From NCBI GenBank assembly GCA_003170825.1, contig PMYL01000013.1:20046-84045 (forward strand): a stretch of 64,000 bases of DNA, given 5' to 3'. Below the pieces are notes generated by a model. That model was not told the DNA's origin, searched no databases, and worked only from the letters and a program-made list of their open reading frames with translations. The number at the start of each line of letters is the position of its first letter. Within the stretch, counting starts at the first letter, position 1. Shown here in pieces: positions 1 to 64,000 of this stretch. The position numbers and the translations under genes are program-made. This DNA comes from Acidobacteriaceae bacterium (GTDB taxonomy: Bacteria > Acidobacteriota > Terriglobia > Terriglobales > Acidobacteriaceae).

Positions 1-1703
1 TCCACCGAGGGGAAGAAGTCCTGGCCGAGCCAGGGCGCCAAAATCCCGATTGAAGCCAGCGCAAACACCAGGAAGAGGATCAGAAAGACCGCCGCGTGGT
101 CCAGGCACAGGGTGAGCAGGCGCAGGTAGCCGTGGCGAAAGCTCTCAAAGCCGGACTCGAAACCCTGTTGAAAGCGAGTGAAGGGATTGCGGCTGGCGCG
201 CTTCCTGGCGGTTTCAGCGTCGTCATGCTCCTTGAGCAGGTACTTGGCCATGGTGGGCACCAGCGTGCGCGAGAGGAAATAGCTGGCCAGCATGGCGAAG
301 ACCACCGCCTCAGCCATGGGAACGAAAAGATACTTTGCCACGCCGCTCAAAAAGAACATGGGTACGAAGACGATGCAGATGGCAAGGGTGGAGACCAGGG
401 CAGGAACGGCGATCTGCGCCGAGCCGTCGAGGATGGATTGCTCGAGCTCCCCGCCTGATTCAAGATAGCGGTTAATGTTCTCGATGGCCACGGTCGCATC
501 GTCCACCAGGATGCCGACGGCCAGCGCAAACCCGCCCAGGGTCATGATGTTGATGGTCTCGTGGAGCATGGCGAGGACGCTGAGCGAGCAGAGAATAGAG
601 AGCGGAATGGAGACCGCGATAATTACCGTCGAGCGCCAACTGCCCAGAAAGACCAGGATCATGATGGCGGTGAGGCAGGCGGCGATGATGGCCTCGCGGA
701 CCACTCCGTTGATGGCGCCGCGCACGAAGATCGACTGGTCGGAGAGGGGGTTGATCTGCAGTTGCGGCGGCAGTTGGCCCTTGATGCTATCGAGCTTTTC
801 GCGAACACCGGCGATGATGTCCAGCGTGGAGGCCGAGCCGGTCTTCATGATACTCATCAAAATGGCGCGCTTGCCGTCCACCCTCACGATGTTGGTTTGC
901 GGGGGGTAGCCATCGCGTACGTGGGCCACGTCGCGGATGTAGATGATCGCGCCGTTCACCGCCTTGATCGGCAGGCTGTTCAATTCATCGACGATTGCAG
1001 GGGCGGAGTTGGTCTCGACCGAATACTCGAAACGGTCGATCTTCATGGTGCCGGAGGGCGCGATCAGGTTCTGCGCGGAGACGGCGTTGACCACATCGAC
1101 CGGGGAGAGCCCCTTGGCCTGGAGGGCGGCGAGGTCGATGTCCACCTGAATCTGGCGCTGCTTGCCGCCGTAGGGAAAGGGCGTCTGGGCTCCCTCGATG
1201 GTGGCCAGTTGGGTGCGGATGGTGTTGGTGCCCAGATCGAAGACCTGCTGCTCGTTCAGGCCCTGGCCGGCGATTCCCAACTGCAGCACGGGCACGCTGG
1301 AGGCGTTGTATTGAATGATGAACGGCGGCACCGAGCCGGGTGGCAGGGAGCGCAACTGCACCTGGCAGATCGCGGTCACCTGGGAAACAGCCACTCCGAT
1401 GTTCACATGCGGCTGGAAGAAGATCTTGATGATCCCGATGCCGTTGAGCGATTGCGACTCGATGTGCTCGATGTCGTTGACCGTGGTGGTCATGCCGCGT
1501 TCGCTGTTAGCGATGATGCGGGTGGACATCTCCTGCGCCGACATGCCGGTGTAGTTCCACACCACCGTCACCACGGGGATGTCGATGTTCGGAAAGATGT
1601 CCGTAGGCATCGTCAGGATGCTGTAGATGCCGAGGATCAGAATCAAAAGCGCAAAGACGACGAAGGTGTAGGGCCGCCGCAGCGCAAGCCGGACAATCCA
1701 CAT
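1..1703 (-). CDS. RND-family (AcrB/MdtB-like) efflux transporter, N-terminal part; runs off the left edge of the window
   Basis: Reverse-strand translation from the ATG at 1703 reads MWIVRLALRRPYTFVVFALLILILGIYSILTMPTDIFPNIDIPVVTVVWNYTGMSAQEMS, typical of RND inner-membrane pumps. Missing from the ORF track because it has no stop inside the window. Confidence 0.93.
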   Translation of the reverse strand, partial: MWIVRLALRRPYTFVVFALLILILGIYSILTMPTDIFPNIDIPVVTVVWNYTGMSAQEMSTRIIANSERGMTTTVNDIEHIESQSLNGIGIIKIFFQPHVNIGVAVSQVTAICQVQLRSLPPGSVPPFIIQYNASSVPVLQLGIAGQGLNEQQVFDLGTNTIRTQLATIEGAQTPFPYGGKQRQIQVDIDLAALQAKGLSPVDVVNAVSAQNLIAPSGTMKIDRFEYSVETNSAPAIVDELNSLPIKAVNGAIIYIRDVAHVRDGYPPQTNIVRVDGKRAILMSIMKTGSASTLDIIAGVREKLDSIKGQLPPQLQINPLSDQSIFVRGAINGVVREAIIAACLTAIMILVFLGSWRSTVIIAVSIPLSILCSLSVLAMLHETINIMTLGGFALAVGILVDDATVAIENINRYLESGGELEQSILDGSAQIAVPALVSTLAICIVFVPMFFLSGVAKYLFVPMAEAVVFAMLASYFLSRTLVPTMAKYLLKEHDDAETARKRASRNPFTRFQQGFESGFESFRHGYLRLLTLCLDHAAVFLILFLVFALASIGILAPWLGQDFFPSV

Positions 1704-2067
1704 AAGGCAGGTACTCGCTCCTGAGCCGGGTTGTTGTTAGCGGTGTTGCGCCTGACCGGCTTGCCCGCGGCCATGAAGACAAGAGAACGGGTCAGCGAGG
1801 ACACTGGTCCGGTCTCGACCGGCTCACCGGGTTCCGGACGGCAAAGCCGCCAAGGCCCAAACCAACATACAGTTGAAACTACAATGGTAGTCGAAGTTGC
1901 GCGCTAAACGCGCAAGGGGGAACAAAAGCGGCTGTCGGCACAAGTTTAAGACGCTCAAAACGACGAAAAGGCCGCAATTTCGGGGCTTGTACATCCCGTG
2001 ATGTGAACCGCTTCGAGCGGCTCTGGAGAGGCACTGAACTGTTTCGCTAACCTGCAGGCTCGCTGAC

Positions 2068-3840
2068 TCAGTCCGCGAACACTTCTTCTTCCACCTTTGC
2101 CCGCTCGATCAGCTTCACCGGATAGTAGGCATTGCGCGTGTACTGCTTCACCATGCGGTTGGTGTTGAAGTAGGAGCCGTTGAAGGCCAGCGTATTGCGC
2201 ATCAGGCGGGCCCACTTCTCCGGCGCCTCCAGGTAAAGCGGAACCACGGCGGTCTCCAGCTTCTTGTAGAGCGAGTTCGCTTCCTCGGCATCGTTGGCGC
2301 CGTCCTCGATGGCCCAGCCGGTGTAGCCCTCGATGCAGCCCTCGATCCACCACCCATCCAGAATCGACAGGCTGGGGACGCCGTTCATCGCGGCCTTCAT
2401 GCCGCTCGTCCCGGAGGCTTCATAGGGCCGCCTGGGCGTGTTCACCCACACATCCACGCCGGCCGTCATCAGCGCGCCCAGGTCCCAGCCGTAGTTTTCG
2501 AGATAAACGATCCTGAGCACGCCGTTCGAGAACCTGGCGGCATCTTCGTAGACCTGCTGGATCAGCGCCTTGCCGGGCTCGTCCTGTGGATGGGCCTTGC
2601 CGGCATAGATAATCTGCAACCCGCCCGCCGCGGCGGCAATCTCCGCAAGCCGCTCGGGATCGGTGAACAGCAGGGTGGCGCGCTTGTAGGTGGCCACGCG
2701 CCGGGCAAAGCCCAGTGTGAGCACCTTGGGATTGAGCACCAGCCCGGTGCGCGCGGCAACCTCGGCCAGCAACTCCCGTTTGGCGCGGGCGTGCGCCGCA
2801 AGAATGTCCTTCTCCGACAGGTCGATCGCGTTGCGCAGGTAGAGAGAATCGCGCCGCCACGAGGAAAAGTTCGCATCCAGCAACTGTTGAATCGGCTCGG
2901 AAATCCATGTCGGCGCGTGAACGCCGTTGGTGATCGAGTCGATCGCAAACTCCGGGAACATCCCACGGGTGACCTTGGCATGTTGCATGGTCACGCCGTT
3001 GGCATAGCGCGAGAAGCGCAGCGCCAGCAGCGTCATGTTCAGCATGCCGTCGCGAAAACAACCCAGCTTTTCCAGGCGCGCGGTCCTGTCGCCTCCGAGA
3101 ATGCGAATGGTCTGCTCAGTGGAGAAGCGATCGTGGCCGGCCGGAACCGGGGTGTGGGTGGTGAAGACGCACTTCTGGCGCACTTGCTCGATGTCGGTTT
3201 CAGTGGCCTCGCCGAGCGGTCCGCCGGCCAACTGGCTTTCCAGCAGCGCCAGCGTCAGCAGCGCGGCATGGCCCTCGTTCATGTGGTAGACATTCACTCT
3301 GTGACCGAGCGCGTTCGCCATGCGTGCGCCACCCATGCCCAGCACGATCTCCTGCTGCAAGCGGTAGTTGGTGTCGCCGCCGTACAGATGATCGGTCAGC
3401 CCGCGATCCCATCCCGAATTTCCATCCAGATCCGTATCCAGCAGGTAGATCGGCAGCACGTGTCCGTAGCGGCCTACCAGTTCATAGCGCCAGGCACGCA
3501 CTGTCACAATGCGGTCTTCCACTGTGACCGTAACCCGCGCCGGCTCCTCGACGCAGAAGTCGGAGGGATTCCACGGTTGAACATCCTCGCTCTGCACGCC
3601 TTTGCTGTCCAGGTGCTGCTGGAAGTATCCCTTGCGGTGCAGCAGCGTGAAGGCCACCAGGGGAACTCCAACGTCGGCCGCGGAACGCATCGTGTCTCCG
3701 GCCAACACCCCCAGGCCGCCGGAGTAGGTGGGCATGGCGGGGTTGATCGCGATCTCCATCGAGAAGTACGCGACCACTCCCGCAGAGGGGAGAGTTTCGT
3801 ACGAGAACGGCTTGGACGATGTCGTTTGCATGTCTTTCAT
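2068..3840 (-). CDS. glgP: Alpha-glucan (glycogen/maltodextrin) phosphorylase family protein
   Basis: 590-aa [39 protein letters not shown] and [32 protein letters not shown] are alpha-glucan phosphorylase hallmarks. Confidence 0.92.
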
Positions 3841-4129
3841 TGTCTCCGTGCCGCTCTATAAAATCTGCAAAGCGACGCACAGCGCATCTTGGATCCGGAG
3901 GGGTATTCTGCGCACTGTTCCCGGCACGGTCCTGATTTGAGTCAAACTCCACTCATTTTAGCAAGAGAGGCGGATCTCCAGTGGCTACCTTAGCCCGCAC
4001 AAGACCTGCCAGGAAGCACGATTCCGTAAACTTCGATAACACATTTGCACCATTCACAACCGAGATCGTCAATAGGCGCTGCCGGGGTTGCGCGGGGGCG
4101 CCGGAGGGCATCCTCCCTGCGAAGGCGGC

Positions 4130-5320
4130 CTATTTCACCCGGTGAGCGCCTCCTGAAGCGTGGCAGATGTGAATCTGGGGCACGATGCCGGTTTGGGCCG
4201 CGTAACGCCCGCCCAGCGCCTCGACAAATGCAGCGGCCTGGCTCTGTTCCACGAGGTTGATGGTGCAGCCGCCAAATCCTCCGCCCGTCAATCGCGCGCC
4301 GATCAGTCCCGGCAAATCCTGCGCCAGGGCCACCATGGCGTCGGCCTCCACGCAACTGCCCTCGAAGTCCCGGCTATAGCTGGCGTGCGCCTCGGCCATC
4401 AGCCGGCCCAGTTCAGCCAGGTCGCCCTTGGCCAGCACCTCGGCGGCCGCCACCGTGCGCAGGTTTTCGCTAATCACGTGGCGGGCGCGCAGGAGCGATT
4501 TGGGCGTCATCTCGTGGCCCCACTTTTCCAGATCCTCCAGCGTCGCATCGCGCAGGAACGGCACACCCGGACGGTGGCTGGCAATGACCGCGCAGGCAGC
4601 CTCGGATTCCGCCCGGCGCGTGGGATAATCGCCTCCGGCAACCGAGTGCCTGACCATGGTGTTGGCGATCACCAGCGCCACGTTGGCCGGAATCGGCGCC
4701 AGCTTGAAGCTCAGGTCGCGGCAATCCAGCAGCAGGGCGTGGTTCTGTTTGCCGTTGGCGGAGATGAACTGGTCCATGATGCCGCAATTAGCGCCCACAA
4801 ACTCGTTCTCCGCCCGCTGGCAGAGCCGGGCCAGCACGGGGCCCGGATAGCTGACGCCAATGAGCGACAAGACCGCCAGAGCCGTTGCGACCTCGACGGC
4901 AGCCGAGCTCGACAGCCCCGAACCCAGCGGAACGTCGCCCCACAGGCTCAGGCTGAAGCCGGGAATCGCATGGCCCTCCCCAGCCAGGATCGCAACCACC
5001 CCCAGCGGGTAGTCGGTCCAGTGCCGGCTGCCCATGGCGGGCAGCGCTGCTGCCTCAAAGGCCCGCTCCTGGCCGTAATTCTCGGAGTAGAGAACGATCT
5101 TGCCGTCGGTGCGCGGCGAGATGCCGGACAGGGTAGCGAAGTCGATAGCCGCGGGCATGACAAAGCCCTCGGCATAATCGGTATGCTCGCCGATCAGGTT
5201 CACGCGGCCCGGCGCTGCAAAGATCGCCGGCTCTGCCTGGAAGCGGGCAAGGTGCATGGAACGGAAAACGGCAGGATCATGCATGCCGGTCAACACCCTG
5301 AATGGATTCGAACTCGACAT
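4130..5320 (-). CDS. galK: Galactokinase
   Basis: GRVNLIGEHTDYAEGFVMPAAI, PLGSGLSSSAAVEVATA and TGGGFGGCTINLV GHMP-kinase/galactokinase motifs. Confidence 0.95.
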   Translation of the reverse strand: MSSSNPFRVLTGMHDPAVFRSMHLARFQAEPAIFAAPGRVNLIGEHTDYAEGFVMPAAIDFATLSGISPRTDGKIVLYSENYGQERAFEAAALPAMGSRHWTDYPLGVVAILAGEGHAIPGFSLSLWGDVPLGSGLSSSAAVEVATALAVLSLIGVSYPGPVLARLCQRAENEFVGANCGIMDQFISANGKQNHALLLDCRDLSFKLAPIPANVALVIANTMVRHSVAGGDYPTRRAESEAACAVIASHRPGVPFLRDATLEDLEKWGHEMTPKSLLRARHVISENLRTVAAAEVLAKGDLAELGRLMAEAHASYSRDFEGSCVEADAMVALAQDLPGLIGARLTGGGFGGCTINLVEQSQAAAFVEALGGRYAAQTGIVPQIHICHASGGAHRVK

Positions 5321-6257
5321 TCATGGGCCAGGAAAAGGATTCGCCAGGAGCCAGCACGCGGGACCACGGCCCGATCTTCGCCAGGGAGTCCACGAGCGCG
5401 GTGGCCGGCTCCAGCGCCACGCAGACTTGTTTCGGTCCCGGTCTCTCCGGCCAGCCGCCGTAACAGGCCCACAGTCCCAGATAGGGCGTCGCCGCCGGGT
5501 CAAAGCTGACCCTGATTCGCACGCCTGCGTGGGGCCGCTCCAGCGCGCACCAGTTTTCCGATTCACTGAGCGGGCCGGCAAACAACTTATCGCCGATGCC
5601 CGACTCTGGCGGTTGCGCCACGCTCAAGTCGGTCTGGCTGCCATTGGCCAGCGTGGCGATGGGCCAGGCAACCAGCGCGCCGGCCTTTCCTAAACGGTCG
5701 CCAACACCACCCTCCAGGAGCAGCTCGCGAATGGAGCTCGGCAGGATGATGCGATCTCCCGCCTCCGCCACAAATAAAGAATGCGCGGCCCAGGACCAGG
5801 GCGCCGGGTAGCCGCCGGTATTGGTCACCGTGTAGTCGAGGCTCAATTGCCAGCCCTTGCCCGTTTCTGTCAACGTCACCGTACGCTCCAGCGCAAGCGG
5901 CAGCGAAAAACACTCCCCGCGGAAGGTGGCGGAATTGGCGCTTCTTGCCACCGGTTGCCAAACCACCCGCCAAATATCTCCGTGATCGGGGATGTTGACC
6001 GGGCCATCGGCGGTTTCCACCGTGCAAGGGGCAACCGAAGGCAGGCACTCGTCCCAGCCGCTGGCGTCGCTCGCAGCAAACGGCATCGTCCGGGTGCGCG
6101 GCGCATAGGCGGCCAGCGGGGCCTGTAGCAGCTCGTGGCCGCTCACGCGGATGGAGGCGATCTTGCCGCCCAGGCGGGGAAGGATGGTCACCGAGCAACT
6201 CCCCACCCGAATAAGAACGTTTTCTTCCGCAGCCCCAATTCCTCTTGCTTCTGCCAT
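5277..6257 (-). CDS. Aldose-1-epimerase / galactose-mutarotase-fold protein
   Basis: Internal ATG at 6257 (MAEARGIGAAEENVLIRVGSCSVTILPRLGGKIASI...); 3' end overlaps galK; mutarotase-like sequence and gal context. Confidence 0.75.
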   Translation of the reverse strand: MAEARGIGAAEENVLIRVGSCSVTILPRLGGKIASIRVSGHELLQAPLAAYAPRTRTMPFAASDASGWDECLPSVAPCTVETADGPVNIPDHGDIWRVVWQPVARSANSATFRGECFSLPLALERTVTLTETGKGWQLSLDYTVTNTGGYPAPWSWAAHSLFVAEAGDRIILPSSIRELLLEGGVGDRLGKAGALVAWPIATLANGSQTDLSVAQPPESGIGDKLFAGPLSESENWCALERPHAGVRIRVSFDPAATPYLGLWACYGGWPERPGPKQVCVALEPATALVDSLAKIGPWSRVLAPGESFSWPMNVEFESIQGVDRHA

Positions 6258-6262
6258 CCGAC

Positions 6263-7639
6263 CTATCCTCCCATGACTTCCGCGCAGGCCGCGGTCAATC
6301 GTTCCCATATCCTGTCCAGCCACGCCTCGTGCTCGGGCTTCATCAATACTGAGCGAAGGCAAGTCACCAACCCAGCGCCGTTCGCCGCACAAAGCTCCGG
6401 CTCAAACCCAGCCGCCGGCCGAAACCATGTCAGCGGCAATTCTACAAGGGCCAGATGCAAATCCCGCGCGGCGCAGGCTGCAAAAACACGTTGCGCCAGC
6501 TCCGAGGCCAGTTCCTTGTTCTCCGCATTCAGCTTCCACACCACAATATCCAGCTCCGGAGGCGTGTCAGCCAGCGTCTGGAAGCGGTCATCCTGACGCA
6601 ACCGCCGGTCCAGCTCCAGGGCCGCCGCACGGCCGCGAGCCAGCCCACGGGCAAACTCGCCTCCCGGCGTGAGCGGCAAAAGCTGCTGCGTGGCCCACAA
6701 GGCTACCGCCGCCGCGCCGGCCCGCGAGCACTCCAGGCTTATCTCCCCCAGGTGCAACTGCCTGGAGGTGAAGTAGGTGTAGGGCGAATCGTGCTTATAG
6801 AAGCGCCCCACCGCCGGGTCGCGGAACAGCACGCACCCGCAGCCGTAAGGCTGCAAACCGTGCTTGTGCGGGTCGATCGCGATCGAGTCGGCCTGGTCGA
6901 TGGCCGCGTAAGCCCTCCGCGCTGGCTCGTCCAAAGCCTCTGGGATCAGCCGGAAATAGCCGCCGTAGGCCGCATCCACATGCACCCGGAAGCCGTATTT
7001 TTGTTTGAGCGCCAGCACCTCGTCCAGCGGGTCCACCGCGCCCGTGGCCGTTGTGCCCAGCGTGACTACAACCGTGCCCACATCGCCCCGGCGCAGCTCG
7101 GTCTCCAGCGCCTCCATACTCATGTGCCCGCGGCTGTCGGCTGGAATGTTTGCGTACTCCAGCTTGAGCACGGCGGAGATGCGTTTATGGGTGTAGTGCG
7201 CTTGCTCCGACCCCACAATTCGCCGTCCCGGCGCCAACTGCCCGGCCACCCACAGCGCCTCCAGGTTGGCCAGCGTTCCGCTCGAAGCCAGGTGGCCCAG
7301 AAACTCCGTCCAGCCGAACATCCCGGCGATCCCTTGGACGGCCTCAATCTCCATCTCCGAGCTGGCCCGGCCGCCGTCGCGCGCATGGTTGTTCGGGTTG
7401 AGGTTCATGGCCAGCGCATAGGCGGCCCGCGCCACCGGATGCGGCGGCTTCAGCATCTGTCCAGCATAGAGAGGGTGAAAATAGGGGTAGTTGTCCCCCA
7501 GCCGGTGCGCCGTTGCCTCCAAAACCTGGGCCATCGCCCCTGGATCGACGGCGGTTTCAAAGGGCGGAAGAGAGGTGAACTCCGCCTCAAGCAGCTCGGT
7601 GGCGCGGGAAAGCAGGCCGGGGACTGGATCCTGGAGCAT
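6263..7639 (-). CDS. Pyridoxal-phosphate-dependent (group II / aromatic amino acid) decarboxylase family protein
   Basis: HVDAAYGGYFRLIPEA...SIAIDPHKHGLQPYGCGCVLFRD, the PLP-lysine region of group II decarboxylases. Confidence 0.9.
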   Translation of the reverse strand: MLQDPVPGLLSRATELLEAEFTSLPPFETAVDPGAMAQVLEATAHRLGDNYPYFHPLYAGQMLKPPHPVARAAYALAMNLNPNNHARDGGRASSEMEIEAVQGIAGMFGWTEFLGHLASSGTLANLEALWVAGQLAPGRRIVGSEQAHYTHKRISAVLKLEYANIPADSRGHMSMEALETELRRGDVGTVVVTLGTTATGAVDPLDEVLALKQKYGFRVHVDAAYGGYFRLIPEALDEPARRAYAAIDQADSIAIDPHKHGLQPYGCGCVLFRDPAVGRFYKHDSPYTYFTSRQLHLGEISLECSRAGAAAVALWATQQLLPLTPGGEFARGLARGRAAALELDRRLRQDDRFQTLADTPPELDIVVWKLNAENKELASELAQRVFAACAARDLHLALVELPLTWFRPAAGFEPELCAANGAGLVTCLRSVLMKPEHEAWLDRIWERLTAACAEVMGG

Positions 7640-7890
7640 GACGACCTCTCACACTATCACAAATAGAGGCATGATTATAAACCCATATTGGTCAATAGAT
7701 TCCGGAAGTGGGAATCGCGGGATGGGACGAAACGCAAAAATTTCCGCATTGTTTTTCCAGCGGAATGGTACACTGTCGTCAGCGTTAGAGTCGAACCGGG
7801 CGTGAGCAGTAACTCGCCCAACCAAGCAAGATTCTGCCAGTGGTCGCTCCGATTCATCCAGCGCAATTCAATCCAGGAAACACGATCAAA

Positions 7891-8097
7891 ATGGAACAAG
7901 GTACTGTGAAGTGGTTCAATGACGCGAAGGGCTTCGGCTTTATCTCGCGCCAGAACGGCGAAGATGTCTTTGTGCACTACTCTGCAATCACCTCCAGTGG
8001 TTTCAAGAGTTTGCAGGAAGGGCAAGCCGTGCAGTTCAACGTGGTGAAGGGGCCCAAGGGCTGGCAGGCTGCCGACGTGCAGCCGCTCGAAACCTGA
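7891..8097 (+). CDS. cspA: Cold-shock domain protein (CspA family)
   Basis: [66 protein letters not shown]1/RNP2 motifs. Confidence 0.97.
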
Positions 8098-8121
8098 AGG
8101 CCGGATTCCGGCAGAATCTAG

Positions 8122-8169
8122 CAGACACAAGCGAGGGCTGGGAGCAATCCCAGCCCTCGCTTGTGTCTG
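8122..8169 (+). terminator. Perfect 22-bp inverted repeat with GCAA loop directly downstream of the cold-shock gene
   Basis: cagacacaagcgagggctggga-gcaa-tcccagccctcgcttgtgtctg; no clear U-tract on either side. Confidence 0.7.
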
Positions 8170-8238
8170 TGCGCCTGTGGATCATCCTGTTTCAGAAATA
8201 GGATGACAGCTGGAGCATCACCGGTGAGAATTGGACCC

Positions 8239-9564
8239 TCAGCATGGCTCTGCTGCGGCTGGGGATGGGGCATGGGCGGAACAGCGCCGCACGTAGACCC
8301 ACAGATAGAAAATGACCATGACCAACAGGATGAGCGGGGCAGGAAAGACCTGCACAGCCATTAGTATCTGCCCGGACAGCCCCGTCGCGGGCAGGTGCGA
8401 ATTGTTGATGAAACCAAGGAGAATTGCCCACGGAATATCTCCGGTCAACACGAACCCCGCGGTATTCACTAAGAGCGCGAACCAGCCGATCAGTCCGCCC
8501 TCGGCCCATAGCATGGCGCAAGCGGGAACCGTGAGCAGCAGCAGCTTGGCGTCGACTTGCCGATGATAGACAGGCAGCATGGAAAGAGCCGCGATTGCCG
8601 CGAGCGCCAGCCAGGCTCTCGCGAGCGAGGGGCGGGATCGCAGAGTGACGAACGCCCATAGGAGCAGGAGTGGCGCACAGATAAGATAGCTGGCTGGATT
8701 GTAGATGCGCGGGTCGTCCCGGAAGACGCTGATGGCCGTTTGCAGGCTTATCAACATATCGAGGCCGTGGCCACCCGTTGAAGCGAGGCCGGGGTCGTTG
8801 ATACCGCCGTGTACCGAAAACGCCAAAATATTGGAGTGCAGTTCCCGCATCCAATGCGGCGCCACCTGCCAAACCCACAGGACGCCCGGCAGGCTGATTG
8901 CAACCGCCGCGAGGAGGGTCTGCAGTGCGCGTTTGCGGTAAACTCCGCCGGCCAATAAGAAGTAGAGCCAGACCAGGCCCGTATCGTGCGGCTTGATTGC
9001 GAGGCTGACCGCAAGACACAGGATGCCGGCCGGGACAAACCGCTCCCGAAGAAAGCACCAGACGGCCACCGCGCAAAGGCTTACAACAATTCCGGCCGCA
9101 TTGCCTGTAACAATCAGAATTTCGCTGTTGGCGAGAAGGAAGCCGATCAGGGCCCCAGAGAGGATTGGCGCGTAATTTGCCCCGAGATTCCAAATCAGGA
9201 ACGAGGCAAAAATGAAGCTCCCGACGGTGAGTGTCATCCAAAGCATGCGCGCAGGCCCCCAGGGCAGCATCGCGAAGGGAACCGTGAAAGAAAATGCGGT
9301 TGGCGGGTATACATTCTGCGTCGCAATCTGGCGAACCATCGCGGTATCCGATGGGCGGTCTCCCCCCTCTGCCCGATAGATGCGCAGTACTTCACCTTCC
9401 ATGTACGGGTCGTCATGTTGAATAAGACATCGCGCGGGATAGTAAAGTGCCCTGAAATCTGCCAATGGGGAAGGAGCGGCGTTCTCCAGGGCGGCGCCCA
9501 GCAAAATAAACACCACGCTTCCCAGCAGCAGCAAATACAGGCCATCGAGCCGCGCTCTTGTCAT
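8239..9564 (-). CDS. DUF2029 / GT87-like polytopic membrane glycosyltransferase
   Basis: Multi-TM 441-aa ORF with PLADFRALYYPARCLIQHDDPY near the N-terminus and KPHDTGLVWLYFLLAGG, typical of GT87/DUF2029. Confidence 0.8.
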   Translation of the reverse strand: MTRARLDGLYLLLLGSVVFILLGAALENAAPSPLADFRALYYPARCLIQHDDPYMEGEVLRIYRAEGGDRPSDTAMVRQIATQNVYPPTAFSFTVPFAMLPWGPARMLWMTLTVGSFIFASFLIWNLGANYAPILSGALIGFLLANSEILIVTGNAAGIVVSLCAVAVWCFLRERFVPAGILCLAVSLAIKPHDTGLVWLYFLLAGGVYRKRALQTLLAAVAISLPGVLWVWQVAPHWMRELHSNILAFSVHGGINDPGLASTGGHGLDMLISLQTAISVFRDDPRIYNPASYLICAPLLLLWAFVTLRSRPSLARAWLALAAIAALSMLPVYHRQVDAKLLLLTVPACAMLWAEGGLIGWFALLVNTAGFVLTGDIPWAILLGFINNSHLPATGLSGQILMAVQVFPAPLILLVMVIFYLWVYVRRCSAHAPSPAAAEPC

Positions 9565-9777
9565 CTTGAGCCTCTCTCTGTCTTCTTTCCGGGGAGCGGT
9601 TTGAGGGTCTAGCCGCCGAACCGCATCTATGATCGTACATGAGGCCGCGGGCCGGCCGGTTGCCGGACAGCCAAGTATATAATTTCAAGAACATGTGATG
9701 CGGCTGGGGCATCACCGGCGAGAATGGCAATACGGAATAAGGTATTTGCCTGATTGCAGCAGCCTGAAACTGTTAGG

Positions 9778-10506
9778 ATGTCCGAAGTGAAATCCAACGA
9801 CGAGATAGAACCCTGCCTCACGGCGGTGATGCCGGTCTACAATGAGTCCGCCACCGTGGCCGAGGTCGTCAAGGCGGTGTTGGCGCAGCGTCCAGTGCAG
9901 CAACTGGTCATTGTGGATGACTGCTCGCGGGACGGCACTTGGGACCAACTCCAGCCGCTCGCGCAAATCGAACCGCGCATCAAGCTCATCCGGCACGAAG
10001 TGAATCAGGGCAAGGGCGCGGCGTTACGCACCGGCATCGCGCACGCGACTTCGGAAATCGTCATCATTCAGGATGCGGATCTGGAATACGACCCGGCCGA
10101 GTATTGCCGGTTGATCGCGCCGATTCTGTCCGGCAGGGCGGACGTGGTCTTCGGTTCGCGCTTTCGCGGCGGCACCGGCGCCTGCCGGGTCTTGTATTAC
10201 TGGCATTCGGTCGGGAACAACTTTCTCACCATGTGTTCGAACATGGCCACGGATTTGAACCTCACGGATATGGAGACGGGATACAAAACCTTCCGCCGCG
10301 AAGTGATCCAGCAGATCCGGATCGAGGAAAACCGCTTCGGATTCGAGCCGGAAATCACGGCCAAAGTTGCAAAAGCGAAGGTACGTATTTACGAGGTCGG
10401 AATATCCTACACTGGCCGCACGTACGCCGAGGGCAAAAAAATTGGCTGGCGAGACGGTTTCCACGCGCTGTGGTGCATTTGGAAATATAACTTTTGGCGC
10501 AAATGA
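9778..10506 (+). CDS. Family 2 glycosyltransferase (dolichyl-phosphate-mannose synthase-like)
   Basis: TAVMPVYNESATVAEVVKAVLAQ...IVIIQDADLEYDPAEY...VVFGSRFRGG; GT-A DxD. Confidence 0.93.
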   Translation: MSEVKSNDEIEPCLTAVMPVYNESATVAEVVKAVLAQRPVQQLVIVDDCSRDGTWDQLQPLAQIEPRIKLIRHEVNQGKGAALRTGIAHATSEIVIIQDADLEYDPAEYCRLIAPILSGRADVVFGSRFRGGTGACRVLYYWHSVGNNFLTMCSNMATDLNLTDMETGYKTFRREVIQQIRIEENRFGFEPEITAKVAKAKVRIYEVGISYTGRTYAEGKKIGWRDGFHALWCIWKYNFWRK

Positions 10507-10698
10507 CCGGTAAGCCCAACGCATTGGCCAAAAACTGATTTTGAATTCGCCGCGCATCAAGGCAAGGAACGATCCTTTGACGTGGCTGCGGTGCGGCTGT
10601 TTGACCGGGCGATTTTTCCGCTGGTCCATGGCTTTGAATCGCGCATTTGTCCACCGCCCATTGGCCAAAGCCTGATGGCGGTAGCGGCCGCTCGCTAA
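10507..10698 (+). pseudogene. In-frame downstream extension resembling a class I methyltransferase C-terminus
   Basis: After the TGA at 10504-10506 the same frame is open for 63 codons: ...FDVAAVRLFDRAIFPLVHGFESRICPPPIGQSLMAVAAAR*, resembling the C-terminal PPxGxxLLxVARx end of SAM methyltransferases. Confidence 0.45.
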
Positions 10699-10781
10699 AC
10701 ATAGCGGTTTTCCAATTGCTGTATCCTCAAAGGGACGGCCGTGTTTTTTCAAGCCGCGGCCCCTTTGGACTCCAAACCACC

Positions 10782-12815
10782 ATGAGCACGCAGACCATTG
10801 CCATACACCTGCCCGACGGAGCCATTCGCGAAGTGCCCGCCGGCACCACGCCCCTGGACATTGCCAACTCCATCTCGCCGCGCCTGGCCGCGGCCGCCGT
10901 GGTGGCGCGCCTGACGCCCATCACCGGCGCTCTGAAACAGGCAGATTCAGGCGAAGAGCCTTCGGAAGCAGCGATGTATGCCGCGGAAGACGCCGCCGCA
11001 CCGCGCATGGTGGACCTGGCGACGCCTTTGACCGCCGACACGCGCCTGGAGCTGGTGACTGAGAAGGATCCGGAGGCGATCAAGGTGCTGCGCCACTCCG
11101 CCGCGCATGTGCTGGCCACGGCGGTGCTGGAACTCTTCCCCGAGACCAAACTGGGCCACGGTCCGGCCACCGACTCCGGCTTCTTTTACGACTTCCATCG
11201 CGAAAAACCCTTCGTTCCAGAAGAGCTGGCGCAGATCGAGGCGAAGATGGCCGAGGTAATTGCGCGCGACGAGCCGTTCAGACGTGAATCTTCTCCAAGA
11301 GAAAAAGCTCTGGAAGAGTTCAGCCGCGACGGCGACTTCATGAAGGCCCACTTCGTGACCAAGTTCACCGTGCCCGGCGACGAGGTCAGCTTCTACCGCA
11401 ACGGCAACTTCGTGGACTTTTGCCGCGGGCCGCACGTGCCCTCGACCGGCCGCGTCAAGGCCGTAAAAATAACCGCCTTGGCCGGCGCCTACTGGCTAGG
11501 CGACGAAAAGAATCCGCAGCTTCAGCGCATCTACGGCACGGCCTTCTTCTCGCAGAAGGCGCTGGACGAGCACTTCGTGCGCCTTGAAGAAGCGGCCAAG
11601 CGCGACCATCGCCTGCTGGGCAAGCAGTTGGACCTTTTCAGCATTCAGGAACTGGCCGGCCCCGGTCTCATCTTCTGGCATCCAAAGGGATCCATCGTCC
11701 GCAAAGTGATGGAAGACTGGATGCGCGACGAATGCCTCCGCCGCGGCTACCAGTTGGTTTACACGCCGCACGTGGCGCGCGTAAACCTGTGGCAGACCTC
11801 TGGGCACGAGGGCTACTACTCGCAGAACATGTTCACGCCGATGGAACTGGACGATGCGAACTATCGCATGAAGCCGATGAACTGCCCGTTCCACATTTTG
11901 ATTTACAAGAACTCGCCGAAGAGTTATCGCGACTTGCCTGTGCGTTATGCCGAGTTGGGCAATGTCTACCGGTATGAGCGCTCGGGCACCATGCACGGCC
12001 TATTGCGCGTGCGCGGCTTTACGCAGGACGACGCGCATATCTTCTGCACTCCCGGCCAAATTGAAGATGAAGTGGTGGCCTGCATCGACTTTGCCGAAGC
12101 CGTGCTCACCACCTTTGGCTTCAAGGAGTTCAAGGTCGAGTTATCCACGTGGGACCCCAGCGATCGCGCCCACTACGCCGGCTCCGACGAAAACTGGAAC
12201 CTGGCGGCTGGCTCCTTGCAGAGGGCGCTCGACCGGAAGGGAATCGCGTACAAGACCATCCCCGGCGAAGCTGCCTTCTACGGTCCCAAGATCGACGTGA
12301 AACTCGTCGACGTGCTGGGCCGCCTGTGGCAGCTCTCCACCGTCCAGTTCGACTTCAACCTGCCCGCCCGCTTCGAGCTTGAGTATGTCGGCGAGGACGG
12401 CGAGCGCCATCAGCCGGTCATGGTTCATCGCGCCCTCTTCGGCTCCGTCGAGCGCTTCTTCGGCGTCCTCATCGAGCACTACGCCGGCGCCTTCCCGCTG
12501 TGGCTCGCGCCCGTGCAGGCGGGCCTGGTGCCCATCAGCGAGCGCCATCACGCCTACGCCAAAAAAGTCGAAGCCGAACTCAAAGCCGCCGGCCTCCGCG
12601 TGGAAGTCGACGATCGCAATGAGAAGATGAACGGCAAGATCCGCGACTTCGCCAACCAGAAGACGCCCTACATTCTCGTCTTCGGCGACAAGGAACAGGA
12701 AGCCTGCGCAGTCAGTGTGCGCACCCGCGGCAAGGGAGACCAGGGCTCCATGCCGCTGGCCGATTTCATCGCCAAAGCCAAGGCGCTGGTGGAGAGCCAA
12801 TCGACGGAGTTGTAG
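10782..12815 (+). CDS. thrS: Threonyl-tRNA synthetase
   Basis: TGS domain at N-term; MNCPFHILIYKNSPKSYRDLPVRYAELGNVYRYERSGTMHGLLRVRGFTQDDAHIFC class II motif 2 region. Confidence 0.97.
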   Translation: MSTQTIAIHLPDGAIREVPAGTTPLDIANSISPRLAAAAVVARLTPITGALKQADSGEEPSEAAMYAAEDAAAPRMVDLATPLTADTRLELVTEKDPEAIKVLRHSAAHVLATAVLELFPETKLGHGPATDSGFFYDFHREKPFVPEELAQIEAKMAEVIARDEPFRRESSPREKALEEFSRDGDFMKAHFVTKFTVPGDEVSFYRNGNFVDFCRGPHVPSTGRVKAVKITALAGAYWLGDEKNPQLQRIYGTAFFSQKALDEHFVRLEEAAKRDHRLLGKQLDLFSIQELAGPGLIFWHPKGSIVRKVMEDWMRDECLRRGYQLVYTPHVARVNLWQTSGHEGYYSQNMFTPMELDDANYRMKPMNCPFHILIYKNSPKSYRDLPVRYAELGNVYRYERSGTMHGLLRVRGFTQDDAHIFCTPGQIEDEVVACIDFAEAVLTTFGFKEFKVELSTWDPSDRAHYAGSDENWNLAAGSLQRALDRKGIAYKTIPGEAAFYGPKIDVKLVDVLGRLWQLSTVQFDFNLPARFELEYVGEDGERHQPVMVHRALFGSVERFFGVLIEHYAGAFPLWLAPVQAGLVPISERHHAYAKKVEAELKAAGLRVEVDDRNEKMNGKIRDFANQKTPYILVFGDKEQEACAVSVRTRGKGDQGSMPLADFIAKAKALVESQSTEL

Positions 12816-13041
12816 CAGGAGCCCTAAGGAACCTCTGAAAAAGTCCTTGCCGTGAAGTCGTCATTCCCTCAGGGGCTAAAGCCCGCGTTGATTTTGCGGC
12901 ATTTACGACACCCTTCGGCAGGCTCAGGGGCCTTTGAAGTCGTGCCCTGACACGAACCAGCCTTTTTCCGCTCGCCGCGGCGAGTAAAGCCCGTACCCTT
13001 CATTCTCCGCTGCAAGATTAGATGAGCCGGCCCAGTGTCCT

Positions 13042-14397
13042 CTACTCCCGCACGCTGATGCCGAGCGCCTTCATCTTGCGATAGAGGTGGCTGCGTTCCA
13101 GGCCCAATAACTCCGCCGCGTGGCTGATGTTATTGCGTGCTTCTTCAATCTTCTTCAGAATATATTCGCGCTCGTAGGCGTCGCGCGCCTGTTGCAAAGT
13201 GGAGAATTCTTCCGTCGAGCGCGTGCCGGCCTTGTGGGTGAGCGGCGGCAGATGCTTGCGCTCGATGCGCAGGGCGCGTGGATTGAGGATGAGCACCCGC
13301 TCGATTACATTTTTCAGTTCGCGAACGTTGCCCGGCCAACGGTACTCGGCCAGCGTCGCCAGCGCCTCTTCGCCGATCTCCATGCGCGGGCGTCCGTACT
13401 GGCGGCCGAACTCGGCCAGGAACTCGCGCGCCAGCAGCGGTATGTCCTGCTTGCGCTCCCTCAGCGGCGGCACAAAGAACGGGACGACATTGAGCCGGTA
13501 GAAGAGGTCCTCGCGGAAGTTGCCCTTGGCGATCTCCTCTTCGAGATCCTTGTTGGTGGAGGCGATCAGGCGCACGTCCACGCGCAAGGGCTGCGTGCCG
13601 CCGACGGGCGTAAAGAGCTGGTCGTCAAGGGCAGAGAGCACCTTGGCCTGCGTCTTGAGGCTCATGTCGCCCACTTCATCCAGGAAGAGCGATCCGCCGT
13701 CAGCGCGTTCCAGGGTGCCGCGCTGCTCCGTGGGACCGCCGGGCTGGGCGCTGTAGCGGTAGCCGAAGAGTTCGGCCTCGATGTAGGCCTCGGGGATGGC
13801 GGCGCAGTTCAGCTCGACAAAGACACTATCCCGCCGCAGGCTCTCGGCGTGAATGGCGCGGGCGATCAGTTCCTTGCCGGTGCCCGATTCGCCGTAGATG
13901 AGCACGCGGCCGTTGGTGGGCGCCATGAGCCGTATCTGCTGGCGCAGCGCCTTTACCGGAATGCTTTCGCCGGTGAGCACCGATCCCACATTGAACTGGC
14001 GCTTGAATTCGATGTTTTCAGTGCGCAGGCGCCGCGCTTCCACCGCGTTCTTGAGCACGATCAGCGTGCGATCGAGCGAGAGCGGCTTTTCCAAAAAGTC
14101 GTATGCGCCCAGCTTGGTGGCCTTCACGGCGGCCTCGATGGTGCCGTGGCCGCTGATGATGACCACCTCCGGCCGCATCTCGACGGCCAACTGGTGCATA
14201 TCGGCCAGCACGTCGAGGCCGTCGCGGTCAGGAAGCCAGATGTCGAGCAGCACCACGTCATAGGGCGCGTCCTGCAACAGCACCATCGCCTCGGCGGCGG
14301 TGGCAGCGCTGGCCACGCCATAGCCCTCTTCGCGCAGAATCTCTTCCAGCGAGGCGCGAATCTCCGCCTCGTCGTCCACCACCAGAATGTGATTCAT
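13042..14397 (-). CDS. Sigma-54-dependent response regulator (NtrX-like)
   Basis: Receiver domain MNHILVVDDEAEIRASLEEIL, AAA+ GESGTGKELIARAIH, FLDEVGDMS, C-terminal Fis-type HTH. Confidence 0.93.
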   Translation of the reverse strand: MNHILVVDDEAEIRASLEEILREEGYGVASAATAAEAMVLLQDAPYDVVLLDIWLPDRDGLDVLADMHQLAVEMRPEVVIISGHGTIEAAVKATKLGAYDFLEKPLSLDRTLIVLKNAVEARRLRTENIEFKRQFNVGSVLTGESIPVKALRQQIRLMAPTNGRVLIYGESGTGKELIARAIHAESLRRDSVFVELNCAAIPEAYIEAELFGYRYSAQPGGPTEQRGTLERADGGSLFLDEVGDMSLKTQAKVLSALDDQLFTPVGGTQPLRVDVRLIASTNKDLEEEIAKGNFREDLFYRLNVVPFFVPPLRERKQDIPLLAREFLAEFGRQYGRPRMEIGEEALATLAEYRWPGNVRELKNVIERVLILNPRALRIERKHLPPLTHKAGTRSTEEFSTLQQARDAYEREYILKKIEEARNNISHAAELLGLERSHLYRKMKALGISVRE

Positions 14398-16709
14398 GAG
14401 TGCAATCCCCTGAGCGGAGCGACGGAGTTGCCGGGCGCGGCATCGTTGCCCTCGAGCGCGGCCGGAGCCAACTGTGCGCTGCCGAGATCCATCAGCGGCA
14501 GACGCAGCAGGAAGCGCGCGCCCTTGGGGCTATTGGCCTCGGCGCGCAGCGAGCCGCCATGCTCCTGCACGATCTTGGCCGCAATGGAGAGGCCCAGTCC
14601 GGTGCCGCGATGCTTGGTGGAGTAGAAGGGCAGAAACAGCCGCTCGCGGATTTCATCGGTGAGCCCGTGGCCGGTGTCTGAGACCGCGATCTCGACCGCC
14701 GCGCTGTCTTCGCTGAGCGAACTGCTGAGCCCAAGCACGCGCAACAAACTGCCCTGCATGGCCTCGGCGGCATTGTCGATGAGGTTGGCCAGCGCGCGGC
14801 GGATGGCCTCGGGGTCGGCAAGCACCGTCGGCAATCCTGGCTCCAGGTCCCGCTGCACGGTGATGCCGTTGAGGCGGCCGGCAAACAGCGCCAGCGCTTG
14901 CTCGGCTATCTGGTTAAGATCGCATGCGCGAGGCTGCGGCGAGGGAAACTGCGCCAGCGCCGAGAACTGGTCGACCAGGGTGCGCAACGTGCCCACGCAG
15001 GCCAGGATAACCTCGCTGCATTTGCGGATCACGCCGGGCGAGTCCAAAGTGCCGCGGTCCAGATGCCTGCCGATCCGCTCGGCGGAGAGGGCGATGGGCG
15101 TGAGCGGGTTCTTGATCTCGTGGGCTACCCTCTGCGCCACCTCCTTCCACGCCAACTGGCGCTGCGCGCGCAACAACTCGGTGGTGTCCTCCACCACCAG
15201 CACCGTTCCCGGCTGGCCGTGGGCCAGTTCAAGCCGCGCGCTGGTAATGGCCAGGTGCATGGTGCGGCCGCGGGCATGAAACTCAACTTCGGTAGAAGCC
15301 GCGCCCATGCGATGGCCGCGCCGGATCACTCCGGCCAGATCGTCCGCACAGTCGGCAGGCAGCAGCGACTCGATTCGCTCTCCGCCCAGGCCAAGATCCT
15401 CGCGCCGTCCCATCAACGCGGCAAAGGCGCGATTGGACTGGAGCACCACGCCTGCGCCATCCAGGGTGACCACGCCCGAGGGAATCGTCTCGACGATCGT
15501 CTCCAACTCGCGGCGGCGCTCCTCGATGGCCAGGTTGGCCGCGGTGAGCTGCGCCGACGAGCTCTCGGCCAACTGCCGGCTGGCATCCAGATCCGCCGCC
15601 ATGCGGTTGAAGGCGCGGACCAGGTCGCCCATCTCTCCGGTGGCGATCAGCGCCACGCGATGGTCGTACTTGCCGGTAGCGATCTCGTCCATCGCGTCTG
15701 CCAGGGCCTCCACCGGGCGGGTGATCTGCTTGGACAGAAACAGGGCCAGCCACACGCTGGAAAAGAAAACGAACACCGTGATCAGCAACAGCAGCAGGAA
15801 GAATATGGTGCGGAGCTGGTTGCGCGAACGGAACAGCTTCCAATAAGCGTCTGCCCCGGAGCGGATGCGCGCCGTGGTCTGACTGAGCCCCCGCGGCATG
15901 GGCAGCGCCGTCACCACCACCTTGCCGGAAGCGGTTGGCGACACACCCAGCGCGAACTCCTGGCCTGCCACATTGATCACCGGCTCATCGTGCCGCTGCG
16001 CCGAGGTCAGCAGGCTTGCCGAAAGCGGCCCGCGAAGCGGAATCGCGGCTCCCCGCTCGCCTTCGTCCAGCCAGGGAACCAAGCTCGCCACGCTGGACTC
16101 CGGCGGCGCCTGAAAGCTGGCCAGAACCCGCAAGTCCTTCCCATAGACGATGGCAAAGCCGCCGTCCAGCGTGATGCGGTGGGAGGACAGCACATCCTGG
16201 AGCGTCGCCGGATCGCGGTCCGGAGCGCCGGTGGCCGCTATCGACTCCGCCTCGCCCCGCGCATTGCTGGTGACGTATTGCGCCAGCTCCAGCACCACGC
16301 GGGTCGAGTCCTCGCGCAACTCCGATGTGGGCTGCGAAAACCAGCGGTCGATGGAACGGTTCATCAGTTGAAAGCTGAACAGGAACATGAAAACCGCGGG
16401 GGTGAGCGCGATCAAGGCCGCGCCCAGCACCATTCGCGTGCGCAGCCGCGCGCCCAGGGCGCTGCTGCTCTGGTCGGCATAGAGCTTGAGGATGTTCCTG
16501 AGCAGCAGCATCAGCAGCACCATCAGCAGCAGGAACACCAGCACGGTGAGGCCGGTAAAGACCAGCGTCTCCCCGGAGGTCTCAGGATTGAGAAACCGGA
16601 CATTGGAGGTGTTGAATGCCTGGAGCGCGCCCAGCAAGGCGAGAAACAACAGCACTCCGCCTGCAAGCAGGGCAACCAACCGGCGCCGAGGATCGCCGAG
16701 AAACGACAT
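14394..16709 (-). CDS. Membrane sensor histidine kinase (NtrY-like; HAMP, PAS, HisKA, HATPase_c)
   Basis: Likely start MSFLGDPRRRLVALLAGG at 16709; AHEIKNPLTPIALSAERI H-box; DTGHGLTDEIRERLFLPFYSTKHRGTGLGLSIAAKI; 4-nt overlap with the response regulator. Confidence 0.93.
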   Translation of the reverse strand: MSFLGDPRRRLVALLAGGVLLFLALLGALQAFNTSNVRFLNPETSGETLVFTGLTVLVFLLLMVLLMLLLRNILKLYADQSSSALGARLRTRMVLGAALIALTPAVFMFLFSFQLMNRSIDRWFSQPTSELREDSTRVVLELAQYVTSNARGEAESIAATGAPDRDPATLQDVLSSHRITLDGGFAIVYGKDLRVLASFQAPPESSVASLVPWLDEGERGAAIPLRGPLSASLLTSAQRHDEPVINVAGQEFALGVSPTASGKVVVTALPMPRGLSQTTARIRSGADAYWKLFRSRNQLRTIFFLLLLLITVFVFFSSVWLALFLSKQITRPVEALADAMDEIATGKYDHRVALIATGEMGDLVRAFNRMAADLDASRQLAESSSAQLTAANLAIEERRRELETIVETIPSGVVTLDGAGVVLQSNRAFAALMGRREDLGLGGERIESLLPADCADDLAGVIRRGHRMGAASTEVEFHARGRTMHLAITSARLELAHGQPGTVLVVEDTTELLRAQRQLAWKEVAQRVAHEIKNPLTPIALSAERIGRHLDRGTLDSPGVIRKCSEVILACVGTLRTLVDQFSALAQFPSPQPRACDLNQIAEQALALFAGRLNGITVQRDLEPGLPTVLADPEAIRRALANLIDNAAEAMQGSLLRVLGLSSSLSEDSAAVEIAVSDTGHGLTDEIRERLFLPFYSTKHRGTGLGLSIAAKIVQEHGGSLRAEANSPKGARFLLRLPLMDLGSAQLAPAALEGNDAAPGNSVAPLRGLHS

Positions 16710-16792
16710 GCGGCGATTATAAAGCGGTTGGCGAAGAGTGGGGAGGGGCCAGGGAACAAGGAGCAGAAAACCTAACCTGGCCCTGCCATTTT

Positions 16793-17548
16793 CTACCTCC
16801 AGACCACAAACTTGAGCCAGCCTTCCCAAACGTCGGCCCACGCATGGACGATGATGTTTGCGCGCAGATTCCCGCGCCACGCGGCCAGCGCTCCAAACAG
16901 AACTCCAAGCACGCTGATCACGATCGTATTCTTCCAGCCCTGGTAGCTGTGTCCCAGGCCAAACACTAGTCCCTGTCCCAGCACGGCCACCATAACGCTT
17001 CCGCTCAACGCATGGAGCTGGCGCTGCAGATAGCCGCGAAATGCCATCTCCTCGCAAACGCCCGCGGTGATCGCGGTCGCAATCCAGATCAGGATTTCAA
17101 GCAGGCTCTGCGGCAACAGGCTGGCGACGGATTTCGCGCTGCTCGGCCCCAGCAACCGGTGAACCGCATACGCTGAGCCCTCCCACAGCACCCAGAACGG
17201 CAGCGCAATCCCCACGTCCACCGCGACGCTCTTCCACGAGGTCCAGCGCCCGCCCGACAGCGTTGCCAGATTGCCGCCGCGGCGATGCACGCCGACCCAG
17301 CAGTAATAAAGGAGGGCCCAGTCCATGAAGATGGCGATCAGGTAGACGGGAATGACTTGACTGTGGCTCCCAAGCTGGCCGGCTGCCGCTCCGCCGCCTC
17401 CCGTGGGAGCATGTTGAGCAAGAAAGCCCAACGCTGCCACGCCGGCCCCAATCAGCAGGAAGCCTATAAAATGTCTCCACGAAGCGATCTGCCGCGGCCT
17501 TTGGCTTGCGCCTGAATTTTCTACCGAAAAAATCTCATTTCCCTGCAT
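16793..17548 (-). CDS. CPBP-family intramembrane metalloprotease (CAAX-protease-like)
   Basis: AGVCEEMAFRGYLQRQLHAL (EExxxR), GLGHSYQG and later NIIVHAWAD motifs in a polytopic protein. Confidence 0.88.
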   Translation of the reverse strand: MQGNEIFSVENSGASQRPRQIASWRHFIGFLLIGAGVAALGFLAQHAPTGGGGAAAGQLGSHSQVIPVYLIAIFMDWALLYYCWVGVHRRGGNLATLSGGRWTSWKSVAVDVGIALPFWVLWEGSAYAVHRLLGPSSAKSVASLLPQSLLEILIWIATAITAGVCEEMAFRGYLQRQLHALSGSVMVAVLGQGLVFGLGHSYQGWKNTIVISVLGVLFGALAAWRGNLRANIIVHAWADVWEGWLKFVVWR

Positions 17549-18140
17549 GAATCTTTTCCTTTCGACTTTCTGAATGACGCTGCTGCTTCCTGGCGATCTT
17601 GTTCAATTCCGCCAATATCTCTTCCGCCCAGCGCAGGTGCGCTTTCAATTCCAACTGTCCGAATCGCATCGCCATCTTCCAATAAGGAGCGTCAGGATAC
17701 CGATGATTTTGAGCAGTCACCTCCTGCTCTATCCGCCTGAGCTGCTCAAGAAACGCGCTCTCGCTTTCCGCCATGCGCTCCACGTGTTGAATCGAAATCT
17801 CCGGGGAAACCTGCGCGCCAAAGAACAGCTTCAGCAGCAATTCGTTGCGCGGAATCTCCGGCTGCGGCTCGACTGCCAGCCAATTCGCCAGACGCTCCCG
17901 GCCCTTTTTCGCGATGGAGTAGATGCGCCGGTCCGGCTTGCCTTTTTGCCGCTCCGTCTTGCAGCTCACAAAGCCATCGGCCGCCAGCCTTTTCAGGTTG
18001 GGATAGATCTGCCCATAGCTCTCGTTCCAAAAGTGGCCGACCGATGAGCGAATGTTCTGCCCCAGGTCGTAGCCCGACATGGGTTCGACCGTCAACAGAC
18101 CCAACAGCACTTCCATGCTCGAACTTGAACGCTTTGCCAT
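17535..18140 (-). CDS. PadR-family transcriptional regulator
   Basis: MEVLLGLLTVEPMSGYDLGQNIRSSVGHFWNESYGQIYPNLKRLAADGFV, PadR winged helix; overlaps the CPBP gene by 14 nt. Confidence 0.93.
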   Translation of the reverse strand: MAKRSSSSMEVLLGLLTVEPMSGYDLGQNIRSSVGHFWNESYGQIYPNLKRLAADGFVSCKTERQKGKPDRRIYSIAKKGRERLANWLAVEPQPEIPRNELLLKLFFGAQVSPEISIQHVERMAESESAFLEQLRRIEQEVTAQNHRYPDAPYWKMAMRFGQLELKAHLRWAEEILAELNKIARKQQRHSESRKEKIHAGK

Positions 18141-18152
18141 ATGCCTAATAGA

Positions 18153-18173
18153 TATATCTCTATTAGAGATATA
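18153..18173. promoter_or_regulatory. Palindrome immediately upstream of padR, candidate PadR operator
   Basis: tatatctcta-t-tagagatata, perfect 10-bp arms, 12 bp upstream of the padR start codon. Confidence 0.7.
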
Positions 18174-18321
18174 CTGTCAACAGATATTTTCCGGCCCGCT
18201 TTTTCCGGCCATCTTGATTCGTTTTCGGCATGTCGCGGTGAGCGAAACGGAAGAGGAAGAGAATGCAAGGCGCGGAGGCCGCATCCGCTCGGGCAGTTAC
18301 GGATGCGGCGTCGATATTCGA

Positions 18322-19437
18322 TCAGGCAATCACGCTGGCAGCCGCCGTCCAGGGCCGGTGCTGGCTCTCGGCCACGCCGCGATGGGTGAGCGTGCCCATC
18401 CAGGTATTCAGTCCATCGGCCAGCCCCGCGTCCTGCTTGAGCGCCTCACGAGCGCCCAGGTTGGCCAGGCGCAGCAGGTAGGGGAAGGTCGAGTTGGTCA
18501 AGGCAAGCGTGGAGGTGTGCGGCACCGCGCCGGGCATGTTGGTCACGCAGTAGTGCACCACGCCGTCCACCACGTAGCTGGGGTTGGAGTGCGAGGTGGG
18601 CCGCGCCGTCTCCACGCAGCCGCCCTGGTCGATGGCCACGTCCACAATCACCGCGCCCTTCTTCATCTGCGCCACCATGGCGCGGGTCACGATCCTGGGA
18701 GCCGTGGCGCCGGGAATTAGCACGGCGCCGATCACCAGATCGGCCTCCCTGGTGGCCTGGGCCACGTTGTAGCTGTTCGAGGCCAAGGTGTAGAGGCGGC
18801 CGCCGAAGATGTCGTCCAGCTCGCGGAGGCGGTTCAGGTTCACGTCTACAAGGGTCACCTTGGCGCCAAAGCCGAGCGCGATCCGAGCCGCATTGGCGCC
18901 CACGATCCCTCCGCCGAGGATGCAGACGTGGGCCGGCGGCACGCCCGGCACGCCGCCCAGCAGAATCCCCCGTCCGCCGCGTTCCTTTTCGAGATACGTG
19001 GCTCCCACCTGCACGCTCATCCGCCCCGCCACTTCGCTCATGGGCGTGAGCAGCGGCAGCGTGCCCTGGCGGTCGCGGACGGTTTCATACGCAATGCCGA
19101 TGACCCCGGACTCGAGCAGCTTGTCAGTCAGATCCCGCACCGGCGCCAGGTGCAGATAGGTAAACAGCACCAGCCCCTCGCGAAAAAAAACGTACTCCTC
19201 CTCAATGGGCTCCTTGACCTTGACCACCATCTCGGACTTACCCCAGACGTAGCCGGCCTCGCCCACAATCTCCGCGCCGGCGTTCTGGTACTCGTCGTCG
19301 GGAAAGCCGGACTGCGCGCCGGCCTGGGTCTCCACCAGCACGGTGTGGCCGGCCTCGGCGAGGGCTTTGACGCCCGCCGGGGTCACGCCCACCCGGGCTT
19401 CGTGATCCTTGATCTCTTTGGGAACGCCGATGATCAT
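18322..19437 (-). CDS. ald: Alanine dehydrogenase
   Basis: [36 protein letters not shown]...; 371 aa, canonical length. Confidence 0.95.
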
Positions 19438-19574
19438 GGTTTGCTCCTGATCGGGTTGGATGCCGGCCGGGGAGGGCTTGACCCGGCGCCGAGCGTGCGT
19501 CCGCTTCCAACTGGCTAGAATCCTACGGCGCAAACCGCTTTCAATGTGTGCAAAGTTTGTGGTAGAAGTGACCC

Positions 19575-20111
19575 ATGGGAACGAAACGTGACAAAAATGG
19601 CCAACTGGCGCAAGAATCAGGCGCATACTGGGTTGAAGGCGCGGCGGCAGATGGGCTGGCTGGCGGCCTCGACGATCTGGATGCGGCCATTCTGCGCCAC
19701 CTGGAGCGCCACGGGCGAGCCACCAACTACGAGGTGGGCGAAGCAGTGGGATTGTCGGCTTCGGCGGCATCGCGGCGCATCCAGGCGCTGGAGACGGCCG
19801 GCGCCATCCGCGGCTACCGCGCCCAGATCGACGACCGCCTGCTGGGCAAGCGCATGACCGTCTTCATCCGCGTGACCCTGGAGCGCCAATCGGCGCCGGT
19901 GCTGAGCGCCTTCGAGACCGCCGTTCGCCGCTGCAAAGGCATCGCAAGCTGCCACCTGATGGCCGGCCAGTACGACTACATGCTGGTGGTCCGCGTGGCG
20001 GATATCGACGACTACGGCCGCCTGCACCAGAACGAGCTATCCCGCCTGCCGGGAGTGACGCGCCTGGAAACCAGCTTTGCGCTCAGGGATGTGCTGGAGG
20101 GGAAAAGCTAG
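19575..20111 (+). CDS. Lrp/AsnC-family transcriptional regulator
   Basis: [55 protein letters not shown]; divergent from ald. Confidence 0.92.
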
Positions 20112-20217
20112 AGGCGGCTGGCTGCTTCGAGGAGGTTACCGGCGGCTGGCTGCTTCCTGCTTCAGCCCGTGACAGAAGACGCCCGTTGCGATAGATTAAG
20201 GTTTTCATGGAAAGGTG

Positions 20218-20286
20218 ATGCGTGGTCCAATGTCTTTGATTCCAAAAGACCGGGATTGCGGACAGCCGGGAAGAGGAGATGGCTGA
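20218..20286 (+). CDS. Putative coupled upstream mini-ORF 1 (22 aa)
   Basis: MRGPMSLIPKDRDCGQPGRGDG*; TGATG overlap with the next start codon; similar mini-ORF precedes the paralog at 21793. Confidence 0.4.
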   Translation: MRGPMSLIPKDRDCGQPGRGDG

Positions 20287-21551
20287 TGATAGACGAGGAC
20301 CTGAGATTTCCCAACCGCAAGAAACGAGATTGGGAACAGCCACGTTTCGGCGGCAAGCTCACGGACGCGAACCTGCCAGATCCCAACGGCGAGAAAGCAG
20401 AAGAGGAACAGCTGCCTCTCAGCAGCTACACGATCATTGGATCGGCCCCGGAGAGTTCCGACGACAAGCCCGCGGAGGCGGACCGGCAATATCCCCTCGG
20501 CGTGGACCGGCAAAACCCCAATGGTGAGACGACAACTGCCTTTCCACCATTGCTTGAAGTGTTGAGTCAGCGGATTCGGAAATTCGCGGAGAGCCCAACA
20601 AGGGTCTATGTCGCGGCAGGCGTGGGACTCGGGATTCTGTTTGGAATCACAATCGCAGCCATTTCCTGGCACATCAACAACCCAAATGGGCCATATGATC
20701 TGAGATCGGTCACTTCCAGCGAGGCGGGGTTGAAGGGCCATCTGTTTCTCAAATGGGAGAAGAAGCTTCAATACCGCCTGACGTTAGAACCCAGCGATCC
20801 GAAGCAGCTTGCGGGGTTTTCGCTTGCGGTCGCCAATTCGCCGCGCCCTCTTTCCATCAACATTCAACTGAAGGATGCCCAGGGGTTTGTATTGTGCGCC
20901 AAGGACATCCTCTTGCAATACGATGCCCGGAAAGCGGCAGCTCTTGCGGCGCCCGATCCCGAGGCCGAGGCCGGGAATACGGATACGGGCAATGTCTCCA
21001 GCGACCAGTTGGCTCAAGGGATCAATGTTGCGCGATTGGAAGCTCAGGAACCTGAGCGGGAACTAGGCAAGGACATTTTCCTGAATCAAATCGGGCGGGA
21101 TGGACAAATTGACTCCATAAGCGCCCAAGGGGATATCCCATGCTCAGGGAAGGCCTATGAAAGCACTTCCTATTGGAGTTTTTCGCCCGGCTTTCCATCC
21201 CTTGCCGAGCAGGGTGAATTGCTGAAGCGGCAGGCGGATATCCGGGCGAACGAAGCGTCCGCAGCTTCTGAAAAACTTGTCGCGCGCAGGAGAATGGCAG
21301 CGAAAGCCGCGCCAAAGCCCTCCCCTTTCTACATCGAAGGAGACGATTCAATCGCCGGATATGACGCATCCGCGGGAATTATAGAAACCTTCACGGCGAG
21401 GCGTTTTCTCGTCGACAAGGCAGGCGCAGCCGCCAATGCGCTCAAAGGGCTTGACTTTCCCATAGATGTCCACTACAGGTGCGACCAGTCTGCAACCTGC
21501 ACCATCACGCGCGCCGGCGGGGGCATGCTGCACGCGAAGTTGAAGAAATGA
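20286..21551 (+). CDS. Uncharacterised single-TM protein, copy 1: degenerate 12-aa-unit N-terminus, TM helix, extracytoplasmic domain
   Basis: MIDEDLRFPNRKKRDWEQPRFGGKL...; TM GVGLGILFGITIAAISWH; C-terminal domain alignable by eye to the product of 21793-23268. Confidence 0.75.
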   Translation: MIDEDLRFPNRKKRDWEQPRFGGKLTDANLPDPNGEKAEEEQLPLSSYTIIGSAPESSDDKPAEADRQYPLGVDRQNPNGETTTAFPPLLEVLSQRIRKFAESPTRVYVAAGVGLGILFGITIAAISWHINNPNGPYDLRSVTSSEAGLKGHLFLKWEKKLQYRLTLEPSDPKQLAGFSLAVANSPRPLSINIQLKDAQGFVLCAKDILLQYDARKAAALAAPDPEAEAGNTDTGNVSSDQLAQGINVARLEAQEPERELGKDIFLNQIGRDGQIDSISAQGDIPCSGKAYESTSYWSFSPGFPSLAEQGELLKRQADIRANEASAASEKLVARRRMAAKAAPKPSPFYIEGDDSIAGYDASAGIIETFTARRFLVDKAGAAANALKGLDFPIDVHYRCDQSATCTITRAGGGMLHAKLKK

Positions 21552-21727
21552 ATCGGAGCGCTCCCTTGATAACGAAGGCATTTTCGCGTCACCTGACCAA
21601 CTGGGCACGCGAACCTGCTTTTCCTTTCTCCCAGGAGCCGGTCACCGCAGCGACAAGGGAGCAGCCTCCTGCTCCTGCCGGGGACGGAAATGTCCGTGGC
21701 GAAAGAGTAAGATATGCAGGGAAGGCA

Positions 21728-21793
21728 ATGCGTGGTCTAATTCTAATGACTCCAAAACGGGATTTCGGACAACCGGGAAAGGAAGCTGCCTGA
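21728..21793 (+). CDS. Putative coupled upstream mini-ORF 2 (21 aa)
   Basis: MRGLILMTPKRDFGQPGKEAA*; TGATG overlap with the start at 21793; resembles mini-ORF 1 with an in-frame 3-nt indel. Confidence 0.4.
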   Translation: MRGLILMTPKRDFGQPGKEAA

Positions 21794-23268
21794 TGACAGA
21801 TGCAGACCGGCAATATCCCAAGGACAAGATAGCGGATGGGAACCAGCAACATCTCGGCGGCGAGAAGCCGGATGCGGACCGGCAATATCCCTTCGGCGCG
21901 ATAACGGACGGGAACGAGCAACATCTTGGCGACGAGAAGCCGGATGCGGACCTGCAAGAGCCCCTCGGCGCGAAGCCGGATGCGGACCAGCATGAGCCCG
22001 CCAGCGTGCAGTTGGATGCGGAGCAGCAAGATTTCCTCGCGAAACTGGATGCGAAGTGGCGAGATCCAATCGGCGCGATGGCGGGTGCGGACCGGCAAGA
22101 GCCCTTCGGCGCGATAACGGCCGGGAACGAGCAACATCTTGGCGACGAGATCACGGATGCGGACCGGCAAGAGCCCAACGGCGAGATCGCGGATGCGGAC
22201 CGGCAATATCCCTTCGGCGCGAAGCCGGATGCGGACCAGCATGAGCCCGCCAGCGTGCAGTTGGATGCGGAGCAGCAAGATTTCCTCGCGAAACCGGATG
22301 CGGACCAGCAACATCTCGGCGACGAGATCACGGATGCGGACCGGCAATATTCCTTCGGCGCGATAGCGGACGGGAACGAGCAACGTCTCGGCGGCGAAAT
22401 CACGGATGCGGACCGGCAAGAGCCTCTCGGCGAGAAGCCGGATGCTGAAAAGCAGAATCCCGTCGTTGAGCCTTCCCCCGCCGTTGAACCTCGTCCCACG
22501 GTTGAACCTCCAAAGCCCAAAGTGGGCCCAATCCTCCTCATTGCAGCGATAGGCACGGGAGTCGGAATTCTGCTTGGAATCGCCATCGCAGCCATCACCT
22601 GGCATGAGGCCAAGACAACTCCTCCGCCTGAGCCGAACGTGGCGCGGGAACCAAGCCTGCCGCACGAGACGAAGGATCTGGGAACGGTCGCTTCCAACAC
22701 GGTTGGCTTGCAGGGCCATCTCATTACAAAATGGGATGACAAGCTGGAATACAGTCTCGTGATCGAACCCAACGATCCTGCGCACCTTGCGGGGTTTGCG
22801 CTTGCGGTAAGCGATCCGCCACGCCCGCTTTCCATCGTCGTCGAACTGAAGAATTTCGCCGGCTTTGTGTTGTGCCGCCAAAACATCGTGTTGAAATACG
22901 ATGCCGGGAAAGCGGCGGCTCTTGCCGCGGCCCGCGCGAAAAACCTTGCCGGGAAGAGCCATGGAAGCAATATCTCCAGCGATCGGGACAACCAAGCGGC
23001 CGATCTCGATCAATTGGAAGCTCAGGAGGCTGAGAGGGAGCGAGGCAAGGACATCTTCCGGAATCAAACCGGGCCGAATGGACAAATTGAATCCATACGC
23101 TCTCAAGGGGAGATCCCATGCCCGGCGATAGCCTATGGGAGCGTTGCCTACTGGAGCTTTACGCCAAATTTTCCTGCCGTTGACGAGCAGGATGCACTGC
23201 TGAAACGCCGGGCAAACGCCACAAGCCCATCTTCTAAAACCCCTGCTGCCCGCAAGGGGGCAAAATAG
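21793..23268 (+). CDS. Uncharacterised single-TM protein, copy 2, with expanded 12-aa repeat domain
   Basis: N-terminus of ~18 units like [45 protein letters not shown]-terminal domain homologous to copy 1. Confidence 0.8.
21796..22461 (+). repeat. 36-bp (12-aa) imperfect tandem repeat array, ~18.5 units (two units are 33 bp)
   Basis: Recurring gatgcggaccggcaatatcccttcggcgcg / gacgggaacgagcaacatcttggcgacgag; block [27 protein letters not shown] occurs with one internal variation or intact in two places. Confidence 0.9.
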
Positions 23269-23277
23269 GTCGCTGCG

Positions 23278-23475
23278 GAGCAGCCCACATATTTCTCCGT
23301 CGAAGTTATTGTCTGCGCCCTTTGCAGCTTGTCGGAGTAATCGACATACACCGCCTTCCACGTGGTGAAGAAGTCGATGGCGCCCAGGCCTTCGCGGTGG
23401 CCGTTGCCGGTGTATTTGATGCCGCCGAAGGGCAGTCGAACCTCCGCGCCGCTGTGAACGCCTGATTTTACCGCA
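23278..23475 (-). pseudogene. C-terminal fragment of an aldehyde dehydrogenase
   Basis: Reverse strand reads [50 protein letters not shown], a typical ALDH C-terminus with no catalytic part nearby. Confidence 0.75.
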
Positions 23476-23549
23476 TCGGGACAGCCATTTACGCCGGAGT
23501 TGGCGGTTCCGGTACGGCCCGGGCCCGCTGGCCGTACAATAAGCGTTGA

Positions 23550-24632
<1,083 letters not shown>

Positions 24633-24832
24633 GCAGTTGTCAGTTTTTCAGTTTTCAGTTGTCAGCGGTTGGGCTGGCGAGATGTTTGCGGTTTCCCAGG
24701 CCTGAAGAAGCGAGACCCCCTTCGGCTTCGCTCAGGGCAGGCTTTCGGCAAGCTCAGGGCAGGCTCTGGGGCGCCCGGCTGATTTTGCTTCTGCTGTTCA
24801 TCGAGTCCTTTCCCCCAACCCGAGCTTTGGCC

Positions 24833-26089
24833 ATGGAATCGTTTTTCATCCGCTATCGGAATCTTCTGGTGCTGCTGGCCATTCTGGTGGCGCAGATCGT
24901 GGGCCTGGCCGTGCAAGTGCGGCGGACCAGTTCCGGGCACAACACCCTGGACCCGCAAGACGTGCCCAGCGTGCGGTTGATCCGCCTGTGGGCCGATGCT
25001 GTGGTGACGCCTCCTGAGCGGCTGATCCATTCCTCCAAACTGGGCATGGCGTCTCTGTGGCAAAACTATATCGACCTCCGCCACGTCCGCGAACAAAACC
25101 AGGAGTTGCAGCAGACCATCGACCGGCTGCGGCTGGAGCAGGCCGCGCTGCTTGAGGATGCCCGCCAGGGCCAACGCCTGCAGGCGCTCATGGACTTCCA
25201 GCAGAAGTACATCTACAAGACCCTGGCCGCGCAGGCCATCGGCTCCAGCGGCAGCGATCAGTCGCGGGTCTTCTATCTGGACAAGGGTTCCGCGGACGGG
25301 CTGGACCGGGACATGGCGGTGATAACGGCGGACGGGATCGTCGGCAAGGTGCGCGATGTTTTTCCGCACTCTGCGCAGGTGCTGCCCATCAACGACCCGA
25401 CCAGTGGCGCTGGAGTGATCCTGGAGACCACGCGGATTCGCGGCATCCTGCGCGGCAACGCAGCCGGCCAGCCGCAGATCGTGGGCATCCTGGCCGACCA
25501 GCGCATCCAAAAAGGCGAAAAAGTGCTTACCGCCGGGGGCGACCTGATCTTCCCGCGGGGGCTGCCGGTGGGCGTGGTGGAAAAAGTGGCGCCGGACCCG
25601 GAGCGCGACTCGTTCATCGACGTGATTGTGCAGCCCGCGGCGCATCTTGACCGGCTGGATGAGGTCCTGGTTATCACATCGACCCAGCCGCGCTTCTCGC
25701 CGGAAGAGCAGCAGGACCTGGCTGCCAGCGAGGCGCTGAAGGGCCCGGAGGCAGAGGCCATCAAGGAACAGAAGAAGGCGTCGGAGATCATGGCCGAGCG
25801 GTTGCCTGGGCTGACCGACCCCAACCTTCCGCCGGACCAGCAGCCGCTCCGGGACAGCTCTAACCCAAATCCCGTTGCGCACCCGCCCCAGGCGCTGCAT
25901 CCTGACCGCTTCACGCCCGGAATGGCGCCAGAAACGGCGCCGGGCGCAAGTGCCCTCGCGAAGCCAGAAGCAAAGCCGAAGGCCCCGCAGGACAAGGAAA
26001 CCTCCGCGCCGGACGGCGGGGAAAGAAAGCCCGCACCCAAGGCTCAAGCCAAGCCAGGCCAGCAAACCAAGCCGGAAAGGAATCCATAG
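24833..26089 (+). CDS. mreC: Rod shape-determining protein MreC
   Basis: Start MESFFIRYRNLLVLLAILVAQ; MreC beta domain VFPHSAQVLPINDPTSGAGVILE...; position after mreB; long Pro/Lys-rich tail. Confidence 0.92.
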   Translation: MESFFIRYRNLLVLLAILVAQIVGLAVQVRRTSSGHNTLDPQDVPSVRLIRLWADAVVTPPERLIHSSKLGMASLWQNYIDLRHVREQNQELQQTIDRLRLEQAALLEDARQGQRLQALMDFQQKYIYKTLAAQAIGSSGSDQSRVFYLDKGSADGLDRDMAVITADGIVGKVRDVFPHSAQVLPINDPTSGAGVILETTRIRGILRGNAAGQPQIVGILADQRIQKGEKVLTAGGDLIFPRGLPVGVVEKVAPDPERDSFIDVIVQPAAHLDRLDEVLVITSTQPRFSPEEQQDLAASEALKGPEAEAIKEQKKASEIMAERLPGLTDPNLPPDQQPLRDSSNPNPVAHPPQALHPDRFTPGMAPETAPGASALAKPEAKPKAPQDKETSAPDGGERKPAPKAQAKPGQQTKPERNP

Positions 26090-26091
26090 CG

Positions 26092-26613
26092 ATGTCCGTC
26101 CTGAGCGCAAACTCCCGCCGCGATCTTGAGATTCGCCGCTATCCGCTGCTGGTCTACGTGCTGGTGCCGCTGGCGGCGCTGGTGCTGCAGGCCTGGCTGC
26201 CGCGCGTGCTCAGGGGCTATGCCTGGTTCGACCTGCCGCTGGTGGTCACGGTCTACTTCGCTCTGGGCAGGCGCAGCCCGATTCAGGGTACGCTGATGGG
26301 CGCGGCAATGGGCCTCTTCGAGGATGCGCTCACCCACCACGCCATCGGCGTCAACGGCATAACCAAAACGGTGGTCGGCTTCCTGGCGGCGTCGGTGGGC
26401 ATTCGCATCGACGTGGAGAACCACACCATCCGCCTGGTGCTCAACTTTCTGCTCTCGCTGCTGTCGAGCGCCATTTATGTCTTCATCTACCGCATCCTGC
26501 TGGGGCTGAATCCGGAGTGGAGCTGGCTCACCGAGCTCTTCAAGGCGGTTGGCAACTCGCTCATTGCCGTGGCGCTGTTTCCCGTGCTGGATCGTCTGCA
26601 GATCAGGGATTGA
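26092..26613 (+). CDS. mreD: Rod shape-determining protein MreD
   Basis: Small polytopic protein directly after mreC. Confidence 0.9.
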   Translation: MSVLSANSRRDLEIRRYPLLVYVLVPLAALVLQAWLPRVLRGYAWFDLPLVVTVYFALGRRSPIQGTLMGAAMGLFEDALTHHAIGVNGITKTVVGFLAASVGIRIDVENHTIRLVLNFLLSLLSSAIYVFIYRILLGLNPEWSWLTELFKAVGNSLIAVALFPVLDRLQIRD

Positions 26614-26785
26614 AGGAACAGGATTCGATTTGCGGGTCGCTGGTTTGGCTGTTTTGAACGAGTACGCTGGGGACAACGTCTTTTGTAGGTGGGACCAGGC
26701 GCAAATGCAGGTCCCATCCGGCTCCGCTCATGGCAATGAAAATCATTAACTCAACGAAAGTAGCTTTATTCTAAGGCGTATCCAG

Positions 26786-28909
26786 ATGTATTTGAGCAGA
26801 GGCAACCGCGACGAAAAACTCTCCACCCTCAAGCTGACGGTGGTGCAATACGGCATTCTGTTCATGATGCTGGCCCTGGCAGCGGGGTTGTGGCGGCTGC
26901 AGGTGCTGGGCGCGGACAACTTCCGCCTGCTGGCCGAGCAGAATCGCGTCCGCAAGGTTCCCGTGCTGGCCGCCCGCGGCAAACTCTTCGACCGCGAGAA
27001 CCGGCTGGTGGTGGACAATTACCCGTCGGTCTCCTGCTTTCTGGTTCGCGAGCAGAACCGCAACGTGGATGCCGACCTGCCCCTGATCGCGCGCGGGCTG
27101 GATCTCGATCTGGAGCAGTTGCGCGCCACCCTGCGGCGGTATCGCGCCGCACCGGGCTATCAGCCCATCCCCATCAAGCTGGAAGTCACCCCCGACGAAG
27201 AGGCCTTCATCGAGGCGCATCGCAACGAATTGCCCGAGCTGGAGACGATCGACGAGGAGTGGCGGCTTTATCCCCGCGATGGCTTTGCCGCCCACCTGAT
27301 CGGCTATGTGGGCGAGGTGAGCGAGGAGGACCTCAACCAGACGCGCTATGCCGCCTACGAGCCCGGCGACGTGGTGGGCAAGGCGGGCGTCGAAGAGACC
27401 TACGACGAGCTGCTGCGCGGCCAGGACGGGTCGCGGGATGTGATTGTGGACAGCCATGGCCGCGAGGTGGGCTACCTGCGGACCCAGCACGCCATTCCCG
27501 GCCAGGACCTGCGCCTCACCATCGACAACGACCTGCAGCGCGCGGCTGAGCTAGCCCTGGGCAACCGCAACGGCGCCATCGTAGCCATGGACCCCCGCAA
27601 CGGCGAGATTCTGGCCATGGTCTCCCGTCCCAGCTTCGACCCCAACGCCTTCGCCGTTCGCATCAACCGCGCCGACTGGAACCAGCTCATCACCGACCCC
27701 AACCACCCGTTGATGAACAAGTCCATCCAGGCTCAACTGGCTCCCGGCTCAACCTTCAAAATCCTCATGTCGGTGGCCGGCCTCCAGGAGGGCGTCGCGC
27801 AGAACCTCAAAATCAACTGCGCCGGCGGATGGGGGCCCTACGGCTTCTTCCACCACTGCGACGAACACCACGGCGCGGTCGATATTCACAATGCGATTCC
27901 CTTCTCCTGCGACACCTTCTTTTATATGCTGGGCGATAAGCTGGGCATCGATAGAATCGCCAAGTATGCCGCCGCGTTCGGCTATGGCCAGAAGACCGGC
28001 ATCGATCTGCCCGGAGAACAGGCCGGCCTCATGCCGTCCGCGCAGTGGAAGCTGAAGAACTACCATAACCGCTGGTATCCCGACGAAACCCTCGATGTCG
28101 CCATCGGCCAGGGCGCGGTCGAGGCGACGCCGCTCCAACTGGCCCGGATCATCGGCGGCATCGCCTCGGGCGGACACCTGGTCCGGCCTCACGTCGTGTT
28201 TCCCGACCAGCTTCCCGCGGACTTCCGCAAAGCCATGCTCGATAGCTTTCCCGGCGCGGGCGATGTCGACATCCCTATCGATCCCGAGAATTGGGTCACC
28301 GTCACCGACGGCATGGCGGAGGTCACACAACCCGGCTACTTCCACACCGCCGGCTCGGCCCACCTCGAGGGCATCGACTTCGGCGGCAAGACCGGAACCG
28401 CCCAGTTGATGAGCCACGAGGCCCTGGGCAAAACAACGAAGGGCAAGTCCACGAATCCCAATGTGTGGTTTGTCGGCCTCACCCCCCGCCGCAACCCCGA
28501 ACTGGTGGTCGCCGTGCTCTGGCAGAATGGCGAATTCAGCTATTACCCCGCCCGCATCGGCGCCAAGGTCGTGTCGGCCTATGTGGAGAAGCAGCGCCGC
28601 CTGGCAAACAACCTGCAACCCGTCAAAGCAGCGGCTCCGGTCGAGATGGGCGCCGTCTGGACCGTTCCCGGCCCTGCTTCCGGTTCCGGCGCCAATCCCG
28701 CCAATCAAGACGGCAATCCGGCCCGGATGCAAGCCGGTCACTTTCTTGTGCAGAACGGCCAGATCGTTGCCCGCGCCATCCCGGAGACGCGTTCCGGAGC
28801 CCGGCCCGAACGCAAATCCGGAACTGCATCCGCATCTGGGGCACGCCCCGCCGCAACCCCGTCCGAACCGGGCTCGGCCCTGCCCGCAAGCTCCGGGAAG
28901 GGACAATAG
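26786..28909 (+). CDS. mrdA: Penicillin-binding protein 2 (peptidoglycan transpeptidase)
   Basis: PGSTFKI (SxxK), FGGKTGTAQ (KTG), long PBP2-type N-terminus. Confidence 0.95.
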   Translation: MYLSRGNRDEKLSTLKLTVVQYGILFMMLALAAGLWRLQVLGADNFRLLAEQNRVRKVPVLAARGKLFDRENRLVVDNYPSVSCFLVREQNRNVDADLPLIARGLDLDLEQLRATLRRYRAAPGYQPIPIKLEVTPDEEAFIEAHRNELPELETIDEEWRLYPRDGFAAHLIGYVGEVSEEDLNQTRYAAYEPGDVVGKAGVEETYDELLRGQDGSRDVIVDSHGREVGYLRTQHAIPGQDLRLTIDNDLQRAAELALGNRNGAIVAMDPRNGEILAMVSRPSFDPNAFAVRINRADWNQLITDPNHPLMNKSIQAQLAPGSTFKILMSVAGLQEGVAQNLKINCAGGWGPYGFFHHCDEHHGAVDIHNAIPFSCDTFFYMLGDKLGIDRIAKYAAAFGYGQKTGIDLPGEQAGLMPSAQWKLKNYHNRWYPDETLDVAIGQGAVEATPLQLARIIGGIASGGHLVRPHVVFPDQLPADFRKAMLDSFPGAGDVDIPIDPENWVTVTDGMAEVTQPGYFHTAGSAHLEGIDFGGKTGTAQLMSHEALGKTTKGKSTNPNVWFVGLTPRRNPELVVAVLWQNGEFSYYPARIGAKVVSAYVEKQRRLANNLQPVKAAAPVEMGAVWTVPGPASGSGANPANQDGNPARMQAGHFLVQNGQIVARAIPETRSGARPERKSGTASASGARPAATPSEPGSALPASSGKGQ

Positions 28910-28914
28910 CCCCG

Positions 28915-30012
28915 ATGCGCCGCTTCCTGAGCTTTCGCGACTTCGACTGGACGCTGCTGGGCATGGTACTCGTGCTGTGTACCGTTTCGGTCCTTGAGGT
29001 CTACTCGGCCACGCTGCACACCAAGTACGCCGGCTTTCATACCAAGCAGATGTTCTGGATCTCCGGCGGTCTGGTGGCCATGTTCATCTTCGCCAAGATC
29101 GACTACCACAAGCTCATCGACTTCGTTCCCTGGGCCTATGGAGTCTGCCTGGTTGCGCTGGTTGCAGTGATGTTTTTTGGCCAAAAGGTTCTCGGCGCGC
29201 GCCGCTGGATCAAACTCGGCCCCATGCACTTTCAGCCCTCCGAGTGGGTCAAGCTGGTGCTGATTCTGGCCGTGGCTCGGTACTTTGCCAATCTGGGTGG
29301 GCGCAGCCTTACCTGGAAGGACATCTTGAAGGCTTTCGTGCTGGTGGGCGTGCCTTTACTGCTGGTGCTCAAGCAGCCCGATCTGGGAACCTCGCTCACC
29401 TATACGCCGATCCTGGTCGCCGGCCTCTTTCTGGGCGGCATCAACCTTCGCCAGGCGCTGATTCTGCTCACCGCCTGCATCGTGCTGGTAGCCGGCGTCT
29501 GGAGCAGCGGCAAGTTGCTCAAGCCATACCAAAAGGCCCGGCTGACCAGCTTCATCAACCCCGATAACGACCCCAGGGGCACAGGCTATCAGCTCCTGCA
29601 ATCCAAGATCGCGGTCGGATCCGGCGGGGTGTGGGGCAAAGGCGCGGCCAAAGGCACACAGACCCAGGGCGACTTTCTGCCCATCCCCCACGCCGACTTC
29701 ATCTTTGCCGCATTCGGCGAGGAGCACGGCTTCGTCGGCGCGCTTTTGGTGCTGCTGCTATACTTTCTTATATTGATGCGTTTGATTCAGAACGCACAAA
29801 CAGCCGCGGACCTGTCCGGATCCCTGATTATCATGGGGATAGTGGCTGTGTTGACCTTTCAGATTGCGGTCAACGTGGGCATGGTCATCGGCTTTATGCC
29901 GGTCACCGGAATTCCTTTGCCGTTGATGAGTTACGGCGGATCTTCGGTGTTGTTTGCGTTCCTGGCGCTGGGCGTGGCGATGAATGTCCGCATGCGCCGG
30001 TTCGTGAACTGA
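28915..30012 (+). CDS. rodA: Rod shape-determining protein RodA (SEDS)
   Basis: MRRFLSFRDFDWTLLGMVLVL...; GQKVLGARRWIKLGPMHFQPSEWVKL. Confidence 0.95.
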   Translation: MRRFLSFRDFDWTLLGMVLVLCTVSVLEVYSATLHTKYAGFHTKQMFWISGGLVAMFIFAKIDYHKLIDFVPWAYGVCLVALVAVMFFGQKVLGARRWIKLGPMHFQPSEWVKLVLILAVARYFANLGGRSLTWKDILKAFVLVGVPLLLVLKQPDLGTSLTYTPILVAGLFLGGINLRQALILLTACIVLVAGVWSSGKLLKPYQKARLTSFINPDNDPRGTGYQLLQSKIAVGSGGVWGKGAAKGTQTQGDFLPIPHADFIFAAFGEEHGFVGALLVLLLYFLILMRLIQNAQTAADLSGSLIIMGIVAVLTFQIAVNVGMVIGFMPVTGIPLPLMSYGGSSVLFAFLALGVAMNVRMRRFVN

Positions 30013-30025
30013 CGGTCGCGGGGCG

Positions 30026-30106
30026 AACCGGGGCCCCCAGCGACAGGTCTTCGTCGATGGGGTGGTAACCGGGGCTCCCGGCGACAGGTCTTCGTCGCAG
30101 GGGTGG
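30026..30106. repeat. Two tandem copies (41-bp period) of a dispersed element
   Basis: aaccggggcccccagcgacaggtcttcgtcgatggggtgg and aaccggggctcccggcgacaggtcttcgtcgcaggggtgg. Confidence 0.9.
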
Positions 30107-30271
30107 CCCAATTGGCCCGGACCAAGTTTCACAAGTTTACCCTCTTGTGTCCGCCGGAACTGTCCGGCCCGCAAGAGAAGGATTTTTCAAGCAGTTAGCC
30201 GGCCAGGTCCGGATGGATCTCGAGCCCGGCAGGACAAGGGTTCATGAGCACGCAGAGACGGGAAAACCATT

Positions 30272-30313
30272 CCACCCCAGCGACGAAGACCTGTCGCCGG
30301 GGACCCCGGAACC
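30272..30313. repeat. Inverted copy of the same dispersed element
   Basis: ccaccccagcgacgaagacctgtcgccggggaccccggaacc. Confidence 0.9.
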
Positions 30314-30733
30314 GTTGGCAGCGTATAAGTTGCACGGAAAACGGGGTCCCCAGCCGGCGATTTGTGCCGGATGGGGTGCAAAGCGCGGGAGCATCGGGGC
30401 AGGCTAGCCTCGCTCCGGCCCCGCGGCACGGCCGTGCATACGCCAACGGTGGAACGGCCCCGCCGGCAACGCCGGCATGGTTGGCCACAAACTCTCTGCA
30501 ATTGGATCACCGCACCATACAGCTCGTTCGGTTTGTTCAGCTTGTCCGGAAGGACATCCGCCACGGTTCGCGCAGCTCGCCGCCCCTTGGGGCAGGCAGC
30601 CGCGCGGCAACCGGCACACCAGCGACTCAAAGGTCATCCCTCCTGCACATCCCCTTCCCTCCCGGGTTCGCACGTCTCCATCCAACCTTGCCGCGGTTCC
30701 CAGCAGGCAATTGCCGCTGGACGGAAAGGTACG

Positions 30734-33700
30734 ATGGCAAAAGAGATTTGCATCTCCAGCACGCCGCATGAGACGCGGCTTGCAATTCTTGAAGACGATC
30801 AACTCGCGGAAATCTACTACGAACGCGAAAACGAGTACACCCTGGCGGGGTCGGTTTACAACGGGCGCGTCACCCGCGTGCTGCCCGGCATGCAGTCCGC
30901 CTTTGTGGACGTGGGCCTGGAGCGCGACGCCTTCCTGTATGTAACCGACTTCCTGGAACTCGAAGATCAGGAAGAGACCGACGAGCTGGAAAAAGCAGCG
31001 GCCAGCGGCGGCAACCAGCCTCCCCGCGAGATCCGGCATAGCCCCGCACCAGACAGCAGTGGCGGTCGCAGCGAAGCTCGCCTCCCGCGCTCCGGCCAAA
31101 AAGCCGATCAAAAGCCAGACCAGAAGCAGGAACCGCGCCCGGAACGCCCCGCAAGAAGCCGCCGTCTGTCGGTCGAAGCCATACCCGAGGCCGGCGACGC
31201 TGCCGTGGCCGCTCCCGAATCCTCGTTCGACTCCGGCCAATCCAGCAGCGCCCAGGATGATTCCACCGAACCAGGCGCAAAGCGCTGGCGTGGACGCCGC
31301 CGCCGTCGCGGTGGCCGTGGCCCTGCCGGCTCGCCTGAAGGCCAGGCCGAGTCAGAAGAGACCACGGAGATTGATCTCGAGACACCGGCGGAAACTGAGG
31401 TGGCCCCTGTGATTCACGCCGAAGCCGGGACCCCCAGCGATGCCCCACCACGCCCCACCCTGGGGGTACCCGGCACCCGGTACCAGGCTCCCGCTTCGCC
31501 GCCTGGGTGGTCAGCCGCCCCAGCATCCGCACCCCGCGCCGGCCATGCCCCGGTCCCTTTTGTCCTGCCCGGCGAGTCGCTCTCGAAGTACGGCGGTACG
31601 CAGGAAGACGATGCTCCCAAATCCGCTCAAGAACCTGCTGCACCGGCCCGTCCGGCCAGCAGCTTCAAGCCTGCAACGCTGATTGAAGCCCCCCTGCGGT
31701 GGGACGGCAGCGGCCTGCTGCCCGGTGAGTCGCTCTCGAAGCATCGCGCCCGCCGGCCCGAGCCTGCGGTGGGAGCCGAACTCCAGGACAGCGCCGCCGC
31801 ACCGGATGAGATCGAAGAGGAAGACTTCGTCTCGGAGCGGATCGAGCCCAGCCCCGCATCCGCCGCTGAGCAAGCGGCTGAAGCAACGCCGGAAGGACTT
31901 GTTCCCAAAGCTGCGGAAGACCACCTGGCCGAGGAAGACCCCATCGAACTCATCGAAGATGACCAGTTCGAGGAAACGGTCTCTGTAGCGCCCGAGCCGC
32001 CCGACGCCCCAGCAAAGTCGGCCCCAGCCGAAACCGAGGACTATGCGGTCGAGACGGTCATCGAAGAGCCGCCGGCGGATGAGCAAGTGGCAGCCCCGGT
32101 GACCAGGCAGGATAAGACTACAGCCGGCCTGGGTTCGGACAAGCCTGCCGCTACTGAACCCGCGGGGACCGAAACGGAGCCGCCGGAATCCGATGCCTCC
32201 GCCTCCCACCACATTGACCCTGTGCCGCCTACCGGTTTCCGGCTCTTTGGACTTGGCGGCAAGAAGAAGAAGGAAGAAGAGGCCGCCAAGGCCAAGCCAA
32301 AATCCGCTTCAGTGTCCTCGGTCTCGGCCTATGCCCCCGGCAGCGGCCTCATCGAGGAAGAGACCATCGAGGAGGAGGAGTTCGACGCTCCCCGCCACCC
32401 TCATCGCCACGGCAAAGCCGAAGACCACGACCAGGACGACTTTGAAGAGGAGACGCTGCCCAACCAGCTTCGCACCGGCGACCTGGGCGAGATGCTCCAG
32501 GAAGCCCACCTCGACCACAAAATCCAGTTGAACTTCGACGCCAAGAACGGCGGGGAAGGAGGCGACGAAGCATTCGACGAAGAAGACGACGAGGACGAGT
32601 CCGCCGCCGCGGGCCAGCCCGCCGCCGCTTCCTCAGCCCAGCAGAGCCGTGATCGCTCCCCCCGCGGACGCCGTGGCCGTGGAGCGCAAGGATCCCCAGG
32701 TGGCCCCGGCAGAGGCCGCGGCCCTTCGCGCCGCTCCGCGCAACTCTCTGACCTGCCCATCATCAGCGACCTGCTGAAGCCGGGTCAGGAAATACTGGTC
32801 CAGATTGCCAAGGAGCCCATCGCCAAGAAGGGCGCCCGCATCACCAGCCACATCGCCCTGCCCGGCCGCTTCCTGGTCTTCATGCCCACCGTCAGCCACA
32901 TCGGCGTCAGCCGCAAAATCGAATCCGACGAGGAGCGCCAGCGCCTCAAGCGGATTCTGGTCCACGAGCGCGGCGAGGCCTCGGGCGGCTTTATCGTCCG
33001 CACCGCGGCCGAGGGCGCGTCGGAAGAGGATCTGCGCGCCGACCTGCGCTTCCTCCTCCACCTGTGGGACGAAATCAAGCAGCGCTCCGAAAGCTCCAAG
33101 TCGCCGGCGCTTATCTATCACGATCTGTCGCTCATCGAGCGCATTCTGCGCGACCAGGTGAGCTCCAACTTCTCCTCGATCTGGGTCGACTCCCAGGACG
33201 ACTACGAACGCATCGTGCGCTTCCTCAACCGCTTCTCGCCCACGCTGGTGCGGCGCGTCAAGCTCTACACCAAGGAGACCCCGCTCTTCGAGCACTTCGG
33301 CATTCAGGACGAAATCTCCAAGGCCCTGCGCTCCAAGGTCTGGCTCAAGAGCGGCGGCTCCATTGTCATCAATCAGACCGAGGCGCTGGTGGCCATCGAC
33401 ATCAACACCGGCAAGTATGTCGGCAAGTCGGCGCGGCTTGAAGACACCATCGTCAAGACCAACCTCGACGCCGTGCCGGAGATCGTGCGCCAGATTCGAT
33501 TGCGCGACCTGGGCGGGATCATCGTGATTGATTTTATCGACATGGACGACCGCAAGAATCGCTTCCGGGTCCTGGCCGCTCTCGAAGAAGCTCTCAAATC
33601 CGACCGCGCCCCCACCAAGGTTCTCCAGTTCAACGATTTCGGCCTGGTCGCCATCACCCGCAAGCGCGTCAAGCAATCTTTAGAACGGACCCTCAGCGTC

Positions 33701-33958
33701 CCTTGCCCCACCTGCCAGGCCACCGGCATGGTCAAGAGCCCCACCACGGTCTGCAACGAGATTTACACCGAACTGCGCAAGATGAAGAAGCACTTCGAGG
33801 GCGCCGACGTGCTCCTGCGCGTCAACCCGGAGACGGTGAAGGTGCTCAAGGGCAACAATGGTAGCTGGCTCACCGAATTCGAGGAGTTAGTCGGCAAGAA
33901 CATCCTCATCAAGAGCGACGCGACGCTGCATCCAGAGCAGTTCGACATCCAGGGCTGA
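30734..33958 (+). CDS. rng: RNase E/G family endoribonuclease with very long internal low-complexity insertion
   Basis: Start MAKEICISSTPHETRLAILEDDQLAEIYYERENEYTLAGSVYNGRVTRVLPGMQSAFVDVGLERDAFLY; catalytic region GGSIVINQTEALVAIDINTGKYVG and CPTCQATG. Confidence 0.95.
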   Translation: MAKEICISSTPHETRLAILEDDQLAEIYYERENEYTLAGSVYNGRVTRVLPGMQSAFVDVGLERDAFLYVTDFLELEDQEETDELEKAAASGGNQPPREIRHSPAPDSSGGRSEARLPRSGQKADQKPDQKQEPRPERPARSRRLSVEAIPEAGDAAVAAPESSFDSGQSSSAQDDSTEPGAKRWRGRRRRRGGRGPAGSPEGQAESEETTEIDLETPAETEVAPVIHAEAGTPSDAPPRPTLGVPGTRYQAPASPPGWSAAPASAPRAGHAPVPFVLPGESLSKYGGTQEDDAPKSAQEPAAPARPASSFKPATLIEAPLRWDGSGLLPGESLSKHRARRPEPAVGAELQDSAAAPDEIEEEDFVSERIEPSPASAAEQAAEATPEGLVPKAAEDHLAEEDPIELIEDDQFEETVSVAPEPPDAPAKSAPAETEDYAVETVIEEPPADEQVAAPVTRQDKTTAGLGSDKPAATEPAGTETEPPESDASASHHIDPVPPTGFRLFGLGGKKKKEEEAAKAKPKSASVSSVSAYAPGSGLIEEETIEEEEFDAPRHPHRHGKAEDHDQDDFEEETLPNQLRTGDLGEMLQEAHLDHKIQLNFDAKNGGEGGDEAFDEEDDEDESAAAGQPAAASSAQQSRDRSPRGRRGRGAQGSPGGPGRGRGPSRRSAQLSDLPIISDLLKPGQEILVQIAKEPIAKKGARITSHIALPGRFLVFMPTVSHIGVSRKIESDEERQRLKRILVHERGEASGGFIVRTAAEGASEEDLRADLRFLLHLWDEIKQRSESSKSPALIYHDLSLIERILRDQVSSNFSSIWVDSQDDYERIVRFLNRFSPTLVRRVKLYTKETPLFEHFGIQDEISKALRSKVWLKSGGSIVINQTEALVAIDINTGKYVGKSARLEDTIVKTNLDAVPEIVRQIRLRDLGGIIVIDFIDMDDRKNRFRVLAALEEALKSDRAPTKVLQFNDFGLVAITRKRVKQSLERTLSVPCPTCQATGMVKSPTTVCNEIYTELRKMKKHFEGADVLLRVNPETVKVLKGNNGSWLTEFEELVGKNILIKSDATLHPEQFDIQG

Positions 33959-33982
33959 TCGCCACAACCCGCATAGACAGCG

Positions 33983-34007
33983 AAGGCCGGAGCATCGCTC
34001 CGGCCTT
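33983..34007 (+). terminator. Rho-independent-type hairpin after rng
   Basis: aaggccggagc-atc-gctccggcctt followed by tgatgtttctgtt. Confidence 0.75.
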
Positions 34008-34040
34008 TGATGTTTCTGTTCACTCAAGCACAACCCCGAT

Positions 34041-34427
34041 TTACCGAATCACATGAATCGGCACGCCCACCTTCAGGTTTCTCCAGGCCTGTTCGGTGGT
34101 ATAGACGGGAGCCTTGAGCGCAATCGCCAGCGCCAGGCACGATCTGTCCCCCAGCGACAATCCATATCTCTCTGTCGTTGCGATCAAATCGCCAGCGATC
34201 CTCGCGTGGTCCGGGGTGAAAGGTTCCACGGCAACCACAAGATGAACGGCAGCCCACCACGCCTCTTCGGATTCAAAGCCCTTCTTGACGAGCTTGGTTT
34301 GCACTTCTGCCAAGTTCACTGTGCTAACCACCGAAACATCAAGAATCTCGGCCGTCAGCCTCTCTTTACCAGGTTCATCGAAGACAATCGCCAAGATCGC
34401 TGAGGCATCGAGCACGACCTCATTCAT
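34041..34427 (-). CDS. PIN-domain toxin (VapC family)
   Basis: MNEVVLDASAILAIVFDEPG...LSLGDRSCLALAIALKAPVYTTEQAW; conserved PIN acidic residues. Confidence 0.88.
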   Translation of the reverse strand: MNEVVLDASAILAIVFDEPGKERLTAEILDVSVVSTVNLAEVQTKLVKKGFESEEAWWAAVHLVVAVEPFTPDHARIAGDLIATTERYGLSLGDRSCLALAIALKAPVYTTEQAWRNLKVGVPIHVIR

Positions 34428-34737
34428 GCTTCGCCGCCTCGCGCCGCTCAGCACTCAACTCTTCCGAAACAAGTGTTCCCGGCTTGACGTATTTCCTCGC
34501 CCGCTCCTGCACGCGCCGGATTGTCTCTCGCAGTGTCACTATGCGCAACTCTCCATCCACCACGCGCAGGTCAATGACCTCGTTCTCCTTCATCCCCAGC
34601 TTTTCCCGCATCGCAGCCGGGATCACAAGACGCCCTTTCGCCCCAATGCGCGCCCGAACCCGATGATCCTCTACAACCTTGGGGCGTTCCCAAACGGCCT
34701 CTTGCTCTTGAGGTTCCAAAACTTCCAAGCGTCCCAC
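34420..34737 (-). CDS. AbrB/SpoVT-type antitoxin
   Basis: RARIGAKGRLVIPAAMREKLGMKENEVIDLRVVDGELRIVTL; 8-nt overlap with the PIN gene. Confidence 0.87.
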   Translation of the reverse strand: MGRLEVLEPQEQEAVWERPKVVEDHRVRARIGAKGRLVIPAAMREKLGMKENEVIDLRVVDGELRIVTLRETIRRVQERARKYVKPGTLVSEELSAERREAAKHE

Positions 34738-34796
34738 CCCTCTCCATTAGTGACACTAATATACAATAGTGGCACAAATTATGCAAGTGGGAAATT

Positions 34797-35224
34797 CTAC
34801 AGAATTCCCAACACCCTGAGCCGCACCAGCCCCCCGGCCAGCACGCCCAGCGGCGAAATCGCCACCAGCGCCAACTGATACCAGATCGGCTGCTTGCCGC
34901 GGGATTGCAGGGCGCTGAGGGCGGCCAGCGCCAGCACCACCATCCCCAACGCCAGCACATGCACCAGCGGGTTAGCGGCAGCGACCCAGGCGGTCACATA
35001 GCCGCCGGCCGCGGCGGCCAGAAACGAGTAGCCCAGGTTCACGAAGACGTAACCCGGCTGACCATCCCGGCGACGAAGACCTGTCGCCGGGGACCCCGGT
35101 TGCGGTCTGCCCTCCGCGCCCGTCCAGCTCGGAACCATGCGCGTCAGCAGCGCCGTCAGCGCGATCACCAGCACGGCCATGGTGGCAAAGCCGGCCAGCA
35201 GCGCAAGAAATGCGTGCAGGATCA
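34797..35224 (-). CDS. Small polytopic membrane protein
   Basis: ORF spans 34797-35339; likely GTG start near 35224 (VILHAFLALLAGFATMAVLVIALTALL...); hydrophobic segments. Confidence 0.6.
35062..35103. repeat. Copy of the dispersed rodA-rng element inside the membrane-protein CDS
   Basis: ccatcccggcgacgaagacctgtcgccggggaccccggttgc; read in frame as PGSPATGLRRRDGQPG on the minus strand. Confidence 0.88.
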
Positions 35225-35653
35225 CCACGGCCTTTTCTCCCCCTCCGTCGGCGTGCCCACCTCGCCCCGCTCGATCCGCTCCAGAAGCGCCCGCGCCAGC
35301 TTGCGTTCTCCGGGATGGCTTTCGCCGTGAATCGAGCACAGGTCAAGGAACTCGTCGCACAGCGCATTCCGCTCTTCCTGCTGGGCAAAAATCCCCTGCA
35401 ACGCAAGCGCCAGCTCACGCAGCCGCGCCGCCTCCGGCCAGGCATCGTCCTCGGCCTCGTCGCCCAGGCCCTCGAAGTCGGAAAACAGCCCCCTGCGGCC
35501 GCGCGCGCACTCATCCAGGCAGGCCAGGAGTTGCTCCGCAAAAGCGCGGGCCAGCGTCTCCAACCGATCGGGCTCTACCTCGTCGCGCGGGTCCACAAAA
35601 CTCCTTGCTGGCGCTCCTTGTTCCCTACTTGTCCCGCATGGCCGCTTCCACAT
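35222..35653 (-). CDS. Hypothetical acidic protein (~143 aa)
   Basis: ORF SFVDPRDEVEPDRLETLARAFAEQLLACLDECARG...; abuts the membrane protein start. Confidence 0.6.
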   Translation of the reverse strand: MWKRPCGTSREQGAPARSFVDPRDEVEPDRLETLARAFAEQLLACLDECARGRRGLFSDFEGLGDEAEDDAWPEAARLRELALALQGIFAQQEERNALCDEFLDLCSIHGESHPGERKLARALLERIERGEVGTPTEGEKRPW

Positions 35654-36989
35654 CCTCGGCGGTGTGCGGCAGCGCGGCGTCGAGGTCGATGAGCTTGCCG
35701 TCGGCGCCCACCAGAAAGTCGCACTCGATGCGTACTCCGAGCTTTTCCTCGGGAATGTAGACGCCGGGCTCGATGGTAAAGACCATCCCCGGCTTGAGCA
35801 TCGCCGGGTAATCGGCCGGATCGTGAACGTCGATGCCCATCATGTGGCCCAGGCCATGCAGCCAGTACTGCCCCAGCGGCTGGCCGTGCAGGTCGTTGCC
35901 GTGCGTGTTGATGTAGTTGTAGGCCGCATTGTCCAGCGAGTCGGGGTCCTTGCGGTCGCGGTCGTTGATCTTCGACTTGCCGGCCACAAAGGCGTCAATG
36001 GCCGCCTGCTGCGCTCCCAGCACGATGTTGTAGATCTCGCGCTGGCGAGGAGTGAAGTGGCCGTTCACCGGCACGGTGCGGGTAATGTCGGAGGCGTACA
36101 TCGAGTACTCGCAGGCCGCATCCACCAGCAGAATGTCGCCGTCCTCCAGGGTCCGCGTGTTCTCAGAATAGTGCAGCGTGGTCGAGTTGATGCCCGAGCC
36201 GACGATGGGCGCATACGACGCCCGCTCGCAGCCGCCCTCGAGCCACGCCGCCGTCATCTTGCCGGCCAGGGTGCGCTCGGTGACGCCCGGCTTCACCGCC
36301 TTCATCATCACCCGTTGCGCGCGAATCGAGGCGTCCGCCGCCTTCTTCAGCAGTTCGATTTCGCCAGCGTCTTTCACCACGCGCAACTGCGCCGTCATGC
36401 CGGTCACGTCGCGGGACGCCGTGGGCGCACTCACTCCAAGAGTTGCCGCAGTAAACTCTAGCAGCGCCTTGGCCTGCGGAGAGTCCGGCTGCGCCCACAC
36501 GTTGTGCGCCAGCCGCCGGTCGGCGTCCATCAGCCGGTTCAGCACCGCCGGCAACTCGGTCATCGGCTGCATTGCGTCCACGCCCGCAGCCTGCGCCACC
36601 CCCGGCGAAGCCGCGTCCAGCTTGGCGCCGGTGTACTTTTCCATGCGCAGGTCGCGCGTGGGAAGGAAGAGAATCTCGGTGTACCTGCGCGGAGCCGGCG
36701 CCTGAGTTGTTTGTGGCTGGTCCGCGTCGGCCACAATCAGCAGCGCCGCCCCCGGCTCGTTCCAGCCGGTGAGATAGTAGAAGTCCGCATCCTGGCGGTA
36801 GGGCATGAAGTCCAGTTGAGCTTCCTGGGCGGCAAACAGCACTGCCGCGCCGCCATGAAGTTTGGCGGCCAGCGCCACGCGCCGCGCGCGGTACGCCGCG
36901 GCCGGCTGCTTTTCAAGCGAATGAGCGAGAGGGGCAAGCGAAATGGCCAGAATGGCCGCGATGCAACTGAAACGAAGGAATCTACACAT
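35625..36989 (-). CDS. Xaa-Pro aminopeptidase / M24 family metallopeptidase, probably exported
   Basis: Signal-like MCRFLRFSCIAAILAISLAPLAHS; VDAACEYSMYASDITRTVPVNGHFT, GLGHMMGIDVHD, FTIEPGVYI metal-binding motifs. Confidence 0.92.
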   Translation of the reverse strand: MCRFLRFSCIAAILAISLAPLAHSLEKQPAAAYRARRVALAAKLHGGAAVLFAAQEAQLDFMPYRQDADFYYLTGWNEPGAALLIVADADQPQTTQAPAPRRYTEILFLPTRDLRMEKYTGAKLDAASPGVAQAAGVDAMQPMTELPAVLNRLMDADRRLAHNVWAQPDSPQAKALLEFTAATLGVSAPTASRDVTGMTAQLRVVKDAGEIELLKKAADASIRAQRVMMKAVKPGVTERTLAGKMTAAWLEGGCERASYAPIVGSGINSTTLHYSENTRTLEDGDILLVDAACEYSMYASDITRTVPVNGHFTPRQREIYNIVLGAQQAAIDAFVAGKSKINDRDRKDPDSLDNAAYNYINTHGNDLHGQPLGQYWLHGLGHMMGIDVHDPADYPAMLKPGMVFTIEPGVYIPEEKLGVRIECDFLVGADGKLIDLDAALPHTAEDVEAAMRDK

Positions 36990-37055
36990 GGCTATCAGCC
37001 TCCGCGAGCGGGCGGCAGATGTCAAGCGGGCAGCCGGTGCGGGGCTTCCCTGGCC

Positions 37056-38486
37056 TTATTCTTCCGCGGCCTTCAGCATCGCCGCCAGGCTGCGCTCCAC
37101 GTCTTCCTTGGTGGTAGCCCACGACGACACGCTGATCCGCATCGCCGTCTGTCCCTGCCAGACGGTCGAGCCGCACCAGCAGGTTCCCTCCGTCTGCAAC
37201 CGTGCGATGGTGGCGAGCGTCTTCTCCGCCGTGCCGAAAGACACCAGCACCTGGTTGATGACCACCTCGTTCAGCACCTGGTAGCCGGCGGCGCGCAGCC
37301 CCTGCGCAAACCGGCGGGCATGGCCCGAGGTCCGCTCCACAATCTCCGCCATCCCGGACCGCCCAAGCGACCGCAACCCGGCCCACAGTTCCACCCCGCG
37401 CGCCCTCCGCGACAGTTCCGGGTTGTAGTCCGATGGCTCGCGATGTTCTCCCAGAGCCAGATATGACGCCTGAATCGACATGGCCGCCCGCAGATGATCA
37501 GGATCGCGCACCAGGGCAATGCCGCAGTCGTAGCCGATATTGGGCCACTTGTGCCCGTCGGTGGCCCAGGAGTCGGCCTGCTCGAATCCCTTGGTCCAGC
37601 GGTGGTATTCCAGCGAAGCCGCCGCCCACAATCCGAAGGCCCCATCCACATGAATCCACGCTCCGGCCGCCCGCGCCGCCGGGCAAATCGCCGCCGCCGC
37701 ATCGAAGGCGCCGGTATTCACGTTTCCCGCCTGCAAACAGAGGATGGTCTGGGCGTCCAGATGGGGTAGCGCATCGGTCCTCATCCGTCCCTGGCCGTCC
37801 ACCGGCACCCGCACCACCCGCTTGCGGCCCAGGCCCAGCAGGCTCAGCGCCTTCAACACCGAGGCATGAGCCTCTTCGCCCACCACCACGGTAATCGGCG
37901 GCGCTCCGAACAGCCCGTCGGCCTCCGCGTCCCATCCGGCGCGGGCCAGCAGGGCGTGCCGGGCCGCAGCCAGCGCGGTAAAGTTGGCCATGGTGGCTCC
38001 GGTCACCACCGCGCCGCCGGTTCCCTCCGGCAGCCCCAGCAGTTGCCGCACCCATTCGAGCGCAATCTCTTCCAGCACGATGGCTGCGGGCGACTGCACA
38101 AAGAACGCCGCATTCTGGTCCCACGCGCTCACCAGCCAGGACGCGGCCAGCGCCGCCGGCAGGCAGCCGCCGTTCACAAACCCGAAGTTCCGCCCGCCCG
38201 TCTTGGCCACCGTAGCCGGCGACCCATAGGTATCCAGCAGATGCAGAACCGCCTCCGCGCTCGTCGGCCCCGGCGGCAGCGGCCCCCGCAAAGCGCTCAG
38301 GGCGGCTACTGCCTCCGGACGGGGCGCAACGGAGCGCGCATCCTCGCCTTCCAGGTAGTCCATAGCGTCACGGGCGGCGCGCTTCAACAGAGCGGTGCGG
38401 GCTTCGGCAACGGAAGCGGCGGATGAGGGCGGGTGGGGCGAATGGGGAGGATGAGAAGCAGCCATAGATAATGCTGAGTCTAGCAC
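37056..38486 (-). CDS. PLP-dependent decarboxylase/aminotransferase family protein (second paralogous type)
   Basis: HVDGAFGLWAAASLEY...SWATDGHKWPNIGYDCGIALVRD. Confidence 0.88.
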   Translation of the reverse strand: MLDSALSMAASHPPHSPHPPSSAASVAEARTALLKRAARDAMDYLEGEDARSVAPRPEAVAALSALRGPLPPGPTSAEAVLHLLDTYGSPATVAKTGGRNFGFVNGGCLPAALAASWLVSAWDQNAAFFVQSPAAIVLEEIALEWVRQLLGLPEGTGGAVVTGATMANFTALAAARHALLARAGWDAEADGLFGAPPITVVVGEEAHASVLKALSLLGLGRKRVVRVPVDGQGRMRTDALPHLDAQTILCLQAGNVNTGAFDAAAAICPAARAAGAWIHVDGAFGLWAAASLEYHRWTKGFEQADSWATDGHKWPNIGYDCGIALVRDPDHLRAAMSIQASYLALGEHREPSDYNPELSRRARGVELWAGLRSLGRSGMAEIVERTSGHARRFAQGLRAAGYQVLNEVVINQVLVSFGTAEKTLATIARLQTEGTCWCGSTVWQGQTAMRISVSSWATTKEDVERSLAAMLKAAEE

Positions 38487-38513
38487 CGGAGCTTAATCTC
38501 GCTGCCCGTACGC

Positions 38514-39620
38514 CTACTTCTTCACCGCGGGTTGGGCTGGCTTGACCAAAGGCACCTCAAAGAAGCCTATGTGCAGTTCGGCGGTGGGAATGAAGTTGGT
38601 CAGGTGAACCTGAAAATGGTCTGCGTCGAGCTTTTCCACCTTGCCATTGGCTGGCGAGCAGAAGCTGATGAGGGTTTTCCTGTCCTGCTCCGGTTGCGGG
38701 CGCTCGATGATGAGCGTGAAGTCCTCAATGGGCCGCTGCCAGGTGTTGGCACTGGTCAGGATGAAGTCCACCCATTGAGGATAAGCGACTCCGGCGACAA
38801 GCCTTTCGTCCTCCGTCTTTGCTTGGGAGGCGCTCTCGCGAAGCTGCCGTGCGAGTGTCCTCAGAAATGGTTGGTTTACGCAAAACCCAGAGAGCAGTTT
38901 GACATCATCCGGGTCGTCGCCCTTACCGTGGCCAGTATTGAACTGTGCAAGAAAATCCTCTACATCGGGCGGATCAATCTGTGTGAATCCTACGGCAGGC
39001 GAGTATTCATGCCGGATGTGAACCGTGGAGTGGGCCGGGAAGGTCTGCGTCCAGTGGTATTGCAGATGAACGGTCCAACTGGCGGATTGCTGATCCGTAT
39101 CGAAAAGTCCCAGCGCCACAAGCCGATTCTGCTCAGTTTTTGGCAATTGAGTGAGGTCGTGAATCAGAATGCCTCCGTCGGGAAGCTCCTCGAAGTGGCC
39201 GAAGCTGGCAACGTCGATCTTATCGGTGGCCAGAATCGCTGTAACATCTTTTCCCTTGAGTGTTGCCTTGGCCTCGGCTTGGAATGTGACCGGCTTCCCA
39301 TTGATTCGCAGCCTAAAGTCGGAAAAAGACTCCTCGGTGAGCGACTGCTGTTGCCAATAATTCTCATACGGCGGCACGGGAAACGCCCCCTCAGTGGTCA
39401 CATCCTGGTCCGTATCGTTGCGAAAGTCGTAATCGACCACCACTTTCTTGTCGCTGATGCGGAGAACCTCTTTGGCCATCACAATCCGAGTCTCGCGGCG
39501 AGGAACCAGCCCTCCGGCGGCGATGGCGGCGGCCGAGTCGTCGGCCAGCGCGGATACAGATGGGGCAAGGGCCAATACGGCGGTCAGAAGTACAGTTCGG
39601 AGAACAACTTCCTGGTTCAT
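38514..39620 (-). CDS. DUF4424-like exported protein
   Basis: Signal peptide MNQEVVLRTVLLTAVLALAPSVSALA, then ETRIVMAKEVLRISDKKVVVDYDFRNDTDQDVTTEGAFPVPPY. Confidence 0.7.
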   Translation of the reverse strand: MNQEVVLRTVLLTAVLALAPSVSALADDSAAAIAAGGLVPRRETRIVMAKEVLRISDKKVVVDYDFRNDTDQDVTTEGAFPVPPYENYWQQQSLTEESFSDFRLRINGKPVTFQAEAKATLKGKDVTAILATDKIDVASFGHFEELPDGGILIHDLTQLPKTEQNRLVALGLFDTDQQSASWTVHLQYHWTQTFPAHSTVHIRHEYSPAVGFTQIDPPDVEDFLAQFNTGHGKGDDPDDVKLLSGFCVNQPFLRTLARQLRESASQAKTEDERLVAGVAYPQWVDFILTSANTWQRPIEDFTLIIERPQPEQDRKTLISFCSPANGKVEKLDADHFQVHLTNFIPTAELHIGFFEVPLVKPAQPAVKK

Positions 39621-39885
39621 AGCCGAAAGTATGGCAGATTGGCGGGGTCGCCACAATCCTTGGAGCCTTCAGGGGGCGGTTTTTCGGCCCTTCCGTCCCA
39701 TTTGCATATTGAATTTTCCCGCATTTCGCCGTATGCTAAGGATGCAGACGAATTTGTCCGCCATGGTTGCCGTGGGTAGGCCGGCTGGCGGAGAGAGGAG
39801 TGGGCTTACAGCCCACTTTTTATTTGCGGCAAAACCTCCGGGCTGAACCCCCGGAAATAGCCGCCAAATGAGCGGCGTGGGAACG

Positions 39886-40524
39886 ATGGCAGTCAAGCTG
39901 GACGAAATTCGATCGGCGGCGGCACGAGTGGCCGCTTCGCATGGGCTGGACGTGGTGGACGTGGAACTTGCCGGCCCTGCGAAAGAGCGCATTCTTCGCG
40001 TTTTCCTCGAAAAGAACGCCGAGGGGCGGGCGCGGCTGAAGGCGGCGATTGCGGCCGGAGCCGCCGGGGACGGAATGGATGCCCTTCCGGAACGGCTGAT
40101 CCAGGAAGCTCAGGAGGGCACGCTGAGCCCGGATCGTCTGGAGCAGCTTTCCGGCATCACACATGAGGATTGCGCCGCCTTTAGCCGGGATTTTGGCGTG
40201 CTGCTGGATGTCGAAGACCTGATTCCCGGCGCGGAGTACACGCTGGAGGCAAGTTCTCCGGGGCTGGACCGCAAGCTGAGCAGGCCGGAGGAGTTTCAAC
40301 GGTTTTTAGGAAGCCTGGTGAAGGTGCAGACCTTCGAGCCGATCCGCAACAACCGGCACTGGCAGGGACGGCTGGTAGCCGGAACAGAAACCGGAACCGG
40401 ACAAACGATCACGCTCGACCTGAACGCGGTCAAGCAGAACAGCAAGAGCCGGAAGACCGGCGTCAGCACGGTGGAGATTGCGCTCGGCAACATCGAAAAG
40501 GCGCAACTGGTGCCGGAGATCTGA
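39886..40524 (+). CDS. rimP: Ribosome maturation factor RimP
   Basis: VDVELAGPAKERILRVFLEK...YTLEASSPGLDRKLSRPEEFQRFLGSLVKV; followed by nusA-infB. Confidence 0.9.
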   Translation: MAVKLDEIRSAAARVAASHGLDVVDVELAGPAKERILRVFLEKNAEGRARLKAAIAAGAAGDGMDALPERLIQEAQEGTLSPDRLEQLSGITHEDCAAFSRDFGVLLDVEDLIPGAEYTLEASSPGLDRKLSRPEEFQRFLGSLVKVQTFEPIRNNRHWQGRLVAGTETGTGQTITLDLNAVKQNSKSRKTGVSTVEIALGNIEKAQLVPEI

Positions 40525-40554
40525 AGAGTTTTTGAGCAACGCAAGACGTGAAGG

Positions 40555-40698
40555 GGACGGGCTTCAGCCCGTCCGTTGATGAAGCGAGAAGTCCGCGGCT
40601 TTAGCCGCTGAAGGAATGCAGAGTTTGGAAGGATTTTCCCTCAGGGGCTAAAGCCCCGGTTTCTCAAGCTGACTTCTCGTACGGGCTAAAGCCCGTAC
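40555..40698. repeat. Cluster of four short palindromic hairpins
   Basis: ggacgggct-tc-agcccgtcc; gcggct-tt-agccgc; ggggct-aa-agcccc; gtacgggct-aa-agcccgtac. Confidence 0.9.
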
Positions 40699-40777
40699 CC
40701 TTCAACACAACCAACCAAGCCGGCATGGGCCAGCAACCGCCTCCACCGCGAGCGACAAACGAGAGAGCAAGCAGAGT

Positions 40778-42382
40778 ATGGCCACCAGCGTTTTGTACCA
40801 GAGCATTGAGGCCCTGAGCCAGGAGAAGGGCATTGAACCCGGCATCGTTGTCGGCGCCGTCGAGGAGGCCATCGCCCTGGCCACGCGCAAGTTCTACAAG
40901 ACCCAGGAAAACATGCGCGGGGAGCTGAACAAGGAGACCGGCGAGATTTTGGCCTACATCTACAAGACGGTGGTGGCCGACGAGGAGCCCATCGAGGACC
41001 CGCTGAACCAGATCACGCTGACCGAGGCCAAGGAACTGGCGCCGGACGTGGAGGTGGGCAGCGAGATCCGGCTCTACCGCGACACTAGTCCCCTGGGCCG
41101 CATCGCCGCGCAACTGGCCAAGCAGGTCATCTTCCAGAAGGTGCGCGAGGCCGAGCGCGATACGGTCTTCAACGAGTACGCCCACCGCGAAAAGGAAGTG
41201 CTGAACGCGACCGTAAAGCGGATCGAGGGCCAGGACGTGATCTACGACCTGGGCAAGGCGGAAGCCCGCTGCCCCAAGCGCGAGCAGTCGCGGCTGGAGC
41301 AGTTCTCGATCGGCGAGCGCGTCCGCGTGGTTCTGCTCAAGGTGGACCGCGCCTCCAAGGGACCGCAGGTGGTCGTCTCTCGCGCCGCGCCGGAACTGGT
41401 GCAGAACCTGTTCCAGTCGGAAGTCCCTGAGATCTACGACAACACCGTGGTCATCCGCGCCATTGCTCGCGAGGCCGGCGAGCGCACCAAGATCGCCGTG
41501 CAGAGCCGCGACAAGGACGTTGACCCGGTGGGCGCCTGCGTGGGCATGAAGGGCATGCGCGTGCAATCCATCATCCGCGAACTGCGCGGCGAAAAGATCG
41601 ACATCATCGAGTTCAGCGACGAGATCACCACCTTCGCCGAGAAGGCGCTGCAGCCGGCCAAGGTCAGCCGCGTGTCGATTTCCGATCTTACCGACAAGCA
41701 ACTGGAAGTCATCGTGGACGACACGCAACTCTCCCTGGCCATCGGCAAGAAGGGCCAGAACGTACGCCTGGCGGCCAAGCTGCTGGGCTGGAAGATCGAC
41801 ATCAAGAGCGAAGAGGAGAAGCGCCAGGAGGTCGAGCAGCAGATGCAGGCCCTCTCCGGCGGTCCTTCCACGCCCATCGAGCAGGTCACCGCGCTGGGCG
41901 ACGGCATTATCCAGAAGCTGGTCACCGCCGGCATCACCACCGTCGAGGCCCTGGCCGACATGACCCCCGAGCAGCTCGAGGAGATTCCCGGCATCGGCGA
42001 AAAGACCCTCGAAAAAATCAGCATCGCCGTGCGCCACTACTTCGGCCACTTTGAAGAAGGCGAAGAAGGCCATGTGCCCGAGACCGCGGAAACAGAATCC
42101 GCGGAAGCGGCCGCCGGAGAAGAACCCGGCGAGGCGCTTCCGGGTGAGGCTGAGGTGGAGAACGCGCCCGCGATTGTGGCAAGTGCGGAAGCGGAGGCGG
42201 AAAACGCAGCCGTGGTTCTGGAAGAAGCGGAAAGCGTCAGTGCGGCTGAAACAGACACAGAGACACTCCCCGCGGCTGAAGCGGCAATTGAGAACGTCCC
42301 CGATGCCGATGAGTCGCCGGAAGCGAGCGAGACAGCAAGCGGAATTGAAGATGAGCAGGCGGCCAAAGAGGACGGCGCGTAA
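40778..42382 (+). CDS. nusA: Transcription termination/antitermination factor NusA
   Basis: S1 and KH domains (VGACVGMKGMRVQSIIRELRGEKIDIIEFSD), then helix-hairpin-helix and acidic tail. Confidence 0.96.
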   Translation: MATSVLYQSIEALSQEKGIEPGIVVGAVEEAIALATRKFYKTQENMRGELNKETGEILAYIYKTVVADEEPIEDPLNQITLTEAKELAPDVEVGSEIRLYRDTSPLGRIAAQLAKQVIFQKVREAERDTVFNEYAHREKEVLNATVKRIEGQDVIYDLGKAEARCPKREQSRLEQFSIGERVRVVLLKVDRASKGPQVVVSRAAPELVQNLFQSEVPEIYDNTVVIRAIAREAGERTKIAVQSRDKDVDPVGACVGMKGMRVQSIIRELRGEKIDIIEFSDEITTFAEKALQPAKVSRVSISDLTDKQLEVIVDDTQLSLAIGKKGQNVRLAAKLLGWKIDIKSEEEKRQEVEQQMQALSGGPSTPIEQVTALGDGIIQKLVTAGITTVEALADMTPEQLEEIPGIGEKTLEKISIAVRHYFGHFEEGEEGHVPETAETESAEAAAGEEPGEALPGEAEVENAPAIVASAEAEAENAAVVLEEAESVSAAETDTETLPAAEAAIENVPDADESPEASETASGIEDEQAAKEDGA

Positions 42383-42504
42383 CATGCGCCACACTCTTTA
42401 CGGTCAATCGGATAATGGTAATTCCATGAACGGCCATTGCCATGAGGTCGTCCGCCGCGGCGGACGACTAAGGGCTTTGGGCAGCACATTTTGAAAAGAG
42501 GCGG

Positions 42505-45500
42505 ATGAGTAAGGTTCGAATCAACGAACTCGCGCGCGAGATGGAAGTCAAGAGCAGCCAGGTTCTTGACATTTTGGCGGAACTCGGCCTGGCCGGCGGC
42601 AAGACCCATTCCAGCTCGCTGGAAGAACACGAGGCACAGAAGGTTCGCGCGCAATTCGAGCGCGGATCGCGGCCGAGCGGCCACGCCAGCGCCGCGCCGT
42701 CGCGCGCCCCACAGACCATTGCGCCCAAAATTGATCTCTCGCATATCTCCAAGCCCGGTGACGTGCTGAAGGCCATTCAGGCCAACAAGCAAAAAGAAGA
42801 GCAAGAGGCGCGCCAGATTCATGCGCCCGCGCGTCCGAAAGCCGCACCGGCCGAGCCTGCCAAACCCGCGCCTTCCGCGGCCGCGCCCGTCGCGCCTTCG
42901 CCGCACCCTGGCCGTCCGGAACCGCGCAAGGTTGTTCCTCAGCCGCGCCAGGCGCCGCCCATCGTCGCCGCCCCCCCCGCTCCGCCGGCCATTGCCTCCC
43001 GCCCACCGGCCGGTCCGGTGGTTGCCAAGGCACGGGTAGGCATTGTTGCCGCGCCGCGTCCGGCGGTCGTGGTGGCGCCGCCTCCTGTAGCCGTGGTGGT
43101 CAAGCCGCCAGTGGCCCCAGGCGTTGCATCCCCCCGCGAAGAGCAGCCGCAAGCAGGCAAGAAGCCAGCCGCCGCAATCAAACCGGCTGCCGCTCCGCCC
43201 GCACACTCCGTCGCCGCTCCTGCCGGCCCGCCTCCGGCCGCCGCTGCCGCGGCTGCGTCTTCCACCGTTGAGGTTGAGCCGGCTCCGCCTGCCTCAGAAG
43301 CCCTCACAGCCGCATCGGGGACAGACACGCCAGCCATCCCTGTTGCACCCGAACCCACGGCCACTGCCGCTCCAGCGCGTCGCACACAGGGCCATACGCA
43401 GACCGCATCGCCAACCCATGCGCTGCCCGCCCGCCGCATGGTCATGCCCCAAACCGGGCCCCGCCCGGTCTACAAGGCGCCCATCGTGGTTCCAACCGCC
43501 CCGGTAGAAGGCGCCGGAAACCAAGCCGCCGGCGCAGGCATTCGGCGCGGCCAGCCGATTTTCGACCGCCGGCCATCGGGCGGTCCCGGCAGCTATCCAC
43601 AACGCACGTCGGGAGCCCCCCCGGCGCCTGGCCAATTCCCCGGCGGACCGCGTCCCAAGCATCCTACCCGCACCACCCCAGGCGGCTACGCCGGACCCGG
43701 CGGCCCAACCGCCCCCGGCGCACGTCCCGGTTTTGGCGCGCGGCCTGGCTTTGGACCACCCCGTCCGGGTGGCTTCGGCGGCCCTCCCCGTCCCGGCGGC
43801 GCACCGCCAACCGGCGAAGCGCCCCGCCCGCAGCGTGCCCCATCCAGAGGCCGCGGCGGACGCCCGCAGTACCCCAAAACCAAAGAAGGCCCGATGAAGG
43901 GCTTTGTGCCGCCGCCGCGCTATGGCGGGGTGCAATACGGCGGTGAGCCGCTGCCTATCACGCGCGAAATCACCGTGACCGAGGGCATCAGCGTCAAGGA
44001 CCTGGCCGAAAAGCTCGAAATTCGCGCCAAGGACCTCATCGCCACGCTGCTGATGAGCGGTATCTTCGTTACCGTCAACCAGTCCCTCGACGCCGAGATG
44101 GTCAAGGACGTCGCCGCCAAGTTCGGCGCCGCCGCCACAGTCATCAGCTACGAAGAAGAGATCTCCAACCAGGCCATCGAGGAGGTCCTCGAAGCCGAGA
44201 ACACCGGCGAGCTCGAAGTTCCCCGTTCGCCTGTGGTCACGGTCATGGGCCACGTCGATCACGGCAAAACCTCGCTGCTCGACGCCATCCGCGAAACCGA
44301 CGTGGCGGCTGGCGAGGCCGGCGGCATTACCCAGCACATCGGCGCTTACAAGGTCAAGTTTGCCAAGGAAGGCTCACCCGCTTCCGGCCGCGAGATCGTC
44401 TTCCTCGATACGCCGGGCCATGAAGCCTTCACCCGCATGAGAGCCCGCGGCGCCAAGGTCACTGACATCGTGGTCATCGTGGTTGCCGCCGACGACGGCG
44501 TCATGCCCCAGACCCTCGAGGCCATCGACCACGCCAAGGCCGCCAACGTGCCCATCATCGTGGCCATCAACAAGATCGACAAGCCCGACGCCAACCCCGA
44601 GCGCGTCAAGAAGCAGCTCGCTGACCGCGGCCTGATTCCCGAGGAGTGGGCAGCCGGCGGCGAGGGCACGGTCTTCGTCGAAGTCTCCGCCAAGAAGCGC
44701 ATCCACCTCGACCTCTTGCTCGAAATGATCTGCCTGGTCTCCGACATTCGCGCCCCCAAGGCCACTCCAGGACGCAAGGCCGTGGGCGCCGTGCTCGAAG
44801 CCAAGCTGGACCGCGGCCGCGGCGCCGTGGCCACCATCCTCATCCAGGACGGCACCCTCCACCTCAACGACAGCTATATCGTCGGCAACACCTTCGGCAA
44901 GGTTCGCGCCATGTTCGACGACCGCGGACGTGCTCTCGAGGTTGCCGGCCCCTCGACCCCAGTCGAAGTCCTCGGCCTCGAATCCATGCCCGACTCCGGC
45001 GACACCTTCCTGGTCGTGGCCGACCGCGACAAGGCCAAGGGCATCGCCCAGTACCGCAAGATGAAGGAGCGCGACGCGCAACTCGCCAAGAGCTCCCGCG
45101 TCTCTCTCGAAGGCCTCGCCGAGCAGATTCGCACCGCCGGCGTCAAGGACCTTCCCCTCATCATCAAGGGCGACGTCACCGGCTCGGTCGAGGTGCTGGC
45201 CGACTCGCTGGTCCTCATGTCCACTGAGAAGGTGCGCGTCAAGGTTATCCACAGCGGCGTCGGTTCCATCACTGAGAGCGACGTCCTTCTGGCGACAGCC
45301 TCCAACACCATCATCATCGGCTTCAACGTCCGCCCTGAGCGCAAGGCCGCCGAACTGGCGCAGCAGGAGGGCGTCCAGATTCGCCTCCACTCCATCATCT
45401 ACGAGCTGCAGGACGAGATGCGCCTGGCCATGCTCGGCCTGCTCGAACCCGTCTTCAAGGAGAACTACCTGGGCCGCGCCGAGATCATCAACGTCTTCCG

Positions 45501-45780
45501 CATCCCCAAGGTCGGCGTCATCGCCGGCTGCCGTGTCCAGGACGGCGTCATCCGCCGCGATGCCGAGGTCAAAGTCATGCGCGGCGAAGAACAGCTCTTC
45601 AAGGGCAAGATCAACTCCCTCAAGCGCTTCAAGGACGACGCCCGCGAAGTCACCAACGGCATGGAATGCGGCATCGGCCTCTCCGGCTTCAGCGACCTAA
45701 AGGTAGGCGACCTGATCGAAGCCTTCTCCACCGAAAAACTAGCCGCCGACCTCGGCGCGCTCACCACCGCCAAGGCGTAA
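42505..45780 (+). CDS. infB: Translation initiation factor IF-2
   Basis: [67 protein letters not shown]. Confidence 0.97.
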
Positions 45781-45944
45781 CTCCCCTTAGCTTCAAGAAC
45801 CGACACGGCCTGCTTCTGATTCCGAGGAGCGGGCCGGTTCTCATTTGAACCTTCGATCGATCACCCCCAAAATGCCGGGTGCGGGTTCCCCAGGTCGAGA
45901 CCAGAGGAACCCAGCCTCCCACAATACTATCCCTGGTCTTTGCT

Positions 45945-46760
45945 CTAGCTGCCTGCAAGGGCTTCGACCGGTACAAATGCAGTCGAATGGGCTGGCGAAA
46001 TGGCCTCTCCTGAAATACTGGTGGGAATGGAAGGAATAAACTCTGGAAAGTTGTTATAAGTTCTTCCATCGAGGATCCGCCCGAATGCCGCCTTCCGTGT
46101 GCCACCCCATTGTTTGAAAAAGAATGGGACTCCATCTCGGCTACATTGATTCTGAATGGACCGAACCCAGGCGGGTTGCATGGGGCGCGCCCCAGGACCA
46201 CTTTCCCCGCCGACGATCACCCAAGCAATCCCGTTCAGATCAATCTCTCCAAGGTCTTCAAGCAAAGGTTCAATCGACAAAAACCGCACTGCTATGCGAG
46301 TCTTCTGTAGCTTGCGCAACCTCGGGAGTCCGTGCTTCCTGTTCTCAACGCTGACGCCCCACCAGATGTGCGGCTCGGCAGCAAAAGAACTCAATGGTCC
46401 CGATAGAAGCCGTGCCATGCGATCATGGCGTTTGGTCAAGATCTGAAAGATATGCCAGTTGGCCTCCCGCATGACTCGGGCGATTTGCAGAATGTAACTA
46501 TCCGGAATGGATTCGTGGAAAAGATCACTCATGGAATTGACAAATATCTTCCGTGGACTCTTCCAGCGAAGGGGCTCCGGGATCTTCTCCGGAACCAAGC
46601 GAACGTCGAATCCCTGTTCAAAGGGATGTCCTGGAACACCGCGAAATCGCTCCGCAAATCGTTCCGCATAACAATTTTTGCATCCGGGGCTGATCTTCGA
46701 GCAGCCGCGTACCGGATTCCACGTTGCGTCGGTCCATTCGATTGTTGTGCCAAGCGACAT
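45945..46760 (-). CDS. DUF5131 (phage Gp37/Gp68-like, three-Cys-motif) protein
   Basis: MSLGTTIEWTDATWNPVRGCSKISPGCKNCYAERFAERFRG...KIFVNSMSDLFHESIPDSYILQIARVMREANWHIFQILTKR. Confidence 0.9.
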   Translation of the reverse strand: MSLGTTIEWTDATWNPVRGCSKISPGCKNCYAERFAERFRGVPGHPFEQGFDVRLVPEKIPEPLRWKSPRKIFVNSMSDLFHESIPDSYILQIARVMREANWHIFQILTKRHDRMARLLSGPLSSFAAEPHIWWGVSVENRKHGLPRLRKLQKTRIAVRFLSIEPLLEDLGEIDLNGIAWVIVGGESGPGARPMQPAWVRSIQNQCSRDGVPFFFKQWGGTRKAAFGRILDGRTYNNFPEFIPSIPTSISGEAISPAHSTAFVPVEALAGS

Positions 46761-46769
46761 TTTGACCTC

Positions 46770-47603
46770 CTATTGGAACAGGCTGCTTTGCTTAGTCGAG
46801 TATTTCAGTACTTGCGCCCATAGCTTGAAGGCCGTCTCATTTTTGGAGAACATCGCCAGGTAGTATAAGGGAACTTTCTTATCGTGAGTCTTGACCTCCC
46901 TCATCTGGTGGAGAGGAGTTTCAAGGTAGCCAACCTCCGACATACTCTGAGCAAATTCTCTGGCAAGAAATTTGGCAAAATCTTCATGAATATCAGTTCG
47001 CAGATTCCAGCGTTCTCTCCATTTTGTATTTCCGATCATCCTGTCTATCTTGCTGTCCGGCAGGAGGTAGTGCGGGACATTGCGCTTTGCATCCATCTGG
47101 AGAGCCAATAGACAGAGGAAATCCACACCACTCGCGCATTTCGATATTCTCTTAAGATCATCAACATCGAAATCGCAGTCGAAGGGGTCGACAAGACACA
47201 ACGCGATAGATTTATTCGGAATCATTGAACAAATCTCATCGATATGCTCTTCAAATTTTCCGGCAATCAAGCGAGTATCATGCTTCGCATAATTCTTCTC
47301 CACCCGGGTCTTCAAAGCTGAAAATCGCTCCGGGTTGCTTTCGCAAAAGATGTAACGATTAAAAGGAGCATCTACCGATAAGGCGATCAGTGGCGATCCC
47401 AGAAGGATTTGGTTGCGCCCCTTGATTCGGCACAGGCCGCTCCCAGCGTAAAGGTCTACGTAGACCCTCGTCCACATGTTCTTCATCGACGACGAAAATA
47501 TCTGGCAATAGAGGCGAGTCAGATCGAACTTGTCCTCCGTCCATGGCCCAACTTCAGGTATAGGCAGCCCGTCGTCCTCGCCGTACAGCGTCTCGTTCTT
47601 CAT
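46770..47603 (-). CDS. tcmP: Three-Cys-motif partner protein TcmP
   Basis: Likely start MKNETLYGEDDGLPIPEVGPWTEDKFDLTRLYCQIFSSSMKNMWTRVYVDLYAGSGLCRI; 9 nt upstream of the DUF5131 gene. Confidence 0.85.
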   Translation of the reverse strand: MKNETLYGEDDGLPIPEVGPWTEDKFDLTRLYCQIFSSSMKNMWTRVYVDLYAGSGLCRIKGRNQILLGSPLIALSVDAPFNRYIFCESNPERFSALKTRVEKNYAKHDTRLIAGKFEEHIDEICSMIPNKSIALCLVDPFDCDFDVDDLKRISKCASGVDFLCLLALQMDAKRNVPHYLLPDSKIDRMIGNTKWRERWNLRTDIHEDFAKFLAREFAQSMSEVGYLETPLHQMREVKTHDKKVPLYYLAMFSKNETAFKLWAQVLKYSTKQSSLFQ

Positions 47604-47684
47604 GGGCAAAATCATACGCTCCAGGAGGGCGAACACAAAGAGAAAATATTGGCCGTGTATTCAGATGATACTGGCCGGGTGCCC

Positions 47685-47717
47685 CATCCTTCCGCAGCCT
47701 CATCGCGGAAGGATGGG
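47685..47717. repeat. Palindromic element upstream of tcmP
   Basis: ccatccttccgc-agcctcatc-gcggaaggatgg, perfect 12-bp arms. Confidence 0.85.
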
Positions 47718-47922
47718 AGACCCAAAATCTCAACCTGCATCCGTCCGCGCTTTCGTCCTTCCTGCCCCATTCGCCTTCTCCACAACCGGACCCGTAACCA
47801 GCACCGCCGGCTCCTGATCCGGAAAGGTTGCAATCAAGGTCAGGTGTGGCCCATGGCGCCGCCGCGCACCGCATCCCGGACAGCCGAGTGAGTCTGCGCC
47901 GCTCCAGCCGCCTTCCTGTTCC

Positions 47923-49722
47923 CTACAGCGGATACCTCTCCAACTGAATCGAGTGCCGGGCGACGGTGCGGCTCAGCCCCACGGCATCGGCCGGCGTGAA
48001 CCGCGCCAGCCGGCGCAGAATGGCCAGTTGGGTCCGCAGCAAGTCGCCCTCGCCGCAAGCCGCCAGCACCCGGCGTGCCGCCTGCTCAGCCAGGGCGATG
48101 GTCTCGTCAGCCAGCAGTCCCGTCATGGCCGCGGCGCCCTCAGCAGAGCCTTTGCCCGAAACGGCAAGTTTCCGCGCCCTCAGCAGCGCCGACTCCAACC
48201 CATAGACCTGCGTGATGATATCGGCCAAATCGGCCATGACTTCCTGCTCATCCTGGAGGGCCGTCATAAAGCGCTGGCTGGCCACTCCGGCGGCAAACAG
48301 CGCCATCTTCTTGGCCGCCGCCAGCACCTCGGCCTCCCGCGCCAGCAGCTCGCCCGCATCGGCCCCGGCATCGAAGGACGGCGGCTGCATCACCTCGTCC
48401 ATCAGCTTCTTGATGGCTCCCAGCAGCGGCAGTTGCCCGCTCAGCGCCCGCTTCATCAGCCACCCGGTAATAATCAACCTGTTGATTTCATTGGTCCCCT
48501 CAAAGATCCGGTTGATCCGCGCATCCCTATAGAACCGTTCCGCTGGATACTCCTCCACATACCCGTAGCCGCCCATGGTGGCGATCAGCTCGTCGGCCAC
48601 CAGGGTCAGCATCTCCGATCCGTAAACCTTGAGGATGGAGCACTCTACGGCATACTCCTCGATGCGCCGCTGGATCTCGCGCGGGGCATGCGCCTGCTCC
48701 GGAGTCAGTTGGGCCAGCGCCGCGTCGATCATCCCCACCGTGCGGTAGGCCATGCTTTCGGCCGCGTAAAGACGGGTCGCGCTTGAAGAAATCTTGCGCT
48801 GGATCAACCCGAACTCCGCGATCGGCTTGCCGAAAGCGTGGCGCTCCTTGGCGTAGCGGATCATGTGGCCCAGCGCGTGGCGGGCGCCGCCGATGCAGGC
48901 CACGCCCAGCTTGAACCGCCCTACATTCAATACGTTGAAGGCGATGTGGTGGCCCTTGCCGGCCTCGCCCAGCAGGTTGGCGGCGGGAATCCGGCAGCCG
49001 TCCAGCACCAGCGGGCAGGTGGAGGAGCCGTGAATCCCCAGCTTGTGCTCCTCTGCGCCCACGGTGAGGCCGGGCGTGTCCCGCTCGATCAGGAATGCGG
49101 AGAACTTCTCACCGTCGATCTTGGCGAAGACCGTGTACAGGCTGGCGATGCCGCAGTTGGTGATCCACATCTTTTCGCCGTTGAGGGTGTAGTAGCTGCC
49201 GTCGGCCGAGAGCGTAGCGCGGGCGCGGATGTTCATGGCGTCCGAGCCGGAACTGGCCTCCGAAAGCCCATAGCCGCCGATCCACTCGCCGCTGGCCAGC
49301 CTGGGCAGGTAGCGCTGCTTCTGCTCCTCAGTGCCGTACCAGACCAGCGGCAGCGTAGCAATGCCGATGTGTGCGCCAAAGGCCGTCGAGAAGCTGGCCA
49401 GCACCGCTAAGTGGTCTGTAACCAGCGTGGAGGTGGTCTTGTCCATCCCCATCCCGCCGTACTCCTCGGGAATATCGACCGAGGCAAACCCCAGCTCGCC
49501 GGCCTTGTGCAGCAGCGCCTGCATCACCCCCGGCTCCTTGGCCTCGATGGCCGCCGCGGCAGGCAGAATCTCCTCGCGGGCAAACTGGGCGGCGGTAGCG
49601 GCAATCTGGCGCTGCTCCTCGTTCAGGTCTTCGGGGGTAAAGACCTCGGCGGGAGTGCGGGTCTCGAGCAAAAAACTGCCGCCGGCGGCGGCGACGATGG
49701 GCGAAGCGGAAAGCGTGGACAT
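47923..49722 (-). CDS. Acyl-CoA dehydrogenase
   Basis: IPEEYGGMGMDKTTSTLV, GYGLSEASSGSDAMNIRARATL, FGKPIAEFGLIQRKI; likely start MSTLSASPIV. Confidence 0.95.
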   Translation of the reverse strand: MSTLSASPIVAAAGGSFLLETRTPAEVFTPEDLNEEQRQIAATAAQFAREEILPAAAAIEAKEPGVMQALLHKAGELGFASVDIPEEYGGMGMDKTTSTLVTDHLAVLASFSTAFGAHIGIATLPLVWYGTEEQKQRYLPRLASGEWIGGYGLSEASSGSDAMNIRARATLSADGSYYTLNGEKMWITNCGIASLYTVFAKIDGEKFSAFLIERDTPGLTVGAEEHKLGIHGSSTCPLVLDGCRIPAANLLGEAGKGHHIAFNVLNVGRFKLGVACIGGARHALGHMIRYAKERHAFGKPIAEFGLIQRKISSSATRLYAAESMAYRTVGMIDAALAQLTPEQAHAPREIQRRIEEYAVECSILKVYGSEMLTLVADELIATMGGYGYVEEYPAERFYRDARINRIFEGTNEINRLIITGWLMKRALSGQLPLLGAIKKLMDEVMQPPSFDAGADAGELLAREAEVLAAAKKMALFAAGVASQRFMTALQDEQEVMADLADIITQVYGLESALLRARKLAVSGKGSAEGAAAMTGLLADETIALAEQAARRVLAACGEGDLLRTQLAILRRLARFTPADAVGLSRTVARHSIQLERYPL

Positions 49723-49843
49723 AGAAGAACTTGCCTCCTGGGGCAATGCTCACATTACGCCAGAAACCTGAGCGGCGGCAACAGGCGGGACTTCGATCCG
49801 AACGAACCGGGGGTGCGGGCGCCATGCACGCTGTAAACGGCTG

Positions 49844-50476
49844 TCAGGGCGTTCCCACCGGCGCAGCTATGGCCGGTAACACGGGTTTGCCCGGACTGCT
49901 GAGTTGATCTTTTTGCAGGTCGCCAAGGAAGTTCAGTACAAGTTCCTCGACGACCTTGCCAAAGGCTTCTTCCGTGGTCATTGCGGGAATGCCTTCCGGG
50001 CCTTTAGCACGTCCGACCGTCGAATGAATCGCATGTTTATAGCCGGACTTAGTTATGGTCTTGCCCGCGATCGTGGCCGTGGCCTGCATTTCGTAGTAGT
50101 CGGTAACCGTAGAACCTTTTAAGAATAATGTGGACCCCGTAACGTATCCCTTTCTCCTGGCCTCGTCGAGGTCGGCAATATTGTTGACCACGACGGTGAG
50201 TTCGTCGGAACCGGGTTCACCGTCGGGAACAGGAATCGCAAACCCAGATGTTCTGATGACACGATCAACCTGTTGCATGAGTTCTTTGTCGATGCCTGGA
50301 AGGTGTTGCCCATTCCTTTGGAACTCCACCTTGAGTTTCAGCTTGTAAGGTTGCGCGGGCTTGACAATATCGCCGTATTTGACCTTTCCATAGCTAGGAT
50401 CAACGTAGGATTTTGTCGCTGCCGCATATCCTGCTCCACTGATGAGAAGCGCAAGAACGATTACAGTTCTCTTCAT
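49844..50476 (-). CDS. Exported hypothetical protein
   Basis: Signal peptide MKRTVIVLALLISGAGYAAATKSYVDPSYGKVKYGDIVKPAQPYKLKLKVEFQRNG. Confidence 0.7.
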   Translation of the reverse strand: MKRTVIVLALLISGAGYAAATKSYVDPSYGKVKYGDIVKPAQPYKLKLKVEFQRNGQHLPGIDKELMQQVDRVIRTSGFAIPVPDGEPGSDELTVVVNNIADLDEARRKGYVTGSTLFLKGSTVTDYYEMQATATIAGKTITKSGYKHAIHSTVGRAKGPEGIPAMTTEEAFGKVVEELVLNFLGDLQKDQLSSPGKPVLPAIAAPVGTP

Positions 50477-50815
50477 GAGTGCTCTCTCCTTCCACAAATT
50501 ACGTTAGGGCCTCAAAAATTCGGCATTGCGCGCATCGGCAAAACTTATCACCCCTATGCCTCGGGAAGGCTCAGCCGAGTTCCGTGATCCGGTTCCCCAG
50601 GCTATTCGACCGGATACATTCTAACGGACTGCGACTCAAAATTGTCAAGGATAGCAGCGCTTCCCCAGTACCCAACCGAGAGACGCCACACAGACAGGAA
50701 CAACGACCGCATAGCGCGCCAAACGCTAACAGTTCACGCTCGCTGGTCCCACTCCTTTGCGGAATATTTCGGCCTTGGCCATCTTTCTGTTATTCTGAAT
50801 ATCGGAGATTCTGAA

Positions 50816-51109
50816 ATGCAGACGGTTCTGATCGGCAAACGAGGTACGGTTGTGATTCCCGCCAAGATGCGCAAGCGCTACCGGCTGGACGAGGGAAGCC
50901 CGATGCTCATTGAAGAGCGCGAAGACGGCATTTTGATGCGTCCGGCGGCAACAACTCCCGTCGATGTAGAGATTTACACCCCTGAGAGGCTGGCCGAGTT
51001 CTTTCTGAACAATGTATTGACGAAAGAGGGCTATCTGGAAGCTCGCAGGGATGTGGAGCAGATGGGCATCAATCCGGATTCGATCGATCATATCCGGTGG
51101 CCTGAATGA
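50816..51109 (+). CDS. AbrB/SpoVT-type antitoxin
   Basis: MQTVLIGKRGTVVIPAKMRKRYRLDEGSPMLIEEREDGILMRP. Confidence 0.88.
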   Translation: MQTVLIGKRGTVVIPAKMRKRYRLDEGSPMLIEEREDGILMRPAATTPVDVEIYTPERLAEFFLNNVLTKEGYLEARRDVEQMGINPDSIDHIRWPE

Positions 51110-51534
51110 CCCCTGCTTATGGCCCAGCCACGACTTTGTTCCTGGATGCCAACGTGCTGATCTCCGCCGCATGGAAGGAAGGCAGTGAGATCGCACTGAT
51201 ATGGAAGATGGAGGGCGTCCGGCTGATCACATCGCATTATGTGATGGGCGAGGTTCAGCGCAACCTGCATCAGATGGGCCAGATCGAGCGGTTACGAGGC
51301 CTGATGCGATCCGTTCAAATCGTCTCCTTCGAAAAACTGCCCGATATCCCCGAAGCAGTTGCTCTGCCGGAAAAGGACCGCCCAGTCCTCGCTGGAGCGG
51401 TCCAGGCGCAAGCGGACCATCTGGTTTCAGGGGACAAGAGACACTTTGGCTCTTGGTACGGAAAGATCATTTGCGGCGTGCGGATCACGGCGCCAACTGA
51501 ATTGCTTACGGTCCTTCGGCTCCGTCTTCCCTAG
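51106..51534 (+). CDS. PIN-domain toxin (VapC-like)
   Basis: LFLDANVLISAAWKEGSEIALIWKMEGVRLITSHYVMGEVQRNL...; ATGA overlap with the antitoxin. Confidence 0.85.
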   Translation: MTPAYGPATTLFLDANVLISAAWKEGSEIALIWKMEGVRLITSHYVMGEVQRNLHQMGQIERLRGLMRSVQIVSFEKLPDIPEAVALPEKDRPVLAGAVQAQADHLVSGDKRHFGSWYGKIICGVRITAPTELLTVLRLRLP

Positions 51535-51640
51535 CCTCCATCGACTACAATTGCCGTTATCCGGACCATGGAGGCTCCCCCTGTTCGCCGCGCTTGTGAC
51601 CCGTCTGAATCCTGCCGCCAGCCTGTTGCACGGGTTGCCG

Positions 51641-53272
51641 ATGCGGCTGTCCGCGCATCTGATGTTTGTTCCGCAGAACGGCCTGCGCCACTACCTCAAG
51701 GCGATGCAGGCCACCAACGATATCTTCAAGAACCAATACCACTGGAACTGGTTTGACGCGGCGGTGCTGCTGCCCTACTTCGCGGTGATGATCGTCCTGG
51801 CGCTCTACGGCGTTCACCGCTACACGCTCTGCTACCTCTATTTCAAGCACCGCAAGAACTACCGCCCCGACGCGCCGCGGCACTTCGATGAGCTGCCCAG
51901 CGTCACCGTGCAACTGCCCATCTTCAACGAGCAGTTTGTCATCGACCGGCTGATCGAGGCGGTGTGCGCGATGGAGTATCCGCGCGAGAAGCTGGAGATT
52001 CAGGTGCTGGACGACTCGACCGACGAAACCCAGGCGGTGGCCTCCGGCATTGTGGAGCGCTACGCGGCGCTGGGCCATCCCATCGCCTACATTCACCGCA
52101 CCAACCGCCATGGCTACAAGGCCGGAGCGCTGGACGCGGGCCTCAAGGTGGCTACCGGCGAGTACGTGGCCATCTTCGACGCCGACTTTGTGCCGCCGCC
52201 GGATTGGCTGATGAAGGTCATCCACCACTTTGCCGAGCCGGAGATCGGCATGGTGCAGACCCGCTGGGCCCACATGAACCGCGACTACAGCATGCTGACC
52301 CAGATCGAAGCCATTCTGCTGGACGGCCACTTTATCATCGAGCACGGCGCCCGCGTCCGCAGCGGCGACTACTTCAACTTCAACGGCACGGCCGGCATGT
52401 GGCGCATCAAGGCCATCTCCGACGGCGGCGGCTGGCAGCACGATACCCTCACCGAAGACACCGACCTGAGCTACCGCTCGCAGTTGGCCGGCTGGAAGTT
52501 CAAGTACCTGCCCGATGTCGAGTGCCCGTCCGAGCTGCCCATCGAGATGACCGCCTTCAAGACGCAGCAGGCGCGCTGGGCCAAGGGGCTGATCCAGACC
52601 AGCATCAAGGTGCTGCCGCGGATATTCAAAGCGAATGTGCCGCGGCGCATCAAGGTCGAGGCCGTCTACCACCTCACGGCCAACCTGAGCTATCCGTTGA
52701 TGATCGTCATGTCCGCGGCGCTGCTGCCGGCCATGATCTGCCGCTTCTACCAGGGCTGGTTCCAGATGCTGCTCATCGACTTTCCGCTGTTCACCGCCTC
52801 CACCTTCTCCATCGCGGTGTTTTACCTGGCGAGCGAGCGCGAGCTCTTCCCCAAGACCTGGATGAAGACCTTTCTCTATCTGCCCTTCCTGATGGCCCTG
52901 GGCATCGGCCTCACGGTCACCAACACCATTGCGGTGATGGAGGCCTTGTTCGGCATCAAGAGCGCCTTTGTGCGCACCCCCAAGTACCGCGTGGCCAAAA
53001 AGGGCGAGAAGTCCCAGGCCGCCAAGTACCGCAAACGGCTGATACTGGCGCCATGGATCGAGCTGGCCATCGGCTGCTATTTCTTTGCCGCCATTCTCTA
53101 CACCTTCTCCAACCACAACTACTTCACCGCGCCGTTCCTGATTCTGTTCGTCATCGGCTACTGGTACACCGGCCTGATGAGCCTGCTGCAAGGCCGCTTC
53201 GAGCGCTGGCGCACCGGCACAGGCGCCAATACCGACGAATCCAGCCCCAAGCCGTTTCCGGTGGGCGTGTGA
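51641..53272 (+). CDS. Family 2 processive-type membrane glycosyltransferase (cellulose-synthase-like)
   Basis: [46 protein letters not shown]...[10 protein letters not shown]...[14 protein letters not shown]...QQARWAKG (D,DxD,TED,QxxRW). Start codon uncertain. Confidence 0.92.
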
Positions 53273-53281
53273 GGGGAGACC

Positions 53282-53574
53282 ATGGAAGAGCCCGTACAGG
53301 AGCCAAAGGTTCGGTGGGATTCCCGCAAGTCGTGGACGAATCTTCGCAAACACAAGATTTCGTTTGAGGAAGCCGCGACAGTTCTTGACAATCGGCTATC
53401 GATGACAAAACCAGACCCGGATCACTCCGTTACGGAGAGCAGATTTCTCACTCTTGGGCTATCATCCAACATCGGCTTATTTTGGTAGCCCACACAGAAG
53501 ACCCGGACGAAATACGCATCATCAGCGCGAGGCTACCCACAAGGAGTGAACGATATGCCTATGAAAACGATTGA
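53282..53574 (+). pseudogene. BrnT-family toxin gene with a -1 frameshift
   Basis: Frame 0: VRWDSRKSWTNLRKHKISFEEAATVLDNRLSMTKPDPDHSVTESRFLTLGLSSNIGL then stop at 53486; -1 frame continues ILVAHTEDPDEIRIISARLPTRSERYAYEND* to 53574. Confidence 0.8.
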
Positions 53575-53779
53575 ATCCACGAAGTTTAAGGATACAATGC
53601 GGCCGGAGTACGATATGACCGGCGGCGTCAGAGGAAAATACGCGGGCCGCTTCAAAGGCGACGTAGTAATGGTGCCCATTGCTCCCGATGTAGCCGCTGC
53701 CTTTCCCGATGCGGATGCGGTGAACGATGCGCTGCGTGTGCTTCTCAAGGCCGCGAAGAAAGTGGCTACGGCTGCCTGA
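53555..53779 (+). CDS. Antitoxin-like partner of the BrnT-like gene
   Basis: MPMKTIESTKFKDTMRPEYDMTGGVRGKYAGRFKGDVVMVPIAPDVAAAFPDADAVNDALRVLLKAAKK; overlaps the frameshifted toxin end by 20 nt. Confidence 0.65.
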   Translation: MPMKTIESTKFKDTMRPEYDMTGGVRGKYAGRFKGDVVMVPIAPDVAAAFPDADAVNDALRVLLKAAKKVATAA

Positions 53780-53793
53780 AGGACGATCAAATC

Positions 53794-53839
53794 AACACCG
53801 AGGAATTGTTCCCAAGCCGTTCCCGGTGGGGGTATGAGG
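53794..53839 (+). repeat. Second, diverged copy of the 3' end of the upstream glycosyltransferase gene
   Basis: cccaagccgttcccggtgggggtatgagg (53811-53839) versus cccaagccgtttccggtgggcgtgtgagg (53246-53274), 26/29 identical; weaker match upstream. Confidence 0.85.
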
Positions 53840-53941
53840 ATGCGCAACGCGGATGTCTCCTGTGTACACCGGAAAGGCTGAGAAACTCCACGCTCTCGAA
53901 GCGGGGTAACGGGCCGCCCCTAGCCCCCTCCGCTACAATAG

Positions 53942-55994
<2,053 letters not shown>

Positions 55995-56010
55995 GCATTC
56001 ATCGCAGGCA

Positions 56011-56052
56011 ATAGAAAAACAAACACGGGCGTCCGCCGCGCGGACGCCCGTG
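56011..56052 (-). terminator. Rho-independent terminator at the 3' end of the rplQ operon (minus strand)
   Basis: cacgggcgtccgc-cgc-gcggacgcccgtg, perfect 13-bp stem; minus strand continues into TTTGTTTTTCTATT. Confidence 0.85.
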
Positions 56053-56096
56053 CAACCTTCGGAGCGGAAGGATGGAACCGTTACAGAGATGCCTCT

Positions 56097-56570
56097 TTAC
56101 GCAGCATCTTCTTTGCTGTCTTCTTTTTTCTGTTCTTCGAGATGCTTTTCCATCTCGGCGCGCTTCTTGGTTTTGATGTCGTCGCGCTTCTGCCGCTTGG
56201 CGTCAAGCTGCTTTTCGGCGCCCAGCAGTTCGATGAAGGCCTTTTCGGCGCCGTCGCCCTGCTGGAAGCCGGTGCGGACGATGCGCAGATAGCCGCCCTG
56301 GCGGTCGCCGTAGCGCGGAGCCACGGTCTCAAACAGCCTCTCGACGGACTTGCCGGTCATGAGGAAGCTGAGCGCCTGCCGGCGCGAGTGCAGATCGCCC
56401 TTCTTGCCCAGGGTGATCATCTTTTCAACCAGCGGACGGACAGCCTTGGCCTTGGCCACGGTGGTCTCCACGCGGTCTTCCACGAGGACGGACGTAACCA
56501 GGTTGCGCAACAGCGCGCGGCGGTGGCTGGTGTTGCGTCCGAGCTTGAATCCTGCATTGCGATGGCGCAT
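56097..56570 (-). CDS. rplQ: 50S ribosomal protein L17
   Basis: MRHRNAGFKLGRNTSHRRALLRNLVTSVLVEDRVETTVAKAKAVRPLVEKMITLGKKG; Lys/Glu-rich C-terminal extension. Confidence 0.97.
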   Translation of the reverse strand: MRHRNAGFKLGRNTSHRRALLRNLVTSVLVEDRVETTVAKAKAVRPLVEKMITLGKKGDLHSRRQALSFLMTGKSVERLFETVAPRYGDRQGGYLRIVRTGFQQGDGAEKAFIELLGAEKQLDAKRQKRDDIKTKKRAEMEKHLEEQKKEDSKEDAA

Positions 56571-56690
56571 GGTGCAACTCTCTTTCGATAAAAAGTGGTC
56601 AGTGTTTAGTGGTTAGTGATTAGTTGTCAGTGTGAGGTTCGCTGCTGGTTTCCTGCGCCTCTGACTGACCACTAACCACTAATCACTTTC

Positions 56691-57785
<1,095 letters not shown>

Positions 57786-57961
57786 ATCTGTCTCACGTTT
57801 CCCGCGCGGCATGTACGTCGCGATGCATTTTGCGGCGGCCGCGCAAGTTCTCCTTCTTGTTGAGTTGTCAGTGATCAGTGGTCAGTGGTCAGTTTTGCCG
57901 TGCAAATCGAAATCGCAACGGCTAAAGCTGGCAAATTGCACTTTCACTTCCGTACTACTTC

Positions 57962-58159
57962 TCAAGACTTTCCTATTCGCCAGAGCCCGAAGATGATAGC
58001 GGCAATAGGGAATGCCCATAAAATAAACAATTGACTTTGCGACATTTTCATCATGTTCGCATGAATTTCCGGCATCGTAAAACTCGCTGCTATTAGAAAC
58101 AGCAGTGTTAGTGTGCCCATCACAAGACAAAACAAGGCTGGCCCTTTTCCTGAATTCAT
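57962..58159 (-). CDS. Small hypothetical two-TM protein between rpoA and rpsD
   Basis: MNSGKGPALFCLVMGTLTLLFLIAASFTMPEIHANMMKMSQSQLFILWAFPIAAIIFGLWRIGKS; ggaag-type RBS (cttcct on + strand) upstream. Confidence 0.5.
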   Translation of the reverse strand: MNSGKGPALFCLVMGTLTLLFLIAASFTMPEIHANMMKMSQSQLFILWAFPIAAIIFGLWRIGKS

Positions 58160-58204
58160 GTCTCAATCACTTCCTTTCTTAGAAATTCCTCTGTACATCG
58201 ATAA

Positions 58205-58239
58205 GTCAGTGAACAGTGGCAGGAATACTGTTCACTGAC
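58205..58239. repeat. Hairpin between rpsD and the small ORF
   Basis: gtcagtgaacagt-ggcaggaat-actgttcactgac, perfect 13-bp stem. Confidence 0.85.
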
Positions 58240-58256
58240 CACTGACCACTGTTACG

Positions 58257-58886
58257 TTACTTCGAGTACAGTTCCACGATGAGCTGCTCGTTGATGGGCA
58301 GGTTAATGTCCTTGCGCTTGGGCAGAGAGAGCACGCGGCCGGTGAGGGTGTCGAAGTTCATCTCAAGCCATGCGGGCATGGGGTTTTGGGCAGCATACTG
58401 CGCGCCCTGCTCCACGATGATCAGCTTCTTGGCGCTTTCGCGGATGGCGATCTCGTCGCCCGCGTTCACCTGGTAAGAGGGAATGTTGACCTTGCGGCCG
58501 TTGACCGTGACATGGCCGTGACGGACCACCTGCCGAGCCTGACGCCGCGAGATGGCAAAGCCCAGCCGGAAGGCCACGTTGTCCAGACGGCGCTCCAGTT
58601 GCTGGATGAGCAGCTCACCGGTGACGCCGGCAGCGCGGTTGGCCTTCTCGTAGTATTCGCGGAACTGGCTTTCCAGCGTGAAGTACATGCGCTTGGCCTT
58701 CTGCTTTTCGTGCAGTTGCAGGCCGTAGCCCACAATCTTGGCCTTGCGATCCTTGCCGTGCATGCCGGGAGGAAAGTTGCGCTTCTCCAGGGGGCATCGG
58801 TCGGAGGCGCACTTGGCGCCCTTCAAAAAGAGCTTGGCGCCTTCGCGACGGCAAAGGCGGCAGACTGCTCCGGTATAACGAGCCAT
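58257..58886 (-). CDS. rpsD: 30S ribosomal protein S4
   Basis: MARYTGAVCRLCRREGAKLFLKGAKCASDRCPLEKRNFPPGMHG. Confidence 0.98.
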   Translation of the reverse strand: MARYTGAVCRLCRREGAKLFLKGAKCASDRCPLEKRNFPPGMHGKDRKAKIVGYGLQLHEKQKAKRMYFTLESQFREYYEKANRAAGVTGELLIQQLERRLDNVAFRLGFAISRRQARQVVRHGHVTVNGRKVNIPSYQVNAGDEIAIRESAKKLIIVEQGAQYAAQNPMPAWLEMNFDTLTGRVLSLPKRKDINLPINEQLIVELYSK

Positions 58887-58960
58887 TTCTTCTCCTGACT
58901 TCGGATGACGGCCGGTTTACGCGTCCGGAGGACATTTCGTCCCGGCCCTTATTAGCTTCT

Positions 58961-59051
58961 AGCTACTAGCCTCTGGCTTCTAGCTCTTTCCTTGTCGTCA
59001 TTGAGTCTTTCGACTTCCTACGAACAAGCTAGAAGCTAGAGGCTAGTAGCT
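58961..59051. repeat. Inverted repeat between rpsK and rpsD
   Basis: agctactagcctctggcttctagct / agctagaagctagaggctagtagct, 24/25 complementary. Confidence 0.9.
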
Positions 59052-59058
59052 GCTTCTC

Positions 59059-59496
59059 TTACACTCTGCGCCGCTTGGGCGGACGGCAGCCGTTGTGCGG
59101 CACCGGCGTCACGTCGCGAATGGAGCGCACTTCGACGCCCGCCGCAGCCAGGGCGCGGATAGCCGACTCGCGGCCCGAACCCGGACCGGAGACCCGCACA
59201 TCCACCGCGCGCAAACCGTGATCGCGGGCCATGCTGGCGGCGTTCGAGGCCGCCTGCTGCGCCGCGAAGGGCGTGCCCTTGCGCGAGCCGCGGAAGCCCA
59301 GCGATCCCGAGCTCTTCCAGCTCAGCGTGTTGCCCACCGGGTCGGTAATGGTGACTATGGTGTTGTTGAACGTGGCCTGAACGTACGCAATGCCGAACGG
59401 CACATTCTTGCGCTCGCGCTTCTTGAACTTCTTGTTCTTGCCAGCCTTGCCGGTTCCAGTCTTGCCGGTACCGGGCTTCTGCTCTGGTTTCGCCAT
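59059..59496 (-). CDS. rpsK: 30S ribosomal protein S11
   Basis: [47 protein letters not shown]. Confidence 0.98.
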
Positions 59497-59882
59497 TAGG
59501 TCTTACCCGTCGCTTTCTTCTTGCCGGCAATTGTTCCCTTGCGCGGTCCCTTGCGGGTGCGGGCGTTGGTGTGGGTGCGCTGGCCGCGCACCGGCAGCGA
59601 CCGCCGGTGACGGTTGCCGCGATAACTCTGGATGTCGATGAGGCGCTTGATGTGCATCTGGACGTCCTTGCGCAGGTCGCCCTCGACGTTCCCTTCGTCC
59701 TCGATCACCTGGCGGATGCGGTTAACCTCGTCCTCGCCCAGGTCCTGGACTTTCTTGAAGGGATCGACATTCGCCTTCTCCAGAATCTTGAGTGCGCGGG
59801 GATCCCCGATGCCGAAGATGTATGTGAGCGCGATCCGTGCCTGCTTGTTGCGGGGCAGATCGACGCCAGCAATACGTGCCAT
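59496..59882 (-). CDS. rpsM: 30S ribosomal protein S13
   Basis: [26 protein letters not shown]...[20 protein letters not shown]. Confidence 0.98.
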
Positions 59883-60039
59883 GGAAGATTCCTTTTGAAC
59901 TTCGGTTGTGTGCCCCCGGCCTCAGCCGGTTCGCACGGGTGTTGCGGGCGCCTCCAGAGGTTCATCGCAAGCCTTGACTCTGGCTAACTAGCCTCTTGCC
60001 GAATCGGCGGTTTGAGGGTTCCGCGTGTGCCAGGCTCGC

Positions 60040-60153
60040 TTAGCCCTGGCGCTGCTTGTGCTTTGCGTTCTCGCAGATCACCCGAACCACCCCACGGCGG
60101 GTGATGACCTTGCACTTGACGCAAATCTTCTTAACCGATGCTCGGACTTTCAT
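60040..60153 (-). CDS. rpmJ: 50S ribosomal protein L36
   Basis: [37 protein letters not shown]; absent from the ORF track (37 aa). Confidence 0.96.
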
Positions 60154-60206
60154 GGCTGCTGCCCTTCTCCGCGCATCCAAATCATGGCGCGGGTTATCAA
60201 GAAAAC

Positions 60207-60425
60207 CTACTTGTAGCGGTAAACGATCCGCCCGCGATTCAGGTCGTAGGGACTCAGCTCCACGGCCACGCGGTCGCCCGGCAGGATGCGGATGAAGTTC
60301 TTGCGCATCCGTCCCGAGACATGGGTCAGCACCTCGTGATTGTTCTCGAGCTTGACCTTGAACATGGCATTGGGCAGCGTCTCGGTGACCACCGCCATTA
60401 CCTCAATCGCATCTTCCTTCGACAA
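60207..60425 (-). CDS. infA: Translation initiation factor IF-1
   Basis: [72 protein letters not shown]. Confidence 0.98.
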
Positions 60426-60476
60426 ACCGCATCCACTTCCGGCGCTTCCGCGCCTTTGTGTTTTGGACCGAGTGCA

Positions 60477-61226
60477 CTACTCAGTCAAAACTCTCGCTCC
60501 GGTGGCCGTCACCGCCACCGTGTGCTCAAAATGAGCGCTCATGCTTCCGTCCTTGGCGACCGCCGTCCAGCCGTCCCCCAATACCTGGACGTCCGGCTTG
60601 CCGGCATTCACCATGGGCTCGATGGCAATCACCATCCCCGTGCGCAGCTTCATGCCGCGGCCCGCCTGGCCAAAGTTCGGCACCTGCGGGTCTTCGTGCA
60701 TGTGGACGCCGATGCCATGGCCCACAAATTCCCGCACCACCGAGAATCCCTCGGCCTCAACCACTCCTTGCACCGCGGCGCCCACATCGCCCAGGGTCGC
60801 CCCCGGCCGCACCGCCGCAATGCCCGCGTGCAGCGACCTTTCTGTCACCGCCAGCAAGCGCGCGGCGTCCGGACCGATCTCGCCCACCGGCACGGTGATG
60901 GCCGCATCGCCATAGTACCCGTCCACCACCGCCCCGAAATCGAGCGAAACGATATCCCCTTCCTTGAGGACCCGCTTGGGCGACGGTATGCCGTGCACCA
61001 CCTCGCTGTTGACTGAGGCGCACAGCACACAGGGAAACCCGTGGTAGCCCTTGAAGGCGGCCTTGACGCCCAACTCGGCGAGCCGGGTCTCCGCAGCCTT
61101 CTCCAGGTCGAGAGTCGTGGCGCCCGGCTTCACGCGGCTGCGCACCAACTCAAGCACTTCGCGGACCACCTGACCCGCGCGGCGCATCTTCTCGATCTCC
61201 TTGGACGACTTCAGTACCACCGCCAA
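60477..61226 (-). CDS. map: Type I methionine aminopeptidase
   Basis: KSSKEIEKMRRAGQVVREVLE...CASVNSEVVHGIPS...FVGHGIGVHMHEDPQVPNFG. Confidence 0.97.
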   Translation of the reverse strand: MAVVLKSSKEIEKMRRAGQVVREVLELVRSRVKPGATTLDLEKAAETRLAELGVKAAFKGYHGFPCVLCASVNSEVVHGIPSPKRVLKEGDIVSLDFGAVVDGYYGDAAITVPVGEIGPDAARLLAVTERSLHAGIAAVRPGATLGDVGAAVQGVVEAEGFSVVREFVGHGIGVHMHEDPQVPNFGQAGRGMKLRTGMVIAIEPMVNAGKPDVQVLGDGWTAVAKDGSMSAHFEHTVAVTATGARVLTE

Positions 61227-61397
61227 CCGGTTGACTCCACTTCCGGCGCCTATATGCGCACAAACCCGCCGTCCGGCTGCACTATGGGCATTCCCAGGGA
61301 AACTGTGCCCTATCCAACTTCGTACAAGGTCCCCGCTCCCTGATGGTCGCGTCGACTTGAGTACAGTGGCTTCGGGATACTTTATCCCTGGTAATGC

Positions 61398-62114
61398 CTA
61401 CTCGCGCATCCGCTCGACGGCGGCAACGATTCCGGCCGCGATTGCTCCAATCGACCGGTCTCCATCCACTTCCGCGAAACGTCCCAGGTCCCGGTAATGC
61501 TCGACAACCGGGGCAGTCATGGCTTCGTAGGCGCGCATGCGCTCCTCGAAGACCTTCTCCGTGTCATCGGCTCGCTGGACCAGCGCCGCACCCTCAACGT
61601 CGCAAATTCCATCCCGTTTGGGCGGATTCACGTAGACGTTATAGATGGCCTGGCAGACAGGACAATTTCTGCGCCCGGTAACCCGGCGCAATAATTGATT
61701 ATAGTCCACATGGATGCTGACGGCAATCACCGGCAGCGCCTGGGTCTGAGTGGCCAGGCGGCCATCCAGCCAGCCGGCCTGCGGCAGCGTGCGCGGAAAA
61801 CCGTCCAGAATGTAACCATTGGCCGTGTCGGGCTGCTGGAGACGCACTGCCACCATTTCATTGACCAGCGAATCGGGAACCAACTCCCCGCGTCCCATGA
61901 TCTCCTTGGCCGTCCGGCCCAGCTCGGTGCCCTGAGCCACATTGGCGCGCAACAGGTCTCCGGTGGAGATCTGCGGAATCCCCCACAGTTTCACCAGTTC
62001 CTTGGCCTGTGTTCCCTTGCCCGCGCCCGGCGCGCCCAATAAAAGAATTGGGCCGGGAAGGGCCTTTCGACCCGTTGCCCGGCCTGTTTCAACTGCATTC
62101 GTAAATGAGGACAT
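61398..62114 (-). CDS. adk: Adenylate kinase
   Basis: ILLLGAPGAGKGTQAKELVKLWGIPQISTGDLLRANV; DGFPRTLPQA. Confidence 0.97.
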   Translation of the reverse strand: MSSFTNAVETGRATGRKALPGPILLLGAPGAGKGTQAKELVKLWGIPQISTGDLLRANVAQGTELGRTAKEIMGRGELVPDSLVNEMVAVRLQQPDTANGYILDGFPRTLPQAGWLDGRLATQTQALPVIAVSIHVDYNQLLRRVTGRRNCPVCQAIYNVYVNPPKRDGICDVEGAALVQRADDTEKVFEERMRAYEAMTAPVVEHYRDLGRFAEVDGDRSIGAIAAGIVAAVERMRE

Positions 62115-63499
62115 TACCAGGTTTTCCTTCCGCGTATGCGACCGGAGCGCGGGGAAAAGCCGTCATAGTGCCGCATGATCAGCTGCGATTCGATCTGGTT
62201 GACGGTGTCCATGGCCACACCCACCACGATAAGCAGCGAGGTGCCGCCAAAGTAGAAGTTGACCCCCATGCCATGCGTCGTCCATGTCGGCAGACGCTCA
62301 AAAAGCCGGCCCACCAGGAACAGGTGATCCAGCCGGATGCCCGAGATCATCAGCGTGGGCACCAGCGAGATAATGATCAGATAGAGAGCTCCCACCAGCG
62401 TGATGCGGGTGAGAATATCGTTGATAAAGTCCGAGGTGCGCTTGCCGGGCCGGATGCCGGGAATGAACGAGCCCGACTTGCGGAAGTTGTCGGCAATGTC
62501 GTCCGGCTTCATCACGATGGAGATATAGAAGTAAGCGAAAAAGATGATGCCCAGCATGTAGAGCGCCTCATACCACGGTTCTCCGGGACGCACGGCTTCC
62601 ATGATGGGGTGGATAAAGCGGCTGTTCTGCGCCCACTCCGTCTGGCTCAATAGCATGGGCGCCGAGAGGATGGAACTGGCGAAGATGACCGGCATCACGC
62701 CGCCGGAGTTCACCTTGAGGGGCAGATGGCTGGATTGCCCGCCCATCATGCGGCGGCCCACGATGCGCCGCGCGCTCTGGATGGGAATGCGCCGCTCGCT
62801 CCGCTCCACAAAGACGATGAACGCCACCACGGCCGCCATGGCCACAACCAGCAGACCCACCGCCACAATGGTCAACGTGCCCCAGGCGTTGGTCTGGACC
62901 TTCGTCACCAGTTCGGCCACGCCGCGGGGCAGACCGGCGACGATGCCGGCAAAGATCAGCAGGCTCATGCCGTTGCCGATGCCGCGGTCGGTGATCTGCT
63001 CGCCCAGCCACATGATGAAGGCCGTGCCCGTTGTGAGCGTGAGGATGGTCATCAGGTCGAAGCCGATGCCCGGATTCAGCACCAGGCCCTGCTTGGTAAG
63101 GATGGCCGCGATGCCGATCGATTGCAGGGCTCCCAGAACCACGGTCATGTAGCGGGTCCACTGCGTGATCTTCCGCCGGCCCAGCTCGCCTTCCTTCTGG
63201 ATGCGCGCCAGGGGCTCGTAAACCACCGTGAGGAGCTGAAAGATGATCGAAGCCGTGATGTACGGCATGATGCCCAGGGCAAAGACGGTCATGCGGCGCA
63301 GGTTGCCGCCGCCGAACAGATCCATCAGGCCCAGGGCCGATCCGCTCTGTTGGCTGAAGAGCAGCTCCAACTGGTGGCCGTTTACGCCCGGCGTTGGAAT
63401 ATGCGAGCCCAGCCGGTAGACGGCCAGAATGCCGAGCATGAAGAGCACCCGCTTGCGCAGGTCGGGAATCCGGAAGATATTGAGAAACTTCTCAAGCAT
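62114..63499 (-). CDS. secY: Protein translocase subunit SecY
   Basis: MLEKFLNIFRIPDLRKRVLFMLGILAVYRLGSHIPTPGVN...; multi-TM; adjacent to adk and rplO. Confidence 0.98.
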   Translation of the reverse strand: MLEKFLNIFRIPDLRKRVLFMLGILAVYRLGSHIPTPGVNGHQLELLFSQQSGSALGLMDLFGGGNLRRMTVFALGIMPYITASIIFQLLTVVYEPLARIQKEGELGRRKITQWTRYMTVVLGALQSIGIAAILTKQGLVLNPGIGFDLMTILTLTTGTAFIMWLGEQITDRGIGNGMSLLIFAGIVAGLPRGVAELVTKVQTNAWGTLTIVAVGLLVVAMAAVVAFIVFVERSERRIPIQSARRIVGRRMMGGQSSHLPLKVNSGGVMPVIFASSILSAPMLLSQTEWAQNSRFIHPIMEAVRPGEPWYEALYMLGIIFFAYFYISIVMKPDDIADNFRKSGSFIPGIRPGKRTSDFINDILTRITLVGALYLIIISLVPTLMISGIRLDHLFLVGRLFERLPTWTTHGMGVNFYFGGTSLLIVVGVAMDTVNQIESQLIMRHYDGFSPRSGRIRGRKTW

Positions 63500-63597
63500 G
63501 TTTGGTTATCCGCTTCAGGGCGTTTGCCGCCACTCGAATCTCTGCCACTGATTATCTTACCCGCGAACGGTCCGCCGTGTCGCGCCTTTACCGCGCC

Positions 63598-64000
63598 CTA
63601 GGGCGCCGCGGGAGCTACCGGGCCGCCCGCTACCACGGCTTTGCCGCCGGCCTTTTCGATCTTCTCGACGGCCGATTTTGAAAACTTGTGCGCGTGGATG
63701 GTGATGGCTGCCGTCAGCTCGCCCGAGCCAAGAATCTTGATCAGCGCCTTCTTGCTCGAGGCCAGACCCAGCTTCTTGTAGTCGTCCAGGCCAATCTCGG
63801 TAACCGCCAGACCCGCGATATGCTCCACAAGCCGGTCCAGGTTCACCACCGTGTACTCGGTGCGGAAGATGTTCGTAAAACCGCGCTTGGGCAGCCGGCG
63901 GTGCAGCGGCATCTGGCCGCCCTCAAAGCCGCGCATCAGGCTGAAGCCGGTGCGGGAACCCTGGCCCTTGTGGCCGCGGGTCGAGGTCTTGCCCATGCCG
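63598..64000 (-). CDS. rplO: 50S ribosomal protein L15 (N-terminus beyond the window)
   Basis: [41 protein letters not shown]; upstream of secY. Confidence 0.95.

Follow-up and report, generated by a model that had tools for sequence, protein, structure and literature searches.

The question raised by this locus is what kind of protein is encoded by two adjacent genes that share a membrane segment and an outer domain but differ greatly in the length of their repeat-bearing N-termini. The window analysed is a 64,000-nucleotide stretch of an Acidobacteriaceae genome, and its relevant features are collected in Table 1. The two products, copy 1 and copy 2, are 47% identical across 291 amino acids (E = 2e-74) and are homologous proteins, both predicted to be bitopic. 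The original prediction described them as a tandem pair aligning along most of their length; both reading frames are present as described, as are the quoted protein strings, but the wording that the transmembrane (TM) strings are nearly identical is slightly too strong, as these are alike and match at 13 of 18 positions. The frame of copy 1 is open upstream to a GTG at 20169, and the ATG at 20286 is the start common to relatives (MIDED... in G004 and G010). GC3 is 0.61-0.64 in the family genes versus 0.90 in the neighbouring mreB. Recent horizontal transfer was considered for this low GC3 and rejected because every congener examined is biased the same way; the low value is read as the mark of a long-standing accessory gene. 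An antisense reading frame of 666 aa (21589-23589, minus strand) overlaps copy 2. It was rejected as a gene since it runs antisense across the copy 2 repeats and the dehydrogenase remnant lies in a different frame, and it is put down to the repeats and the base composition.

Table 1. Coordinates of the two family genes and associated features in the window.
Feature	Position	Strand	Details
Promoter-like element of copy 1	20202..20231	+	TTTTCA, 18 nt, TCCAAT within block ATGCGTGGTCCAAT (20218-20231); putative function
Copy 1, full-length family member	20286..21551	+	421 aa
TM helix of copy 1	20610..20666	+	Predicted from hydropathy and charges
D1 of copy 1	20694..21260	+	Two invariant cysteines; from alignments
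D2 of copy 1	21321..21548	+	Two invariant cysteines; from alignment
Conserved block upstream of copy 2	21728..21741	+	ATGCGTGGTCTAAT; from conservation
Copy 2, D2-less paralogue	21793..23268	+	491 aa
12-aa repeat arm of copy 2	21799..22476	+	19 units of 11-12 aa
TM helix of copy 2	22531..22587	+	Predicted as for copy 1
D1 of copy 2	22672..23208	+	Alignment-based
Aldehyde dehydrogenase remnant	23313..23450	-	46 codons near the 3' end of the gene; residues 446-491 of 496, 93% identical to intact copies

The usual layout of the family is a variable, acidic, proline-rich N-terminus that is low in complexity and barely conserved, one TM helix, a domain of about 190 aa (D1), and a further domain of about 76 aa (D2). 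Both copies have the TM helix followed by D1 with its two invariant cysteines, while D2, also with two invariant cysteines, is present in copy 1 and absent from copy 2. All four cysteines are kept even in compact homologues of 272-294 aa from other genera. Read from their ATGs, the window proteins have no cysteine outside D1 and D2, and this confinement fits paired disulfides outside the cytoplasm. Positive charges precede the TM helix of copy 1, in agreement with a location of D1-D2 outside the cytoplasm; the flanks of the copy 2 helix (3+/2- versus 2+/2-) give a weak charge signal for topology. Hydropathy, charges, and the cysteine pattern point to a single TM helix with a probably cytoplasmic N-terminus, as had been proposed, and would place the repeats on the cytoplasmic side. 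Copy 1 is an ordinary member of the family, with an N-terminus predicted to be disordered and cytoplasmic and with D1-D2 probably outside.

Neither protein has a match above cut-off in Pfam, NCBIfam, PHROGs, PADLOC, or the PDB, in line with the original impression that no named family could be recognised. A literature search turned up no publication about the locus, nor anything of use on bitopic proteins that carry repeats. AlphaFold models, each built from a four-row alignment of window and L033 sequences, had a mean pLDDT of 46 for D1-D2 and of 62 for D1 only, the latter having a core of about 73-89 and a strand-rich, sandwich-like form. Foldseek, the check suggested for the C-terminal domains, returned no significant match to a known family with either model (best E 0.09, TM-scores of about 0.4 or less). 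D1 and D2 are absent from every library tested; the family is undescribed there, but is of an ordinary kind.

With copy 1 as the query, matches were obtained in 50 of 120 related genomes, all of the same genus, and copy 2 found matches in 48 of the 81 genomes of the genus. Elsewhere there were three matches in 299 genomes of the order and one more in the class. Profile searches covering the family, order, class, and phylum gained no more than sporadic homologues: G131 and G296 belong to the same taxonomic family and G313 to a different family within the class. A homologue fragment in G169 has stop codons, and no relatives were found on viral contigs or plasmids. Outside one genus of Acidobacteria the family is all but absent; within it, about 40% of genomes lack the gene, a proportion on which the draft state of some of the 81 genomes bears. 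The lineage restriction proposed originally is thus borne out, but the pair is not the unit: one gene per genome is the norm.

The tandem pair occurs only in the window genome and in palsa_87, an Acidobacteriaceae MAG (G050, locus L033). Its copy 2 lies at 7319-9691, is 791 aa long if read from the earliest start and 769 aa from an ATG further on, and is likewise without D2. A D1 tree places the copy-2 proteins of the two genomes together (support 98/96), which argues for one duplication before the species split and separate repeat growth afterwards. Given this single old duplication, D2 was lost from copy 2 and not gained by copy 1; the extra C-terminal domain that had been ascribed to copy 1 does exist, as an ancestral domain and not as an addition. 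D1-D2 are under purifying selection, with dN/dS values of 0.05 for G001-G009, where synonymous sites are almost saturated, and 0.27-0.31 for G004 compared with G052 and G010; for D1 between the copy-2 proteins of the two genomes the value is 0.48.

The arm of copy 2 had been estimated at about 18 units. Tandem Repeats Finder gives 18.1 copies of a 36-bp repeat at 21799-22445, together with a higher-order repeat of 249 bp in 2.1 copies; by period analysis and direct reading the arm has 19 units, all in frame and each of 11-12 aa. The few degenerate units noticed in copy 1 are also real, as its N-terminus scores 58.5 against the copy-2 unit profile versus a shuffle mean of 11.2, a score reached by 0 of 2000 shuffles. 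Between the 249-bp copies there are 31 nonsynonymous and 4 synonymous changes, so the units vary freely; these are small counts that unit shuffling can produce, and positive selection is not claimed. In palsa_87, copy 2 carries a 108-bp repeat in 6.7 copies (L033:7999-8719), a 36-aa period equal to three 12-aa units, with weaker periods of 12 and 24 aa, and its growth is an amplification separate from that in the window. As every unit is a whole number of codons (a multiple of 3 bp), the gain or loss of units leaves the reading frame intact.

The loss of D2, the freely varying units with their surplus of nonsynonymous changes, and the presence of copy 2 in two genomes only could together mean that it is a functionless, decaying duplicate whose repeats reflect neutral slippage in an unconstrained arm. 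This is rather unlikely, as the reading frame is intact and occurs in two species whose split it predates, D1 retains constraint between the copy-2 proteins, and copy 2 has its own conserved upstream element. Besides a sensor or scaffold, the original prediction suggested surface variation; repeats in such a system would diversify an exposed region. Tandem copies with unequal repeat lengths speak for it, but the idea is scarcely credible here, given that the repeats are N-terminal of the TM helix on the predicted cytoplasmic side, that in-frame units allow no on/off switching, and that the outer part is conserved rather than diversified.

Upstream of both copies the block RYGCRTGSTCNAAT lies 65-68 nt from the start codon, and in copy 1 and several orthologues a hexamer resembling TTTTCA or TTGTCA precedes TCCAAT by 17-18 nt. 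The block occurs nine times in 769 kb comprising the window and the loci of relatives, each time upstream of a family gene. Across the 3.49-Mb genome the pattern TGCRTGSTCYAAT is present at two sites, upstream of copy 1 and of copy 2; as about one occurrence is expected by chance from base counting and the pattern was derived from these same sites, the weight rests on the orthologues. A generic promoter scan did not list the element, and a search for a structured RNA within the leader gave no Rfam match. The block is probably a family-specific promoter that was duplicated along with the gene.

The recurring order in the genus is ntrX-ntrY-ald-lrp-family gene-(aldehyde dehydrogenase, opposite strand)-mreB-mreC-mreD-PBP2-rodA, with neighbour names based on a reading of their sequences. 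Single-copy orthologues occupy this locus in about half of the 81 congeneric genomes, and in the window both copies follow ald-lrp, on the plus strand between the lrp-type gene and the mreB cluster. A 41-bp direct repeat in two copies (90% matches) lies just after rodA, at 30026-30106. Adjacency to the mre cluster on the same strand, in the window and in G004, would suit a cell-elongation factor acting with MreBCD, PBP2, and RodA. The constant linkage with mreB expected of an elongasome accessory was not found, however: in most congeners an intact aldehyde dehydrogenase on the opposite strand intervenes, and the genomes that lack the family gene, about two fifths of the genus, keep mreB. In the window the dehydrogenase is reduced by deletion to a remnant, so copy 2 came to lie close to mreB secondarily, and a part in elongation is decidedly unlikely. 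Several congeners without the family gene retain the remainder of the neighbourhood, which indicates that the gene is dispensable.

The constant upstream neighbour is lrp, a regulator gene, and this agrees with an envelope sensor of one-component or anti-sigma-like type whose N-terminus passes on the signal, as do the bitopic layout and the constrained outer part. Domain-library searches found no DNA-binding, anti-sigma, or signalling domain, though, and the N-terminus is of the poorly conserved kind described above, which makes this role unlikely.

The preferred reading, with a probability of about 0.5, is that of an accessory protein, anchored in the envelope, which binds or tethers, accompanied by a truncated, long-armed paralogue. 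In its favour are the 47% identity between the copies, the single gene at a constant locus across the genus, the grouping of the copy-2 proteins in the tree, the four invariant cysteines, the charges ahead of the copy 1 TM helix, the dN/dS values, and the duplicated upstream block. Copy 1 would represent an uncharacterised, genus-restricted inner-membrane family with a flexible acidic cytoplasmic N-terminus, a TM helix, and an outer D1-D2 pair of the disulfide type. On this reading copy 2 was born by tandem duplication, the putative promoter being copied with it, before the split from its close relative; D2 then disappeared, D1 stayed under constraint, and the 12-aa unit multiplied in frame, which made the predicted cytoplasmic arm longer. 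D1, plus D2 in the full form, may bind a partner in the envelope or the periplasm, and the disordered arm may serve as an adjustable-length tether or docking surface on the cytoplasmic side, so that copy 2 would be a version with longer reach and no D2 contact. The absence of the gene from so many congeners, which means that any role is not essential, counts against this reading, as do the weak structure models, the lack of a significant structural match, and the weak charge signal of copy 2. Demonstrated are the homology and architecture of the proteins, the conservation of the locus and of the upstream element, the constraint, and the age of the duplication; the topology, the disulfides, the promoter, and the binding and tethering roles are inferred. 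It is doubtful that two undescribed periplasmic domain families form a trans-envelope tether or sensor in which a length-tuned, D2-less second copy cooperates with the first from twin promoters.

The result is a protein family that is coherent and under constraint, whose two domains are found in no library tested, and which would help the annotation of hypothetical proteins in Acidobacteriaceae. The family by itself opens no long-standing question; it does offer a natural experiment in which an ancestral single gene underwent an old duplication, then domain loss, and then repeat growth in two species.

Among known structures, beta-sandwich folds like those of MATH domains and IrmA share with the D1 model a strand-rich form, but no Foldseek match is significant and none is evidence of kinship. 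The single-copy orthologues of the genus, likewise uncharacterised, share with copy 1 the TM-D1-D2 order and the four invariant cysteines; the D2-less, repeat-armed paralogue, limited to two genomes, differs from them. D2 is also found alone in small TM proteins scattered across the genus (L069-L073, L075, and L048:2389-3129), which resemble copy 1 in that a single TM helix and a Pro/Ala-rich linker lead to a D2 carrying both cysteines. They differ from the family in having no D1 and no 12-aa repeats and are mostly at other loci; in G003 such a gene is directly upstream of the family gene. No neighbour gene shared among them was found, only the D2 proteins themselves recurring. As a mobile module in other TM proteins, D2 is counted in favour of the preferred reading. 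The compact homologues from elsewhere in the class (L068, L092, and L093) have the domain order and cysteines of the family, but unlike the members in the genus they are without the long arm and the D1 insert.
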